Source: Lacipirellula parvula (lineage in GTDB: Bacteria > Planctomycetota > Planctomycetia > Pirellulales > Lacipirellulaceae). From it: a DNA stretch of 64,000 nucleotides. Under the pieces are notes generated by a model. It saw nothing but the letters and a program-made list of their open reading frames with translations, had not been told where the DNA came from and did no database searches. Positions 1-64,000 of the stretch are shown one piece after another. Position numbers and translations under genes: made by a program. The first letter of the stretch is position 1. Every line of letters starts with the position of its first letter. The stretch covers positions 3,330,501 to 3,394,500 of the forward strand of contig NZ_AP021861.1 in the NCBI RefSeq assembly GCF_009177095.1, read 5' to 3'.

Positions 1-340
1 GCGCCCCCGGCCACGGCGCCGCTGTCATGTTAGCCTTCAGGCCTGGACGAGCGGCGCCTGCTGAGGTTCGGCGAATCGCCACCTGTCGCTCTTCGTCAAG
101 TATCGGCACCACGTTCAGAATTCGGTGCCGGGAATCCGCCTCAATCGTTGCCATCAATTGCTCGACGACTTCCTTCTCGCCTTCCAGGAATTGCAAGAAC
201 GTCGCTGACTCGAACTCGTAGGTGAGATATCCGGTAATCTCCAGTCGTTGATTCTTAGCGGAGGCCAGCCGCGTGAGTTGCACCATTGCCGATTCGTCGA
301 AGGGCGCCGTCGCTACGCTGGTATAGACCAATGCAAACAT
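1..340 (-). CDS. BLUF-domain blue-light sensor (partial)
   Basis: The reverse strand from the ATG at 340 encodes at least 113 residues and runs off the window, so the C-terminus is missing. It matches the BLUF fold, which binds FAD and senses blue light. Key flavin-pocket residues are in place: Tyr6 in LVYTSVA, Asn30 in AKNQRLEITG and Gln50 in FLQFLEG, followed by the family's RHRILNV segment (about 71-77). BLUF proteins of this size usually act as single-domain sensors that bind a partner, or are N-terminal to an output domain; which applies here cannot be seen. The neighbours are two-component and HD-GYP genes, so a signalling role fits, but no direct link is visible. Confidence 0.85.
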   Translation of the reverse strand, partial: MFALVYTSVATAPFDESAMVQLTRLASAKNQRLEITGYLTYEFESATFLQFLEGEKEVVEQLMATIEADSRHRILNVVPILDEERQVAIRRTSAGAARPGLKANMTAAPWPGA

Positions 341-465
341 CACTGACCTTATTCTAACGAAAGTGATTCAAGGCGCGACGCTGCGTCTCAGTATCTCCGA
401 GAAGTAGATTCCTAGTCGCTTATCTTCCGAAGACTATCTTGGCCGATCACCCACGGCCTCGTGCG

Positions 466-499
466 GGCCTCTATCGGTGGAGCTACGCCGATAGAGGCC
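466..499. terminator. 12-bp perfect stem-loop between BLUF and REC genes
   Basis: Left arm GGCCTCTATCGG (466-477) pairs perfectly with CCGATAGAGGCC (488-499) across a 10-nt loop. The T-rich tail (ATTTTC) lies on the plus-strand side, although both flanking genes are on the minus strand. It may act as a terminator or transcript-end stabiliser for the gene ending at 552. Confidence 0.5.
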
Positions 500-551
500 A
501 TTTTCATTGAAACCACGTCGCGGCGACAGTTTCCACTCACACTCGCGCGAG

Positions 552-1175
552 CTACGCCCGGCGAAGTTGAAGAAGTTGTCCTGTTAGCAACGTGGCGCGT
601 TCAGCGGCAATCAGCACCTCGCTCAGATCTTCTCGCACAGACGAACCCTCCGGAAGCCTATTGAATGCGATTTCCGTTTGGCCAATCATCACGGTGAGCA
701 GATTATTCAAGGTGTGAGCGATCTCGCCCACTTTCTTGGCCCAATTGACGACGTTCGAATCGGATTCGAGACGCTCCTCCGTCGAATTCGCTCCTTCGCG
801 CTCGACGGCAAAGCGAACGGCGCGACGCAGCTGCCCTTCTACCGTATGCCCCTTCACCAAATAGCCGTCAGCGCCTTCCCGCGCGGTGTGCAATTCGCAT
901 AGCTCGCCGGGCGTTGAAGTCAGCACAATCACCGGAACGTGAGGCGCATCATGCCTCAGCTTGGTGAGCGTTTCGACTCCATCGGAATCGGGCAGACCGA
1001 GATCCAGAACGACGGCGTCGGTGTGGACGTTCTTCAACTCGCTAATGGCTTCTTCAAGCCGTTCAACGTGAGCGACGACGAACTGCGGTTCGCGCGACAG
1101 TTCGACTTGAGCCAGCGCCGCGTCGACTTCGCTATCCTCTACAAGCAACACCCGAAACATTTGCGGAACATTCAT
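552..1175 (-). CDS. Response regulator receiver fused to a histidine-kinase dimerisation domain, no ATPase domain
   Basis: The 207-aa product (ATG at 1175; a second ATG lies five codons in) starts with a CheY-like receiver. Acidic residues E13/D14 precede phospho-acceptor Asp58 in VVLDLGLPDSDG, and Lys108 lies in YLVKG. After a linker (about 125-145) comes a HisKA-type helix with a phosphorylatable His154 in GEIAHTLNNLLTVMIG. The protein then ends about 50 residues later. The HATPase_c domain (N, G1, F, G2 boxes) is absent, so it cannot autophosphorylate and may be a phosphorelay intermediate that needs a partner kinase. It lies 333 bp downstream of the NtrC-like gene on the same strand. Confidence 0.8.
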   Translation of the reverse strand: MNVPQMFRVLLVEDSEVDAALAQVELSREPQFVVAHVERLEEAISELKNVHTDAVVLDLGLPDSDGVETLTKLRHDAPHVPVIVLTSTPGELCELHTAREGADGYLVKGHTVEGQLRRAVRFAVEREGANSTEERLESDSNVVNWAKKVGEIAHTLNNLLTVMIGQTEIAFNRLPEGSSVREDLSEVLIAAERATLLTGQLLQLRRA

Positions 1176-1508
1176 ACGACATGAAGCCATGCAACCATTG
1201 TGGGACCGTTGGATGCCGGAAGACAGGATGACGAAGGTCGCATCCTATTGAGCAGCCAATCGCAACACTCAATTCCAGGGAGGCGAATCCCAGGACCTGA
1301 GCTTCTCCGCGAGTCGTTGCACGGCTCGAAGTGGATTGCACGGCGTTCATCGTAGACCATTTCCTCCAAATAATTGCATGACTACATGCCTAAGTTCGGA
1401 CAAAACGGCAAACCGCGAATGGGTCTAGAACCTGCCTGAAGCTGCCTAGACTGCCATCGCGGCAATAAGCCACGCAATAACGGCAGTTGTGAGTGAATTC
1501 CAATCATT
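1176..1508. other. Intergenic gap, no gene seen
   Basis: No ORF here looks like a real protein. It separates the NtrC-like gene from the receiver-HisKA gene and may carry the promoter of the latter. Confidence 0.4.
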
Positions 1509-2909
1509 TTACTTCTCAGCGTTCTCGTCGTCCTGCTCCATAATTCGATAAAGCGACTTACGGTGTAGACCCAGCGTCCGCGCCGCCGCCGACTTATTGC
1601 CGTGTGAGCGATTAATCACTTCCGAAACCAAGGCCCGCTCCATGATCTTGAGGTCGCCTATATAGGGGACCGAGATCATCTCCGTATTCGCGGGCGGACG
1701 CGTTGGCGGCAACAGTTCCGCCACTCGCGCGGCCGACAGTTGCGATTCCGACGTAAAGACGATGGCCCGACGTACGAAGTTTTCGAGTTCGTAAACGTTG
1801 CCAGGCCATTCGTAGCGTTCCAGCTTGGCCATCGCCTCTTCGGTAAACTCGATTTTTCGGCGGCGGTCGTACGACTGCGAAGTGCGGTTGGCTTCTTTCA
1901 TCAGGCTCGCCAGCAGCGGTCGAATATCTTCGCGGCGCCGGCGCAGCGGAGGCACCTCCAGGGGAGCTTGACTCAGGAAGTTATGAAGATCATCGACGAA
2001 GCCTCCGGCCCTTACGAGAGGCTCAATATTTTCTGACGTCGAGGCGACGATCCGGGCTTCCAGAGCGACTGGCGCGACGCCTCCGACGCGCAAGAATCGC
2101 TGTTCCAGAAACGCCGTCGCCAGTTCAGCCTGCATCCATTTAGGAATATTGGCGACCCGGTGCAGAAACAGCATGCCGCCGGCCGCCCGTTCCATCGCCC
2201 CGCGTTGAATCTCGCCTGTCGCCGATTCTTTGCCAAAGAGCACCTCCGCGAGTTGGCCTTCGCTGACCGCTTCGCAATTGACTTTCACCAAGGGTCCGGT
2301 CGAGTTGGAACTGATCGAATGGATGTAGCGAATAACTGTCTCTTTGCCCGCTCCCGTTTCGCCGGTGACTAACATCGGACTGAACGACGCGGCACTCCGC
2401 TTCGCGAACTCAAGCACGCGTTGCATCGCGGGACTGCAAGCGACGACCGACGCCTCAGTCGCCGGCGCGGCGGCAATTGCTGCCTTTGTTTCCATCGCGC
2501 GATTGCGCGACTTCACATTATTGGTCGCAGCTCGGCCGAGCGCTCCGGCGACCTGATCGGCTCGAAACGGCTTGGTAATGTAGTCGACGGCTCCCAGGTG
2601 GAATGCATTCACCGTGGAATCGACAGTTCCATAGGCCGTGACGATCACCGTCGAGATTCCGGGCTGGATCCGCCGCGCTTCGCGAATGACTTCCAGCCCG
2701 CTGCACCCGCTCATTTGCAAATCGGTGAATAAGGCGTCGAACGGCCTCCCCCGCAGGTGCTCAAGAGCCAATCTCGGATCCGTCTCGAGCTCTACGTTGG
2801 CGCCCTCGTTCTCGATAATGGCGCCAAGAAGCCGGAGCACTTGCGGATCATCGTCGATGACCATCACCCGATTGCCGGTACTGCAAAGAGACATGGAGCA
2901 ATGCTGCAT
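1509..2909 (-). CDS. NtrC-family response regulator with degenerate AAA+ domain
   Basis: The 466-aa protein has the NtrC order: receiver (about 14-125; Asp63, Thr91, Lys113), AAA+ domain (about 155-385) and C-terminal Fis helix-turn-helix (about 425-458; SHGNKSAAARTLGLHRKSLY). The Walker A loop is intact (GETGAGKE, 183-190), but the motor is otherwise damaged. The Walker B segment reads MLFLHR where the family has LFLDE. The GAFTGA sigma-54 loop is replaced by a shortened FGKESATG. The FREDLYYRL arginine-finger segment reads FVDDLHNFL with both arginines lost. It probably binds DNA in response to phosphorylation without remodelling sigma-54 holoenzyme, perhaps like the sigma-70-dependent HupR/NtrC proteins of Rhodobacter (inference). 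Start codons six or sixteen residues downstream are also possible. Confidence 0.85.
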   Translation of the reverse strand: MQHCSMSLCSTGNRVMVIDDDPQVLRLLGAIIENEGANVELETDPRLALEHLRGRPFDALFTDLQMSGCSGLEVIREARRIQPGISTVIVTAYGTVDSTVNAFHLGAVDYITKPFRADQVAGALGRAATNNVKSRNRAMETKAAIAAAPATEASVVACSPAMQRVLEFAKRSAASFSPMLVTGETGAGKETVIRYIHSISSNSTGPLVKVNCEAVSEGQLAEVLFGKESATGEIQRGAMERAAGGMLFLHRVANIPKWMQAELATAFLEQRFLRVGGVAPVALEARIVASTSENIEPLVRAGGFVDDLHNFLSQAPLEVPPLRRRREDIRPLLASLMKEANRTSQSYDRRRKIEFTEEAMAKLERYEWPGNVYELENFVRRAIVFTSESQLSAARVAELLPPTRPPANTEMISVPYIGDLKIMERALVSEVINRSHGNKSAAARTLGLHRKSLYRIMEQDDENAEK

Positions 2910-3223
2910 TGTTCTACCTCAGAGCGGTAATGGAACGCGCGACTGCCGTTGCCTTCAACGTGATGCTGCGGGTAGGGGGTATCCTGGCCAACTGGCCGCA
3001 TGACGCTTGAGAAGAGCAGGCCCACGAACTATCGCGTGGGCGAGCAACTTTTGCAGGTCGCCGCGCTGTTCGCAAGATGTGTCACCATGTCGCGCCGAAC
3101 GACTGCAACATAACTCTTTGGGTCGGCGTCGTGCAACAAAAAACTACAAGGGGGCGCGCGGGTCAGGCGAGCTAGCGTCGTTGCACTCACTGTCGGCCTC
3201 CGCCGGTGAGCGACTCGCAATTG
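2910..3223. other. Intergenic gap, no gene seen
   Basis: No convincing coding sequence or RNA structure was found. It contains the upstream region of the NtrC-like gene. Confidence 0.4.
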
Positions 3224-3523
3224 CTAACGAGGGTCGCCGCTTCGCCGGTTGTATTTGACGCCCTGTTCCGCGCCCCCGAGCTCCCTCTCAAACCGGTCCT
3301 GCACCGCCTGAGCGATTTCTTCGTGCCGCTTATGCGCTCTCATACGCGCCGCGACGTCCAGCCCCAGCGCCGCGGTCAATCCAAAGCATCCCCACCAAGT
3401 CCAGACCCACCGCGTGTGATCGCTGAACAGCATGCTCAGCCCCGCGGCCAGCAAGCAGGTGCTAATCCATGCGATGAGCGTGGCAAAGCTATCGTAGGTG
3501 AGTAACGGAGACCGGATGGACAT
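3224..3523 (-). CDS. Small membrane protein, unknown function
   Basis: The 99-aa product has two likely transmembrane segments (about 12-33 and 40-58) followed by a charged cytoplasmic tail containing an amphipathic stretch (about 65-85). The ATG at 3523 is preceded by GAGGAATAT, a reasonable ribosome binding site. I do not recognise a family. It stands alone between signalling genes, so any link to them is speculative. Confidence 0.55.
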   Translation of the reverse strand: MSIRSPLLTYDSFATLIAWISTCLLAAGLSMLFSDHTRWVWTWWGCFGLTAALGLDVAARMRAHKRHEEIAQAVQDRFERELGGAEQGVKYNRRSGDPR

Positions 3524-3912
3524 ATATTCCTCTTCAGATCAGCTCTATTTAAGGAAACGCGACGCAAACAGATGCCGGCTTCCCCTTCCGTGATGAGAAT
3601 AGCTTGCCTCGCATAGGGATTCCCCAGACGAGCAATGTGTAACCGGGCGTCGCGCTAATGGGGCTTTTTCCCCGGGGCGTTGCAGGCTCGACGCGTCGAC
3701 GCAAACTGGCGGTGAACCGCAATTCACCCAGCGGCGACGTGAACGTTCAGAAGGGACGCTCTCAGTGGCATAGAGTTGATTAGCGACCAAATGCCGCCCC
3801 ATTTAGAACGTAACGGCTAGACGACGGGCGGCCTGATCGTGAAGACCGAGTCGATCGGGCCTCCTTACGATTCTTTCGCTGGGTCGCTCGCGTCCAACGC
3901 CGATGGTACCGC
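3524..3912. other. Intergenic gap, no gene seen
   Basis: This is a divergent promoter region between the small membrane protein (minus) and the HD-GYP gene (plus). No structured RNA or operator was recognised. Confidence 0.4.
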
Positions 3913-5013
3913 ATGTCACGCCAAAAAGTTCTGATCATCGATGATGAACCCTCCCTTTGCCGGTGCCTCAAGCAGTGGTTAGAAGAGAGAGGCTTCGAGT
4001 GCGCCTCGGCGCCAGACGCCGAGCGCGGCTTCGCTTATTTGCAGTCGCACACAGTCGACATCGTGACGCTAGACAATAAACTTCCGGGAATCTCGGGAGT
4101 TGAAATGCTAGCAAGACTGGCGATCGAAGCGCCAGACGCGGCCGTCCTCATGGTGACGGCGGAAGTCGACACCCGTAAAGCCATCCACGCGATGACCCTC
4201 GGGGCGCTCGGCTACGTTATCAAACCGGTCCGCAGAGAAGACCTGTTCGCTCAGATTGACAACGCCCTGGAGCGCCGCAGGCTGAGCATCGAGAATCGTG
4301 AGCTGACCTTACGACTTCAGGAGAAGGTCCGCCTGCAAACAGCCGAGATCCGTGCAGCGCACGAAGAGACGATCTATCGACTAGTGAAAGCCGTCGGTTA
4401 TCGCGACGAAGAGACGGGAGATCATGTTCGACGCACGGGCCAGTACAGCGAGCTCCTCGCGGCCACGATTGGTTGGCCGGCGGAGCAAGTGGAAATGATT
4501 CGCCTCGCCGCGCCGATGCACGACATCGGCAAGATTGGCATTCCCGACGCCATTCTGTGCAAACGCGGCAATCTCACGGCGGAGGAAATGTCGATCATGC
4601 AACATCACACGCTGATTGGCGGACAAATGCTCGAGGGATCGTATTCGCCCGTTCTGCAGATGGCTCGTGACATTGCTCTCACTCACCACGAGCAATGGGA
4701 TGGCTCAGGCTATCCGCGCGGCCTCGCCGGAAATGCCATCCCCGAAGCTGGAAGAATCGTCTCGATCGTCGACGTTTTCGACGCGTTATCCCACGCGCGC
4801 GTCTACCGTCCGGCGTTCAAAGACGCCGACGTTGAGCAAATGATGTGGGCGGGTCGCGGCACGAAGTTCGACCCGCAATTTCTGGACGACTTCATGTCGC
4901 TACGGCCCGAGATGTGGGCGATTGCCAGCCTAACCGTGCATGGACGAACAGACGTTGCTGATCGTCGCTTCGACGATTTGCTTCCGGCGACGCGGAGTTT
5001 GCAGCCGAATTGA
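3913..5013 (+). CDS. Receiver-HD-GYP response regulator (probable c-di-GMP phosphodiesterase)
   Basis: The 366-aa protein has a receiver (about 4-120; IIDDE near the start, Asp54, Lys in GYVIKP), a coiled linker (about 125-155) and an HD-GYP domain (about 155-345). The catalytic signatures are present: MHDIGKIGIPD around His203, and HHEQWDGSGYPRGL from His258, where the GYP triplet is intact. HD-GYP proteins with both motifs usually hydrolyse cyclic di-GMP at a metal centre in the cytoplasm, and the layout is that of RpfG-type regulators. No cognate kinase is adjacent apart from the HisKA-only protein at 552-1175. Confidence 0.9.
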   Translation: MSRQKVLIIDDEPSLCRCLKQWLEERGFECASAPDAERGFAYLQSHTVDIVTLDNKLPGISGVEMLARLAIEAPDAAVLMVTAEVDTRKAIHAMTLGALGYVIKPVRREDLFAQIDNALERRRLSIENRELTLRLQEKVRLQTAEIRAAHEETIYRLVKAVGYRDEETGDHVRRTGQYSELLAATIGWPAEQVEMIRLAAPMHDIGKIGIPDAILCKRGNLTAEEMSIMQHHTLIGGQMLEGSYSPVLQMARDIALTHHEQWDGSGYPRGLAGNAIPEAGRIVSIVDVFDALSHARVYRPAFKDADVEQMMWAGRGTKFDPQFLDDFMSLRPEMWAIASLTVHGRTDVADRRFDDLLPATRSLQPN

Positions 5014-5937
5014 CGCAAACCGCATGCGCCCTGCAATGCGTCGCGTTCCTGAAGGGCATTGCTTCTCGGATTTTGTAGAGTTAGGCAGCGGGTTCGATTC
5101 TCGGCGGGCAACTTTGCGCGATAGTCGAGCATCTTGTGCGCGGAGTTCGACTTCGCCTCCGCGCGCACGTGCATGGTGCCAGGCGTCGCCGTTGAGCCTT
5201 TTTTTGAGAGTGCACGCTATCAGCGATCAGAAGCGCTTCATCAGTTGAAGACTTACAAGGTTTTGGTAACCCAACATTGTAGCTGCTTTGACGTCATCGA
5301 AGTCGAGTTGGGCCGCCATCTGCTCTTTGGAGACTACGGAGGATCTAGTCTGAGTCCTCGGTGCCCGTGCGGCAGTGTATTTGACTGGCCAAACGCTTAT
5401 CGAAGTCGGGCCATTGCTGCTTGTGCATGCTGTCAATATTGAGCTAGCTCTAGATCAATGTGGCCGTCGTCGCTATTAATCATGCCATTGCTTTCCTGGT
5501 GGTGACGACGTAGGCAAAGCCGCCTCGTTCATGAGTTCGCGAACTTACAGTTGCGCCCCATTAATTAAACGTCGCAACGGATAGTGTGCCGAAGCTGCAC
5601 CTGGCCGCGATCCGAATTTTCTTCGACTGGCTCGTTAAACTGAGGTTTACGGTGTCGGGACGAATGTGCAACTCAGTGCGTTGCTGCCCGATTTTTTGCA
5701 ACTTCATGTAGCCCGCGCCGCGCGATTTGGGTCCCGGCGGGGCGATTAGACCGAGAGAAACGTGCGGAATTAATCTCTAGCCTTTTCGCGAGAATTGCTT
5801 CGAAGAAAATCATCTCCCATCGAATCCACCGCCGTGGCGACACCGAATACTTTCGCACAGGGCCCTGTTCACTGCTACGAGTCGCCCCCCGTGGGCGGAT
5901 CAAACTGATTGCTATCACCGTAAATGGAATCTCCACC
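5014..5937. other. Long non-coding stretch upstream of the fasciclin operon
   Basis: About 0.9 kb without a convincing gene. It should carry the promoter for the fasciclin/sigma operon, but I could not pick out a confident -35/-10 pair. A short region at 5070-5110 resembles a tRNA T-arm but does not fold into a tRNA. Confidence 0.4.
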
Positions 5938-6480
5938 ATGAAACTTGCCATGTACACTCTGGCGCTCACAGCGCTGGCCGCACTTACGCAACCGGCTCGC
6001 GCTGGCGAATGCGCGAAGAGCCGAGTCGCTCAGGCGCAGCGCCATTACGTTGCCGCCGAGGCTGAAAAACCTAAGACGATCGTCGAAACGGCCGCGGGAA
6101 TCGAAGACTTCAGCACCCTGGTCGCCGCCGTGAAGGCAGGAGACCTTGTCAAAACTCTCTCGGGCAAGGGACCGTTCACGGTCTTCGCCCCGACGAACGA
6201 AGCCTTCGCGAAGCTTCCCAAAGGCACAGTTGAGGATCTACTGAAGCCTGAAAACAAGGAAAAGTTGGTCGCAATACTTACCTACCACGTCGTCCCCGGC
6301 AAAGTCATGGCCGCGGACGTCGTAAAGGTGAAAGAAGCGAAGACGGTTCAGGGCGACAAGGTGCAGGTCACCGTGAAGGACGACGAGGTGATGATCGATA
6401 AGGCCAAGGTCGTGAAGGCCGACGTCGAGTGTTCTAATGGCGTGATCCATGTCATTGACTCCGTCCTCCTGCCGAAATAG
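5938..6480 (+). CDS. Secreted fasciclin (FAS1) domain protein
   Basis: The 180-aa product starts with a signal peptide (about 1-22, ending in QPARA before GEC). A single FAS1 domain follows (about 45-178), with the family hallmarks [22 protein letters not shown] and [17 protein letters not shown]1 domains mediate adhesion or protein-protein contact outside the membrane. The ECF sigma and anti-sigma genes follow immediately, so this is probably a target or co-regulated partner of that sigma factor. In Mycobacterium the FAS1 proteins MPT70/MPT83 are controlled by SigK/RskA, which is a close parallel. Confidence 0.92.
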
Positions 6481-6559
6481 ATTGCGACTCGGCCGGCGCG
6501 GGGCGAAGCTTTGCCATTCGCCCCGCCGCCGGGCCGCTTTTCAATCGAAGAGACTGCCG

Positions 6560-7135
6560 TTGTCCGCATCCGCTACTAGCGTGATGGCCCGCGTCGCCAA
6601 AGGCGGCCCAGCCGCGATGGAAGACTGCCTGGCTCGATACGGTGGGCTGGTCTGGTCGCTAGCGCGCCGCTTCTCTCCGACCAACGCCGACGCTGAAGAC
6701 GCCGTTCAGGAAGTGTTCATCGAAGTCTGGCGGAATGCTGATCGCTACGACGAGGCCATTGCCTCGGAAGCGACATTCATCGCAATGATCGCACGCCGGC
6801 GGTTAATCGACCGCCAGCGCCGTTCCGAACGCCAACCTCAGACGACGTCTTGGGACGAAACGACGCTCCCGCAATCGGCGCGCGATCCGGCCGAATGGTT
6901 GCAGGTATGCGATGACGCCAAGCGGGCCCGCGCCAAAATGCAGGAACTATCCGACGAGCAGCAGCGCGTTCTGCTGCTCGCCCTTGAGGGAGGCTGCTCG
7001 CAATCTGAAATCGCTGAACGGCTCCGGCTGCCGCTAGGCACGGTCAAAACACACGCCCGCCGCGGGCTTATTCGGCTCCGCGAGCTGCTGGCCGCCGGTA
7101 CCGACAAGCTAACGGGCAAAGGAGGCGCCGCATGA
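6560..7135 (+). CDS. ECF RNA polymerase sigma factor (SigK-like)
   Basis: The product is about 191 aa. Region 2 is visible in GLVWSLARRF and DAEDAVQEVFIEVW, and region 4 in LALEGGCSQSEIAERL and LPLGTVKTHARRGL. I chose the TTG at 6560 because a purine-rich GAAGAGA lies seven bases upstream and the residues before ARVAKGG fit the family; ATG 6584 is an alternative. It lies 80 bp after the fasciclin gene and its stop overlaps the next ATG (ATGA), so it is translationally coupled to the anti-sigma factor. Confidence 0.9.
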   Translation: MSASATSVMARVAKGGPAAMEDCLARYGGLVWSLARRFSPTNADAEDAVQEVFIEVWRNADRYDEAIASEATFIAMIARRRLIDRQRRSERQPQTTSWDETTLPQSARDPAEWLQVCDDAKRARAKMQELSDEQQRVLLLALEGGCSQSEIAERLRLPLGTVKTHARRGLIRLRELLAAGTDKLTGKGGAA

Positions 7136-7965
7136 GCACCGGACCTTCTTCCCACGATCGCCGCCTCGAACTTCTTGCCGAGCGAGCCCTCTTCGGACTT
7201 TCGCCGGAAGATCAGCGAGAGTTGGAACGCTTGGGCGTCGACGATTCGCCTGTCGACGACCTGGCGCTCGCAGCCGCGGCGCTCGACCTCTGCCTACATG
7301 GACAGGCAATGGCGCACGAAACACTGCCAGCCCCCCTGCAGCAGCGAACACTCGATGCCGTCCGAAAGACCGCCGTCGAAGATCGGAAGGCGATGCCTTC
7401 GGTCGTGCCGATCCCGGTTGGACGCCGTGTTGTGAATAATGCCCCGCGTCGCGATTGGCTAGGCTGGGCCGTAGCGGCCGCGGCGATTGCCGTGGCGGCA
7501 TTCTCGTTCACGCGCCAACCGGATCTCAGGGAAGAGTCGCCGATGGAACTACGCTCAAAACTGATCGCCGCCTCGAAGCACGATCCCGGCAGCGTCTTCC
7601 AATCTGACTGGACCGTGACGGAAGACCCAGCCGCTAAGGGAGCCAGCGGTAAATTGATTTGGTCCAACAAACTGCAGCGCGGCGTGATGGAGTTCAGCGG
7701 CGTCGAAGTTAACGATCCGACGAAGGAGCAGTATCAGCTTTGGATCTTCGACGCCGATCGCCCCGAAGCGACGCCGGTCGACGGCGGGGTATTCAACATC
7801 CCCTCCGATACGGAGATAGTTTTGATACCGATTGACGCCCGCCTACCGATCGCTAAGCCGACCCTCTTTGCGATCACAGTCGAAAAGCCGGGAGGCGTTG
7901 TGGTTTCTGACCGAGAACGCCTGCCGCTAATCGCCCCCGTTCCCAACGAAGACAGCACGCAGTAA
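7132..7965 (+). CDS. RskA-like anti-sigma factor
   Basis: The 277-aa protein has an N-terminal cytoplasmic zone (about 1-100) with the anti-sigma-like start LAERALFGLSPEDQRELE, one transmembrane helix (about 105-123) and an extracytoplasmic anti-sigma-K factor domain (about 135-265; YQLWIFD and FAITVEKPGG are typical). It should bind and hold the preceding ECF sigma factor at the membrane until a signal, often proteolysis, releases it. Its start codon overlaps the sigma stop by 4 bp. Confidence 0.9.
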   Translation: MSTGPSSHDRRLELLAERALFGLSPEDQRELERLGVDDSPVDDLALAAAALDLCLHGQAMAHETLPAPLQQRTLDAVRKTAVEDRKAMPSVVPIPVGRRVVNNAPRRDWLGWAVAAAAIAVAAFSFTRQPDLREESPMELRSKLIAASKHDPGSVFQSDWTVTEDPAAKGASGKLIWSNKLQRGVMEFSGVEVNDPTKEQYQLWIFDADRPEATPVDGGVFNIPSDTEIVLIPIDARLPIAKPTLFAITVEKPGGVVVSDRERLPLIAPVPNEDSTQ

Positions 7966-8567
7966 TACATGCCTCAGTTGCAAATAGGGCAGGTTGAGCA
8001 CGGCACTTACTTCCAGGCCCCCCCCCGAGGTCGTCAGCTTGTGAAGTGGTCACATGCCGACAAGCGAGGAAAAATTAGTAGCGGTTTGGCGACTGCTAAA
8101 CTGCGGACGAAGTTTGCCACCTGTGGTGTGATTGGCGTAGCGCCGTCCATGATCTCTTGGTGGACGGTGGAAGGTACGTTAGGCTATCGCGGGTTAGTTG
8201 CATTCGCGGCGGCTGGTGCGGGAGCACGCGGCTACTGTATCGAAATCGCTTCTGTAACTCGCGAATGCAAGCTGCTGTGCCAGCGCCACATCTGCTCCGG
8301 CTGAGTGGCCGTCTATCTCTGACAATCGCAAAGACATTGATAGAGACGATCGCGTGTCGAGTGCGCAGACTTAAGATCCACTGGCTGAATACGCTTGGCA
8401 ACTAGTCTTTCACTTGCTATACCGGCCGATTGAATTCTCACTGCCCGCCGAACTCAGCTTTTGACTTAACCACGTCCTTCAAATGTATTCGCTCACTCTC
8501 GCATCCTACTTCCACGCGAGACTTTGCGCCGTCTCGTTCGACGTCACCGGCAAAGGGGAGGCGTAGC
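7966..8567. other. Non-coding stretch after the anti-sigma gene
   Basis: About 0.6 kb; plus- and minus-strand ORFs exist but have no protein-like composition. A C-rich run lies near 8022. No terminator was found. Confidence 0.35.
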
Positions 8568-8822
8568 TTGGCTAATCCATCACCTTCAGGCGTTGCAAGC
8601 GGGCGACATATTCCTGGGAGCGGACATCACGCCAACACGGACGAATTGTCGTTGCTCATGGCCGCGGAAGCACGAATTGATACCGCTATGGCTCAGCTCG
8701 TGCTTACGACGCAAGGCGTGACCGACGCTACAAGCGCACAAGCGATTGCCGTAGCTGAACTGCGTGAGGCGAGGAACGCCATTAGGTTGCTGCGCGACAG
8801 ACTCGGTCCGGCCCACCAATGA
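8568..8822 (+). CDS. Small protein of unknown family
   Basis: An 84-aa product. I chose the TTG at 8568 because a strong Shine-Dalgarno (AAGGGGAGG) ends about six bases upstream; the ATG at 8658 has none. The C-terminal 50 residues are Ala-rich and helical (MAAEARIDTAMAQLVLTTQG, then an Arg/Glu-rich helix), suggesting a coiled or dimerising segment. A similar LTTQGVTD motif can be translated from the minus strand near 49.15 kb. Function unknown. Confidence 0.5.
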   Translation: MANPSPSGVASGRHIPGSGHHANTDELSLLMAAEARIDTAMAQLVLTTQGVTDATSAQAIAVAELREARNAIRLLRDRLGPAHQ

Positions 8823-8870
8823 CCAAGTAGTCCTTCGTCTCATTTGTCGCTAGCAGGTATATTGAGCGGC

Positions 8871-9566
8871 ATGAATTCTCGTCATACAGAACGACACCGA
8901 ATTGCGCGAATCGGTTGGCTCCGCGCTGCCGTTCTCGGTGCGAACGACGGGATTGTTTCTACGGCGAGCCTGATCACTGGAGTCGCCGCAGCGGACTCAT
9001 CGCGCGGTGCGATTGTGGTAGCCGGTGTGGCCGGTCTTGTCGCGGGTGCAGCTTCAATGGCTGCGGGCGAATACGTCTCTGTCAGTTCTCAAGCAGACAC
9101 GGAATGTTCAGATCTTGCTCGTGAACGAGCAGAGCTCGCGGCGGATCCCGCTGGAGAGCTAGAAGAACTGACCAATATCTATATCGAACAAGGATTAGAT
9201 CGTGAGCTTGCTGCTCGCGTTGCCGAGCAGTTGACAGCCCATGACGCATTAGCGGCGCATGCTCGAAGCGAACTGGGTATCGCTCAAGGGATGGAGGCTC
9301 GGCCGATCCAAGCGGCGTTTGCCTCAGCTGCCGCATTCGGCTGCGGTGCGATTCTTCCACTCGCTGCTGCAATCGTCTCTCCCGCTTCATCGCTTCTAGC
9401 GTCGGTAGTGGTTTCCTCGTTAGTCTTCCTCGGTTTGCTTGGTGGCGTGGCTTCGAAGGTCGGCGGCTCAAGAATTAGCAGTGGCGTCGCGCGAGTTCTG
9501 TTCTGGGGAGCACTCGCAATGGCACTCACAGCGGTCGTCGGTCGTGCATTCGGCGTCAATGCGTAG
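8871..9566 (+). CDS. VIT1/CCC1-family Fe/Mn transporter, copy 1
   Basis: The 231-aa membrane protein has the VIT signature LGANDGIVSTASLITGVAAA in the first transmembrane helix, then AGEYVSVSSQADTE, a hydrophilic metal-binding helical insert (about 75-135) and three C-terminal membrane helices. Family members export ferrous iron or manganese from the cytosol. The ATG at 8871 fits the usual family N-terminus; an upstream TTG is less likely. A second intact copy is at 32087-32782 and a broken one at 24291-24533. Confidence 0.9.
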   Translation: MNSRHTERHRIARIGWLRAAVLGANDGIVSTASLITGVAAADSSRGAIVVAGVAGLVAGAASMAAGEYVSVSSQADTECSDLARERAELAADPAGELEELTNIYIEQGLDRELAARVAEQLTAHDALAAHARSELGIAQGMEARPIQAAFASAAAFGCGAILPLAAAIVSPASSLLASVVVSSLVFLGLLGGVASKVGGSRISSGVARVLFWGALAMALTAVVGRAFGVNA

Positions 9567-9690
9567 TATCCCGCCGCTTCAGTGCGATGACCGGCCAATT
9601 ATGCAACGATCCGACGAATCTAAATCACGACTTCAAGCGAACCATGTTCAGTGAGACGGAGTTATTGAAACTTACCCCACAAGTGACGTC

Positions 9691-9915
9691 ATGCCCTCGC
9701 CGTTCGTAAAGCTGACTTCAGCAGCGAAGATCGAATTCTGCGAATCTGAAGTCGCAATTACGGTGATTGCGGGAGGGACCGATGATCAGGAGCTTGAAAG
9801 AATCTACGCCCAATTTCGCAATTTGCGGTTGTTCCGGGGCGACTACCTAACGCTAATAAGGTTGATTGAATTCAAGGCGAGAGGCGACGATGTGGTTTGG
9901 CTCGGCGTCGTGTGA
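9691..9915 (+). CDS. Small hypothetical protein
   Basis: A 74-aa ORF with ordinary composition and a predicted mixed alpha/beta fold (AITVIAGGTDDQELERIYAQ, then a basic helix). No family recognised and no clear ribosome binding site. It follows the VIT gene by 125 bp. Confidence 0.35.
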   Translation: MPSPFVKLTSAAKIEFCESEVAITVIAGGTDDQELERIYAQFRNLRLFRGDYLTLIRLIEFKARGDDVVWLGVV

Positions 9916-10340
9916 CCAGCAGTGACCACGCTCGAAATCTCGGTTGCGGATGGGAAGAGCTCCGAGCCCCTTCAACGATACGGCCTGTGTTCCTGCGCCG
10001 CGGTGAGTGCTTTACGCGCCTCTGCATCTTGAAATGATCAGTGAGGAGCCGGTCGTACTTCAATTCGACGAGGCAGCCCCCACTCTTTCTTGCTGCGTAG
10101 TAAGCCAAGCCTTGTCTGTCAGGTGCGTGCATAGCTCACATTTGAGCAGAGAACGAATTCTGCCGTGCAAATTACGGCGTTGCGCATTGCAGATTTCGCG
10201 TCGGCGAGTCGAAGCGAGCCACTGGGGTGAATCCTTATCGGTATTGGCGGACTTCCGCAATTCCGCGCTACTGCGAATTGGGTTGCAGTGCAGTACTGTT
10301 CATTAGCGTGGGGCTAGGTTTAGCGCGAGGTGTCACGGCC
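9916..10340. other. Intergenic gap, no gene seen
   Basis: No supported gene. A GTG-started extension of the next ORF begins at 10227 and would add a hydrophobic segment, but the KOW-like gene reads best from 10341. Confidence 0.35.
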
Positions 10341-10637
10341 ATGGGATACACCATTTTCTCAGTAGGCGATGTGGTTCGCATTCGCTCGGGCATCTTCGCC
10401 GGCGCGTCGGGCATAGTTGCCTCGCCGACAGTACCCGCTGACTTGTATGCGAGCAGCGAATGCAGTCGCGCCATGCTGCTTCCGGTCACCGTCGAAGCCG
10501 TTGTCGACGGCGAGCCTCTCACCTTACGTATCCAACCGGAATCGCTGCTCAAGTCTCTCCCTTCGGCGCCGGGTCTAGGAGCTATTCGGCTCGACGTAGT
10601 GACCTGCCCCCGGTTAGTGAACCAATCGTTAAGTTAG
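10341..10637 (+). pseudogene. KOW-motif protein truncated by an IS3-family end
   Basis: From the ATG at 10341 the product contains IFSVGDVVRIRSGIFAGASG, a KOW motif as in NusG/ribosomal L24-type RNA- or protein-binding folds. The native sequence stops at about 10599, where the IS terminal sequence TGACCTGCCCCC begins; the last dozen codons are encoded by the IS. A GTG at 10227 would give a longer product with a hydrophobic N-terminus. Probably a truncated gene. Confidence 0.5.
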
Positions 10638-11237
10638 AGTTGGCGTTGCCCCAACGCCAGCCTGCTTCGCTTGCTGAGGCGTAGCCGAAGCGAGCGAAGC
10701 TGGCTGAATTGCCTCCGGCGCCGGAGCCCGGTAGCCCAAGGAGCTGTGCGGTCGGACTTCGTTGAAGTGTCGCCGCCAGCGCTCAATCAGGACCTTGGCT
10801 TCCAGCAGCGTGTCGAACTGCTCACGCGCCAACAGCTCGTCGCGCAGCTTGCCATTAAAGCTTTCAACGTAGCCGTTCTCCCAAGGACTTCCCGGCTCGA
10901 TGAACAGCGTCTTCACGCCGACTCGAGCCAACCAATCTCGGACCTTCGTCGCCGTGAACTCCGCTCCGTTGTCGCTGCGGATGTAGGTCGGCACGCCACG
11001 ACGGACGAACAGATCGCTGAGGCGCTCCAGCACGTCTTCGCGCTTGAGGCTTCTCGCCACGTCGATCGCCAGGCACTCGCGCGTATACTCGTCGATCAGG
11101 GTGAGCATGCGAATCGCCCGACCGTCGCTGGTCCGATCGGCGACGAAGTCGTAGCTCCAGACGTGATCCGTGTAAGCTGGGCGCAGACGCACGCGATCCG
11201 TCGGCGAGCCACATTCGCTTTCGTTTCGGTTCCTCAA
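10600..11237 (-). mobile_element. IS3-family (IS407-like) insertion sequence relic, copy 1
   Basis: The right end TGACCTGCCCCCGGTTAGTG starts at 10600 and is repeated at 13320, defining the element end. Only the 3' two thirds of orfB remain; orfA and the other inverted repeat are missing. At about 11237 the IS sequence joins directly to the subtilase pseudogene, so the junction is a deletion rather than a clean insertion. Confidence 0.85.
10629..11237 (-). pseudogene. IS3-family transposase orfB, 5'-truncated and frameshifted (copy 1)
   Basis: The rve/DDE core is readable: Asp in WSYDFVADRTSDGR, Asp in YIRSDNGAEF, Glu in NGYVESFNGKLRDELL. Near 11180-11190 the frame shifts: the upstream frame reads KRMWLADGSR and the downstream frame TDRVRLRP, which together give the family's LWLADGS-VRLRP segment. 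The N-terminal HTH_21 part is missing. It cannot encode an active transposase. Confidence 0.85.
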
Positions 11238-12198
11238 TCTTGTCGGCGGAGTTCATAATCACCGCCTTCATCACTTGGTGCTGCCGGGAATTTGAACCCC
11301 AGCCGTTGGCGTACGAGCGTTCGTGCAATAGAGCGGCAGTGCCCGCGACATGCGGGGCCGCGAAGCTAGTGCCGTTCCCAGCAGGGTCCGGAAGCGTTGG
11401 GATAACATTATTGCGGGTAGTCGTCTCGACGTCTCTTCCCGGAGCGAGAATATCTATGAACGTCCGATTGGATCCCGGAACGGTCGTGTAAACATTCTGT
11501 GAGTCGGATTGGCGATACTTAGTCCCGTTCTTCTTTGAAAATCCAACCGTGATGCCATTGAAATTGTCTGCTGGGAGGGCTCCCGTGGCTCCATCCTCCT
11601 CACCGGCGACGACGTATAGCACATCGTGTTCACGAGCCGACCAGTCAATGTAAGAAGTGAGTGTTGAGCTTCCGTCAGGGTCCAAGCCTGCTGATGTCAC
11701 GGCGAAGCTCATGTTAATTACGCCGATGTCTCTGCTGTTTGGCAATGACATAGTCGCGAGCAAATTAGCTGATTCAGCGAATTGCTCGTAGGCGTTTTCG
11801 GGAGTCGGGCCAACAAGATTCGCTCCGACTGAGTAGAGGTTTGCCTCCGGGACAACGCCCGTCGCCGTCGCGTGGTCCGAGATTAAGAGTCCCGCAACCT
11901 TGACGACGTGGTCGCTCGTTTCGGCAAGCTTGTTCTGGACGGCCGCGAACGTCGGAGGGTTGCGGAAAAAGACCTGCGTGGGGTCTACGGAACTGTGAAA
12001 GAGAACAGCGTTGGTGTCGAAACTTGGGTCGCCCGGACGGAACAACTCAACCTGACCAATATTGATGCCGCTTCCTTACAAACCCGTCACCAAAGAATTG
12101 ATGCCGTTGGGGCCCAGCGAATCTTGGCTCGCTTCAAGCGTCTTAAGTGGCAGGACAATCCCAAATGCAACAGCAAGACTCAGTAACAAAGGTCTCAT
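11238..12198 (-). pseudogene. Secreted subtilisin-like (S8) protease, broken by an in-frame stop and an IS junction
   Basis: The ATG at 12198, with AAGGAG eight bases upstream, begins a signal peptide of about 25 residues. Codon 41 (12076-12078) is TAA. The frame then continues open through VINMSF and the serine motif NGTSFAAPHVAGTAALL, and ends at about 11238 where IS3 sequence takes over. The usual oxyanion-Asn block reads VVAGEEDG, and no canonical HGTHVAG is seen (SDHATATGV instead), so even the ancestor may have been an atypical family member. Its start lies 2 bp beyond the stop of the upstream secreted protein, as in an operon. Confidence 0.85.
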
Positions 12199-12199
12199 T

Positions 12200-12874
12200 T
12201 TAATGCTCCTTCGTAGCGTCATTCACCGTGAACCGGAATGGTTTGCATACAACCCGCGACGCTTCCTTCTTCGACGGGTTCTTCACTTTTAGGGTTTGAT
12301 ATTTCCTCTCCAGTGGTTGTCGAGCGAGTTTGACCGAATAGTTTCCCTGGGGCATTTTTCCGAGAGGAATTACGGCGAGATTGCTACTGACATTCGCTTC
12401 AAAGTGAGGAGCGAAGCGGTACGAGAGAGTGATTTCAGACTTATCTCGCGTGATGTTCGTGAGGTGAACATCCGAGCCATACTCAAGTGCGTAAAAGACT
12501 ATGTTTAGCTCCTCCTCTGTAGTGAACGCATCGCGCTTGCCAGTGGAGTTCTGGAGGGCTTGAGTTAACGCCTTAAGCGAGTCAATCCCTGTACCGGCTA
12601 CGACAAATCCTTCAGTAGATTCCTTCGAGCGTGCTACAGAAGCAAAGGCCTCGTTGAGCTGCTGAGACACTTGGCCGTCACTTGAGACGTAGTTGCCCGC
12701 ATCGTCTTTGTGCGTTGATGGAAATGCTTTGGTGCCAGGCATCGCGAGTGCCCAGACCTCCTTCAGCGGTAGGACGACCGGGGACTTGGGGTCGTTAGGT
12801 TCCACAGCAACCGATACGCTCGCAACGATGGCGATCGATAGCAAGGCACTGAGTAATGCATGAGCGTGAAGCAT
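12200..12874 (-). CDS. Secreted protein of unknown function
   Basis: Starting at ATG 12874 gives 224 aa with a clear signal peptide (LLSALLSIAIVASVSVA, about 6-22). The mature part contains a helical region (SQQLNEAFASVARSKE) and a beta-rich C-terminal region that resembles a small exported sensor or inhibitor domain; no family is recognised. It is followed within 2 bp by the subtilase pseudogene, with that gene's ribosome binding site inside its 3' end, so the two formed an operon. A protease partner or inhibitor role is conceivable but unproven. Confidence 0.7.
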   Translation of the reverse strand: MLHAHALLSALLSIAIVASVSVAVEPNDPKSPVVLPLKEVWALAMPGTKAFPSTHKDDAGNYVSSDGQVSQQLNEAFASVARSKESTEGFVVAGTGIDSLKALTQALQNSTGKRDAFTTEEELNIVFYALEYGSDVHLTNITRDKSEITLSYRFAPHFEANVSSNLAVIPLGKMPQGNYSVKLARQPLERKYQTLKVKNPSKKEASRVVCKPFRFTVNDATKEH

Positions 12875-13043
12875 TTGACACTCGATGTTCTGGAGGGATT
12901 GACATCCTATCAGAGAATGGGTGAAGAAGATTAGATTCTGCAAATAAGGCGAATGCTTTCAAAAGCGATAGCATTGTGCGATGGCAATGCCAGCATTTCA
13001 GCGGAGTGCGAAAATGAGGCCGGTGGCATGCGTACTAACGACC

Positions 13044-13319
13044 TCAAACAAGAACCTTAGAACGATCAGTGACGAAGAAACTGTGGTCATTAACGGCCTC
13101 TTGCCCTGATTCTAAAGCAGTGATGATTTGCGTTGCGGTTCGCTGAATATAGTCCAGCGATTGCAGCAGCATTTCCTTGTCACTAGAGTAGAGCTGAATG
13201 TAGTTGGCTGAACGGGTGACTGCATCTAGTCCGATCGCTCTGCTAACCACGAAGGCGACTGCTTCGGCTTCGAATTCGCGTACCTTTCGTGTCGTCTCCT
13301 TGCGTCGCTCCGAGTGATG
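13044..13319 (-). pseudogene. C-terminal fragment of an ArdC-like antirestriction/zincin protein
   Basis: The minus frame from the IS end at 13319 reads EFEAEAVAFVVSRAIGLD, then ANYIQLYSSDKEMLLQSLDY and IQRTATQIITAL. This is the C-terminal signature of ArdC/DUF1738-type proteins carried by plasmids and conjugative elements. The N-terminal ssDNA-binding and HExxH parts are gone; the cut coincides exactly with the IS3 end at 13320. It is a mobile-element remnant. Confidence 0.7.
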
Positions 13320-14170
13320 TGACCTGCCCCCGGTTAGTGAACCAATCGTTAAGTTAGAGTTGGCGTTGCCCCAACGCCAGCCTGCTTCGCTTGCTGAGGC
13401 GTAGCCGAAGCAAGCGAAGCAGGCTGAATCGCTTCCGGCGCCGGAGCCCGGTAGCCCAACGAACTGTGCGGTCGGACGGCGTTGAAGTGCCGGCGCCAGC
13501 GCTCGATGAGAACCTTGGCCTCCAGCAGCGTATCGAACTGCTCTCGCGCGAGCAGCTCGTCGCGCAGCTTGCCGTTGAAGCTTTCAACGTAGCCGTTCTC
13601 CCAAGGGCTGCCCGGCTCGATGAACAGCGTCTTAACGCCGACCCGAGCCAGCCACTCGCACCTTCGTCGCCGTGAACTCGGCGCCGTTGTCGCTGCGGAT
13701 GTAGGTCGGCACGCCGCGACGGACGAACAGGTCGCTCAAGCTCCAGCACGTCCTCGCTCTTGAGGCTTCGGGCCACGTCGATCGCCAAGCACTCGCGGGT
13801 ATGCTCGTCGATTAGGGTGAGCATCCGAATCGCCCGGCCGTCGCTCGTGCGATCGGCGACGAAGTCGTAGCTCCAGACGTGATCTTTGTAGGATGGGCGC
13901 AGCCGCACGCACGAGCCGTCGGCGAGCCACAGTCGCCTCCGTTTTGGTTTTGCTTCTGCGGCACTTTCAGGCCCTCCTGACGCCAAAGACGCTCGACGCG
14001 TTTGTGATTGACCGTCCAGTTTCCCGACGCGGCTTCCTTCAAGATCGCCTTATCAAGCTCCGCGTCGGCGAGCAATCGCTTCAGTCGAGCGTTCTCTTTC
14101 TCAAGCTCTTTGAGACGCTTCGCTTGGTCCATCCGCAAGCCGCCGTACTCCTTCTTCCATTGGATGGTGG
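13320..14170 (-). mobile_element. IS3-family insertion sequence relic, copy 2
   Basis: The same end TGACCTGCCCCCGGTTAGTG begins at 13320 in the same orientation as copy 1. It retains the end of orfA, part of the orfB HTH and the orfB DDE region, but has internal deletions and frameshifts. The orfA-side terminus is lost: at about 14170 IS sequence joins a plus-strand gene fragment. The two copies differ by many substitutions, so they are old relatives and not a fresh duplication. Confidence 0.85.
13354..14165 (-). pseudogene. IS3-family orfA/orfB remnants (copy 2)
   Basis: OrfA's C-terminal coiled coil is visible (WKKEYGG, then QAKRLKELEKENARLKRLL). It is followed directly by an HTH piece (NWTVNHKRVERLWRQEGLKV), meaning about 80 residues of orfB are deleted. 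The DDE part begins RRLWLADGS and reads correctly to SEDVLEL. Small deletions relative to copy 1 (near 13740 and 13655) then shift the frame. Inactive. Confidence 0.85.
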
Positions 14171-14457
14171 CGGTCAAATGCGATGGAGTGTCGGTGCAAA
14201 CAAGTGACGACAAATCCATTCGGCTTAACTTCACTAACTGTACGATAGAAATGCCAGACGGAGTCGGTGGTGGAGCTAACACGGTCGAGTATGACAGTGC
14301 GGGTAAGGTACTAACACTTAGCGGCCTTGACGACGAAGTGGCATATCTTGCGTTCAAAGGAACGGATTTCTCAAAGGCTGCTCGGTCTCCAAAGTTAGTG
14401 CTTGATATAGTGTCGAATCGCGATGCTCAGACTGTACCGCGACGGCCTGCGAACTAG
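14171..14457 (+). pseudogene. 3' fragment of an unidentified gene, cut by IS3 copy 2
   Basis: The plus frame ending at 14457 has good protein character (SIRLNFTNCTIEMPDG, then a beta-rich EVAYLAFKGTDFSKAARS). Its 5' end is replaced by IS sequence. Family not recognised; the pattern suggests an exported beta-sheet protein. Confidence 0.4.
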
Positions 14458-14557
14458 ACGAGAATGTCGCGTGAAGAAACTCGGTCCCATTGAGTGGGTC
14501 TGGGGCGTTTCTTGAAACTCGTTGAAGCACCAGTGAATCGTTCTGGAGCTGTAACTG

Positions 14558-14911
14558 TTGAGAATTCACAAAAGATTCGCCGTATCGACTCTGTTTCTGC
14601 TGATGCCCGTTGCGGCTTCAGTTTTTGGGTACGCACAATGGAGGAAGCAGAACCTATTCGAGGAAATCAAGAGCATCCAAGCATTGTACGAAATCCCAAT
14701 TCCAGTCACTGATGATTGGTTGTGGCCGTCTCCACCGAAGAAGGTAATTATTAGAGCAGGCAGGTATAGCAGTAGTCCGAACGTCATCGAAGCTCGAGCA
14801 CGACTTCGACGCCTTGGGGTTGAAGTTGAAAATGACTTCTCTTACCAAACGTCTGAAATTAGAACGCCGACGAAATCGTTTCCTCAGAATATGCTTGAAC
14901 CTTTCAATTAG
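14558..14911 (+). CDS. Small exported or membrane-anchored protein, unknown
   Basis: A 117-aa product starting at TTG 14558 (GGAG ten bases upstream). It has a basic N-terminus followed by one hydrophobic segment (FAVSTLFLLMPVAASVFGYA, about 7-26) and a soluble C-terminal part with IIRAGRYSSSPNVIEARARL. No family recognised. It sits in the decayed plasmid-like region. Confidence 0.5.
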   Translation: MRIHKRFAVSTLFLLMPVAASVFGYAQWRKQNLFEEIKSIQALYEIPIPVTDDWLWPSPPKKVIIRAGRYSSSPNVIEARARLRRLGVEVENDFSYQTSEIRTPTKSFPQNMLEPFN

Positions 14912-15265
14912 CTCGCCGGTCTTGGCGCATTTGGTTCAATCCGGCAGGGGTTAAATTTGTCGGCACATTGCATACATCTGACATTTCTTCTAATGACGGT
15001 TCGCGGCGAAGTTTGCGCGTTGATCCTGAAATTGCTGCCTTCAATTCCTTGTCGGCCAATGTGCTGTGGCTAGTCATGGCGTTTGGCCTCATCTGGGAAT
15101 CGACCAACGAATTATTAACAGTTGGGTCAGCCATCAGACGGAAGAAATGGTGCTGCGTTACCGACGTATGTTGCCCAATCAAGAACAATCCGCGATCACC
15201 CACGTGCTCGCAGCTTAGGCATTGTGCTGATGCAAGCTCTTTCGGCATAACGCCCGGCGGCTTGG
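14912..15265. other. Gap with only weak ORFs
   Basis: Overlapping plus and minus ORFs of about 110 aa exist but neither has recognisable motifs or a ribosome binding site. Probably decayed sequence. Confidence 0.3.
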
Positions 15266-15676
15266 CTACTCTAGAAATCCTTGCTTGGTTAACCAGCCGA
15301 AGATAGCTTCTTCGACGATCTCCTGCTGAGTATCTGGCTTGGCGTGATTGAGACGCTGTTCCAAGTGTGCTCGACGAAGTGCATTGGCAACTCGATGGGA
15401 AAGTCGAATCGTCACGGGCACTAGCATTTGATCGAGAACTTCACTGGAACTGGGAACGCCGTGGGGCGGCCGACCTGTTGCCCGCTGTTGCCGCGACGGC
15501 GCATCTTTTTCCGTTCGTGATTTGGTTCTCGACTCAGCAATGTCGATCGTCCGCTTTTTCTCTTTCGGCGGACTCGTAGGAGTTTGAACTACTGTCGATT
15601 TTGACTGCCCATTGATAAACGCCAGCTTCTCGGGCGTCATTTCCATTGCCGTGCCTAGTGATCTTCTTTCAGCCAT
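15266..15676 (-). CDS. ParB-like centromere-binding partner of ParA
   Basis: The 136-aa product has a disordered, basic N-terminal half (about 1-80) and a compact C-terminal half beginning VPVTIRLSHRVANALRRAHL, which resembles the small ribbon-helix-helix or ParB-like proteins encoded after plasmid parA genes. It overlaps the end of parA by 8 bp, so the two are co-translated. The inferred role is DNA-site binding in plasmid segregation; sequence evidence is moderate and gene position strengthens it. Confidence 0.6.
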   Translation of the reverse strand: MAERRSLGTAMEMTPEKLAFINGQSKSTVVQTPTSPPKEKKRTIDIAESRTKSRTEKDAPSRQQRATGRPPHGVPSSSEVLDQMLVPVTIRLSHRVANALRRAHLEQRLNHAKPDTQQEIVEEAIFGWLTKQGFLE

Positions 15677-16343
15677 TCTCTACGTTCTGCCTCCTTACAT
15701 TTTGTTTATTTGTCACCGCATCGCCCACGAGCTCGCGAAAGAGCCCGTCGAGATCCGCTGCTGCGTGCGAACCTTTACGCCCGAATCGACCGACAACCGT
15801 CCCCTGTTGCGCTGCGTCGCGGTACGCTTGCAAATCGCGAACGACGTGCTGAGCGACCTGAAGACCTAGCTGTGGAGCGCCCACTTTCAGTTCTTGACTG
15901 ATAGTGTCGCGGGTCTTCATCTTGTTCAGCACAAGCCGTCCGTCGGGTCTGCCGCCGTTGATTCCCTGAGCGTATCTGAGGACCGTCGTCGCCCCGGCGA
16001 CCGACCTCACATCGAGAATCGAAGGCGAAATCGGGAAAATGGCCAAATCCGCGAGGATGAACAAGGTGCGACTCAAATCTTCCAGCCCGCCTGGAGCGTC
16101 CCCTATCACGAAATCGTGGCTAGAAACTAATCCTTGGACGCTTTTAAGGCATTCCTCGGGAGTGTCAGCGACGCGAATGGTGATTTTGGGTTCCGCTTCG
16201 ACGATCCATTGCGAACTCGAACGCTGTTTGTCCGTGTCGAGTAACGCCGTTTGAAAGCCTTGGTCGAAGAGCCACACGGCAAGGTGCGTCGCGAGGGTGC
16301 TTTTGCCCACGCCGCCTTTGGAATTTGCGCAAACGATCATCAT
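15669..16343 (-). CDS. parA: ParA-family partition ATPase
   Basis: The 224-aa protein has the deviant Walker A motif NSKGGVGKSTLATHLA (about 8-23), the switch residues TALLDTDKQRSSSQW (about 33-47) and Walker B-like HDFVIGDAPGG. The length fits the small plasmid ParA/MinD group. It should hydrolyse ATP to position plasmid DNA together with the ParB-like protein that overlaps its 3' end. It is divergent from a replication-initiator remnant 40 bp away, which is a typical replicon layout. Confidence 0.9.
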   Translation of the reverse strand: MMIVCANSKGGVGKSTLATHLAVWLFDQGFQTALLDTDKQRSSSQWIVEAEPKITIRVADTPEECLKSVQGLVSSHDFVIGDAPGGLEDLSRTLFILADLAIFPISPSILDVRSVAGATTVLRYAQGINGGRPDGRLVLNKMKTRDTISQELKVGAPQLGLQVAQHVVRDLQAYRDAAQQGTVVGRFGRKGSHAAADLDGLFRELVGDAVTNKQNVRRQNVENG

Positions 16344-16381
16344 GTTTTGACCCTAGCGCGAAAGCATCCTGACTGACAAGC

Positions 16382-16671
16382 ATGTTTTTTTGCTGCGATA
16401 CTTTGTTGCTTTCAGGCAACCAGAGTGACCGTGCAGCAAACTTCATTGCTGCCCTGCAACGATGCAATAGTCCTGGCGTTCATCACAGCAAGCCGGACTC
16501 CGAGCCGCCGCTTTCATCGTTCGTTTGGAACGAAGTCGTCTTCCGCAGTTTTAAGTCTGGGTACTTGAAGGCGGTTGACCTCGTGCTCTTCCGACAACTC
16601 CATCGCGCCGCGGCCAAGCGTATGTACCGCTTTCTCGACAAGCGGTTCTATCACAAGTCGCGATCCGGACG
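16382..16671 (+). pseudogene. Plasmid replication initiator (RepA-like) remnant
   Basis: Within this ORF residues from about 47 on read SFVWNEVVFRSFKSGYLKAV and AKRMYRFLDKRFYHKSR, which match the core of 'replication initiator protein A' plasmid Rep proteins. Both the N-terminal and the DNA-binding C-terminal parts are missing. At about 16660-16671 the frame ends in sequence belonging to a tyrosine recombinase. It is divergent from parA. Confidence 0.65.
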
Positions 16672-17142
16672 CTGGATCAACTACTTATCGCCTACTTTAA
16701 GGCGATTCCGGTGGGTTCAGTCGAGCCGCTGACGATCAGCGGCATGGAAATCTATGCCGCACACTTGCGCCGGCTGCTGGGCGTCAAGTTTCAGATTCAG
16801 TCGCTTGAGCTCGTCGATCTGCAGAGCTACGTCTCGGCACGAGCCAAGGACCCCGGCATTCGCGGCCGCCGGGTCAGCCCCGCGACCATTAAGAAAGACA
16901 TAGTCACGCTTCGCACTGTTTGGAACTGGGCGGTGCAAAGCGCCCTACTCTGCAAACCGTTCCCGGGACGCGGCCTGAGATTTCCTAAGCTCGAAGAGAA
17001 AGCTCCATTCCAAACGATCGCGGAGATTGAACGTCGCGTTCAGCGCGGGGGTCTCACCAAGGCGCAGAATGCTGATTTGTGCCTCGTGGCTTCAAGTTTC
17101 CAGGGCTCGAACCAAAACCATCACCGAACGCCATTCCACTAA
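16672..17142 (+). pseudogene. Tyrosine recombinase remnant (N-terminal and core-binding region)
   Basis: From 16672 the frame reads LDQLLIAYFKAIPVGS, then MEIYAAHLRRLLG, SPATIKKDIVTLRTVWNWA and LRFPKLEEKAPFQT. These are the SAM-like DNA-binding domain and linker of planctomycete integrases. The catalytic domain (R...H-x-x-R...Y) is absent; the reading frame degrades after about 17090. The 5' end is fused to the Rep remnant, indicating a deletion. Confidence 0.75.
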
Positions 17143-17702
17143 AACCGGACAGTATAATCCCGGTCGCTCACCGCCTCATGGCGGAAGGCGAGCAGTTCCT
17201 GACATCACTGCGGGCGTTCTGCGATGCAATAGAACAACCTCGCTAAGTTCTAGGCGTTGACGGCAATCGGCCAAATAGCGATAGCAATAGGAGCATTCGT
17301 TGCTCCCCCTGACTTACTTATTGCATCTTCTCGGCTATTATAAACAACGGCCTGAGAAGCGCCGTAGTTGACCGCTCAATGCCTTCCATACGGCGATGAG
17401 CTACTCTCTGTCTTACGGTTAATCTCACCATCAACCTCTTGGGCGAGTCGCTCCGTCAACGGGCCTTGGAATGCGGCACCGACTTCGCCGTTGTGCAACC
17501 GAACTCGCGACGCAAGCGACTTCGCCGTATCCGCGGCAGCCAAGCTCATGCTTTCGTGTCAACGGCGGCCCGAGCCAGTAGGCGGGTTGATCGGCCCTGG
17601 GCTGGTTTCTGCCCAAGGACAATCAATCGTTAGGCACGCGGTCGCGGATTCGTGTACAGTCTGTACTGCTGTTCATAATGAACTGGCAAGCAAGGAGTTT
17701 AT
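17143..17702. other. Non-coding stretch between integrase relic and P-type ATPase
   Basis: The first 90 bases include a short open stretch (HRLMAEGEQFLTSLRAFCDA) that may be another integrase or plasmid remnant. The rest shows no gene. A 13-bp palindrome at 17654 lies just before the ATPase. Confidence 0.35.
17654..17666. promoter_or_regulatory. Palindrome GTACAGTCTGTAC, candidate operator
   Basis: A perfect 6-1-6 inverted repeat lies 37 bp upstream of the P2-ATPase start codon. Its TACA/TGTA half-sites recall BlaI/CopY-type operators, but their spacing differs and no such regulator is visible nearby. Confidence 0.3.
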
Positions 17703-20498
17703 TTGGAGAGCGAAGCGAAAATACGTTCGGCAAACTCGCGATCCCATAACGAATCTCGTTCGAAGCCCGAAATAGAGTCGTGGCACACCCTTCCACTGGC
17801 AGAAGTTTTCAAGCGGCTCGACGCGAATGAAACTCAGGGATTAGCTCAGGCCGACGCGTTTCGAAGGCTCGCTCAGCAGGGCCCCAATACCTTAGCACGG
17901 GCACAGCAGCGTACGACCCTGTCAATCTTGCTGGCCCAGTTTCACAGCCTCATCGTGGTCTTGTTGCTCGCGGCGACGGCGATTGCGTTCGCGATGGGCG
18001 AGAACATTGAGGCGGTTGCCATCCTCGTCGTCATCGTCATCAATGCCGGCATCGGCTTCGCCACTGAATGGAAGGCTGAGGAGGCACTGTCCGCTCTGCA
18101 AAAACAGACGGTGCGAGTCGCCCATGTGATCCGAGACGGCGCAGAAAGGCAGATTCCCGCCGCGGAACTGGTGCCTGGCGATCTGGTCGTCCTCGCAGCG
18201 GGCGCGCGGGTACCCGCCGACGGCCGGATCGTCGAGAGCGTTCGTCTGCAGATCGAGGAGGCCGCGCTAACAGGTGAATCTCATGCAGTGACCAAGTCGA
18301 CTGCACTGCTGACCGATAAAGACTCAGCACTCGGTGATCGCTTCAATATGGCCTTCCTAGGGACGGCCATCACGGACGGACGCGGCCGATTGGTGGTGAC
18401 GGCTACCGGCTCGCAAACGGAGGTGGGCAAGATCGGAGTCCTGATCGATGCGGCGATCACCCGCGACACGCCGCTGGAGCAAAAACTTTCCCGTCTTGGT
18501 CAACTGCTCATCGTGGTCGTGTTAGCGCTGTGCGCTGTAGTCGTCCTCGCTGGTTGGCTGCGTGGCGTCACTGACTTTTGGCACATGCTGGAGATCGGTC
18601 TCTCACTGGCCATTGCCGCCGTGCCTGAAGGGTTGCCTGCCGTGACCACCATGACGCTTGCACTAGGAATGCAACGCATGGCCCGCATGCGCGCGATTGT
18701 GCGCCGACTCCCTGCTGTCGAAACTCTGGGTTCCGTTACTGTAATCTGCACGGATAAGACCGGAACGCTCACCAAAAACGAGATGACTGTATGCGTCTAC
18801 GCATTGGATCAACGTCGCGTCGACGTGACCGGGGCGGGATATCAGCCGATCGGCGATTTTCGAGTTGCGGATAAACCGGTCGACCAGCGATCCGACGAAC
18901 ACCTCGCACTTGCTCTACGGATCGGTATGTTGTGCAACGATGCGAAAGTGGAACGGACTGACGGCCGTGTCACCGTGCTGGGCGATCCAACCGAGGCGGC
19001 CCTAGTCGTCGTTGGCGAGAAGGCCGGGATGAACCAAGTCGACTTAGCCGCCGAGTTTCCCCGCAGCAGTGAATTGCCGTTCGACAGCACCAGCAAACAC
19101 ATGGTCACGGTGCACCGAGCGCCGCAAGGTCGGATATTCGCGTTTGTCAAAGGCGCACCTGCGACTCTACTTGCCGCGAGCAGCACGCAATTCGGAGCGA
19201 CCGGAGTAACGTCCCTCACACCTGACGATAGCCGGCGCTGGCACGAAACCAACCAGGAATTGGCCAGTGCTGCGCTGCGCGTTCTGGGCCTGGCATATCG
19301 CGAACTGCCCGAGGGCTACGACGAGGGCGACCTCGGCCGGGATTTGATATTCGTCGGCCTCGTCGGCATGAGCGATCCGCTCCGTGACGAAGCGAAGGCC
19401 GCCATCGCCACGTGTCGCACGGCAGGTATTCGTACCGTGATGATCACCGGTGACCAGCAGCCGACGGCGGCCGAGATCGCACGGCAACTGGGCATCGACT
19501 GTGATCTCGATGGGCGTCCGCTGGGCGCCGTCCATGGTCGCGAGTTAACTGGCCTGGACCTCGCGGGTTGGCAACGGGTGGTAGCCGACGCTGCCGTGTT
19601 CGCCCGCGTCTCGCCCGAACACAAGCTGCAGATCGTCGAAGCGCTGCAAGAGCAGGGACATGTCGTCGCCATGACAGGCGACGGCGTAAACGACGCTCCA
19701 GCCTTGAAGAAGGCAGACATCGGTATCGCCATGGGCATCAAGGGGACTGAGGTCGCCAAAGAAAACGCCGATATGGTGATCACCGACGATAATTTCGCCA
19801 GCATCGTTGGGGCTGTTGAACAGGGGCGGATTATCTACGGAAACATTCTGCGGTTCCTCCATTATTTGCTGTCATGCAACTTCTCGGAAATCCTTACGGT
19901 ATTTCTCGCGCTCATGATCGGGTGGCCCCTGCCGCTAGTCGCTCTCCAAATCTTGTGGCTCAATTTGATAACCGACATCTTCCCGGCATTTGCGTTGGCT
20001 CTGGAGCCATCGGCTCCGGACGTGATGAAACGCCCGCCGCGCGATCAGAAGGAGTCGTTACTAACGCCTCGATTCGTCGGCCTCATTGTTTGGCAAGGGT
20101 TGCTACTTGCCGGAGTGACGCTCCTCGCTTTTAGAGTTGGCATGCACTGGTACGGGACTGATGGGGGCGGTCTGCGTCAGGCGACGACGATGGCCTTCAT
20201 GACGCTGGCCCTCGCACAGGTCGTCCACGCCCTCAACGCGCGATCCCAAAGGCGGTCCGCGTTCACCAGTCGGCTGTTTACTAATGGTTGGCTGTGGGCT
20301 GCTGTGGGGATTTGTCTGGTGCTGCAGGCAGCGGCGGTCTACCTGCCGCTCCTGCGAAGGGTCCTCCATACCTCCGTACCTAGCGCGTCGGACTGGTGGG
20401 TGATCGCCGCCTGCTCGCTACTGCCTGTGGCCGTGATCGAATTAGTCAAGTTGGTCCAGCGAATCGCCGTTCGAAATCTAGGAATCTCCCATGTTTAA
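17703..20498 (+). CDS. P2-type cation-transporting ATPase (Ca2+-ATPase-like)
   Basis: The 931-aa protein has the full P-type order: N-terminal cation-ATPase domain ([12 protein letters not shown], about 28-100), actuator with LTGES (about 194), M4 with [10 protein letters not shown], phosphorylation site DKTGTLT at Asp351, hinge [17 protein letters not shown], and six C-terminal membrane helices including [16 protein letters not shown]. It resembles SERCA/PMR1-type Ca2+ or Mn2+ pumps of bacteria. The start is TTG 17703, chosen because AAGGAG ends five bases upstream. Its stop overlaps the following ADH relic by 8 bp. Confidence 0.92.
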
Positions 20499-20781
20499 GA
20501 TGATGACGCGTTTCGTGCTGAACGGCATCGGCAACGTCGGTGTGAGGGAGAAGCCGATCCCGCTCCTTGAATCGCACGACGCCATCACCCGTACGACGGC
20601 TGCACTAATCTGCATGTCTGACATCCGCACTGTGGTTGGCGACATCGGCAACCGCCAAGGCCTGACGCTCGGCAAATGCGTCGCAGTTAACGCGATCCCA
20701 CCTACGTGTGCGGCAATTGGCAATGCGGCTACCGCCAAGCGTTGTAGGAGTGCTGACAAGTGTTTGGCAGTGAGTTTCTGA
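20491..20781 (+). pseudogene. Zinc-type alcohol dehydrogenase relic
   Basis: The first 50 residues read MTRFVLNGIGNVGVREKPIP and DAITRTTAALICMSDI, the N-terminus of medium-chain Zn-dependent alcohol dehydrogenases, with the catalytic-Cys context ICxSD preserved. It then jumps to GKCVAVNAI, skipping the GHE zinc-ligand block, and ends at 96 aa where the family has about 350. It is internally deleted and truncated. It was once translationally coupled to the P2-ATPase. Confidence 0.7.
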
Positions 20782-20793
20782 TCTCGTAACTCC

Positions 20794-22710
20794 ATGGAAT
20801 TTCTGATGGAAACGCCCACGCCTGAAGGCCGGCTTTCAAAGCTGAGGGAGTTCTGGACCAACCGGCAGATGGTGATCATCGCCTGCGTCGCACTTGCGGG
20901 CATCGCGGTACATCTGATTCTCTGCTACGTGATACACAGCGGCAGCCCGTCGTATCAAATTCCCTTGTGGGTTGTGTTGGTATTCGGGGGAATTCCGCTT
21001 GTCTACGAGTTGCTAAAAAAACTGGCGAAACGCGAATTCGGTTCCGACCTTCTGGCAGGCATCTCGATCGTGACCGCCGCTGTACTCGGCGAGTATCTGG
21101 CGGGGGCACTCGTAGTCCTCATGCTTTCAGGCGGTGAAGCCCTGGAAAGCTACGCCGTCCGCAGCGCGTCATCGGTCCTGCGCGCGCTCGCCCAACGAAT
21201 TCCATCGATCGGCCATCGGAGTCAAGGCGGACAAGTGGTCGACGTTTCACTTAGCGAGGTGGCTGTCGGCGACACGCTCGTAATCTTTCCTCACGACATT
21301 TGCCCGGTGGACGGAGTTGTCACCGAGGGCCGCGGCGTCATGGATGAGTCGTTCCTGACAGGCGAGCCGTTTCAGATGTCCAAGACGCCAGGCTCGGAAG
21401 TGATCTCCGGAGCGATCAACGGTGAGTTTGCACTGACGATCCGAGCGACCCGTCCGGCGGCCGACTCGCGATATGCAAAGATTATGCAGGTCATGCGATC
21501 CGCAGAGCAGAATCGCCCGCGGATGCGTCGACTTGGCGATTCGCTAGGCGCATTCTACACGCCACTGGCAGTGCTGATCGCGCTGGGCGCCTGGGGCGTG
21601 AGCGGCCAATCAAGCCGCTTTTTGGCAGTGCTCGTGGTCGCGACGCCTTGCCCTCTCCTCATTGCCATCCCGGTCGCCATCATCGGCGCGATATCACTGT
21701 GTGCACGGCGTGGAATCATTATTAAGAACCCAGTGGTCTTGGAAACGATCGCCACTTGTCGCACGGCCATTTTTGACAAAACGGGCACGCTGACTTACGG
21801 CCGTCCTCGCCTCACTGATCAGATCGTGGTTTCTGGCGCTGACGCGGTACATATCCTGGGACTGGTCGCCAGCCTGGAGCGCTACTCCAAGCATCCCCTA
21901 GCGAGCGCTATCTTGAAATCAGCGACGGAAGCCGGCGTGACGCTTCAGGAGGTGGCCGAGATCAGCGAACCGCCCGGTCAAGGCATCCTCGGCACTGTCG
22001 CAGGCCACACGGTGCGGATTGCTAGCCGCGGCGCGCTGGCCAAATTCCCAGTCGCAGGATCCGATCAAATTCCGTCCCATGCCGGCGGGCTGGAATGCTT
22101 TGTCGTCATTGATGACCGCTATGCGGCAGCATATCGGTTCCGTGACGAACCTCGGACGGAGGGCGTTTCGTTTATCAAACACCTCAACTCCAGGCACGGC
22201 TTCAAGCGTCTGCTAATTGTTTCGGGAGATCGCGAGTCCGAGGTTCGCTACCTCGCAGAGCAAATCGGAATCTCGGAAATTTACGCCCAAAAAACGCCCG
22301 AAGAAAAAGTGACCATCGTCCGCGCCGAGACGGCAAAGGCGCGGACGTTGTACGTAGGGGACGGTATTAATGACGCTCCAGCGCTGATGTCTTCGACGGT
22401 CGGCGTAGCGATCGGACAGAACAGCGATATCACTACCGAGTCAGCGGGCGTCGTGATCATGGACAGCTCACTGGAAAAGGTCGACGAGTTCATGCACATC
22501 AGCCGTCGGATGCGGCGCATTGTTCTGCAGAGTGCGATCGGCGGTATGGTCCTGAGCGTGGTCGGAATGGCCCTGGCCAGCGGCGGTCTGTTGTCTCCCG
22601 TAGCCGGCGCAGTCTGCCAGGAAGTCATCGACGTGTTTGCCGTTTTTAACGCATTGCGTGCGGCCATTCGTCCGAAGGAACTCTCCGACTTCGGCGACGC
22701 AACGACTTAG
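20794..22710 (+). CDS. P1B-type heavy-metal-translocating ATPase
   Basis: The 638-aa protein has MB/M1-M2 helices (about 25-110), actuator with LTGEP (about 186), the transmembrane metal motif TPCPLL (about 285), DKTGTLT at Asp328 and hinge GDGINDAPAL. It is short: there is no N-terminal CxxC heavy-metal domain. The intramembrane motif is CPL, not CPC, CPH or SPC, so Cu, Zn or Co specificity cannot be assigned. It lies 12 bp after the ADH relic and in the same direction as the P2-ATPase, so probably one transcription unit. Confidence 0.9.
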   Translation: MEFLMETPTPEGRLSKLREFWTNRQMVIIACVALAGIAVHLILCYVIHSGSPSYQIPLWVVLVFGGIPLVYELLKKLAKREFGSDLLAGISIVTAAVLGEYLAGALVVLMLSGGEALESYAVRSASSVLRALAQRIPSIGHRSQGGQVVDVSLSEVAVGDTLVIFPHDICPVDGVVTEGRGVMDESFLTGEPFQMSKTPGSEVISGAINGEFALTIRATRPAADSRYAKIMQVMRSAEQNRPRMRRLGDSLGAFYTPLAVLIALGAWGVSGQSSRFLAVLVVATPCPLLIAIPVAIIGAISLCARRGIIIKNPVVLETIATCRTAIFDKTGTLTYGRPRLTDQIVVSGADAVHILGLVASLERYSKHPLASAILKSATEAGVTLQEVAEISEPPGQGILGTVAGHTVRIASRGALAKFPVAGSDQIPSHAGGLECFVVIDDRYAAAYRFRDEPRTEGVSFIKHLNSRHGFKRLLIVSGDRESEVRYLAEQIGISEIYAQKTPEEKVTIVRAETAKARTLYVGDGINDAPALMSSTVGVAIGQNSDITTESAGVVIMDSSLEKVDEFMHISRRMRRIVLQSAIGGMVLSVVGMALASGGLLSPVAGAVCQEVIDVFAVFNALRAAIRPKELSDFGDATT

Positions 22711-23111
22711 GCGCCCGGAAATCCACCTTCGCACACTTAGCCGTTCAAGCTTTCCACTCCTCATTGTTGCAACCTTGCAACGCTCCGTCTCGATTTTAGC
22801 TGCTTCAGAATGGTCGAGAGTCGTCTCGCAAGTTCAGAAGTCTGACCTCGATCCGTACGTCAAGTTTTCCAGCAGCCGACGACGCAACGGCCCTGGAAGT
22901 TGTAACGAGACAACAAAAAATATTACGTCTAACTTGTGCGAGTAGAATTTGAAAGCGAGTGTAAGCGTCGCGAGCGACTTCTCGTGACGTGTGGCAACTC
23001 GGCGAATACCAGCAAGGTAGAGTCACGCAAGCAATTTGCACTCACCGAGGCGCCGATCGCCTTGAGACGCAATCTCATTAAGTGGCGTCGACGGCACCTT
23101 TTCACTAGCGA
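22711..23111. other. Intergenic gap, no gene seen
   Basis: No supported gene or clear terminator between the P1B-ATPase and the PEP-CTERM protein. Confidence 0.35.
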
Positions 23112-23177
23112 GAAGACGTAAAATCGCGGAGGCGTGGATTAGCGGGCGTAATAACCACGCCGGCCCTGGCCCAGACG

Positions 23178-24143
23178 ATGTTTGGCAGTCTGAGCAACTT
23201 TGATGTGATTAATGACACGGGCCAGACTACGCGTGGCTTTGAAATCGAACTTGAAGGGATCAGCCCTTCAGATATCGCCTTCACATTCGGCAACCCTTAC
23301 ATTCGCTATGGCGATCCGGTGAAAGTTGCCACCGGGACAGGAACGATCGTGCGGTATGCCAGTGCGTTTGATGGAAGCAGCTGGGCGGTTGGCACCCCCG
23401 TACCTGCGGGCCCTTTTCCGACGGGCGGACACGCATGTTTCTTTCCGGCGTTTGGCGGTGACCCGAACTACGAAACGCTGGGAGGCGAGCATTTCGGCGT
23501 CGCTTTGAATGGGAATCCGACGAATACGACTTATCGTTGGCTCCTCGGCGATGCCGCAGGAAATCTCAGTGCGGCAGGGTCGAACGTGAAGATTCCAGCG
23601 CCGGTGTGGAACGTCCAGCCGCCAGCTAATCCCGCTGCGCCGGCGGCCGTCCAGGCGGTGATTCCGGCGCTCCCGAAAGAACACCCCGAAGATCTCTTCG
23701 GCGAAGCGTTGTGGGTGAAGGTGTTCGTCATTGAGGCCGCCGAGCCCGTCGAATTGGAACATCTCGTCCCAGGAGACCCAGGGGTTCCAGACGGCTCCGA
23801 GCCGACTGAAGTCGAAATCGAATGGCAACTCCTGCAGGATGGCAAGGATGGCGTGGGCGAAGTGGATAGTGGTTTCGATGACTTGGCAGCTGACTCGGAA
23901 TCGGTAACCCGTCGTTACGAGTTCTACAGCTACATCGGCCCGTACGACGCCGAGGGAGAAGCTACGGAAGAGAATCCGGGACTCAATCTGGAGTTTGTGG
24001 GCGACTTCATGGGCTCCCAGAACGCCGCGCTCAATCTCGCTCCGTTCGCGATTCCCGAACCCGGCTCTCTCGTCCTGCTCGGCATCAGCCTTGCCGGTCT
24101 AGCAGGGGCTCGCCGACTACGGAGGAAATTCGCCACTGCGTAG
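23178..24143 (+). CDS. PEP-CTERM sorted extracellular protein
   Basis: The 321-aa ORF from ATG 23178 ends in a PEP-CTERM signal: IPEPGSLVLLGISLAGLAGA followed by a basic RRLRRK tail. That targets the protein to an exosortase for processing at the cell surface. The body is acidic and beta-rich, with no recognised domain. The ATG falls just after a signal-peptide-like segment (LAGVITTPALAQT, 23139-23177) that is in frame but has no ATG, GTG or TTG start before the stop at 23106. Either an unusual start is used or the 5' end has mutated. Confidence 0.8.
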   Translation: MFGSLSNFDVINDTGQTTRGFEIELEGISPSDIAFTFGNPYIRYGDPVKVATGTGTIVRYASAFDGSSWAVGTPVPAGPFPTGGHACFFPAFGGDPNYETLGGEHFGVALNGNPTNTTYRWLLGDAAGNLSAAGSNVKIPAPVWNVQPPANPAAPAAVQAVIPALPKEHPEDLFGEALWVKVFVIEAAEPVELEHLVPGDPGVPDGSEPTEVEIEWQLLQDGKDGVGEVDSGFDDLAADSESVTRRYEFYSYIGPYDAEGEATEENPGLNLEFVGDFMGSQNAALNLAPFAIPEPGSLVLLGISLAGLAGARRLRRKFATA

Positions 24144-24173
24144 CAGGACGTCGAGTAAACTGTTTCAATGACG

Positions 24174-24210
24174 AAAGGCCCGTCAACCCTTCGCGGATGA
24201 CGGGCCTTTT
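24174..24210 (+). terminator. Rho-independent terminator after the PEP-CTERM gene
   Basis: AAAGGCCCGTCA (24174-24185) pairs with TGACGGGCCTTT (24198-24209), followed by TTAT. It lies 30 bp after the stop at 24143. Confidence 0.85.
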
Positions 24211-24290
24211 ATAGCTTTAGTTGGATCAGGCGGGCTGGGGAAGTTATCGCTGAGCATCACGCTCGGCCCAGGTGTGAGGTGATCAACAAC

Positions 24291-24533
24291 ATGTTCGTCC
24301 GGCATCAAGAGCGGCATCGCACTGATCGCATTATTTGGTTGTGTGCGGCGGTATGTGGCGCTAACTACGGGATTGTGTCCACATCGAGTCTGGTAGTTGG
24401 CGTCGCCGCGGCAAACCGACTGATCGGGTCCGTCACGCGCGGCTTGTTCGCTAAAATAATGGCCGAAGTTTGTCTCATGAATCTTTGCGTTTGCATGGTT
24501 TTTATCGTTCAACCTCCTTGTTCTGCGCAATAG
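24291..24533 (+). pseudogene. VIT1/CCC1-family transporter relic (third copy)
   Basis: Residues 1-42 read RHQERHRTDRIIWLCAAV, then CGANYGIVSTSSLVVGVAAAN, clearly homologous to the two intact VIT proteins in this window (LGANDGIVSTASL). The family's conserved Asp is Tyr here. Homology ends at about 24417 and the frame continues as unrelated sequence to 24533. More than 80 per cent of the gene is missing. Confidence 0.8.
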
Positions 24534-25649
24534 TCACGCTTTCACCACTGCACCGGGCGAATCGGCGGGCGCACCTAGAGGCAAGTGATCGGGCAGATCG
24601 AGACGGGCCACGCCAATCCGGCTGTCCGCCATCCCGTAATATACGTCGATGCGGTCCGGCAGCCCTAGGTCGTCGCGACGGTCGATGCCGGTAGGGAACA
24701 CGACGTTTGGGACGGTTCCGCTCCGTTCGTGCGGCAGCAGCGGCGTTAACACAGGCTCTTCCGATCTGTGAAGAATTTCCCACGGATGCTCTTTCGAGAG
24801 CACCATTACTCCGGCCGAGTAGCACAGATGATGCGTTATGCTACCTAGCTCCTCGACTTCGCTCACGCCGTGGTAAATGATCAGCCAGCCATGTCGGGTA
24901 AGGATTGGTGGAGTGCCGCCACCAATCTTGAGCGACTCCCATGACGACACCGGAGTCGCGAGGCGGTGATGCGAATTGAACAGGGCGGGATGATGCGATT
25001 CGGCATCCCCCGAGGGCATTGGGCAGTAGGATATCCAGATGCTTTCATGATCGAGATCCACCAATCGGCACGCGCCTTGGCAAGCTGTATCCTCAGGATA
25101 AGTGCCGCGAAAAAGCGGTCGATGGAGGATGGCCATCTGCATTTTTCCAGCGTGATTGGGAATGGCGACGGGGAAAACGCTGGCGTCTTTGTTGTCCACA
25201 TGGGCGAAGTCGATGCCGCGATAGGCTTCAAAGGTCGCCAATCCGAGCCGCTTCCAGTGGAACAAATCCTCCGATACCGCTAGGGCGATCCTTGGACCGA
25301 TCGGAGAATGCGCCGTGTAGGTCATCACAAAGCGATGCATCGGTTCGACAAACGTGATCCGGGGATCCTCACAGCCACCGCTGCCATCAGGCCGCAGTTC
25401 GTAGTCAGTCTCAGGCTCAAGTGCGATGCCGAGCCGCTGCACGCCGGTTGGGTCGCCAATTTCGTTAAATATGACTCGGGCAATGCCGATGCGCGACTTA
25501 TTGCCCCGCGCGACGAGCCGTGGAAACAGGTAGAGCTGACCATCAAGGCCACGAACGGCCGCCGGATTCAGGACGCCTTCGGCCTCCTGCGCATTCCCCG
25601 CCTCCGGCTCCATGATCTGCCCGAGCCGCTGTAATTGAAAGCCGCTCAT
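24534..25649 (-). CDS. GH130-family glycoside phosphorylase/hydrolase
   Basis: A 371-aa product from ATG 25649, which has GGAGGAG eight bases upstream. It is a five-bladed propeller type protein with GH130 hallmarks: GGCEDPRITF (the Asp region), HVDNKDASVFP, GGGTPPI and VVFPTG. GH130 enzymes phosphorolyse beta-mannosides or cleave mannose-linked oligosaccharides; the exact subfamily cannot be read here. Cytoplasmic, as no signal peptide is seen. It is convergent with the VIT relic and downstream of the arsR relic. Confidence 0.85.
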   Translation of the reverse strand: MSGFQLQRLGQIMEPEAGNAQEAEGVLNPAAVRGLDGQLYLFPRLVARGNKSRIGIARVIFNEIGDPTGVQRLGIALEPETDYELRPDGSGGCEDPRITFVEPMHRFVMTYTAHSPIGPRIALAVSEDLFHWKRLGLATFEAYRGIDFAHVDNKDASVFPVAIPNHAGKMQMAILHRPLFRGTYPEDTACQGACRLVDLDHESIWISYCPMPSGDAESHHPALFNSHHRLATPVSSWESLKIGGGTPPILTRHGWLIIYHGVSEVEELGSITHHLCYSAGVMVLSKEHPWEILHRSEEPVLTPLLPHERSGTVPNVVFPTGIDRRDDLGLPDRIDVYYGMADSRIGVARLDLPDHLPLGAPADSPGAVVKA

Positions 25650-25808
25650 CGACACTCCTCCTGGCAATGTGTCGTACGTCGAACGGCGTCTAAGCTTTCT
25701 GAAGCTCGCTCTTTCGCGCTTGGCGATTTGTTCGACCTTACCTCTTCGTAAGTGCCGTAAGGAAGCAGAATGACTGTGGTCAACCGGCAATAGTCACTGG
25801 TCAGCAAT

Positions 25809-26040
25809 TTATTGTCGCCCGCCCTTCCTCAAGAGCTTCTTGTTCCGTTTCACTTCGGCCTCTAAATCGCGCCGAAGCGATTCGCAGACGAGTTCGCAGA
25901 TTTTTTCCAGCACGGGATCCTGAAGGCGGTAGAGAGCGAAGGATCCCTGCTTTCTGCGGGTAACGAGTCCAGTGCTCGCCATTTGCTTAAGGTGCTTGGA
26001 GACATTCGCGAGCTCCCGTGCCAACAGGGTTACGAGCTGA
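25809..26040 (-). pseudogene. ArsR-family regulator, N-terminus replaced by IS200 sequence
   Basis: The C-terminal half of an ArsR/SmtB winged helix is intact: ELANVSKHLKQMASTGLVTR, RKQGSFALYRLQDPVLEKIC, then a helical tail. The recognition-helix sequence SQANVSKHLK of the family is altered at its start, and everything upstream comes from an IS200-type transposase in another frame. Without its first helices it is unlikely to fold or dimerise. Confidence 0.75.
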
Positions 26041-26320
26041 CTGCGTCGGCGGGCATGACAGCAACACGTCCACATGATCCGCGGAGACCGCCCCCTGCAA
26101 AATCTCAATCTGGTTCGCCCGACAAACGTCCCGAACGAGTTCGCGAACTCGCTCACCCACCGCGCCCGTCAGCACCTTCTTACTGTACTTCGTCAACCAA
26201 ACGAAATCGTACTTAATGTCAAAGCGGCTATGCGCTCCGGTCCGATAATTCTCCATCACACCAATATACTAACCTAAAGGTTTCGCCTAAAGGCGAGGGT
26301 TTCACACCCATCGTCGTGAC
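26041..26320 (-). mobile_element. IS200/IS605-type element relic (5' part of tnpA and left end)
   Basis: The minus frame from 26259 reads YRTGAHSRFDIKYDFVWLTK and GAVGERVRELVRDVCRANQI, the N-terminal half of an IS200 Y1 transposase. The HUH motif is ADHVDVLL where the family has HVHVLL, so the second His is lost. The catalytic Tyr region is missing because the frame runs into arsR at about 26040. A short hairpin, CGCC TAAA GGCG (26285-26296), lies upstream and matches the kind of subterminal hairpin these elements use. Confidence 0.8.
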
Positions 26321-26687
26321 AATACATGGTCAATTAGTTCGGGCGGCCAAATTCACGTTGCCCCAGAAACTCACTACTGGCTGGCAGGTTTATTCGGCTC
26401 TCGCCGACCGTCGCCTCCGACCACAGTTCCCTCATTGTTAGAAGGACTCTCTCTTGCTGCTATGGCCTCAGTCGACGCTCCCATTGAGATGCAATCTCAT
26501 CAGGCTTTGCCTGCTAGGGAGAAGACTAAGAAGTGCCGACATGGCAGACTTGCTGCTACGGCAATTTGGCGGAGTGCACCGGACCGCGACCTCCCCACGC
26601 ATCTTGACCTGAGTTGACGGCATGGCAACACTCAATTGCAAGGAATCGCAGGTCGGTACCCGCGTCCTCCACCACGTTATTTTCTAA
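26321..26687. other. Intergenic gap upstream of the efflux operon
   Basis: No gene seen; probably includes the promoter of the His-rich protein and the RND efflux genes. Confidence 0.35.
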
Positions 26688-27170
26688 TTGATCCGGGCGA
26701 TGCTCACTTGCGCTCGAAACTTGTTGCTTCGGCGAGCAGTGCGAGCGGCGGTCTATTGGGTGATATCGCTCCAGTTTCCAATTCCGCTGTTGCATTGCCA
26801 CGGTCAGGAATTGTCGTTTGACGGCTCGCCCACGGCTCACGTCCAGCGACACCATGGCGAGGGCGACGCTGACCTAGGACACTGGCATTGGCACTGTGTC
26901 CTCCCGTGGGAGCTAGGACAGGAAGAGAAAGACCCTGAAGATCGCCATCCTTTTCCGATCCTCTGCGCAGGCTCGACTGAATCGGTCGCAGTACTCGATG
27001 TGCAGTCGGAAAAGGTCGACATCGCTGTTTTGCCGCAGCTTGTTTTACCGTTTGCGGTGCACTCCGGCTCTCCCTTAAGCCTTCTCGCGCCAGCGAGTCG
27101 CAATATTGGATTCATGCATTCATTTATGAATGTGCCGCTCTGCGCGCTGATTGGCGTGTCATTACGTTGA
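26688..27170 (+). CDS. His-rich protein preceding the RND metal efflux genes
   Basis: The 160-aa ORF (TTG 26688; ATG at 26700 also possible) contains a hydrophobic N-terminal segment (about 15-38) and a His-rich zone including HVQRHHGEGDADLGHWHWHC and VLPWELGQEEKDPEDRHPFP. The His/Asp clusters suggest metal binding at the membrane or in the periplasm. It precedes czcB- and czcA-like genes by 175 bp in the same direction, so it is probably an accessory component of the same resistance unit. Family not named with certainty. Confidence 0.6.
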   Translation: MIRAMLTCARNLLLRRAVRAAVYWVISLQFPIPLLHCHGQELSFDGSPTAHVQRHHGEGDADLGHWHWHCVLPWELGQEEKDPEDRHPFPILCAGSTESVAVLDVQSEKVDIAVLPQLVLPFAVHSGSPLSLLAPASRNIGFMHSFMNVPLCALIGVSLR

Positions 27171-27344
27171 TTAGTGAAGCGGTCGCTGCGCTTTAGATGG
27201 ATCCTGTGTAGTAAGGCCTCCTGCTAAAGCCATTCTTGCCGCCGCGATTCTTGGCGTCGTTCGGCGATCCGCGCCGCTGCATTAGCTTAGCCCCGCAAGA
27301 CGCGATCCGTTCATTTGGCTCTCTAAAGCTGAGGGGACTTCTGT

Positions 27345-28802
27345 ATGAGAAGAATATTCGTGTACCCGTTCATCGGCGTCGTGGTTATCAGCGTCGTTGC
27401 GACATTGAGTCTTTGGAGGACTTCTCAGCAACCGACCGATCCGCCGACGGTTTCAGAACCATCCGAACGGGGGTTGCGCGATCTCGTGGCGCTATCCACG
27501 GAGCAGTTGCGCCAGGCCAACATTAAGATAAGCGTGGCGAGCGAAACAGCCTTTCAGCCGACGAGAACAGTACCTGGGCGTCTGACCTATGATCAAGACC
27601 GCTACGTCGCCGTGAAAGCGGCGTTCAATGGCGTTGTGACGGAGTTTAGGGTGCGTCCGGGCGATACCGTCGCAGCGGGCCAGACCTTGGCGGTGCTAAG
27701 CAGTCCCGAAGTCGGCGTGGCCCGGGCTAAGGTAAAGAGTCGCCAAGCAGACTTGCAGTTGGCGCAACGACAAGCCGAATGGCAAGCGAACATCAGGGAC
27801 GGCGTCACGTCGCTCGTACAACTGATTCGCGAGGAAAAGGCCCCCCAGGAGATTGATTCAGCTCTCCAGTATCAAACAGTGGGGGAGTATCGAGAGCGAC
27901 TCGTTTCGGCCTACACTCGCGTCAGATTGGCGAATGTCATGGCCGACAACATTCGCGAGGTAGCCAGCTCAGGAGCCATTTCAGGAAAGGTGCGGAAGGA
28001 GCGTGAGAGCGAACGGCAAATCGCTCAAGCCGCGCTCCAGTCGGCGATCGAGCAGTCGATTTTCGATGTTGAACAGCTGAGCAAAGGGGCGACGGCAAAA
28101 TCTGATGACGCTACACGCCAGTTGGAAGTAAGCCAGCAGGATCTGAAGCTACTGCTTGGGCCGTCATCGCGGACAATCGACGGAGAGACCTCCGAAGCAT
28201 CGCCCGAGGACTCACTTTCCCAGGTCGAGGTTGTTGCACCGATCGACGGAGCCATGGAGGAGCGAAGCCTCGCGGTGACTGAGCGAGTTTCAGTAGGGGA
28301 TCCGATTGCCGTGATCGCCGGCACGCGTCATCTCTGGGCGGTGGCTGATATTCGAGAACAAGACTGGGCGACGATCGATGTCGACGTTGGCGCCGAAGTC
28401 GTGGTCACAACTCCTGCGTTGCCTGATGAGCGCTACGCGGCTGAGGTCTTGGTCGTCGGTCGGAGCGTCGATGCCACGACGGGCGCCGCCTCGCTCGTCG
28501 CGCAGCTTGAGTCGGAAGACCGCCGACTACGCCCAGGGCTGTTTGTACGCGTAAAGATCCCGGCGGGACCATCGAGAGCCGCAGTAACCGTGCCGGAGTC
28601 GGCAGTCGTGGTGCATGACGGTCAGTCGTTTGTTTTCGTACCTGAAGGGCCGACTCGGTTTCGGCGCGTCGACGTAAAACCGGGCGAGCAGGAGCGAGGG
28701 CAAATTGAAATTCTGGCGGGCTTGGCTAAGGAAACGCCGATCGTCAGCGAAGGAGCTTTCTTCCTGAAGAGCGTATTGCTGATGGTCGGCCAAGACGAAT
28801 GA
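27345..28802 (+). CDS. RND efflux periplasmic adaptor (CzcB/CusB-like)
   Basis: The 485-aa membrane-fusion protein has an N-terminal anchor (about 5-24) and a lipoyl/barrel-sandwich half (VKAAFNGVVTEFRVRPGDTV, about 87-106). Alpha-hairpin coiled coils follow (about 120-265), then the second lipoyl half (VVAPIDGAMEERSLAVTERV) and a beta-barrel/membrane-proximal region to 470. It links the inner-membrane pump to an outer-membrane channel. It ends 48 bp before the pump gene. No TolC gene is adjacent; only a TolC relic exists at 56.9 kb. Confidence 0.9.
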   Translation: MRRIFVYPFIGVVVISVVATLSLWRTSQQPTDPPTVSEPSERGLRDLVALSTEQLRQANIKISVASETAFQPTRTVPGRLTYDQDRYVAVKAAFNGVVTEFRVRPGDTVAAGQTLAVLSSPEVGVARAKVKSRQADLQLAQRQAEWQANIRDGVTSLVQLIREEKAPQEIDSALQYQTVGEYRERLVSAYTRVRLANVMADNIREVASSGAISGKVRKERESERQIAQAALQSAIEQSIFDVEQLSKGATAKSDDATRQLEVSQQDLKLLLGPSSRTIDGETSEASPEDSLSQVEVVAPIDGAMEERSLAVTERVSVGDPIAVIAGTRHLWAVADIREQDWATIDVDVGAEVVVTTPALPDERYAAEVLVVGRSVDATTGAASLVAQLESEDRRLRPGLFVRVKIPAGPSRAAVTVPESAVVVHDGQSFVFVPEGPTRFRRVDVKPGEQERGQIEILAGLAKETPIVSEGAFFLKSVLLMVGQDE

Positions 28803-28850
28803 TCTGTGACGCTGCTCCCTTGGCTCGCCAATATAATTTTCGAGTCGACA

Positions 28851-31800
28851 ATGCTCCAAAAACTGATCGAGTTCTCGCTCGCCAACCGCTTCCTGGTCTT
28901 CGCCGCGACGACGATCATGGCGATTGCCGGCGCTCGTTGCGCGGTTCTGCTTCCAATCGACGCCGTTCCGGACATGACTAATGTGCAGGTAGCCGTCATT
29001 ACCGACGCGGGCTCGCTGTCGCCAGTCGAAGTGGAACGCTACGTTACCTACCCGGTCGAATCGAAGATGAGTGGGCTTCCCGACGTAGAAGAACTCCGCA
29101 GCGTTTCCAAGTTCGGCATCTCCGTGGTGACGATTGTCTTCGAGGAAGGAGCCGACCTCTACCGAGCGCGTCAGTTAGTTTCAGAGCGATTGCCTGTGGC
29201 GGCTGCCGCGATTCCAGCCGGATACGGGACGCCGGAGATGGGTCCGCTCACGACAGCTCTAGGAGAGATTCTGCAGTTTGAAGTGCGGGGCGAGAACTAC
29301 ACGTCGATGCAGTTACGGACGATCTTGGAGTGGGACATTGCCCCAAAGCTGCGCGAAGTCGCCGGCGTGACGGAGATCAATTCACATGGCGGTTCTTACA
29401 AGACCTTTGAAGTTCGACCAGACCCTGATCGTTTGGCGAGCAACAACGTCACGCTAGACGAGATCTTTCGTCGCTTGGAGGAGAACAACGGCTCGATTGG
29501 CGGCGGTTACGTTGTTCACCACGGCGAGCAGCGGTTCATCCGCGGAGAGGCTCTGTTAAAGAGTAGAGAGGAAATTCTCAACGTCGTCGTTAGAAGTACC
29601 GATCAGGGAACGTCTATCTTGCTCCGCGACCTCGCGGACGTTGAGGTCGCACCGATGACGCGGCAGGGAGCAGTCACGCGCGATGGTCGCGGCGAAGCGG
29701 TGACGGGAATGGTAATGATGCTGATCGGCGAGAATTCTCGCGAAGTCGTCGCACGCGTGAAGGAACGCCTAGCCGCGATCGAGTCGACCCTCCCCTCAGG
29801 AGTCTCGCTGGAGGTCATATACGATCGGTCCGCGTTAATTGGCAGAACGCTTCACACGGTTCTCCGTAATCTGCTGGAAGGAGGGGCCCTGGTCATCCTG
29901 GTACTCTTGCTCATGCTGGGAAGCATTCGAGCCGGCCTGATTGTGGCGCTCGCGATTCCGTTGTCGATGCTCTTCGCCGCCAATCTTATGTACGCGACGG
30001 CCATCTCAGCGAGTCTGATGAGTTTGGGGGCCATCGACTTCGGGTTGATCGTCGACTCCTCGGTCATCATGGTTGAGAATTGCATCCATCGGCTAGCGGA
30101 AAACCGAGGCACGCGATCACGTCTAGAGGTCATTCGCGATGCTTCGATTGAAGTTCGCAAACCAACAATGTTCGGTGAATTGATCATTGCCGTGGTCTAT
30201 CTGCCGGTGTTGATGCTGCAGGGCACTGAAGGAAAGCTTTTCCGGCCAATGGCCCTGACGGTTCTGTTTGCTCTGCTGGGTTCCTTCATCCTTTCCATGA
30301 CCTTGATGCCGGCGCTGGCGTCGATCGCCCTGCCTCGTTCGATGAAGGATCAAGACGTGTGGCTCGTGCGAATCATCAAAATCGCCTATCGGCCAATGGT
30401 GAGAGCAGCGATTTCGCGTCCGGCCACGACAACGACGATCGCATTGCTTGTCTTGCTGCTAAGTATTCCGGTCGCCCTGAACTTGGGAGCCGAATTCATG
30501 CCGCGGCTGGAGGAAGGAGATCTCCTAATCGAAGCGGTTCGTCTCCCCAGCGCGACGATCGAGGGCGCCACGGAAATGGGAACTCAAATTGAACGATTGC
30601 TTCTCAAGTTTCCTGAAGTGGACACGGTGTTCTGCAAAACGGGACGCCCGGAAATAGCCAATGACGTCATGGGGGTCCATCAAACCGACGTATGGGTAAT
30701 TCTTAACGCGCACGAAAAGTGGCGCTCGGGCGTGACTCGAAACGATTTGATCGCGGAGATGGAAGCGGTACTTGAAGAGAATGTCGTTGGCGTTGCATTT
30801 GGATTCACGCAGCCCATTGAAATGCGCGTCGACGAACTTGTGGCTGGAGTGAAGTCAGACGTCGCAGTGCTCCTCTACGGAGATGACCTTGAAGTGCTGG
30901 CGAAGAAATCAAAAGAGATCGAACGAGTTTTGCAGGGTGTCTCAGGGGCGGCTGATGTGAAAGCGGACTTTCAGGCAAATCTTCAAACGTTGACGATTCA
31001 CCCTCGCCGGGACGCTCTGGCGCGGTATGGAATCGACGCCTCTAAGGTGTTCGATGTCATCGAATCATTGGGGGGACGGAAGGTCGGCTTGGTGATGGAG
31101 GGTCGCGCTCGCATTCCGATCGTAGTTCGCGTGCCGGAAGCCTGGCGCGAGGACACTCAATTGCTTGAGCAATTGCCTGTCGGCCAGTCTGGAGGGAGAA
31201 CCGTACCACTGGGGGAACTTGCCGAAATCCTACTCGCCGAGACACCCGCTAGCGTCGAGCATGACGCGATCCGCCGGCGCACCTTCATCGCCGCCAACGT
31301 ACGTGGCCGGGATGTGGCAAGTTTCGTCTCCGACGCCCAGGCCGCTGTGGCAAGTAAGGTTGACCTTCCGCCCGGCTACGAGATCCGGTGGGGAGGTGAC
31401 TTTGAGAATCTTCAGACAGCGAGCCGACGCTTGGCGCTGATTACGCCAGTGGTACTCCTCCTGATCTTCCTTCTGCTACATACCAGCTTTAGGTCGGTCT
31501 CGCTGGCGCTGCTCATTTTTATGGCTGTTCCGATGGCTGCCAGTGGAGGCATCTTTGCGTTGTTCCTGCGCGGCATGCCATTTAGTATCTCCGCAGGCGT
31601 CGGATTCATCGCCCTGTTCGGCGTGGCCGTCCTCAATGGGTTAGTATGGGTGAGCGCTGCCGAAAATGCGCGACGCAGCGGGCTGCCCTTGCGCGAAGTG
31701 ACCCAACAAACGGCCCTTTCGCGACTTCGTCCTGTCTTGATGACGGCGATGGTCGCGAGTTTCGGGTTTATTCCAATGGCGATGTCGAACGGCGATGGCG

Positions 31801-31949
31801 CCGAAATGCAGCGCCCACTTGCCACCGTCGTAATCGGAGGATTGATCACGAGTACGCTGCTAACAAGTCTCGTCGTGCCGGCGATTTATCCCTGGTTCGC
31901 CCCGAATTTATCGAGCGACAACTTTACAGATAGTGTACCGTTGGTCTAA
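28851..31949 (+). CDS. Heavy-metal RND efflux pump (CzcA/CusA-like)
   Basis: About 1032 aa starting at ATG 28851 (LQKLIEFSLANRFLV is the usual N-terminus; a GTG at 28806 is less likely). The HME-RND signatures are present: DAVPDMTNVQV in the first periplasmic loop and TM4 with SLGAIDFGLIVDSSVIMVEN, in which the conserved Asp-Asp-Glu proton relay is intact. The second half holds the equivalent periplasmic domain and TM7-12. It should export divalent or monovalent metal ions using proton motive force, in complex with the adaptor upstream. Confidence 0.93.
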   Translation: MLQKLIEFSLANRFLVFAATTIMAIAGARCAVLLPIDAVPDMTNVQVAVITDAGSLSPVEVERYVTYPVESKMSGLPDVEELRSVSKFGISVVTIVFEEGADLYRARQLVSERLPVAAAAIPAGYGTPEMGPLTTALGEILQFEVRGENYTSMQLRTILEWDIAPKLREVAGVTEINSHGGSYKTFEVRPDPDRLASNNVTLDEIFRRLEENNGSIGGGYVVHHGEQRFIRGEALLKSREEILNVVVRSTDQGTSILLRDLADVEVAPMTRQGAVTRDGRGEAVTGMVMMLIGENSREVVARVKERLAAIESTLPSGVSLEVIYDRSALIGRTLHTVLRNLLEGGALVILVLLLMLGSIRAGLIVALAIPLSMLFAANLMYATAISASLMSLGAIDFGLIVDSSVIMVENCIHRLAENRGTRSRLEVIRDASIEVRKPTMFGELIIAVVYLPVLMLQGTEGKLFRPMALTVLFALLGSFILSMTLMPALASIALPRSMKDQDVWLVRIIKIAYRPMVRAAISRPATTTTIALLVLLLSIPVALNLGAEFMPRLEEGDLLIEAVRLPSATIEGATEMGTQIERLLLKFPEVDTVFCKTGRPEIANDVMGVHQTDVWVILNAHEKWRSGVTRNDLIAEMEAVLEENVVGVAFGFTQPIEMRVDELVAGVKSDVAVLLYGDDLEVLAKKSKEIERVLQGVSGAADVKADFQANLQTLTIHPRRDALARYGIDASKVFDVIESLGGRKVGLVMEGRARIPIVVRVPEAWREDTQLLEQLPVGQSGGRTVPLGELAEILLAETPASVEHDAIRRRTFIAANVRGRDVASFVSDAQAAVASKVDLPPGYEIRWGGDFENLQTASRRLALITPVVLLLIFLLLHTSFRSVSLALLIFMAVPMAASGGIFALFLRGMPFSISAGVGFIALFGVAVLNGLVWVSAAENARRSGLPLREVTQQTALSRLRPVLMTAMVASFGFIPMAMSNGDGAEMQRPLATVVIGGLITSTLLTSLVVPAIYPWFAPNLSSDNFTDSVPLV

Positions 31950-32086
31950 AGGGCTCTAGAACTAGGAGTGGAGAGTCAACTTAATTTCTGCTGAAGGCGA
32001 CTTCTTCGACAGTCTGCCTGGCATTCCGGTTTAATGATTTGGATACGGCAGTCGTCGCTCCAATACCATCAAGTAACGAGGTCGTT

Positions 32087-32782
32087 ATGGCGCGCCATCG
32101 TCCGGAACAACACCGTACCGATCGCATCGGCTGGCTTCGCGCTGCGGTGCTGGGCGCCAACGACGGCATCGTTTCCACGGCGAGTCTCCTGGTCGGCGTT
32201 GCGGCGGCGAATGCCGCCCGTACCGACATTCTGGTTGCTGGCGTCGCGGGACTGGTCGCCGGAGCCATGTCGATGGCGGCGGGCGAATACGTTTCGGTCA
32301 GTTCACAGGCAGACACGGAGCAGGCGGACCTCAACCGAGAGCGGACTGAGCTCGCCACAGACGGCGATTTTGAGCAGAACGAACTCGCCGAAGTTTACAT
32401 TAATCGCGGGCTACAGCCCGGGTTGGCGAGGCAAGTTGCCGAGCAGCTGATGAAGCACGATGCTCTCACCGCTCACGCTCGGGATGAACTCGGCATTTCA
32501 GAAATCACTACCGCACGCCCAATCCAAGCCGCCGTGGCATCGGCCACCACATTCGCCATTGGCGCTGCAATCCCGCTACTTACAGTCTTGATTGCTCCAA
32601 CCGCAGCGATCATCGCGGCGGTGATTGGAGTTTCTATTATCCTCCTTACTGTACTAGGAGGATTTGGAGCCTATGCAGGCGGAGCGCCCGTCTTAAAAGC
32701 GGCTTTGCGAGTCACGTTTTGGGGCGTTCTCGCCATGGCGCTCACGGCTAGCGTAGGAGCACTATTTGGCGCTGCTGTGTGA
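32087..32782 (+). CDS. VIT1/CCC1-family Fe/Mn transporter, copy 2
   Basis: A 231-aa protein from ATG 32087, closely related to copy 1 at 8871: LGANDGIVSTASLLVGVAAA and AGEYVSVSSQADTE are shared, as is the ELGIS...ARPIQAA segment. It has five expected transmembrane segments with the metal-binding insert between TM2 and TM3. It lies 137 bp after the czcA-like gene, in keeping with a metal-export role, and is followed by a terminator. Confidence 0.9.
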   Translation: MARHRPEQHRTDRIGWLRAAVLGANDGIVSTASLLVGVAAANAARTDILVAGVAGLVAGAMSMAAGEYVSVSSQADTEQADLNRERTELATDGDFEQNELAEVYINRGLQPGLARQVAEQLMKHDALTAHARDELGISEITTARPIQAAVASATTFAIGAAIPLLTVLIAPTAAIIAAVIGVSIILLTVLGGFGAYAGGAPVLKAALRVTFWGVLAMALTASVGALFGAAV

Positions 32783-32811
32783 AAGGGCCGGATTTGATCG
32801 GTGAGGAGGAC

Positions 32812-32847
32812 GGGCCGCGTTTACTGCTCTGCCGCGGCCCATCTTTC
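32812..32847 (+). terminator. Terminator after VIT copy 2
   Basis: GGGCCGCG (32812-32819) pairs with CGCGGCCC (32833-32840), followed by ATCTTTC. It lies 30 bp after the VIT stop. Confidence 0.7.
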
Positions 32848-32976
32848 GCCAGTCACTCCAGCGTCAAATGGGGCGTGCTATGATCCGTGACGCATGCTCC
32901 GCAAAAAAAGGCTTCGACTAGAGTCAGCTTGTCGGATGGGGTGGACCAGCGGTACTAATCTCTCAACGGTGACGCT

Positions 32977-33798
32977 CTAACCGCCCGTCGAGATGCTTCG
33001 CTCGCCGCGCCGCTTTGACAGCGGGCCAAACGGCACCAACGGATAGCCTGGCACTTTTTGCTGATATTGTCGATACTCCTCCCCCATGTAGTGGGCGAGC
33101 CGTTCATCTTTCAAATAGCTACCGATGGCCAGGTAAACCGTCCACACCGCTGTCAGGAGAGCATGGTCGAGCGTCATTTGCGGCGTGAACCAGATCAATC
33201 CGGCGAAGCTGAGATATACGGGATGCCGGAGCCGGCGGTAGGCGCCCGCGGGTTCGAAGCGGCGGCGCGGCAGCGGGAGTCGACGAGCCCAGTGGCTCCA
33301 TTCAGTAAAACCGGTTTGATAGCCCAGACCGGTCAGGAGCAGACTGTAGCCGAGGGCTAGCCACGAGAGATTGAACGCGACGACAACCACCGATCGCGGC
33401 CAGCCGTGCAGCTCCCACACGACGCGCTCACTCCCTTGCCAGCCATAGAATACGATCCACAACGAGACGCACGTGACGATGCAGTAGAAGACACCGAAGA
33501 ACTCGCGGCCGATTGTACGGCAGATCATTGACTGCACCTTGGGGAAGCGCAGCAGGCTGTGCGGCGCCGCGAAGAGGAGCGCCAGGCCGACGTCACCCAA
33601 CAGCATCGTCGGGAAAGCCGACTGCGTCACGGGGGCACCGGCCGTGTCGGAAAGAAACTGATAAAGCCAAACGACCGTCACGGCAAACATCGCTTGCGCC
33701 GTCACGCCGACGATGAGGCCCGCGGCGCGACGCCAGACCGCGACGGCGTCAGAGCATGTTCCATCCATGCTGGAGTTCCGTGGGAGAAGTAGTCGCAT
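32977..33798 (-). CDS. NnrU/MddA-like membrane methyltransferase
   Basis: A 273-aa protein from ATG 33798 (ATG 33768 is an alternative) with about five to six transmembrane helices. The C-terminal part carries the isoprenylcysteine methyltransferase-type pattern: GAYRRLRHPVYLSF, then WFTPQMTLDHALL and LKDERLAHYMGEEYRQY. This arrangement is close to MddA, which methylates methanethiol to dimethyl sulfide, and to NnrU. Substrate not provable here. It is 49 bp downstream of the YceI gene and probably co-transcribed. Confidence 0.8.
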   Translation of the reverse strand: MRLLLPRNSSMDGTCSDAVAVWRRAAGLIVGVTAQAMFAVTVVWLYQFLSDTAGAPVTQSAFPTMLLGDVGLALLFAAPHSLLRFPKVQSMICRTIGREFFGVFYCIVTCVSLWIVFYGWQGSERVVWELHGWPRSVVVVAFNLSWLALGYSLLLTGLGYQTGFTEWSHWARRLPLPRRRFEPAGAYRRLRHPVYLSFAGLIWFTPQMTLDHALLTAVWTVYLAIGSYLKDERLAHYMGEEYRQYQQKVPGYPLVPFGPLSKRRGERSISTGG

Positions 33799-33847
33799 CG
33801 TTGAGTGACGCTCTGATTGAGTGGGATGGATGTGGGGCACGTGAACG

Positions 33848-34549
33848 CTATTTCACCGCGCTGACGACAATGATGTCGCCGTGGACCGTCAAGTCGTCGG
33901 CCACGCCGATGGCGCCGAGCGCTTTTCGAAGCGGCTTGATGCCATATTCCGATTGCCGCAGCGAGAACTGTCCCCGGATCCGGAGGAACTCGCCGCGGTT
34001 CTCGACTTCGGCTAGAAATTGCAGTGGCCTCTTGACGCCATGTAGGGTGAACTCGCCGACGAACTCGTAGACCGGCAATCCTTGGCGACCTGCTTGTGTG
34101 GCTTTACGCGTCGAGACGATGTCGAACGTGGCGGTGGGAAACTTCTTCACGTCGAGGACCTCGGCGCCAAGCATGTTGGCGGTCACTTCGCGCTGCGTAT
34201 CGACGTCAGTCTCTCCCGCGACGCCGAGGTACTTACGCGCGTACGCCACGTCCGCGAGAAAGCTGGTCGCGTCGAACACTAGTTGGCCCGCGTCTTGATC
34301 AGCCTCCAGCGTGACGTGCCCCGAACTGAGCATGCCGACGACGCCGTGGACATGTCCTAGGCCTGTCTTCTCGACGCGGATGTAGACGCGAGAGTTTGCG
34401 ACATGAACATCACCTGGGGCCAGCGTTTTGGTCGGCGCGTCGGCGGCGCCAGCGGGTGCTGCTGCGATGACACTGAGACACATTATCATCACGCCAAAAA
34501 CTGGTTGAATGTGCATCGAATCTGCACACTTCTTCGCAGATCTGTTCAT
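33848..34549 (-). CDS. YceI-like secreted lipid-binding protein
   Basis: A 233-aa product from ATG 34549 (AACGAGG upstream). It has a signal peptide (about 14-36, ending PAGAADA) and a YceI beta-barrel domain (about 45-233), recognisable from LVFDATSFLADV, FPTATFDIVS and YEFVGEFTLHGVKRPLQFLA. YceI proteins bind polyisoprenoid-type lipids in the periplasm. It is divergent from the type III PKS operon and upstream of the NnrU/MddA-like gene. Confidence 0.85.
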   Translation of the reverse strand: MNRSAKKCADSMHIQPVFGVMIMCLSVIAAAPAGAADAPTKTLAPGDVHVANSRVYIRVEKTGLGHVHGVVGMLSSGHVTLEADQDAGQLVFDATSFLADVAYARKYLGVAGETDVDTQREVTANMLGAEVLDVKKFPTATFDIVSTRKATQAGRQGLPVYEFVGEFTLHGVKRPLQFLAEVENRGEFLRIRGQFSLRQSEYGIKPLRKALGAIGVADDLTVHGDIIVVSAVK

Positions 34550-34837
34550 AGTCGACCTCGTTTCCTTTCGGTGTCGTAATTGTTCGCGCCAACGTGGTTG
34601 ATGCGATTGACGCGCAGGCCTCACTCGTCGCACCATAAGCTTCACGCTCGACGACGACATGGTATAGATCGTTGCGTCGCCGAACGTCGAGATCAACTTG
34701 CGAACTTCAACCAAGCTCGCCTCCCTACTTACGGATAACCACGTCATCAATCACGGACGACGTCGCATCACGAAGAGGCGACTCGCGCCGCGCGGTCAGC
34801 TGCCGCGACGCGAAGCTGAAAGGATTCGGCTATCGAA

Positions 34838-35605
34838 ATGTTGTGCACCGCGACGGCCGCAACGCGCGGCCCTGTCATCGGCATTCGCCAACGCGTGCCG
34901 GAACTGATGGACGAACCGGGGATCGACCCCGAGGCTCTCGACCATGCGCTCCGCGGCATCGCGAGGATTAATGCGTTCAGCCTCACCGCGGGACACCTCT
35001 GGCGACGGCTGCACCGGATCGCTCTCGAGCGCCGGCTCACTCGACTCCGCATCCTCGACGTCGGCTGCGGCAACGCCGACGTCACCCTCGGCATCGCGCG
35101 ACGCGCACGCTGCTCTGGTATGAACGTCGAACTCTTCGGCTGCGATCAAACCGAGGTCGCCGTCGACGCCGCACGCGAACTCGCTCGTCGCGCGGGGCTA
35201 CAGCAAGTCCGGTTCTTCCAAGCCAACGTCCTCGCGGACGACCTGCAAGGCACGTACGACGCCGTCATTAGCTCGCTATTCCTGCATCATCTCGACGAGT
35301 CGGATTCGATTGCCTTGCTGCACCGCCTCCGCGGCGTCGCTCGGCATGCGATCGTGATGGACGACCTTTGCCGTTCGGCGCTGGGCTACTGGCTCGCGCG
35401 GTGGGGTTGCCAAGTACTGACCCGCTCGCCCGTGGTCCACTTCGATGGCCCCGCATCGGTGCGGAGCGCTCTAACAGCAGCCGAAGCGTTGGCACTGGCG
35501 CACGCCGCGGGACTCGAGGGAGCCATCGTCAAACGGCGTTGGCCTGAACGATTCACGCTGATCTGGAAAAACAACGTCGTTTCCGTCCCGGAGTTCGTGC
35601 AATGA
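34838..35605 (+). CDS. Class I SAM-dependent methyltransferase of the type III PKS operon
   Basis: The 255-aa protein has motif I ILDVGCGNADVTLGIA (about 72-87), an acidic strand end FGCDQTEVAVDAA (motif II) and the motif IV/post segment YDAVISSLFLHHLDE. The first 25 residues may be extra; ATG 34907 would be a shorter start. Its stop codon overlaps the next start (ATGA at 35602), so it is the first gene of a tightly coupled operon. It probably methylates the polyketide product, by analogy with planctomycete clusters of the same order. Confidence 0.85.
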   Translation: MLCTATAATRGPVIGIRQRVPELMDEPGIDPEALDHALRGIARINAFSLTAGHLWRRLHRIALERRLTRLRILDVGCGNADVTLGIARRARCSGMNVELFGCDQTEVAVDAARELARRAGLQQVRFFQANVLADDLQGTYDAVISSLFLHHLDESDSIALLHRLRGVARHAIVMDDLCRSALGYWLARWGCQVLTRSPVVHFDGPASVRSALTAAEALALAHAAGLEGAIVKRRWPERFTLIWKNNVVSVPEFVQ

Positions 35606-36777
35606 ACGCCCGCGCGCATTGGAATGTCGTCGTCATTGGCGCCGGGCCGGCTGGCTCGGTCGCGGCCTATCAGTTGGCTCGCGCGGGGCTGCAGGTCGCG
35701 CTCATTGAGCGCAGCGACGGACCTCGGTACAAAGTCTGCGGCGGCTGCCTAAACCAGCGAGGCCTCTCGGTCCTTGAGCAGTGCGGACTCGGCGACGTTG
35801 TGCGGGACCAGTTCACGGCGCCACTGCGGCAGATCGTGTTCCATCGCGACGCCCGGCAAATCGCCATCAATGGGCAAGTCGGCGCTATCGTCAATCGCGC
35901 AACTTTCGACGCTGCGCTCGCTGCTGCTGCGGTGCAGGCGGGTGCCCAATTATTCGGCGGCGTCAAAGCGATCGTCGAGCCGCTCGACGCTTCGACCGCT
36001 ACACATGAGTCGGCGACGCGGGCAATATCTCTCCAACGCATCGATGGAAGTCACTACCGTATCCTCACGGATTTCGTCGTCGTCGCCGATGGACTCGGCC
36101 GTCCTTCGCTGCAACGACTCGCGGAGTTCGACGCGGTCACCGCTCGCAACTCACGACTCGGCATCGGCGTCACTCCGAGTGCTGCGTTGGCGAGTGCGGG
36201 TTACGAACCGGCAACGCTCAGCATGGCGCTTGCCGATGACGGCTATCTCGGGGTCGCCCGACTCGCCGACGGTCGGCTGTGCATCGGCGCCGCCATTGAC
36301 GCGGCCGTCGCCCGTCGCGGCGCCCTCGACCGTTGGATCAGCGGTACGATCGCGCGCTGCGAACTGCCCGCGATCAATGGACTCACAAGTGCATCGATCC
36401 GCGGCACGCGTCCTCTCACGCAACGCCCCGCCCGCACCGCTAGCCATCGCATCGTCCTGATCGGCGACGCCGCCGGCTACACCGAACCAATCACCGGCGA
36501 AGGCATGGCGTGGGGGCTCGCTGCAGCCGTTGCCGTGACGCCCTTCGCGCTGAAGGCCTGCCGCGAATGGCGTTCCGAATTGGCCGCCGCCTGGGGACGT
36601 ACGCTCCGCCGCGACGTTTACGGCGGCCAGTATGTCAACCGCCTCTTGGCCGCCACCCTCCGCCGACCGCACTACGCGCGCCGCGTCTTCGCCGCCGCGG
36701 CGGCCCTGCCGAGTTTAACCGCCCCGATTGTTCGCCACCTGAATCGACCACAAGCCGTTGCAAGGATCGAAGCATGA
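35602..36777 (+). CDS. FAD-dependent oxidoreductase (geranylgeranyl-reductase-like)
   Basis: The 391-aa flavoprotein has the N-terminal dinucleotide fold VVIGAGPAGSVAAYQLARAG (about 10-29), then KVCGGCLNQRGL (about 50-61, the Cys-rich loop seen in geranylgeranyl-reductase-type enzymes), and the second FAD motif LIGDAAGYTEPITGEGMAWG (about 290-309). It overlaps the methyltransferase gene by 4 bp and the PKS gene by 4 bp. Role: reduction or hydroxylation of the polyketide or its lipid starter (inference). Confidence 0.88.
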   Translation: MNARAHWNVVVIGAGPAGSVAAYQLARAGLQVALIERSDGPRYKVCGGCLNQRGLSVLEQCGLGDVVRDQFTAPLRQIVFHRDARQIAINGQVGAIVNRATFDAALAAAAVQAGAQLFGGVKAIVEPLDASTATHESATRAISLQRIDGSHYRILTDFVVVADGLGRPSLQRLAEFDAVTARNSRLGIGVTPSAALASAGYEPATLSMALADDGYLGVARLADGRLCIGAAIDAAVARRGALDRWISGTIARCELPAINGLTSASIRGTRPLTQRPARTASHRIVLIGDAAGYTEPITGEGMAWGLAAAVAVTPFALKACREWRSELAAAWGRTLRRDVYGGQYVNRLLAATLRRPHYARRVFAAAAALPSLTAPIVRHLNRPQAVARIEA

Positions 36778-37973
36778 CTCCCCTCACGAGAACCTCCTCA
36801 CGCATCATGCCCGTTCGCACCAACCTCTTGCGCAATGCGGCGCGTCGCGCCAAACGGACGCCTGCAAACCCCGTCATCCGCGGCATCGGCGTCGCCGTGC
36901 CGGAGAACTCCATCCTGCAACACGAAGCCGCCGACGTCGCCGCAGACCTCATCGCCTCCGAAGAGCGTAGCAAGCGGGCCATCGCTACGCTGTATCGACG
37001 CTCGGGCGTCGCGTCGCGGCATTGCGTCATCATCGAGCCCGCTATCGAGGGCCAACCGATGACGCAAAACTTTTTCGAGCGCCGCACCTCCCCCACCGAT
37101 GGCGGACCTTCCACCGGCCAGCGTATGGCGCTCTACGAGCAATCGGCGACAAGGCTCGCCGTCGCCGCGTCGCGCGACGCAATCGCCGAGTCCGGCCTTG
37201 CCGCCGAACAGATCACGCATATTGTGTCGGCCACCTGCACCGGCTTCTCGGCGCCCGGGTTCGACCTGGGCCTGATTGACCAACTCTCCCTCTCGCGCGG
37301 GGTGCAGCGGACGCAAGTCGGCTTCATGGGCTGTCACGCCGGGCTCAACGCCTTGCGCGTCGGTCAGGCCTACTGTAAGGCCGATCTCCAGGCCAATGTC
37401 CTCGTCTGCGCGACGGAGATCTGCAGCCTTCACTTTCAGTACAGCGAGCAACCACAGACGATCGTTTCTAACGCGCTCTTCGCCGATGGCGCCGCAGCCG
37501 TGGTGTTGTCGCCCGGCTGCGCCGAGCGCTTGGCCTGCGGCGATGGCGACGCTTGGCGACTTGCAGATCATGCTTCTTTCGTCGTGCCGAACTCCGCCGA
37601 CCTGATGAGCTGGCGCATCGGCGATCATGGCTTCGAGATGACGCTTTCGCCGCGCTTGCCCGACCTAATCGCCGAATCCTTGGCCCCGTGGGTTGACGGG
37701 TGGCTCGCCAAGCATCGTCTCGCCCGCACTGATATCGGCTCATGGGCCATCCACCCCGGCGGCCGCCGCATCCTCGCGGCCGCCGCCGAGTCGCTGGAAT
37801 TGACGCCCGAACAGATAGCGCCGTCCGAGCAAATCTTGCGAGACTTTGGCAACATGTCATCCCCGACTGTGCTGTTCATTCTGCGCGAACTGCAACGCCG
37901 CCAAGCCAAACTGCCGGCCGTAATGCTGGCGTTTGGGCCCGGCATCACGATCGAAGCGGCGCTCGTTCAGTAA
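36774..37973 (+). CDS. Type III polyketide synthase (chalcone/stilbene synthase family)
   Basis: A 399-aa product from ATG 36774, which overlaps the previous stop (ATGA). The thiolase-fold catalytic triad is in place: Cys187 in GFMGCHAGLNALR, His327 in SWAIHPGGRRIL and Asn360 in FGNMSSPTV. Bacterial members condense fatty acyl or other CoA starters with malonyl-CoA to make alkylresorcinols, pyrones or phenolics. With the methyltransferase and FAD enzyme in the same operon, a small modified phenolic or pyrone lipid is the likely product. Confidence 0.9.
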   Translation: MTPLTRTSSRIMPVRTNLLRNAARRAKRTPANPVIRGIGVAVPENSILQHEAADVAADLIASEERSKRAIATLYRRSGVASRHCVIIEPAIEGQPMTQNFFERRTSPTDGGPSTGQRMALYEQSATRLAVAASRDAIAESGLAAEQITHIVSATCTGFSAPGFDLGLIDQLSLSRGVQRTQVGFMGCHAGLNALRVGQAYCKADLQANVLVCATEICSLHFQYSEQPQTIVSNALFADGAAAVVLSPGCAERLACGDGDAWRLADHASFVVPNSADLMSWRIGDHGFEMTLSPRLPDLIAESLAPWVDGWLAKHRLARTDIGSWAIHPGGRRILAAAAESLELTPEQIAPSEQILRDFGNMSSPTVLFILRELQRRQAKLPAVMLAFGPGITIEAALVQ

Positions 37974-38104
37974 CATCGGAACGCGATCTCGAACACACCT
38001 GCCGTATCGAGCGGCATTGCTCCGAGAGCTCGAACAAGCCGCAGTAGATTTATCCCTATATCCGCCTTGGAACTCGGGAACCTGAAGTTCCGTAATCGCG
38101 GCCG

Positions 38105-39811
38105 TTAAGACAGCCATACATATAAAATGGCGATAGGCGCAAATGCGATTACGCCAAGAAGCCCAACCGCAAATAGATCCAGGACATGAGCTGCGCCAAC
38201 AGAGTAACATATGTCATCTAGAGCGCTGATTGTCCGTAGCCATGCCGGCTTGTACTGGGGTATTACCTTAACGCTAGGCTCGACTACTTGTGCTGCGCGT
38301 CGACCACTTTCCACGGCGCCTTCTATGCTCCACACATCGGCTTCCGTTTTGGTGTGGGCTCCGGCGAGGATAAGATTGGCGACCGGCGTCGCTTGAGTCG
38401 GTTGATACGGCTGCGTGTTTGTCGTGGTGACCCATTTCGGCTGCTCAGCTTGGAGTCCTTTTGAGGTGAAGAGCCATTCATGCCAAACTTCGACGCGCAT
38501 GATCTGGAATGAGCTAAAGCCACGGCCCTGATTCGCCTCCGTGATCAACTTATCCAGGCCGTTGCAACTAGACAACTGAGCGAGCACCTCAGCTATGAAC
38601 TGCTCTCGTGAGCATTCATCAACTGTGATCCCGTAGAGGCGGCCCGCAACTTTGCTGACGCACGCCGTACCAGTCCATAGGGACTCAACTCCCTCGCCAA
38701 GCGTCACGTCGGGAGACCACACTTGCTCGTCGGCACACAATGTCAAATTGAATTCGGAATCTGCGATGATGATCGCGGCGCGCTTGCGGAGCCAATTGAC
38801 TCGTTCAGAGAACGCAATTCTGAAGGAAACTTGCGTGTGCGGACCGTCCTGCGTCAACGGCCGGAAGAGGCGTAATTGATCTAAGTCAGCTAGATGCGGT
38901 GTTCGGTCCAGGATGTCCGTTGCAGCGAATGGGTTCGTTGCCAGAACATAGTAATCCGCCTGTACCGAATCCCCAGATTTCAGATGAGCAGCGGTAACGT
39001 CTCGTCCATCGAACTCAAACTTCAATAACGGCGCTTGCCAATGGAAAGCGACGCCACATTCCTGGAGATGCTTCACCCACCGATTGATCCACACCTCGCT
39101 GCTCGGACCGCGGAGCAACAGCCAGCCGCTGCCGGCGCTATGCTGCCAAGCCGGCCCCTCCTCGTCGGCGCCATGCTGATGTGAGGGCTTGGAGATTAGT
39201 TGTTTGCGGAAAAACTGCCCCACGTGGTGTAGTGAAACATTCGTCCAATCAGACCCGACCCAGGGTCCAAAACAAGCCCTCCAATTCTTCCATCCCAAAT
39301 CACTAAGGAGCGGCTTCCGTTGTTCCGCAGCATTCAACCGCGAGTAACCCTGACAGGTGCGATGATTCGCAGCCCATGTCTTAAGCAGCAACCAACTCCA
39401 TCTCAAGCTATCCAATCCTGACATTCGGAACATTTTCGAGACCGGTATTATTGCCCAGCCATCGTTAAACTGTGCTTGTCCCTCGTCGGGGGCTAAGCCA
39501 AAGTCGATCGGCCGAGTCAAGCCCTTATCGTAAACGCTGCCCGACTCGTCAAACGGTATCTGCGACATGACGTCAAAGGTGTTGTGATACCAAGGCCCAA
39601 AGCCGTGCCAAGAGTATTCCGATGGCATCCCGTTATCGAGTGGCATTCGGGCGCTTCGAAAGAACCCTCCGGCGTCGCAGTTCGATTCATAAATTGACAC
39701 TGCATATCCACGCTGCGCAAACTCATGCGCCGCGCTGAGTCTACGCTGCTGCTGCAGAGTCTTAGCCACTTGAGCAATTTGCTCAACGGCCGACTGCGCG
39801 GAAGATGGCAC
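38105..39811 (-). CDS. Amine-oxidase-like flavoprotein with missing N-terminal nucleotide loop
   Basis: The 568-aa ORF resembles NAD(P)-binding/phytoene-desaturase-type oxidoreductases: LSAAHEFAQRGYAVSIYES, DAGGFFRSARMP, then a long body and the C-terminal FAD motif LILAGAHTKTEADVWSIEGA. A membrane segment lies at the end (about 545-566). The expected GxGxxG loop just before LSAAHEF is replaced by KTLQQQRR, and no clear ribosome binding site precedes 39811. A frameshift at the 5' end is likely, so activity is doubtful. It is convergent with the PKS operon. Confidence 0.65.
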   Translation of the reverse strand: MPSSAQSAVEQIAQVAKTLQQQRRLSAAHEFAQRGYAVSIYESNCDAGGFFRSARMPLDNGMPSEYSWHGFGPWYHNTFDVMSQIPFDESGSVYDKGLTRPIDFGLAPDEGQAQFNDGWAIIPVSKMFRMSGLDSLRWSWLLLKTWAANHRTCQGYSRLNAAEQRKPLLSDLGWKNWRACFGPWVGSDWTNVSLHHVGQFFRKQLISKPSHQHGADEEGPAWQHSAGSGWLLLRGPSSEVWINRWVKHLQECGVAFHWQAPLLKFEFDGRDVTAAHLKSGDSVQADYYVLATNPFAATDILDRTPHLADLDQLRLFRPLTQDGPHTQVSFRIAFSERVNWLRKRAAIIIADSEFNLTLCADEQVWSPDVTLGEGVESLWTGTACVSKVAGRLYGITVDECSREQFIAEVLAQLSSCNGLDKLITEANQGRGFSSFQIMRVEVWHEWLFTSKGLQAEQPKWVTTTNTQPYQPTQATPVANLILAGAHTKTEADVWSIEGAVESGRRAAQVVEPSVKVIPQYKPAWLRTISALDDICYSVGAAHVLDLFAVGLLGVIAFAPIAILYVWLS

Positions 39812-39861
39812 GGTGGGTGATCCTTTGTCGTTGGTCGCATTACTGCGGACAACAACGAAAA

Positions 39862-39908
39862 AAGCCGACGTGCCAAAACGCCTTAATGGCGTTCGAACAC
39901 GTCGGCTT
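39862..39908 (-). terminator. Nested hairpin with T-run on the minus strand
   Basis: AAGCCGACGTG (39862-39872) pairs with CACGTCGGCTT (39898-39908), with an inner AACGCC/GGCGTT hairpin. The A-run at its left gives a T-run on the minus strand. No minus-strand gene ends just upstream, so the transcript it serves is unclear. Confidence 0.6.
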
Positions 39909-40187
39909 ACTTACTAACGAGCCATCCAGCGCTGGCCGGACTGCTCCTTATTATGTCTTCCGAATGCTTAAGTCATTCAGCTTGCAGATTACTCGCTTTA
40001 AGCGATTTCGCTGCACTTGTGACTGACTCAGCAGATGAACTGTAGGCTAGCCCCCTGATAATAGATACTCCCTATTTGTTTTACTTCTTCGTAATTTGGC
40101 GTTTCGGTTAGGGCGCCCAGGGATGTACCTTCAGTAAGGAGATCGTGCTCAAATACGCTCAAGTGGCGGTCAGATAGGGTTTGAACC

Positions 40188-40566
40188 ATGAAGTCGATCG
40201 GCGAGATCGAAGCAGGAATCTGTGAAGGAGTTTCTCGATTCGAGTTGGAGTACATGGGCCGCGGTCCGAAGGACATTCGCGCTCATCTGCTGGGATATGG
40301 TTGTTGTTAGACTCCAAGGAGTGCTCACGGGCGCGGAACAGCATTTAGTTGCGTCCCTTCCGGCCGACAAAGGGCGCGATCTTCTCAAGCAAGTTCGCAC
40401 CCATTTGATCGAGACGGCGCGGCCGCTAATGGAGGCGATGATTGAAACGGTCACCGAAGTTAAGGTGGTATCTCTACATCACGATATCAGCACAAAAACG
40501 GCTGAAGAGATCCTTGTTTTCACCTTGGCGGCCATTCCCCTGTGTCGTGAGCCGAAAAAGCGATAG
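40188..40566 (+). pseudogene. DUF2294-family protein with a frameshift
   Basis: From ATG 40188 the frame reads KSIGEIEAGICEGVSRFELE and MGRGPKDIRAHLLGY, then hits a stop at about 40309. Homology continues in a second frame as DMVVVRLQGVLTGAEQHLVA, ETARPLMEAMIETVTEVKVV and SLHHDISTKTAEEILVFTLA, to 40566. Restoring two bases near 40295 (GGA-GAT-ATG instead of GGATATG) would join the halves exactly. Apart from this lesion the gene looks well preserved, so the change is recent or a sequencing error. Confidence 0.8.
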
Positions 40567-40850
40567 CTGAACTCACAGGTGTGTCAACGCGCAATCGCGT
40601 CGGTCTCGCCGTTCGCATCGGGAAATCGGTTGTCGGCCGAATCTACGTCGAGAAGCAGAGTAGGTACGTGCATTGCACTCCTCTATGCATCGCGATTGTT
40701 CGTCTCGCATCGCAACCGTCTTGGTAAGGGGGCAGCTTCTTATGCCCCCTCCCTTCGAAAGAACGCGGTGCAACTGGGAAGGAGTGACTGCAAGGCGTAG
40801 ATCGCAGATTGCTACGAAACAACCTATTAAGAAAACAAAGAGTCATCGAA

Positions 40851-41489
40851 ATGAAAGTCACCATTATCACAGTGTTAGGATGCTTGCTGTGCCTTGCCGG
40901 CGCATTCAGGGTAGCGGGAGCTGCCGAAGAGGCAGGCCACGAAGGACTGACTCACGAGATTGCCGCTTGCATGCTGCTCAGCTATCAGGAAGAGATTGCC
41001 CTCGCACAGTTTGCGGAACAGCATGCGGAGCACGCTGATGTGAAGGAGTTCGCCAAGGCATTGGTCGCTGCCCACACGAATGCCGTCGCAAGCATTAAGA
41101 AGGCAGCCCCAGAAGTCGCCGATCTTCAGCTGACGTCCGGTAAAGGCATCACTTCGGATTCAAAATCGCAACACCATCAGGCGCTCGCGATGTTGCAGCA
41201 GGTCAAGAGCGAATGTCTGGCGCTCACCGAGAAGGAACTCGGCGAGTACAAGGGGAATGAATTCGACCAGGCCTTTATCGGCCAACAGGTCGGCGCTCAT
41301 ATTGGAATGCTCGCTCAGCTGCGGGGGAGCAAGGATTTCGCCTCTCCGGAACTCCAAAAGGTGATTTCCGAAGGCGAGAAGACAACGGAGGCCCACATGG
41401 CCGCAGCAAAGAAGATTATGAGTCAGCTCAAGACGAACGCATCAACCACGGCTCGCGTGGGACAGCGTCCGGCCGCAGGGACTCGCTAG
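40851..41489 (+). CDS. DUF4142 exported protein
   Basis: A 212-aa product from ATG 40851. It has a signal peptide (about 1-24, ending RVAGA) and a helical DUF4142 domain (about 32-195) with EIALAQFAEQHAEHADVKEF and KALVAAHTNAVASIKK, the ferritin-like helical pattern of the family. Function unknown; DUF4142 genes are often stress-associated. A strong terminator follows. Confidence 0.85.
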   Translation: MKVTIITVLGCLLCLAGAFRVAGAAEEAGHEGLTHEIAACMLLSYQEEIALAQFAEQHAEHADVKEFAKALVAAHTNAVASIKKAAPEVADLQLTSGKGITSDSKSQHHQALAMLQQVKSECLALTEKELGEYKGNEFDQAFIGQQVGAHIGMLAQLRGSKDFASPELQKVISEGEKTTEAHMAAAKKIMSQLKTNASTTARVGQRPAAGTR

Positions 41490-41510
41490 ACTTAAGTGAC
41501 GGAATTCAGT

Positions 41511-41546
41511 CCCGACGTGGCGGTTCATCGCCACGTCGGGATTTCC
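41511..41546. terminator. Terminator with 12-bp perfect stem
   Basis: CCCGACGTGGCG (41511-41522) pairs with CGCCACGTCGGG (41529-41540) across a 6-nt loop, followed by ATTTCC. It lies between convergent genes and can serve the DUF4142 transcript. Confidence 0.8.
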
Positions 41547-41552
41547 TTCACA

Positions 41553-42257
41553 TTATCGATTCTTTCCTCTGCAGAGTTCCGTCATTAATTCGACCTCCAT
41601 CTGCTGAATCTCCATCATACGCTCCCATTGATGAGACATTAGTTCATCAAGCTTCACGTGAAGGTGTCGAATTTCCAGCTCTGCTTTGAGATTGATGCGG
41701 TAGTCGTGTTCAGCACGCATCCGATCTCTCGCCTCCAATCGGTTCTGGCTCATCATGATCACTGGTGCTTGGATAGCGGCGATGAAGGACAAAACAAGGT
41801 TAAGCAAGATGAATGGGTAAGCGTCGAATGCTGCCGTGCGAAGCAGAATTGCATTGACGCCAATCCACGCAGCCATGCCTCCTGCGAACAGAATCAGAAA
41901 TGACCAACTACCTCCGAAGGCAGCGAGCCGATCCGCAAGCCTCTCACCAAGGGTTCTCTGTCCGATAAATTCGTCATCTACATTCTCCGATAGCAACTCA
42001 TGTTCGCGCAGGCTGTCGACCACCTCCCGTTCCAACGATGACAACTCGCCCCGTTCCGCGATCAGCGTTTTTTCAATATGCAGCGCTCGGTAAGTATTCA
42101 AATCTTCCAGGCAGATGAACTGATCGGCACTCCATTGCGGATGGTCGACCTCAATGAGCAACGCAATGGGCGATCTCACGAGGTCTCCAGGCATCATCTG
42201 GGAAGACGGTTTCATCAGGCCGCACACGGCGCATTTCTTAAGCGAAGAGTGAGTCAT
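41553..42257 (-). CDS. DUF1003 membrane protein with N-terminal zinc-finger-like segment
   Basis: A 234-aa product from ATG 42257. Residues 6-12 contain CAVCG, and another Cys lies at about 50 (FICLEDL), suggesting a small metal site. The DUF1003 domain has two transmembrane helices (about 115-137 and 145-170) with FILLNLVLSFIAAIQAPVIM and the polar SQNRLEARDRMRAEHDY loop, then a C-terminal coiled coil. Function unknown. It is convergent with DUF4142. Confidence 0.85.
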   Translation of the reverse strand: MTHSSLKKCAVCGLMKPSSQMMPGDLVRSPIALLIEVDHPQWSADQFICLEDLNTYRALHIEKTLIAERGELSSLEREVVDSLREHELLSENVDDEFIGQRTLGERLADRLAAFGGSWSFLILFAGGMAAWIGVNAILLRTAAFDAYPFILLNLVLSFIAAIQAPVIMMSQNRLEARDRMRAEHDYRINLKAELEIRHLHVKLDELMSHQWERMMEIQQMEVELMTELCRGKNR

Positions 42258-42360
42258 AGCTGAGGCTTTCGGTTCGAGAAAGGAAGCGTGCGGCAGCAAC
42301 GCAGGAGACTGATATGGTTAGATGGCCAAGTAGGATGACGGACCTTCGCACTTTGACGTG

Positions 42361-43086
42361 ATGATGCCTATGAATCACAAATGCGATCAAGCGGGGCCAC
42401 TTTCAAAGCGTAAGCTTGCAATCATTCTGACGAAAGGCGCAGTAGCGATCATCGCAGTAATACTCGGTGAGCGCTTTGCATCCGCCGGCGATTCACGCGA
42501 TCAATTATGTCATTCCTCGGAGGCGTCCTGGGTTCTTGTAACACCGGCGGGACGCTCGCTCACGGCCGCGCTCGATCAACTTGATGTCCAACATCGGTGG
42601 TTACGAAGCGACTTGCGAATCTCTTGGCGCTCGGGCGAGCCAATAGCTGGCCCTCTAAAGAATCGCCAGGCGCCGCTTACGGCAGCTGAAACCCATTGCA
42701 GCGCGTTCGCCGCGGCGGTCGCCAGCCACCTTGGAGTTTATCTCCTTCGCCCGCCTGAGCACTCGCACGTCCTTTTGGCCGATGCTCAATTTGATTGGCT
42801 GTCGAGCCTCAGCGGTCGACAAGCAGGCTGGAAGTCAGTGAAGGGGCCGCTTGATGCACAGGAACGAGCGAATTCTGGTATGCTCGTCGTCGCCGTAGTC
42901 AAGAACTCAGACGCCGGACTCCCCGGGCACATTGCTGTGGTAAGACCAAACGATAAGCGTGTCATATGCATCACGCGTTGCGGACCGCAGATCCTTCAGG
43001 CGGGTTTCACCAACTACCGCTCCGCCCACCTAATCCTGGGCTTCGAACGTCACTCCGGCGCCTGGCTGCCTGCGGGAAAGGGTTAG
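42361..43086 (+). CDS. NlpC/P60-like exported protein
   Basis: About 241 aa (ATG 42361; a GTG at 42358 and a later ATG at 42370 exist). It has an N-terminal hydrophobic segment (about 20-40) and a domain with a candidate catalytic Cys in THCSAFAAAVASHLG, a His in PGHIAVVRP and GFTNYRSAHLILGF, consistent with a papain-like NlpC/P60 fold. It might cleave peptidoglycan peptides or be a pseudo-enzyme. Divergent from the DUF1003 gene and 163 bp ahead of phosphoketolase. Confidence 0.6.
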   Translation: MMPMNHKCDQAGPLSKRKLAIILTKGAVAIIAVILGERFASAGDSRDQLCHSSEASWVLVTPAGRSLTAALDQLDVQHRWLRSDLRISWRSGEPIAGPLKNRQAPLTAAETHCSAFAAAVASHLGVYLLRPPEHSHVLLADAQFDWLSSLSGRQAGWKSVKGPLDAQERANSGMLVVAVVKNSDAGLPGHIAVVRPNDKRVICITRCGPQILQAGFTNYRSAHLILGFERHSGAWLPAGKG

Positions 43087-43249
43087 GTTCGATTCTTCTC
43101 GCACACGGTCGATTTGTGTCTGGAGCGCTGTTCGGCTTCGGAGTGCAGCCGATCCAGAAACTTTCACTGCGAGCGGCCAGATTGAATTGATGGTCGTTGC
43201 CTGAGCGTCAACGAATGTGCCCCGACTCGACGGCGAAAGGAAACCGGCC

Positions 43250-45616
43250 ATGACATGCGACGGTCTTACCAACGAGCTACTGCTCAAGTTGGACGCCTAC
43301 TGGCGTGCCGCAAATTACCTTTCGGTGGGCCAAATCTATCTGCGCAGTAACCCGCTATTGCGTGAGCCGCTGGCGCTTGAGCATATCAAAGCGCGACTGC
43401 TTGGCCATTGGGGAACAACGCCAGGGCAGAACTTTATCTACGTTCATCTCAACCGGGTGATCAAGCAGTACGATCTGAACATGATCTACATCTCGGGGCC
43501 GGGACATGGCGGACCGGCGTTGGTGGCCAACACCTATCTGGAAGGATCGTACACCGAGTTTTATCCTGACGTGACCCAGGATGAGGCCGGCATGGCCAAG
43601 CTGTTCAAGCAGTTTTCATTTCCGGGCGGCATTCCAAGTCACGTGGCGCCCGAAACGCCCGGATCGATCCACGAAGGTGGCGAGTTGGGCTACTCGCTGA
43701 GCCATGCGTTTGGAGCCGTCTTCGACAACCCAGAGCTGATCGTGGCCTGCGTCATTGGCGATGGCGAGGCAGAGACCGGACCGCTGGCCACGGCCTGGCA
43801 CTCCAACAAGTTCCTCAATCCCGCATCGGACGGGGCCGTCTTGCCGATCCTGCACCTCAACGGTTTCAAGATCGCGAATCCCACCATCTTGGCTCGAATG
43901 GGGCATGATCAGTTAGCAGCGTTAATGAGGGGATATGGCTACGAGCCATTTTTTGTCGAGGGAGATGATCCGGCGACAATGCATCTCCTCATGGCGTCGA
44001 CTCTAGATACCGTAGTGGGCAGAATCAAAGAGATTCAGCGCGCCGCGCGAACTGACGGCTGCTCAGGCGTGCCGGCGTGGCCGATGATTGTGTTGCGCTC
44101 TCCCAAGGGTTGGACGGGCCCCAAGGTAGTCGACGGCCTCCAAATTGAAGGGACGTGTCGATCCCATCAAATCCCCCTCACCGAAGGTCCCGAGGCGCCC
44201 AGTCACGTTGCGCTCCTAGAAGCATGGATGAGGAGTTATCGCCCAGAAGAGTTGTTCGACGAGTCGGGGCGTCTCCTCGCCGAATTGGCCGAGTTGGCGC
44301 CTCGCGGTGAGCGGAGAATGGGAGCCAATCCTCATGCCAACGGCGGCATTCTCTTGAAGGCGCTGCGGATGCCAGACTTCCGAGAGTATGCCGTCAGCTT
44401 TGCTTCGCCCGGCTCCGTCGATCGGTCAGATACGCAGGTGCTTGGGCAGTTTCTACGGGATGTGATCAAGCTAAATGAGGCGCAACGCAATTTTCGCATC
44501 TTCTCCCCCGACGAAACCGCGTCGAACCGGCTTTCCGCCGTCTTCGAGGCCACATCAAAGCAGTGGCTTGCCCCCATCGAAGCGAATGACGAGCATCTGG
44601 CCGCCGAAGGTCGAGTGATCGAGATGCTCAGCGAGCATCAATGCGAGGGATGGCTAGAGGGTTATTTGTTGACTGGTCGGCACGGACTACTTAACTCATA
44701 CGAGGCCTTCATTCACATCGTCGACTCGATGTTCAACCAGCATGCCAAATGGTTGAAGGAAACGCGCGATATTCCCTGGCGCCGACCAATCGCCTCCCTC
44801 AACTACCTACTGGCGTCGCATGTCTGGCGTCAGGATCACAATGGGTTTACGCATCAAGATCCTGGGTTCATCGATCACGTCGTCAACAAGAAGGCCGAGA
44901 TAGTTCGCGTCTATTTGCCGCCGGATGCAAACTGCCTTCTCTCGGTGATGGACCATTGCTTGCGTAGCACGCACTACGTGAACGTCGTCGTCGCCGGCAA
45001 GCATCCGGCTCCGCAATGGCTTGGCATCGACGCCGCTGTCGCACATTGTTCCGCAGGAATCGGGATGTGGGAGTGGGCCAGCAACGACCAGGATGGTGAG
45101 CCTGACGTAGTGATGGCCTGCGCCGGGGACGTGCCGACGCTCGAAACGCTCGCGGCTGTCCAGTATCTACGACAATCATTGCCCGAACTCAAGATTCGCG
45201 TCGTCAATGTCGTCGACCTCATGAAGCTCCAACCTTCGAGCGAACATCCGCATGGTTTGAGCGATTATGACTTTGATACGCTCTTCACGAAAAACAAGCA
45301 TGTGATCTTCGCATTCCACGGTTATCCGTGGCTGATCCACCGACTCACGTACCGTCGTACGAATCACGCTAATCTGCATGTTCGCGGCTATAAAGAAGAA
45401 GGGACGATCACGACTCCATTTGATATGGCAGTGCTGAACGATCTTGATCGCTTTCACTTAGCTACTGATGTCATCGATCGCCTGCCGCAACTTGGCTCGC
45501 GAGCAGCACACCTTGAGCAGGCTCTCCGAGATAAGTTGTTCGAACATCGGCAGTACATCAACGAATACGGCGAGGACATGCCGGAGATTCAGAACTGGAA
45601 GTGGGAGCTGAGTTGA
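43250..45616 (+). CDS. xfp: Phosphoketolase (xylulose-5-P/fructose-6-P)
   Basis: 788 aa from ATG 43250 (GAAAGGA upstream), the usual length. TPP-enzyme motifs are present: GPGHGGPAL (about 87-95), [20 protein letters not shown] (about 130-150), [19 protein letters not shown] (about 178-196), and NLHVRG and HDNPGF-like segments in the C-terminal half. It splits xylulose-5-P or fructose-6-P with phosphate to acetyl phosphate. The acetate kinase gene follows by about 30 bp, completing conversion to acetate and ATP. Confidence 0.95.
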
Positions 45617-45650
45617 AAGTTATGCCCAGAGCAAATCGAAGGACTTGAAC

Positions 45651-46859
45651 TTGTCCGAACTATTCAGCCCACCCCCGGTGCAGCGTCTGATCCTTGCCGT
45701 CAACGCTGGCTCGTCGAGTCTCAAGATCGCCGTCTTCGAAGCAAATTCGCCTCCAGTTCGCCTTGCCTCGGCCAAGATCGAGCGCATCGGCGCGTCCGAC
45801 GCCAAGATTACCCTTGCGATCGGCGGCGAGGCGTCACGCTCCGAAGCAGTGGTCGCAAGCTCTCACGACGACGCACTTGCTGCGATCATGTCTAGCCTAC
45901 GGGGCAAGATTAACGATACCTCGATCGCAGGCGTTGGTCACCGTCTCGTTCATGGCGGGCCTAACCATTCGGCTTCGGAGGTGATAACGCCGAAATTGCT
46001 GGACGATATCCGCCAGCTTGAACTCTACGACCCAGAGCATTTGCCATCCGAGTTGCAGGTGATCGAATCGCTGAAACGACGGCTGTCAAATATCCCTCAT
46101 GTCGCTTGTTTCGACACGGCCTTCCATCACGATCTTCCGGCGGTTGCGCGGCGACTGCCGCTACCGCGACGATTTGACGCATTCGGCGTGCGTCGCTACG
46201 GATTTCATGGGCTTTCCTACGCCTACCTGATGGACCATCTAGCCCGATTGGATTACGAGGAATCACGGGGGCGAATCGTCCTTGCGCATTTGGGCAACGG
46301 CGCAAGCTTGGCGGCGGTGCGAGACGGCAAACCCATTGACACCAGCATGGCATTCACGCCTGCCGCCGGCATTCCCATGAGCACTCGATCGGGTGACATT
46401 GATCCTGGGTTGATTGAATATCTCTTGCGGTCCGCGAGCATCACGGTTCAAGAGTTTAATCGTATTATCCACTTAGAGTCAGGACTTCTCGGCGTCTCCG
46501 AGACCTCTGGCGACATGGAGCTGCTTCTGGAACACGAATCTGAGGATGCGAGGGCAGGGGAGGCAGTGGCAATATTTTGCTATCATGTCCGCAAGTATAT
46601 TGGCGCTTATGCAGCCGCCATGGGAGGACTTGACACGCTCGTCTTCACAGGCGGAATCGGCGAGCGTGCGGCGAAAGTTCGATTGCAAATTTGCGCGGAA
46701 CTTCGGTTCTTAGGAATTGAATTGGATCCGATGGCAAATAGCGACAATAGCAAATTGATATCGAATGGCGCGTTTCCCGTGAAGGTGCGAGTCATTACAA
46801 CAGACGAGGAGCAGATGATTGCAAAGGATGTTATCAACATGATTGGTGAACGACATTGA
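45651..46859 (+). CDS. ackA: Acetate kinase
   Basis: About 402 aa, the family length. ASKHA-fold signatures are present: LAVNAGSSSLKIAVFE (about 16-31), FDTAFHHDLP, YGFHGLSYAYL, LAHLGNGASLAAV and FTGGIGERA. It phosphorylates ADP from acetyl phosphate. The start is a TTG: 45651 has GAAGGA seven bases upstream; TTG 45645 in the same frame is also possible. It is in an operon with phosphoketolase, giving a short route from pentose or fructose phosphates to acetate. Confidence 0.95.
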   Translation: MSELFSPPPVQRLILAVNAGSSSLKIAVFEANSPPVRLASAKIERIGASDAKITLAIGGEASRSEAVVASSHDDALAAIMSSLRGKINDTSIAGVGHRLVHGGPNHSASEVITPKLLDDIRQLELYDPEHLPSELQVIESLKRRLSNIPHVACFDTAFHHDLPAVARRLPLPRRFDAFGVRRYGFHGLSYAYLMDHLARLDYEESRGRIVLAHLGNGASLAAVRDGKPIDTSMAFTPAAGIPMSTRSGDIDPGLIEYLLRSASITVQEFNRIIHLESGLLGVSETSGDMELLLEHESEDARAGEAVAIFCYHVRKYIGAYAAAMGGLDTLVFTGGIGERAAKVRLQICAELRFLGIELDPMANSDNSKLISNGAFPVKVRVITTDEEQMIAKDVINMIGERH

Positions 46860-47247
46860 GGCGAACCGCTGGTGCAACTAGTGTTGCAGGCGCTGAGTGC
46901 ACAACCATAGAAGTCCAGCGAGACTTTGTTACAGATACGCGCTTCACCGTTTGGGGGGATGCATGCCTTATCTCGCCCCCCTTTAGACGTTGCGTCGGTC
47001 TGCGTATGCCCGTGTTCAGCATCAATAAGTCTAGCGGGCCGTCTGCCAGACTGAACCGACTATCCCTCGAGCACCAATCACGTGTTGCGGGCGATCCTCG
47101 CGCAAATCAAGTCTCGGCGACCACGTCGACGCCTCGCCCGCGTTGCACGGCTTGGCGCCCGCGTTTGTCGGCAAACCTCCTCACGCTCGTCGCGTTGCTA
47201 CAATGGCCGCACTTGGAGTCATTCCCCCGTAGCAATAGGGCCATGCG
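46860..47247. other. Intergenic gap, no gene seen
   Basis: No supported gene; the plus ORF spanning it lacks protein-like composition. Confidence 0.35.
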
Positions 47248-48559
47248 ATGGACACTATCCCGCCGAAGGAAAATCAGTTGAGCGCGCTCGCGCAGCACCT
47301 GTTCGTTCGGCGCGAGTCAATTCTTAGCGCTTGGCGAAATCAGATCGCTCAAGACAGAAGACTCACGACCGCTTCCACGTTGCCGCGTACGCAACTTAAT
47401 GATCATATCCCGCAATGACTGGCCGACTACGAATGCAAACTGCGTGGAACCCAACCAAACTTGGACGAGCAACAAACTTCGGAGAATGCGGTCCAACATG
47501 GATTGCATCGTTGGCAGCAGGGCTATGACCTGCGCGAAGTCATGCGTGAATGGGGCCATCTTCAAACGTGCGTCCTGAATGAACTGGGAAACTACAGCGG
47601 CCCATCCAGTTCTGCCGGCCGAAGATCTCACAGCCGCGTGGCGAGTCTTGTCACAACTGTTTAACGAGGGAGTCAGCGAGAGCGCCGCCAAATATTATCA
47701 GATGCAGGAAACCGAGGCCGTCGGCCATGTGCGGGATCTGGAGAATGCAGCAAAAATCGCTTCAAGAACTCGAACGCCGACGAGGGGAACTCTGGCGACA
47801 GGCAGCCCATGATCTTCGCGGCAATGTGGGGGCGGTCGTCAACGTCACGGAAGGTCTCACCATGGGGGGGCTTCCGGAATTAATGCGAGATGAGTTCGTC
47901 ACTTTGCTGCAGAAGAGCGTTTCGTCGCTGCACGCGATGCTGGACGAGGTCATCGAGATCGGACGACTTCAAGCGGGGCAAGAACAGCGACAGGTCGCTC
48001 GCTTTGACGTCGCGACGCTCATGCAAAACTTAGTCGAAAGCATGCAACCGATTTCGCATGAGCGCGGGCTTACCCTCTCAGCCAGCGGACCAGCTCCCAT
48101 GGAGGTCCAATGTGACGCTGGGAAGATATGTCGTATTGCTCAAAACTTCGTCATCAATGCGTTGAAGTATACGGAACGTGGGAGCGTCACCCTCAGTTGG
48201 GGGAACAGTCGCGCCAACGACGCCAATCGATGGATGCTGTGCGTGGAAGACACAGGCCCCGGATTCCACGCTGGACCTGGAGCGCCGCTGGCCGAGGCGC
48301 TCGTCGACGCGACAACTGAAGCGATGAAATTAGACGCTCGATCGGGCGATCGGGGAATTCCGTCTGATGCTGAGAATGCTCAGTTAAGGCCAGCCCACGC
48401 CACGGACAATCGCCCTGTTCATCAAGAGCAGGGGGAAGGCATCGGCCTGTCGATTGTTAAGCGCTTATGCGACTTGCTGGACGCTAGCGTGGAGTTGGAT
48501 CGGGCCCTGAGCAGGGGACGGTGTTTCGCGTCATTCTTCCGCGCGAGTATCAGCAATAA
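47248..48559 (+). pseudogene. Sensor histidine kinase with RsbRD-like N-terminus, multiply frameshifted
   Basis: The frame from ATG 47248 reads LAQHLFVRRESILSAWRNQI, an RsbRD N-terminal domain. It meets an in-frame TGA at 47416, yet continues as LADYECKLRG and HRWQQGYDLREVMREWGH. The reading then shifts frame near 47590 (AWRVLSQLFNEGVSESAAK), again near 47750 (HisKA: RQAAHDLRGNVGAVVN; HATPase: QNFVINALKYTERG, EDTGPGF, GEGIGLSIVKRLC) and once more near 48520 (TVFRVILPREYQQ to the stop at 48557). Four lesions make it a clear pseudogene. Confidence 0.85.
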
Positions 48560-49250
48560 TACCTGCATGACGTCACGTTCCCTCTCCACGATACGAAAAC
48601 CGATCGCTTTCTCAAACAGCTAGCGATGGCCAACTGGAAATTGGCCTGCCAACAGAAAGGAAAGCGGCGGCGGCACTTCATCAGCCTGGCCGACGTGGAA
48701 GCTCCGACGCAATGGGCGAGCCGTCATCGACCGCCCTCGATCGCTTGATCGACCGGCCTAAGTTCCAAAGCATCGCGCCTAAGATAAGGCCGCAGGCCAG
48801 CACCGGAAACAGCACCAATCGCAAACGCTTGCTCGCTCGTCGAATTGCACCAAGGCTTTATTTCTGTAACGAGCGATGGCCCAGGGCTCTGGAGCGAGTT
48901 CGCGATTAGTCTGCCCTTGGACCGGCACCTAATCAAACCAGTTGACTTCGCCGCGCTGATCAACCTAACTTTCCGATCACCTCTCCAACGTCGCAGAGGA
49001 CTGAAGGCACTCGTCGACCTTGCGGCTAGGTACGGACAGAACCCCCAAATCGCATTCGTGCGGTTTTACAGACAGTAAGACAAGCCTGACGATAGTCCTC
49101 TTAAGAACGGCGAGGCCTTGAGAGCTAGTCGTGTCCGTGACGCCTTGAGTGGTCAGAATCTTGTAATAATTTCGAAACCATGACAACGTGTACATCTGGA
49201 CCGATAGAGGGTTACTTTCACCTGCGACTGCTAGCGATAGCAGAAGGAAC
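48560..49250. other. Decayed stretch with kinase/receiver scraps
   Basis: No intact gene. Around 48845-48990 the plus strand reads SEFAISLPL followed at once by DRHLIKPVDFAALINL. The first is like the end of a HATPase domain and the second like the end of a receiver domain, suggesting a hybrid kinase with a large internal deletion. Around 49080-49170 the minus strand reads LTTQGVTDTTS, similar to the small protein at 8568. Confidence 0.4.
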
Positions 49251-51443
49251 CTATTGTGCGTCCTCCTCTTTAGCGTCTTGAATCCTATTAATATCGGGGT
49301 AATCAAGGAGGTAGCGTCTCCGCTCAGTCGCAAACTCTCGAAGGCTTTGCTTGTTTGGTTCCTCATTCGAATTATCGGCCGACGGCAAGCCAACGGCGGA
49401 TTCGAATTCAGCCCACGAGCTGAGCTTTCGAGTATCAGCTTTGACATCCTCGGCTATCCGCGACGATAATATGGCAATGTAAGGTCCCAATTCAGCCCAA
49501 TCGAGCGAATCTTCAGCTATCGCTCGAACGTTACTTAGATATCGTTCGCGTAGCCGAGGTACGGCCAACAGTTTACTTCGCAAAGGTTTAGTGACATCGT
49601 CCAAACCAATCAGCGGGTCGAGCTCGTAACCGTTGCTCTGATTCGCGCCGCGAGCCTCATCGCTGGTACGCCGTCGTCCGGGGCCGCCGAATCCAGGTCC
49701 CATGGGACGCTGGAACGCTTCGTTCATGTCGTGAGGGATGAGGTGGAATTTGCCGCGTGCATCTCGGAAAATACTGTAGTCGCTGGCTCGAATCCAGTAA
49801 CCGTCTGAATTGATCAGAGCGTTGTCGAGCGCGAGGAACCAGAGGGCGCCGTCGACGTCGAGGATCGGCTCCAAGGCTGCTTCCAATTGGCCAGGCGGCG
49901 TTTGGTCGAGCGTTCGGCAGAGGTTGATGAGCGCGTGCCAGTCTTCGTCTTTGTCACCCGACTTGATCTGGTAGGTCCGTTTGTAGTCTTCCACCTTGTC
50001 GCCGACGTACTCCAGGCCGGCTCGGGCGCCGGGATTGCCTCGGACCTTCCACCGCGCGCCGTCTTGGCCGAAGTTTTCTTTCACGAAGAGTTTGTCGAAC
50101 TGCTGGGCGTTGACGTACACGCCCCAGCTCTCGCCGTTGATCACCACCTTCACGAAATTCGCCTTCGGCGTTGGGATATGTTCGCGAGCGATTTTCGAGT
50201 AGAGGGCCGTGTGGAAAAACGTCGGATCTTCGTGCGAGTTCAACAGATTGAGCGTCTTTGAGCCCAGTAAACGTTGCTCCGGGGCGGCCAGATCGACAGA
50301 GACGTTCAAGGACCGCTTCGATCCTTTCGGGATCATCATGAACGACGACATCCCCCGAAAGCTGACGCCGACGTTGGGGTACTCGACGCCATCGACGGTA
50401 AGCATGGCCGGCACCTCGACGTCGGTGCCGTGGAAGGCCTCAAGCTCATCCTCCCAGTCATCGTTTTCGAAATCGAGAAAGAGCGTGCGCACGACGGCGA
50501 GATCGTACAGCGACGCGTTTGAGATTGGCGCGACGTCTTCTTTCGCCACGCGTGGGCCAGCAGTTCCGGGTTCCTGAGCGCGGCCAAAGCCGAATCCGCG
50601 CGGCGGTCCGCCGCGACCTCCTCGTGGACCCTGACGGTTCGACTGATGTGAGTCGCGCGCCTCTTCCCGCTCTGTTTGATTGAGCCAGCCGTCCTTGTTG
50701 GCGTCGAACTTGTCGACGAGTTTAACTTCTTCCGCTCCGGGGCCGCCAGGCCCGAAGCCGGGAGGGCCGCCGAACCCCATCGAACGAGGAAACTCGAACG
50801 GCTTGCCGACGAGCGTCGCCCACTGCAACTTCTGATCGTCGTTGAGGGCGGCGGTCACTTTAGGCGAGAAGGGCTCGACGGGAGCTGGCCCGAAGGTTCC
50901 TCCCAGGACGCCGCGCAACTTGCCAAGTTGCTCCTCGGTGAGTTCCAGCGATTTGGCGATCTCGCGCCATTGGGGTGATCGCATTCCTTCGCGCTGCAGC
51001 TGCAGTTGTTCAAGTCGTTCCCACTGAGGCTTTTCCAACAACTCCTGAACTTGCTCGTTGGTTTTAGCAGCGAGTGCGTCCATCTTCTGGCGCATTGCGG
51101 CGAATCTGGCCTCCGGCGGCGATGGTTCTTCCTGATCGTCGTCCGCGAATGCACGCTGGAAGTTCTCGGCCATTTCGCGGCGCGTTTCTTCCGTGAGCTC
51201 GTGGACTTTCGCTTGCTGCTCTTGCGTCAGAGAAAGCTCCGTCTGGACCTCACTCATGCCGAGGAGGTCGATCAGCCCTCCTCCCATGCCGGGGGGCGGG
51301 CCAAAGCCGCCGAACGGAGGTCCGCCCGGTCCGCCGAACGGAAGTTGCGGCGGCTGGGCGATCGACGTTGCTACGATCAGCGCAAAGAGCAGTGTCAGGG
51401 TGATTCGTGTCACGTGGGCGGCTCTCATCTTTTTTCCATGCAT
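49251..51443 (-). CDS. CotH-family secreted kinase-like protein with EF-hand
   Basis: 730 aa with a signal peptide (about 14-30), a Gly/Pro-rich stretch (about 32-54) and a helical region with Gln/Glu coiled coils (about 60-215). A single EF-hand loop DANKDGWLNQTE follows (about 246), then a CotH domain (about 310-620) with GVSFRGMSSFMMIPKGSKRS, NLLNSHEDPTFFHTALYSKI and LIPHDMNEAFQRP. CotH proteins are secreted protein kinases in Bacillus spores. The start overlaps the DUF4956 stop (TAATG). VTC and DUF4956 genes lie directly upstream, a recurrent bacterial gene set. Confidence 0.9.
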   Translation of the reverse strand: MHGKKMRAAHVTRITLTLLFALIVATSIAQPPQLPFGGPGGPPFGGFGPPPGMGGGLIDLLGMSEVQTELSLTQEQQAKVHELTEETRREMAENFQRAFADDDQEEPSPPEARFAAMRQKMDALAAKTNEQVQELLEKPQWERLEQLQLQREGMRSPQWREIAKSLELTEEQLGKLRGVLGGTFGPAPVEPFSPKVTAALNDDQKLQWATLVGKPFEFPRSMGFGGPPGFGPGGPGAEEVKLVDKFDANKDGWLNQTEREEARDSHQSNRQGPRGGRGGPPRGFGFGRAQEPGTAGPRVAKEDVAPISNASLYDLAVVRTLFLDFENDDWEDELEAFHGTDVEVPAMLTVDGVEYPNVGVSFRGMSSFMMIPKGSKRSLNVSVDLAAPEQRLLGSKTLNLLNSHEDPTFFHTALYSKIAREHIPTPKANFVKVVINGESWGVYVNAQQFDKLFVKENFGQDGARWKVRGNPGARAGLEYVGDKVEDYKRTYQIKSGDKDEDWHALINLCRTLDQTPPGQLEAALEPILDVDGALWFLALDNALINSDGYWIRASDYSIFRDARGKFHLIPHDMNEAFQRPMGPGFGGPGRRRTSDEARGANQSNGYELDPLIGLDDVTKPLRSKLLAVPRLRERYLSNVRAIAEDSLDWAELGPYIAILSSRIAEDVKADTRKLSSWAEFESAVGLPSADNSNEEPNKQSLREFATERRRYLLDYPDINRIQDAKEEDAQ

Positions 51444-52117
51444 TAGGTTTGAATCTCTACGCCTTGAACCCCTTGGACTTGATTCAGTTCTGCCACGAAC
51501 GCCACCAAATCAGCTCCTGGTCTGGCCTCTGCTCGATATGTCACTGTGATAGACGCACCTTGCTTGCCGGTTTCGACAGCAGTGATGCGGCGACGAGCTA
51601 GGTACCGTTCGAACGGAGTGGAACAGATCTCACTGGGATCGCGTCCCAGTCCCAATCGAAGTACTAACGTGTAGGGCTGCGACTGCACCGCGAGACCGCT
51701 TGACGGAAAGCGACTCAGACCGATGGCAACGAGAGCGACGAGCGGAATCCCGACTAACGGCGTCCATATCAGCCCGGCTCCTGCGGCCATTCCGACGACT
51801 ACCGAGAAGATCACAAACGCCGTGTCCCGCGTGTCTTCAACGACAGTGCGAAATCGCACGATTGACAACGCGCCTACTAAGCTGAACGCCCTCGCCACGC
51901 TGTCGCCAATCACCATCGACACCATGGCGATGAGCACCGACAGCAGCACTAGCGTGGACGCCAGAACGCGTACGTCAGCTTTATCGCGACCATGAGAGAA
52001 GCGAAACACGGCCGCGACGCAGACGCCATAGAGGGCGGCAACGACAAGTCGCGCTGCCACCTGCTCAATGGCGAGAGCAGACTGTGGCATGCTAGAGTTG
52101 GCGGGCCATTCACTCAT
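51443..52117 (-). CDS. DUF4956 membrane protein
   Basis: 224 aa from ATG 52117. Four transmembrane helices (about 20-140) contain the family signature SLVGALSIVRFRTVVEDTRD, and a cytoplasmic ferredoxin-like tail (about 150-224) follows. Its start overlaps the VTC gene by 8 bp and its stop overlaps the CotH start by 1 bp, so the three are co-translated. Function unknown; partner of VTC/CotH systems. Confidence 0.85.
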   Translation of the reverse strand: MSEWPANSSMPQSALAIEQVAARLVVAALYGVCVAAVFRFSHGRDKADVRVLASTLVLLSVLIAMVSMVIGDSVARAFSLVGALSIVRFRTVVEDTRDTAFVIFSVVVGMAAGAGLIWTPLVGIPLVALVAIGLSRFPSSGLAVQSQPYTLVLRLGLGRDPSEICSTPFERYLARRRITAVETGKQGASITVTYRAEARPGADLVAFVAELNQVQGVQGVEIQT

Positions 52118-52946
52118 CACGACCGCACCCTTCGAGAAGAGTTGGAAACTCTTCCAGACACCGGCGATATTTCGAGACGCCAGTTGGAAGCAGCTGCATT
52201 TCAGCAATGACGGTTTTGAGCAAGGACGGCAACGATCCCACAAACTTGAATTCGCAGACGATCTTCTCAGGCAAGAGCTCGCGCATGTCCGGCAACGGCT
52301 CGAACCGCCACGCGTTCATGACGCCGCCTTGCACGCGGTGATCAAAAGTCACGCGCACTCGCCCGCCGTCGGCCTCTCCATTGAACGCTACGCGGTCGTA
52401 GCAAAGCAAACAACAAGGCCGCAAATTTTGCCGTAGCAGCTGACGGCGAAACGCATTCGCGGGAGCCAGCCCCAAGCCGCCGCGCGATGCCTCCAGTTGA
52501 GTGAGATCGATCGTTGTGCGGCGTTTTCTAACTTCGGTTCCTCGTTTGAGTTTATGTTCGAGAAAGACTTGTGACCCTACGCCATAGCGTCGAATCCGCA
52601 GCTTGACGAGGCGGTGTCGCCCGCGTCTGTGGTAAACGTCCCGTTGCGGCGTATCGGTGTAGAGCGTCGTCAACGAATAGCTTCGATCTCGGTTCGCGTC
52701 CGCGTGAGCGTCGGGCGTTAGCACATCACTCAGCCGCTGCTGAATCTCCATTGCCTGCGAAGCAGTGATAATGAACTTCAGTTCACGCGAGGGAAGATCG
52801 CCAATGCATCGTTGCTGAAGCGACGGCGATTCATGTACGTGAACCTTCGTGGCATGTGGTGCGTCGAAGCGCAGTATTGTGGGAGCGATTTCAGCAATGA
52901 CGTCGCTCGGCAAATTGCTCAGGTGCAGGGCGACATTTTCGCGCAT
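52110..52946 (-). CDS. VTC-domain protein (polyphosphate polymerase fold)
   Basis: 278 aa. The VTC tunnel-fold pattern is visible: RELKFIITASQAMEIQQRLS (about 54-73), YSLTTLYTDTP (substrate-strand), LVKLRIRRYG, VFLEHKLKRGTEVRKRRTTI and a final CEFKF. In yeast this fold polymerises ATP phosphate into polyphosphate at the membrane; here the product is unproven. It opens the VTC-DUF4956-CotH operon and lies 37 bp after the Ser/Thr kinase gene. Confidence 0.85.
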   Translation of the reverse strand: MRENVALHLSNLPSDVIAEIAPTILRFDAPHATKVHVHESPSLQQRCIGDLPSRELKFIITASQAMEIQQRLSDVLTPDAHADANRDRSYSLTTLYTDTPQRDVYHRRGRHRLVKLRIRRYGVGSQVFLEHKLKRGTEVRKRRTTIDLTQLEASRGGLGLAPANAFRRQLLRQNLRPCCLLCYDRVAFNGEADGGRVRVTFDHRVQGGVMNAWRFEPLPDMRELLPEKIVCEFKFVGSLPSLLKTVIAEMQLLPTGVSKYRRCLEEFPTLLEGCGRDE

Positions 52947-52982
52947 CGTGACTCCGTAACTGAGTAAGATTGTTGGGACTAC

Positions 52983-55262
52983 CTAGAACCGCGGCGGGTG
53001 CGGGGGTAGCGGCAAGCCTAGCTTTTCGACGCCCGGAACTTCAGGACCCGTGAGATCGTTCCAGATACGACGTTGATCTGCGGAGAGCAGCGCTAGAGCC
53101 TTCTGCATCCCCTCACTAAGTGCTGCACTGAGGGCAACTTCGGTAGGCTTTGACGACGGAGCGCCGCTGCGCCGCTCATGAATACCGTCAAACCCGGGGG
53201 AAGGGGCCGCTGCCAGAAACTCAGCGAACATACTACGTTCGATCTGGCGAATTGCGGAACGTTGATCGTCAGTCAATTCAAGCGTTGTTGCTAGTTCTGA
53301 ATCCTGAAAAGCGAAGACGCCGCGTGACTGGATCACAAGCTGACGAAATCGCCGCATCTGCGCGGGTGTGAGAAGCTTTTGAAGATCATTCGATTGCTGA
53401 GACGCCACTTTCGCCAGGTCGCTACGCCGCTGCTCTCCGTCCGCCGTTCTCATGGCTTCCCGCAATGCGACGCCTTGACTCTCCCATCGTTCGAAGAGAC
53501 TTGCGGCGTCTTGAGTCTGGCGTGGGGTGAAAGCAAGTTCGTTTTGAATCGCATCGATCGCAATCAGTCGATTATCAAAAGATTGCTGGATGACGTTGAG
53601 ATCATCGAGAATTGCCCGAACTTTGTTTTGAACTTTGGAGAGTTCCGTTTGGGACCTCTCGTCGCCGCGGCGTTGAGCGATGAAATCTTCGTAATGGCTC
53701 AGTACAATTTGAAGAATCCGCCTACGCGAGTTATCCAGTGGCATACTGGGAAGTTCTTGCTCGCTAACTTCGAATAGAGCGTCGACCGCGTGTCGTGCCT
53801 GCTGAAAACCTCGCTCCGCTTCCTCGGCGCGTGCCTGCTCTCTGGCTAGCGCCGCTTTCGTCTTCTGTTGCTCCATCGCCACAAGTGACGCCGTCGTTAT
53901 CGCGCCTGCAGCGATCACGAATAACAGGAGCGTTCCCGCAGCAATCGCTCCGGGATGGCGCCGCGACCATTTGCGAATATGGTCGATGGCCGAAGGGCGA
54001 CGCGCTCGGATCGGCTGATCGCTCAGAAACCGCTGGAGGTCGTCTGCCATCTCCTGGGCGGACGCGTAGCGGTCCTCAGCCGTTACATTAACAGCCTTCA
54101 AGACAATCGTTTCGAGCTCTTCCGGAATCTGCGGATTGATTTTACGCGGATGTTGAAACTCTCCTTCCGAAACGCACTGAAGCAGTGCCCCACGATTCTT
54201 GCCTGTATGCATTGGCTGCAACGTGATGAGCTCATACAGCGTGGCTCCGAGCGAATAGACATCTGTCCGAAGATCGAGAAGATTGCGGTCGCCCATCGCT
54301 TGTTCGGGGCTCATGTAGCGCAACGTGCCGACGAGATCTCCCGTTTGGGTTAAATTCCCAGTCGCCTGGACTTGTGCCAACCCGAAATCAGTAACCCACA
54401 GGTTATTTCGCTCATCAAGGAGCAGATTTGCGGGTTTCACGTCGCGGTGGATAACGCCCAAGTCGTGCGCGTATGCTAACGCCGCTGCAGCTTGGCGAAC
54501 CCAGGCGGCGGCCGTGCGAAAGAAGTCGGTTGGCCGTTGCGTCCGCAATGTTGAGATATGCGCCGAACACTGATTCACTGTGGGCGCCGCTTCACACTGC
54601 GAAGTAGCGACTACCTGCGCGTAAAGAGGCGTCGTGCCGCCAGAAGACGGATCGTCACTGTCAGACAGGCCCTTCTCGCGGCGAAACTGCGCGATTACCT
54701 GCGCCAGGGAAAGACCGTCAATCAGCTGCATAGCGTAGAAATTCGTACCCCGATCTCTCCCCACCGCGAACACCGGCACAATATTGGGGTGATGCAAGTG
54801 AGCGGCCGCCTGAGCTTCGTTCAGGAATCGCTGCAATTGCTTCGCATTTAAGGTCGCGGTAAATGGCAATACCTTCAGAGCAACGCGCCTGCCGAGTGAG
54901 AGTTGAACAGCTTCGTAGACGACGGCCATTCCGCCGCGTCCCACCTCGCGCACAATCTTAAAATCCCCGAGCGGAAGGGTGACTATTTCAGAGGCATCGA
55001 CGCTTGGCTCATGAGAACTACTCAGCTCAGCTGTTCCAGCAAATGCGCGGTGCATAAAGTCAACGCTGTCCAAGCATTCGTTGAGAACTTCAGCTAGTTC
55101 CGGGACTTGCGAAATGTACTGAGACCTTAGCGGAGTCTGCCCGAGCTCCAGCCTGCGGCGATAATCCTCAACGAGAGATATCAATCTAGGATCATCTGCT
55201 TCGTTAAGTCGCTCTTCGTCGTGCGTCGTGTCTCTTTCGGTATCGTCGGTGGGCATAGTCAT
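52983..55262 (-). CDS. Membrane Ser/Thr protein kinase (PknB-like)
   Basis: 759 aa from ATG 55262. The kinase domain (about 100-415) has the G-loop VGRGGMAVVYEA (107-118), Lys130, HRDVKPANLL (272-281) and DFG (292-294), followed by RYMSPEQ. A single transmembrane helix (about 438-462) leads to an extracytoplasmic or helical region with coiled coils (about 465-540) and a poorly conserved tail. Its start overlaps the ECF sigma stop (ATGA), so kinase and sigma factor are coupled. In planctomycetes such kinases are thought to activate the sigma factor by phosphorylation. Confidence 0.92.
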   Translation of the reverse strand: MTMPTDDTERDTTHDEERLNEADDPRLISLVEDYRRRLELGQTPLRSQYISQVPELAEVLNECLDSVDFMHRAFAGTAELSSSHEPSVDASEIVTLPLGDFKIVREVGRGGMAVVYEAVQLSLGRRVALKVLPFTATLNAKQLQRFLNEAQAAAHLHHPNIVPVFAVGRDRGTNFYAMQLIDGLSLAQVIAQFRREKGLSDSDDPSSGGTTPLYAQVVATSQCEAAPTVNQCSAHISTLRTQRPTDFFRTAAAWVRQAAAALAYAHDLGVIHRDVKPANLLLDERNNLWVTDFGLAQVQATGNLTQTGDLVGTLRYMSPEQAMGDRNLLDLRTDVYSLGATLYELITLQPMHTGKNRGALLQCVSEGEFQHPRKINPQIPEELETIVLKAVNVTAEDRYASAQEMADDLQRFLSDQPIRARRPSAIDHIRKWSRRHPGAIAAGTLLLFVIAAGAITTASLVAMEQQKTKAALAREQARAEEAERGFQQARHAVDALFEVSEQELPSMPLDNSRRRILQIVLSHYEDFIAQRRGDERSQTELSKVQNKVRAILDDLNVIQQSFDNRLIAIDAIQNELAFTPRQTQDAASLFERWESQGVALREAMRTADGEQRRSDLAKVASQQSNDLQKLLTPAQMRRFRQLVIQSRGVFAFQDSELATTLELTDDQRSAIRQIERSMFAEFLAAAPSPGFDGIHERRSGAPSSKPTEVALSAALSEGMQKALALLSADQRRIWNDLTGPEVPGVEKLGLPLPPHPPRF

Positions 55263-55873
55263 GGCGCACTCTTCATCTGCTGGCGAAGTTTGACGAGCGC
55301 TCTCATCCAAAGCTTTTCCACGCTGTCCGTGGTTTTGGAGAGTCGTATCGCCACGTCAGGAAACGAAAGCCCCTCCCAATGCCGCAGAATCAAGACGTCC
55401 CTGTAATCATCCGGCAAGGACTGAATGGCATCCGCAACGACTACAGCTTGCTCGCGACGCATGGCATCCTGGCTCGGCGTCTCGCCGGACACCGCAGCCA
55501 GTTCGTGCAGTTGCTTCGCTGTTTTTCCAAACGATCCGGAGATATCCTGTTCAAGCTCTCGACGAGCGTCGCGGCCTTGGACGCCGAGATAATGCCGCAT
55601 GGCGTTTGCGGTTATTCCGGCGAGGATTTGCCGCAGCCACTCAAGTAATTCAGACTCGGTCGTTCCTCGAAAATTCGGAAACTGGCGATGAGCGTCCAGG
55701 AAGACTTCCTGCACCAAGTCCGATGGGTCAAGCTTGCGTTGCAATCGACGCCCGACCTCCACGCGTGCGAGTAGCAACAAATACTCTTCGTATTGCTGCA
55801 GTAATGGTCCCAGCCCCATGCTTCCAACAAGCTCTATTATCGTTCGAGATGATGTGCGCGTGTGGATTCCCAT
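55259..55873 (-). CDS. ECF sigma factor coupled to a Ser/Thr kinase
   Basis: 204 aa. Region 2 has RKLDPSDLVQEVFLDAHRQF and ELLEWLRQILAGI; region 4 has QSLPDDYRDVLILRHWEGLS and KLWMRALVKLRQQM. It is of the type found next to Ser/Thr kinases in planctomycetes. It overlaps the kinase gene by 4 bp (ATGA). The downstream VTC-DUF4956-CotH genes may be its regulon. Confidence 0.9.
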   Translation of the reverse strand: MGIHTRTSSRTIIELVGSMGLGPLLQQYEEYLLLLARVEVGRRLQRKLDPSDLVQEVFLDAHRQFPNFRGTTESELLEWLRQILAGITANAMRHYLGVQGRDARRELEQDISGSFGKTAKQLHELAAVSGETPSQDAMRREQAVVVADAIQSLPDDYRDVLILRHWEGLSFPDVAIRLSKTTDSVEKLWMRALVKLRQQMKSAP

Positions 55874-55961
55874 GGTCAGATTCTAGCCAGCACCGCCCAC
55901 GGAGTAATTGTCGGCTCCCGTCCGTGATCTCTCAGAATTAGGCTCGCTGCAGCACAAGCTG

Positions 55962-56477
55962 TTAGGCTTGTTTGTCCAATCCGGTCAATGCATCCAAATA
56001 GATCTGCGCCAAATCCTCAGAGCTGGCACCACTGGAAGCCTGCTTGCCCAGAAGGTCCAAAAGCGTCTCCTGGACATCGGGCGCGGCTTGAGCAGATTGA
56101 CCTTTTCCCGAGAGCCCAGCCCCACTTCCTGGCTTCGCGCCAGTTCGCCCAAGAAACTCACCTGCTTCCAAACCATACTTTTCAAAAAGTGCGTCAACCG
56201 TCTGTTTCATCTTCCCGGGATCGGGCGGAAAGTTGCCCGCGGCCCGTTCTTCATCAATTGCTGTACGCAGTGCTAACTTGAGCGATTCGATGGTTTCGTC
56301 GGAAACGCCAGCCTCGGTCAACGATTCGACGAGCTGTGTTTCGACGCGTTGCTGACGTTCCGTCGTCGCCGCAGCTAGCTCGTCGATCGACGTCTCATAT
56401 TTCGACGTTTCGTCGCCTTTCGCAGTTAAGTAGGAAAACAAGTTGGAATTTGCACCGACGCTTCCAATGCCTGACAT
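55962..56477 (-). CDS. Small helical protein of unknown function
   Basis: 171 aa, mostly helical and acidic, with a start typical of short secreted/filament-associated planctomycete proteins (MSGIGSVGANSNLFSYLTAK). The central zone has TQLVESLTEAGVSDETIESL; a Gly/Ser-rich linker (about 105-130) precedes a final helix. No known motif. It is 88 bp upstream of the ECF sigma gene on the same strand. Confidence 0.6.
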   Translation of the reverse strand: MSGIGSVGANSNLFSYLTAKGDETSKYETSIDELAAATTERQQRVETQLVESLTEAGVSDETIESLKLALRTAIDEERAAGNFPPDPGKMKQTVDALFEKYGLEAGEFLGRTGAKPGSGAGLSGKGQSAQAAPDVQETLLDLLGKQASSGASSEDLAQIYLDALTGLDKQA

Positions 56478-56640
56478 AACCTGCGTTCTTAGCCGTTATC
56501 AAAGGAGTGGCGTCCGAAAGCGACGCCCATAAGTACTATGGTCACGAATGCTCCCCGACTACCGCCGCAGAATATTGAAATATTTGTAGGAAATTCCTGG
56601 AAGCTTGTTCTGTTGTTTTAAGAGCCTGTTACCGGAGGCG

Positions 56641-56668
56641 AAGCCGCTAGTTGCCGCGGCTTTTTTAA
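56641..56668 (+). terminator. Rho-independent-type hairpin without an obvious gene
   Basis: AAGCCGC (56641-56647) pairs with GCGGCTT (56656-56662), followed by TTTTAA. The preceding 160 bases hold another hairpin (GGCGTC...GACGCC, about 56510) but no convincing ORF, so a small RNA ending here is possible. Confidence 0.5.
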
Positions 56669-56893
56669 TGCGATTGCGGGTAGTCAGGTCGATCCGAAGT
56701 TAGCTTCGCCAGCGCTGACCAAACGCGATCCGAATTCCTGCAACCTGCGTGCTCCGCCGGTGCTCTACACCACTAGGGCCTAACCTGCCGAGGTTTGCTG
56801 CAATCACGCGAAGAGAGAATCGCGCCGACTTGAGATGCTTGCAGGGATTTCACACTGGTTGACTGACGCTAGTCAAAGCAAAGAGCACCTCCG

Positions 56894-57424
56894 ATGCCGC
56901 CCCACGAGGCGTTGCCGCTGATCGCAACGCCAACAGCCACAGCCCTGAAACAACCGGCCGAGCTTGTGCCCTCGGTCGATAGCGGCGATCCAGTGGAAAA
57001 CGCCGTCGAAGTCGACGAATCAGAACGCTCCTCAGCAGCTGAGATGCCGATCGATCTGCCGACCGCGCTTGCGATTACGACGGGGCAAAATCCTCGGGTC
57101 GCGTTCGCTCAGCGGTGAATTCAGGAGTCATTCGCCAAGCTTGAGGCCGCCAACGTGCCGTGGATCCCGACACAGCGGGCCGGCATGAACTACAACAAGT
57201 ACAAAGGCGCCCTGCAAGACGTTGCCGGCAACGTGATCGAGACGAGTCGCGGCTCGGTTTACAACGGCCTCGGCGCCCAAGCCGTCGGCGCCACCTCGCC
57301 TGCGGTACCGGGCTTGTCGATGAACTTCCAACTCCGCGACGCCATTTACCAGCCGCGAATCAGCGAACGGCTCCTCGCCGGCGGCCCTGGGGACGCCTCA
57401 AGCTCCCGCCATCGGCGTTTCTGA
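56894..57424 (+). pseudogene. TolC-family outer-membrane protein relic
   Basis: The first part reads MPIDLPTALAITTGQNPRVA, the N-terminal helix of planctomycete TolC-like proteins, and ends at an in-frame TGA (57116). The frame continues as IQESFAKLEAANVPWIPT, RAGMNYNKYKGALQDVAGNV, and VPGLSMNFQLRDAIYQPRI, then degrades. About two thirds of the usual 500 residues are missing. It is not next to the intact RND genes at 27-32 kb. Confidence 0.7.
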
Positions 57425-58104
57425 ACATTTTAGTTTAGCGTTACCACTTGCACGCTTAGGTCGCCCCGACGTACGCAGCAGTTCTCGCCCAGTGGGTCGG
57501 TACACCGTTCGGGTAGTTTGACTTAACTACAATGGAAGGAACGTCTCCCTTCGCGGCTAGGGCAGCAGAGGCTGCTCTGGTTCGCAGCTGGTTGTGCGGA
57601 CGCCACGACGCCCCATTCCCGCTCCAAGGAATAAGTTCGGTTGTCTAGCTGGCGGATTGTCACGCTGGCAGGAAAAGCAAGGAGAGCAAGCGAAGGGCGA
57701 GCCGTGGAAGAAAATTTCCTCGTAGGGGACGTTCCCGCGACGGAAGTCACCGCTTCTTAACCAGTAGGTTCATGGTTCCAGTGCATGGATTGACTGACCG
57801 AAGAACGCAAACTGATTCGCGATTCCCTACAGTGCAATACACCGGCAGTCCGCGGCACGCTGAGGGGCCACGCCTCGGTCTCTGGTTCAGTGGCGAAATT
57901 TAGCCGGAGGCCAAACGCAAAGTGCAAATCCGCCAGTTAAACTTGGTTGCCAAACGGGGAGAAACTGGGGATTATGTTGGCAGTGCTAACGCAATGTTGG
58001 TGAACGCCAACTGCGATGTTAGTTTGACCAATCCCCTTTTTCTGTAAGGCTTTGCAACACATTCGCACTGCGATCACGATATAGATGACGTCGCGCTGTA
58101 TCCG
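57425..58104. other. Non-coding stretch before the tRNA-Leu fragment
   Basis: No gene seen. Imperfect ATGTTGG...AACGC repeats occur near 57973-58022. This region borders the presumed att site and may be old element sequence. Confidence 0.35.
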
Positions 58105-58157
58105 ACTCAAAATCCAGTGCCCGCAAGGGCGTGTCGGTTCAAGTCCGACCTCCGGTA
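58105..58157 (+). other. 3' fragment of a tRNA-Leu(CAA), presumed attachment site
   Basis: The sequence contains an anticodon loop CTCAAAA (58106-58112, anticodon CAA), a class II variable arm GCCCGCAAGGGC (58119-58130), and a perfect T-arm GTCGG-TTCAAGT-CCGAC (58133-58149). The acceptor 3' strand CTCCGGT and discriminator A follow (to 58157). No matching 5' half (acceptor, D-arm) is found upstream. Such tRNA 3' tails are the classical product of integrase-mediated insertion. Confidence 0.7.
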
Positions 58158-58268
58158 CTTCCCGTCTTTTCTAGGGTTTTTCGAGCTTACTTTGGACCGT
58201 GGCCGCTGACTTTGGGGTCAGCAATCTACGCCCGGTTCTACGCCTCACAGCGTGAAGTAGGCTTGAGC

Positions 58269-58802
58269 ATGGCTGGAAAACCCTCAAAACCGTATGCGTC
58301 CTACCCCCTCTACGCGCACGCCGGCGGCGTGTGGGCGAAGAAGATTCTGGGTAAGGTCCACTACTTTGGACCGTGGAGCGATCCTCAAGGCGCACTCGAA
58401 TCGTACCTGGAGAAACGCGACTATCTCCACGGCGGCCTGGAGCCACCAACGATCGCCGAGTCCGTGGGCGAGTTGATCGAGTCGTTCCTGGATCACAAGC
58501 GAGCCCACTTAGCGACGGGTGACATCACCCGGGTCACGTTTCGCGAGTACGAGACGACGTGCGACGTGATTCGCGCTCACTTTGGGAAGTTCGCCGCGCT
58601 CTGCGACACCTGCGAGGTGACGAAACACGGGTTCTACTCACTCCGGCGAACCTTCGAGACCATCGCGACGACTGCGAGCGTGTCGCAGGCAGCAATCGAC
58701 CATATCATGGGCCACGCCCGCAACGATATGGCCAGCGTCTACCGTCAGCAGATATTCGACCAGCAGCTGAAGGAGTGCGCGGACCACGTTCGCGCATGGT
58801 AA
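58269..58802 (+). pseudogene. Tyrosine recombinase with internal deletion
   Basis: From ATG 58269 the N-terminal arm-binding part is intact (GKVHYFGPWSDPQGALESYL, ESVGELIESFLDHKRAHL), and a core-binding piece VIRAHFGKFAAL follows. It then jumps straight to the C-terminal catalytic end: HGFYSLRRTFETIA, HIMGHARNDMASVYRQQI (H-x-x-R replaced by H-x-x-x-x-R spacing, then HIMGH and Tyr). The region with the first catalytic Arg, roughly half the protein, is missing, leaving 177 residues of about 390. It sits 110 bp after the tRNA-Leu fragment. Confidence 0.8.
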
Positions 58803-58888
58803 GTGAACGCGACCTGTCACTCCAGAAGGATGAGTCAGTGGCGGTATATAGTAATCTGTAAATAGATAAATCGTCGTGGCATGAATAC

Positions 58889-59065
58889 TTGCGGAACGGT
58901 CCTCGCTACAAGTTCGAATTACCATCCGGCGCGAAAGGAGCGTTTTCGCGGTATGAAGTCGTTTTTGAGTTGGCGAGCGACGCAGACTCGGCCGAACTTC
59001 AACGCGCCCGCCAATTTCTGCAAGCCCTTCAACCAAGGCAGGTGACAATTGAGGATGACAAATAG
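58889..59065 (+). CDS. Short possible protein
   Basis: From TTG 58889 to the TAG at 59063 a 58-aa reading frame has good composition (YKFELPSGAKGAFSRYEVV, then AELQRARQFLQALQPRQVT). It reads like the end of a small protein whose 5' part is altered. There is no ATG start; low support. Confidence 0.3.
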   Translation: MRNGPRYKFELPSGAKGAFSRYEVVFELASDADSAELQRARQFLQALQPRQVTIEDDK

Positions 59066-59175
59066 CTAAATTGGGATGGCGATAAGTTTGCGGCCGGGAA
59101 GCGGGACGGTAGAGTGGCGGGGGTGATTCAGTCGCTAGTTGTCTTTGCTACACCGGTCTACGAAGAGAGTGCAAC

Positions 59176-59433
59176 ATGCGATTTGACGAAGCAGCGGCCA
59201 GATTGGAGATCGAACTGGTTAGGCCGGATGCGTTTAAGGCTGCGCTCGCGTTTGCTTGCGACCTTGAAGATGCCGGAATGTCGCAGGACGATTTATTTCG
59301 GGCGTGCGACGAGTCGAGAGAGCAGCATCATTCGGATGCTGATGAGCGAAAGTACGACGCCATCCTTGACGTGATGGACAGGATTACGGGCTGGTGTCAT
59401 CCGCGCCTCAAGTTATTCCCGGATGAAGGGTAA
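59176..59433 (+). CDS. Small hypothetical protein
   Basis: 85 aa, helical and acidic (RFDEAAARLEIELVRPDAFK, then DLEDAGMSQDDLFRACDESR). The starting ATG 59176 is preceded by GAGAGTGCAAC. No family is recognised. It lies within the integrase-flanked region. Confidence 0.5.
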   Translation: MRFDEAAARLEIELVRPDAFKAALAFACDLEDAGMSQDDLFRACDESREQHHSDADERKYDAILDVMDRITGWCHPRLKLFPDEG

Positions 59434-59482
59434 TCTCGTTTTCCCGCCGCCTTCGGCGCCCGCAGGGATGAGCGGGCGAAGA

Positions 59483-59812
59483 TCACCACCTGTGGGGCTC
59501 TTGCTCGACAAGTGCCTCTGGAAATAACGCCTGTCCTTTCGCCACAAGTCCGTCAGAGCAATTTCGCTGCAGGAGTACGACTCCGTAGCTGTCGTCGCCG
59601 AGCAACAACCGAAAGTAGCCAGGCGCGAATTGAGGCTTGTGATGGCCGTCAGCCCAATTCGAATTCATCCAATAGATTTCCGAGAGCGTGAGGCCGCGGG
59701 CGTCGCTAAGGAACGCTCTGCGTTGGTACACGATGCTCCATTGCCACGCGATCACCGCCACGATTGCCGTGGCGGCCAGTGCAACTCGCATTGTGAAGCG
59801 AGGGCGGGGCAT
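59483..59812 (-). CDS. Small membrane-anchored protein, unknown
   Basis: 109 aa with an N-terminal transmembrane segment (MRVALAATAIVAVIAWQWSI, about 8-27) and a soluble domain (about 30-109) including RGLTLSEIYWMNSNW. Planctomycete genomes contain many such short anchored proteins of no assigned role. It is 69 bp downstream of the DUF5685 gene on the same strand. Confidence 0.5.
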   Translation of the reverse strand: MPRPRFTMRVALAATAIVAVIAWQWSIVYQRRAFLSDARGLTLSEIYWMNSNWADGHHKPQFAPGYFRLLLGDDSYGVVLLQRNCSDGLVAKGQALFPEALVEQEPHRW

Positions 59813-59881
59813 TATGTTCGCCTTTAAAGTTCAAGACGATCCATCGCCATTATAACCAGTCGCTGGTACTTCAATCAGAGG

Positions 59882-60865
59882 TTAAGTGCAACAGTAGTTT
59901 AAGCCCAAGCAACAGCAGCACAGGCAGCCGTAAACCGCCGGAGTGCACTCCTTGTCGTCGAACGCAACCACGCCATGCTCACACGGAACGTAACACCTTG
60001 TACTGAGCGTTATGAATTCTGGAAGTGGCCGTAAGTAGCCCAATAGATGAGCTGCAATGGCATTCCAGCGCAGGTGTGTAGCGTTATCAAGCGTTCGGAT
60101 GACGCCACTGGCGGAAGCAAGGCAGTTCTCGATGAACCTCAATGCATCTCCTCGAACAGTCTGCGGCATTGAGGCAGCCTTGGCAGCTTGTACACACAGT
60201 GGGTTGTAGCTGCCTTCCAGATCTTTCTCATAGTCTCTGAAAGCATCGATCGCGTATATCGTAGCTCCGAGCGCGGCCCCCAATGCTTCTCGCTGCTCGA
60301 ATGAGAAATCCGCACGTGGCGCACCGAGCCTATGAATTTCATGCACAACGGCAGCATAAGCCTGAGCAGTCGGCGCTGCTGCGCATTCGAGCTCTGATTC
60401 GGAGCGTGCTTCTAAAACGCATTGCTCTTCCAAAGCCGATCGCAGCCGATTGGTGTCTGCACCGACTTGCTGAAGTTTCTGAGACGATCGATTGAAAGTT
60501 CTCTGATACGTAGCGTTAACGATTGCATTGCGCCAGTTGCGTTGGTCTCGCTCATCGTCCTGCAATTTCACTCCAAGTGTAAAGGCTGAAATTGCTGCGA
60601 GGTACTTAAGGAGAGGGGGGAGACCACCCTGTCTAACGCGCCCCGCTCCGCCTCGCAGGCAATTGCCTCGATTGAACGGCATCTCTCTGGTTTCTCCCGT
60701 TGTGAGAAGCCAAGCCAACGTAGCGATGTCATGGACCACCAGTAGGCGCGAAGGGAGTCCGTATTCGGCCGCTAGCGCTCCGCAAAGGTTGCAGTAAATG
60801 GACGAATATGCAACACGGTCGCGACCATGAAGCTCGCGATAGGCGGGTTTCAGAATTCCAAACAT
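59882..60865 (-). CDS. DUF5685-family protein with isoprenoid-synthase-like Asp motifs and Cys-rich tail
   Basis: 327 aa from ATG 60865 (GGGGACTCTAC upstream; MFGILKP is the family N-terminus, so the longer ORF to 60958 is unlikely). A YCNLCG motif lies at about 24-29. The all-helical body holds DDERD (103-107) and DAFRDYEKD (207-215), spaced like the two Asp-rich metal motifs of squalene/phytoene synthases. The C-terminus is extremely Cys-rich (GCLCCCCLGLNYCC). Divergent from an XRE regulator by about 100 bp. Catalysis is inference only. Confidence 0.7.
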   Translation of the reverse strand: MFGILKPAYRELHGRDRVAYSSIYCNLCGALAAEYGLPSRLLVVHDIATLAWLLTTGETREMPFNRGNCLRGGAGRVRQGGLPPLLKYLAAISAFTLGVKLQDDERDQRNWRNAIVNATYQRTFNRSSQKLQQVGADTNRLRSALEEQCVLEARSESELECAAAPTAQAYAAVVHEIHRLGAPRADFSFEQREALGAALGATIYAIDAFRDYEKDLEGSYNPLCVQAAKAASMPQTVRGDALRFIENCLASASGVIRTLDNATHLRWNAIAAHLLGYLRPLPEFITLSTRCYVPCEHGVVAFDDKECTPAVYGCLCCCCLGLNYCCT

Positions 60866-60971
60866 CGTAGAGTCCCCGACGAGATGAAAAGCCTCAGCCA
60901 GCTCCACGATATCCATATTTGGGATATTCTCAAGCGGGATATATCGTCGCGGCCACATTCAGGCCCGCGAC

Positions 60972-61220
60972 ATGGAAAAGCAGATTCACAGCCGAGAGCA
61001 CAAAATTCTCGTTTCTCTGCTGCGCGAACTCCGAAGTAAGGCGGGATTACGCCAAATTGACATGGCAAAAAAGCTGAAACGCCACCAGTCGTTCGTCAGT
61101 AAACTCGAACTCGGAGAACGGCGAATCGACGTTTTGGAGCTCCGAGAGATCTGTAAGGCGATTGGGACGCCGTTTCTCGATGCAGTGGCGGAACTGGACC
61201 GACGATTGCGACGTGCGTAA
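60972..61220 (+). CDS. XRE-family DNA-binding protein
   Basis: 82 aa, one helix-turn-helix domain: LRELRSKAGLRQIDMAKKLK (helix 1-2), RHQSFVSKLELGERRIDVLE (recognition helix and helix 4), and ICKAIGTPFLDAVAELDRR. It probably autoregulates or controls the divergent DUF5685 gene, since their starts are 106 bp apart. Confidence 0.85.
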   Translation: MEKQIHSREHKILVSLLRELRSKAGLRQIDMAKKLKRHQSFVSKLELGERRIDVLELREICKAIGTPFLDAVAELDRRLRRA

Positions 61221-61652
61221 CTTTTTGACCTGTCGCGCCGAAAGTACGGAATTTCCGCTGCGGTCGGGCTCGGCAAAACCCCGCTTGGTTGACCACTACA
61301 TTGCGGCCCTCGCAGTTCCGTGTAGTCCGCCCCATCTGCGGAAGTTTGCCAGCTAAATCCGCCTCATAAACGTGTCACAAACATATGCGGGGAATTTAGT
61401 GGTCGGCCATCAGCGTGACCGCACCCACAATTGCTAGCTGAAAGAGTCGCACCTACACTTCTCGACTCTACGCGTTCGCTAGTATTTCCCCAGCAACGCA
61501 GTCGGATTAGATCTATTCGGAGTCCAATTCGCGTAGGTTGGTATGCAGGGGGCGTCCACGCTTGTTAATGGGATTCTCCGTCACCGATGAGGTGTGGATC
61601 GCATCGCGATAATACCAGCGCATGATGTTTAAAAAATTAAACGCATCAGCCA
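61221..61652. other. Intergenic gap, no gene seen
   Basis: No supported gene. It lies between the XRE gene and the 474-aa orphan and includes an AT-rich TTTAAAAAATTAAA run near 61627, possibly promoter DNA. Confidence 0.35.
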
Positions 61653-63077
61653 ATGAGTGAGGCAATTGTGACAGACTCCACGACACCACGTTGGGGGACG
61701 ATACATTTCCCAAGTGACGATGGTGAGTTGCCAGCAATCAAGTTCGTCCCGAATACCCGCAGTGTAAAGAAGTTCCGTTGGTATCCGGAGGACGAGTTGC
61801 GATGTGGTTTTCCGGAACATGTCGAGCCGAAGTTTTTGTTGATCGAGAGGGAGGGCGCCTTAGCAGCGATAGTGCCGCTCGACGACGCGGCGGCGAAACG
61901 CGAGCCGCTCCATCTTTTCTTCCACATGGTCTGGCATTACGGGCGGGAAATATTCGCTCGAGAGAACCCAGAGGCCTGGAGCGACTATGCGAACGATTCG
62001 TATTCAATTATGTGGTTTCTTTTTCGTCGGTTTCATCGGACCAAGTCCTACTCTTCGCGGCGATTCAACACGCGAAAAGACTATCTAAACGGGCGAGGCG
62101 AAGTGATTCTTCCCTGGAATGAGGGAGACTCAGCCTCATCGCGGCACGACTCAAAGCTTAACAGGGAGCTCTTGGGGCCGGGAGCTGCGCGTGCGATGCA
62201 ACTCGGTGTGTCTAGCAAAAAGTACGCACAGAAGCTGCACTACGGAATGTCTGCGGCAGCGAGGAGACACCCATGGGTGGCTAGTGATACGAGCGCGGGG
62301 GCGGAGCTAGTTCGTGACGCATTGTTAGCTCGGCAAAACAGCCCTGATCTGGACGATGTGTCCCGATCACTCATTGAAGAGAGGCTTATTAAGGCACTTG
62401 TCATTGCGGCTAAATCAAAGCGAGATATCGCAACGTTCGATAAATGGCTCTTGGGTAGTGGCAACACGTTAGCCAAGCAGCTATCAAGGCCATTGAAGGC
62501 TAGTGAAGGTGATGCGATTGCGCTGGTGCACCGCTACCTCGACGAGCAGGGCATCTGCGCCATGAAGTACCTATCGCCATTGGTACAAGCCTTAATGACT
62601 GATGTCGAACGCGGCCTCGATGAGGCAGGAGTACCTTTCGATCGCGTCCTGTTCCGTACGCTCTACTACCCAATGGCTTACTTTGACAATTTGCCACTGA
62701 TTTTTTTGCGTGAGAAGCTGGAATTCTTCGAGGGCACCATCGAGTCGCTTCGAGTTCGCGATGAGAGCGCCGTTACTGAATTCCATACGATGCTCTGGTT
62801 CTACTCTCGCATGGTGGAAGAGAGACGTCGGGTCGACCGAGAGCGAAGTCCTTCGAGAGCACTTCGACGAGGCGGAGCGGAATCAGCAGCTTCGACTGGA
62901 ACATCGCCCCGCAGCGACATTGATGTTGAGCGTCTGATCGAGATGCTGGTCGCTGATGGAACGTTGGATTGCGAATGCGATTCGTCAGAATGGCTCTGCC
63001 TTTCCTGTCAGGCGCAGTCGATGTCTTTCCGCTGTAAAAACTGCCATTTGACCTGCAAGTTCGGTGAGTCTCGGTAA
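61653..63077 (+). CDS. Orphan 474-aa protein with C-terminal zinc ribbon
   Basis: No family recognised. The protein has a first part rich in Trp and aromatic residues (about 35-145; KKFRWYPEDELRCGFPEHVE, DSYSIMWFLFRRFHRTKSYS), a helical central section (about 150-400) and an RSPSRALRR-type basic linker (about 403-420). It ends with four Cys pairs or near-pairs (CEC, CLSC, CKNC, CKFG) typical of a zinc ribbon. It stands next to an excisionase-like gene and an integrase, so it is likely cargo of a mobile element; a role in element biology or defence cannot be shown from sequence. Confidence 0.6.
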   Translation: MSEAIVTDSTTPRWGTIHFPSDDGELPAIKFVPNTRSVKKFRWYPEDELRCGFPEHVEPKFLLIEREGALAAIVPLDDAAAKREPLHLFFHMVWHYGREIFARENPEAWSDYANDSYSIMWFLFRRFHRTKSYSSRRFNTRKDYLNGRGEVILPWNEGDSASSRHDSKLNRELLGPGAARAMQLGVSSKKYAQKLHYGMSAAARRHPWVASDTSAGAELVRDALLARQNSPDLDDVSRSLIEERLIKALVIAAKSKRDIATFDKWLLGSGNTLAKQLSRPLKASEGDAIALVHRYLDEQGICAMKYLSPLVQALMTDVERGLDEAGVPFDRVLFRTLYYPMAYFDNLPLIFLREKLEFFEGTIESLRVRDESAVTEFHTMLWFYSRMVEERRRVDRERSPSRALRRGGAESAASTGTSPRSDIDVERLIEMLVADGTLDCECDSSEWLCLSCQAQSMSFRCKNCHLTCKFGESR

Positions 63078-63215
63078 AGCTAGCACGACCTGCAGTGGCA
63101 TCGTTCATTGCCAATCCTACGAGAACTCAAGGTAATTCCGCTTGAAACGGCGGAGTTAAAGCTTCGTCCGGTATTCCCCTCTTAGTTGGCACACATGCTG
63201 ACTCAGGAGGCCTCA

Positions 63216-63461
63216 ATGCCAGCAAAATCAAGTTCTCAGGGCGACGGAACACGCCCGACCTTTTTCGTAGGCGGAGTCATTTCGATTCACGAACTCTACA
63301 GCGTCGATGAGGCGAAGCGCCGTCTCGGGTGGACGGATTCCGCCTACCGCGCGGCGACTAGGCGCGGACTAAACGTCATGGAGAGCGGCAAGCGCCGTTA
63401 CATCTCCGGGCAAGAGATTATCCGGTTCCTCTCTTCGGAATCGAGCAAGTCAAGCCAGTAG
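63216..63461 (+). CDS. Excisionase/MerR-like DNA-binding protein
   Basis: 81 aa from ATG 63216 (GGAGGCCTCA upstream). The sequence ISIHELYSVDEAKRRLGWTD then SAYRAATRRGLNVMESGKRR resembles the winged helix of excisionase-family proteins. It precedes the integrase gene by about 70 bp, the usual xis-int order, and may direct excision or regulate int. Confidence 0.7.
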   Translation: MPAKSSSQGDGTRPTFFVGGVISIHELYSVDEAKRRLGWTDSAYRAATRRGLNVMESGKRRYISGQEIIRFLSSESSKSSQ

Positions 63462-63528
63462 TCAGCTTGGCTCCATCTTTCACAAGCGTCGCCCGTCTGG
63501 GGGGAACGCTGCTTTCCTGTAGGCAACC

Positions 63529-64000
63529 ATGAACCTAAATCCGATCGTGCGCGCTGTGAAATACAGCGACCGCAAAAACTATCTTCTGGTGTATATCGAC
63601 CCCCGCAGTGGGAAGAGAGTCTCGCGTTCAGCAAAAACGGCGAATCGTCGTGAAGCCGAACGTGAAGCAGCCCGATGGGAGGCCGAACTTCAAGAAGGCA
63701 TTCATGCTACTTCTAACAACATGTCATGGGAGGCATTCCGCGAGCGATACGAGCGACAGGTCTCGCAAGAGCAGGCTCCGAAGACGCTTCAAAAGGTCAT
63801 TAGTGTGTTCAATTCAATCGAAGCGATCTGCCGTCCGCGTCAACTCGGCGATCTCTCAGATCTTCGATTGGCCTATTACAAAGACGAGCTGCTCCGAACG
63901 AGTAGCGTCAATACGGCTGTCAGTTATCTGGCTCACATGCGAGCTGCGTTGAACGCAGCCGTGGAGTGGGGAGTGATCAGCCACGCGCCAAAGCTACCCC
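63529..64000 (+). CDS. Tyrosine recombinase/integrase (partial, cut by window edge)
   Basis: The ATG at 63529 starts a frame open to the window end. The first 157 residues are the arm-type DNA-binding domain (YSDRKNYLLVYIDPRSGKRV, SRSAKTANRREAEREAARWE) and the core-binding SAM-like domain (SWEAFRERYERQVSQEQAPK, SVNTAVSYLAHMRAALNAAV). The catalytic R-H-R-Y part lies beyond the window. It follows an excisionase-like gene. It differs from the deleted integrase at 58269. Confidence 0.8.
   Translation, partial: MNLNPIVRAVKYSDRKNYLLVYIDPRSGKRVSRSAKTANRREAEREAARWEAELQEGIHATSNNMSWEAFRERYERQVSQEQAPKTLQKVISVFNSIEAICRPRQLGDLSDLRLAYYKDELLRTSSVNTAVSYLAHMRAALNAAVEWGVISHAPKLP

Follow-up and report, generated by a model that had tools for sequence, protein, structure and literature searches.

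The window, a 64,000-nucleotide stretch of the Lacipirellula parvula genome (one contig, 6.92 Mb), carries on its minus strand a gene for a 466-residue response regulator (1509..2909), whose ORF starts with ATG and has a Shine-Dalgarno-like GAGGT upstream. Pfam divides the product into Response_reg (residues 15-121), Sigma54_activat (157-317; 114 bits), AAA_lid_14 (323-403) and HTH_8 (422-455), which is the REC-AAA+-Fis domain order. In the receiver domain (2547..2867, minus strand) the phosphorylation residues D19, D20, D63, T91 and K113 are all intact, as is the Fis-type helix-turn-helix (1536..1652, minus strand); both are delimited by Pfam and alignment. A 19-bp near-perfect palindrome, GAGCAATGC-T-GCATTGTTC (2896..2914), covers the start codon; elsewhere in the genome it has no exact match and three matches with 1-2 mismatches, and it is a weak lead to a candidate autoregulatory operator. 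Around the gene, no sigma-70-like promoters were found, and matches to the sigma-54 promoter consensus were not above chance in the 16.5-kb neighbourhood.

This 16.5-kb stretch is rich in signalling genes: two hybrid kinases, another kinase, a BLUF protein, a REC-DHp protein and a REC-HD protein. The REC-DHp product (552..1190, minus strand; ORF and Pfam) joins a receiver to a partial HisKA (DHp) domain and is devoid of the kinase ATPase domain, and it is a possible phosphotransfer partner; a strong terminator-like hairpin of 14 pairs lies past the 3′ end of its gene (466-499). Just downstream, where histidine kinases abound, is the BLUF blue-light sensor gene (1-343, minus strand, cut by the window start; L141:12314-12844). 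The REC-HD protein (3913-5013) is HD-GYP-like and has no close relative in the genus. None of the neighbours shown in the 16.5-kb stretch matches the NtrY family.

The AAA+ domain tells a different story from its flanks. Aligned with 94 homologs, which served as the reference for all motif calls, the protein retains an intact Walker A, GETGAGKE (2340..2363; G183, E184, G186, G188, K189), as the first-pass annotation had claimed, and also the equivalent of PspF N64 (Asn211). The lesions which that annotation placed in Walker B, the GAFTGA loop and both arginine-finger positions are all present: (i) Walker B (2157..2174) reads MLFLHR instead of TLFLDE, with H250 and R251 replacing an Asp and a Glu found in 94/94 homologs each; (ii) in the L1 region (2196..2234), GAFTGA has become SATGE, and the region is 4 residues shorter than the canonical one; and (iii) the RxDxxxR arginine-finger segment (1974..2000) is FVDDLHNFL, in which V305 and F311 replace arginines present in 94/94 homologs each while the intervening D307 is intact. 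Three further losses had gone unlisted: the sensor II Arg (94/94 homologs) is Y373 in WPGNVYEL (1785..1808), the sensor I Asn (88%) is S292 (2034..2048), and the PspF R122-equivalent (99%) is T265. All these segments are on the minus strand. Of the features by which an NtrC-family (group I) sigma-54 enhancer-binding protein (EBP) is known, the protein has the REC-AAA+-Fis order and is missing a GAFTGA loop 1, a Walker B DE and RxDxxxR.

The damage is domain-specific, centred on AAA. The fraction of conserved columns retained is 0.53 in AAA, compared with 0.93 in the lid, 0.85 in REC and 0.83 in the HTH, and the earlier description of the receiver and Fis domains as well kept agrees with these values; in canonical proteins the AAA fraction averages 0.95 and never falls below 0.78. 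Losses have hit 10 of the 13 catalytic, trans-acting or L1 columns versus 15 of 53 among the remaining conserved columns of AAA and lid (Fisher p=0.003, with functional classes that we assigned ourselves). Sequencing error is very unlikely as a cause and was rejected, because five of the seven motif substitutions each take 2-3 base changes, the reading frame is preserved across the L1 deletion and the genome is a single contig.

Can such a motor work? In PspF, GAFTGA is a sigma-54 contact, and the wild-type ATPase rate of 39.5 per min falls to 0.15-0.23 per min, less than 1%, in the D107A, E108A, R162A and R168A variants (PMC3419264, PMC4132715). Since single Ala changes nearly abolish activity and the window protein has all of these residues changed, remodelling is almost certainly gone and, judged by these residues, the motor is almost certainly dead. 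The earlier view of a non-remodelling protein is therefore strongly supported: apart from Walker A, the catalytic, trans-acting and sigma-54-contact motifs are gone or altered. Assembly need not be lost with them because the PspF R162, R168 and E108Q variants formed constitutive hexamers (PMC3419264, PMC4132715), and an AF2 model of the window protein preserves the AAA fold (pLDDT averaging 85 overall and reaching about 90 or more in the AAA core). The genome also encodes a single RpoN and, besides the window protein, 19 EBP-type proteins scoring above 150 bits, and those inspected have normal motifs; with the canonical RpoN/EBP system intact, the change in the motor is specific to this protein.

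If the motor is dead, what might the rest of the protein do? We favour, with a probability of about 0.6, a reading in which an NtrC-architecture two-component response regulator has turned into a phosphorylation-controlled DNA-binding protein. ATP hydrolysis at a useful rate and engagement of sigma-54 would have been lost with the residues described above; the AAA+ domain would remain as an oligomerisation platform, possibly still with ATP as a ligand, and would couple receiver phosphorylation to DNA binding; and the bound protein would act as a repressor or else activate sigma-70-type promoters, as NtrX and Rhodobacter capsulatus NtrC are reported to do. What is observed here is the residues; the activity, partner kinase and targets are inferred.

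Regulators of this general kind are already known, and the closest analogue is NtrX, which is the best PDB, NCBIfam and fold match. The Brucella abortus protein (PDB 5m7n/5m7o/5m7p; NF051870) shares the REC-AAA-Fis architecture and about 31% identity with the window protein, which scores 276.8 bits against NF051870, its best-scoring family, below the cut-off of 600; in a fold search with the AF2 model, the best solved matches were full-length NtrX structures, including the ATP and ADP complexes. Like the window protein, NtrX has no GAFTGA and has its sensor I Asn replaced, and 5m7n aligns with it gaplessly through an L1 of equal loop length. Unlike the window protein, NtrX has the Walker B DE, both arginines and the sensor II Arg; that it keeps its catalytic residues while doing without GAFTGA counts against our reading. 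NtrX is reported to be an activator and possibly a repressor (PMC7240162). Other EBPs devoid of GAFTGA are reported to act on sigma-70 promoters (PMC10274813), among them R. capsulatus NtrC, which requires ATP binding but not hydrolysis, and Caulobacter NtrC, whose Walker A and B residues are required in vivo (PMC10274813), a requirement that also counts against our reading; by their published description, the L1 deletions in these two differ from that of the window protein. The fold search also matched VpsR and FleQ (PDB 7v2b, 8p53), atypical EBP-fold regulators that are c-di-GMP effectors; VpsR (spelled VspR in that source) is described as having no GAFTGA and acting with sigma-70 (PMC10274813). 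Loss of GAFTGA is thus not new, and the ATPase residues are present in the cases compared (NtrX by its sequence, Caulobacter NtrC from PMC10274813).

The strongest challenge is that the gene, for a regulator that was acquired or is redundant, may simply be decaying into a pseudogene, its frame still open by chance. It is an orphan: searches of 60 relatives, of 397 genomes from the order and 294 from the phylum, and of the genome_contigs set returned no ortholog, and the best identities are 37% (order) and 40% (phylum). The inspected matches retain the motifs, except one with DD at Walker B (L157). The branch of the window protein is the longest in our tree (2.14 changes per site), which counts against the preferred reading and fits relaxed constraint too. 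GC3 of the neighbourhood genes is 0.56-0.69, lower than the 0.77-0.83 of eight canonical EBPs of the genome, and for the two neighbour proteins searched no close relative was found in the genus or family; the stretch may therefore have been acquired. Yet the gene has 466 open codons, a Shine-Dalgarno-like sequence and coding-type composition, and decay would be expected to reach Walker A and the flanking domains too; REC, lid and HTH stand at 0.83-0.93 against 0.53 for AAA. Similar proteins, moreover, are maintained in relatives, and we consider decay improbable, though it is the rival to be taken most seriously.

These relatives came from a Pfam survey of twelve genomes, which yielded a few low-scoring full-length members, one of which was then used to search the order. 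Three of the low-scoring members form one orthologous family (45-51% identity), and the order-wide search expanded the motorless REC-AAA-Fis group to 16 proteins in eight genera (e.g., in genomes G023, G011, G050 and G222), each 27-30% identical to the window protein. In all 16, the Walker B Asp is replaced by E, Q, N or G, and the second arginine and the sensor II Arg are lost; the sensor I Asn is lost in all but one; and GAFTGA is lost or altered, with one member (L188) mostly retaining it as GAFPGA. The first arginine is kept in all and the Walker B Glu in most. One member, L184 (G028:C1:2127706-2129142), has lost the Walker A lysine as well (GEHGTGEL). In a quick tree from which the trait columns had been left out, the 16 proteins form a single supported clade that lies among canonical NtrC-type regulators. 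Between close members dN/dS is 0.02-0.13, in the whole protein and the AAA part alike (rough values, as several dS exceed 1), so the order does maintain NtrC-type regulators that lack a motor. The first-pass annotation had argued for selection and not decay: it gains indirect support from these same-architecture relatives under purifying selection, while the window gene itself has no ortholog. Its question whether the same substitutions recur likewise gets a divided answer, with the same positions lost in another clade but no ortholog found among relatives, order or phylum.

Could the protein instead act on its canonical cousins by assembling into their rings, either to poison them as a dominant-negative subunit or to modulate them as a tuning one? 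Its AAA fold and Asp307 are present, canonical EBPs are encoded in the same genome, and mixed rings can form, given that PspF subunits with cis defects complement those with trans defects when the two are mixed (PMC3419264). But identity to its paralogs is low (31% for the closest in its own genome), the protein carries an HTH of its own besides an intact receiver, and no canonical partner gene adjoins it; such a role appears distinctly unlikely, more so than decay. Least probable of all is a nucleotide sensor, in which ATP or ADP would bind at the intact Walker A and DNA binding would respond to energy state with no hydrolysis involved: Walker A and Asn211 are present, NtrX has been crystallised with ATP and with ADP, and R. 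capsulatus NtrC needs no more than ATP binding (PMC10274813), but the protein lacks the sensor II Arg and the R168-equivalent, and PspF R168 variants have a very poor Km (PMC3419264), so that nucleotide affinity may be low.

Returning to the motorless regulators, the 16-protein clade has a characteristic setting. At 10 of the 11 clade loci examined, the regulator gene adjoins one for a PilJ-HisKA-HATPase-REC-Hpt hybrid kinase, and at 10 of 11 one for an alginate-export-type porin; neither the PilJ hybrid kinase nor the porin adjoins the window gene. Several loci also have genes for NMT1_2 (NrtA-like), a NIR_SIR nitrite/sulfite reductase, a flavoprotein reductase or a globin. The arrangement can be seen at L209 (G050:C2:156000-168000), L210, L211, L212 and L213-L219. 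From these neighbours, a role in nitrate assimilation is suggested for the clade, whose locus looks like a nitrate-responsive system.

How many times has the motor been dismantled? Besides the clade and the window protein, there is a singleton in genome G035 that has lost GAFTGA, the second arginine and the sensor II Arg but has kept Walker B. The sensor II Arg is gone from 18/18 of these proteins, as is the second arginine, while the sensor I Asn and the Walker B Asp are each missing from 17/18. In the free tree the window protein sits outside the 16-protein clade, on its long branch, and it seems to be a case of its own and a more extreme one; forcing it into the clade is not rejected (AU p=0.233), so that a separate origin, though likely, is unproven. 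The least number of label changes required by the tree, again the quick one, is three. We therefore put forward tentatively, at slightly less than even odds, a broader proposal: in this order, NtrC-type regulators would have become motorless phospho-switch DNA-binding proteins at least three times through recurring losses of the sensor II Arg, the second RxDxxxR Arg, the sensor I Asn, the Walker B Asp and GAFTGA, with one lineage a long-maintained nitrate-assimilation regulator and the window protein the most disabled.

This broader group is a more valuable result than the window gene. A maintained lineage with a dismantled hydrolysis site would make it possible to tell apart, in natural proteins, what AAA+ assembly, nucleotide binding and remodelling each do, and would reveal a repeatable route from a sigma-54 activator to a simple DNA-binding regulator. 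It also carries a caution: Pfam Sigma54_activat matches overcount sigma-54 activators in these genomes. A step along the route may be visible in the G035 protein, which pairs in the tree with a nearly canonical paralog from the window genome. The two are a possible intermediate: the G035 copy (L177; G035:C1:1657788-1658285) has the three losses given above, and the window-genome copy (L152; G000:C1:3805858-3806355) keeps DE and RR and has an altered loop, GTFPGA.
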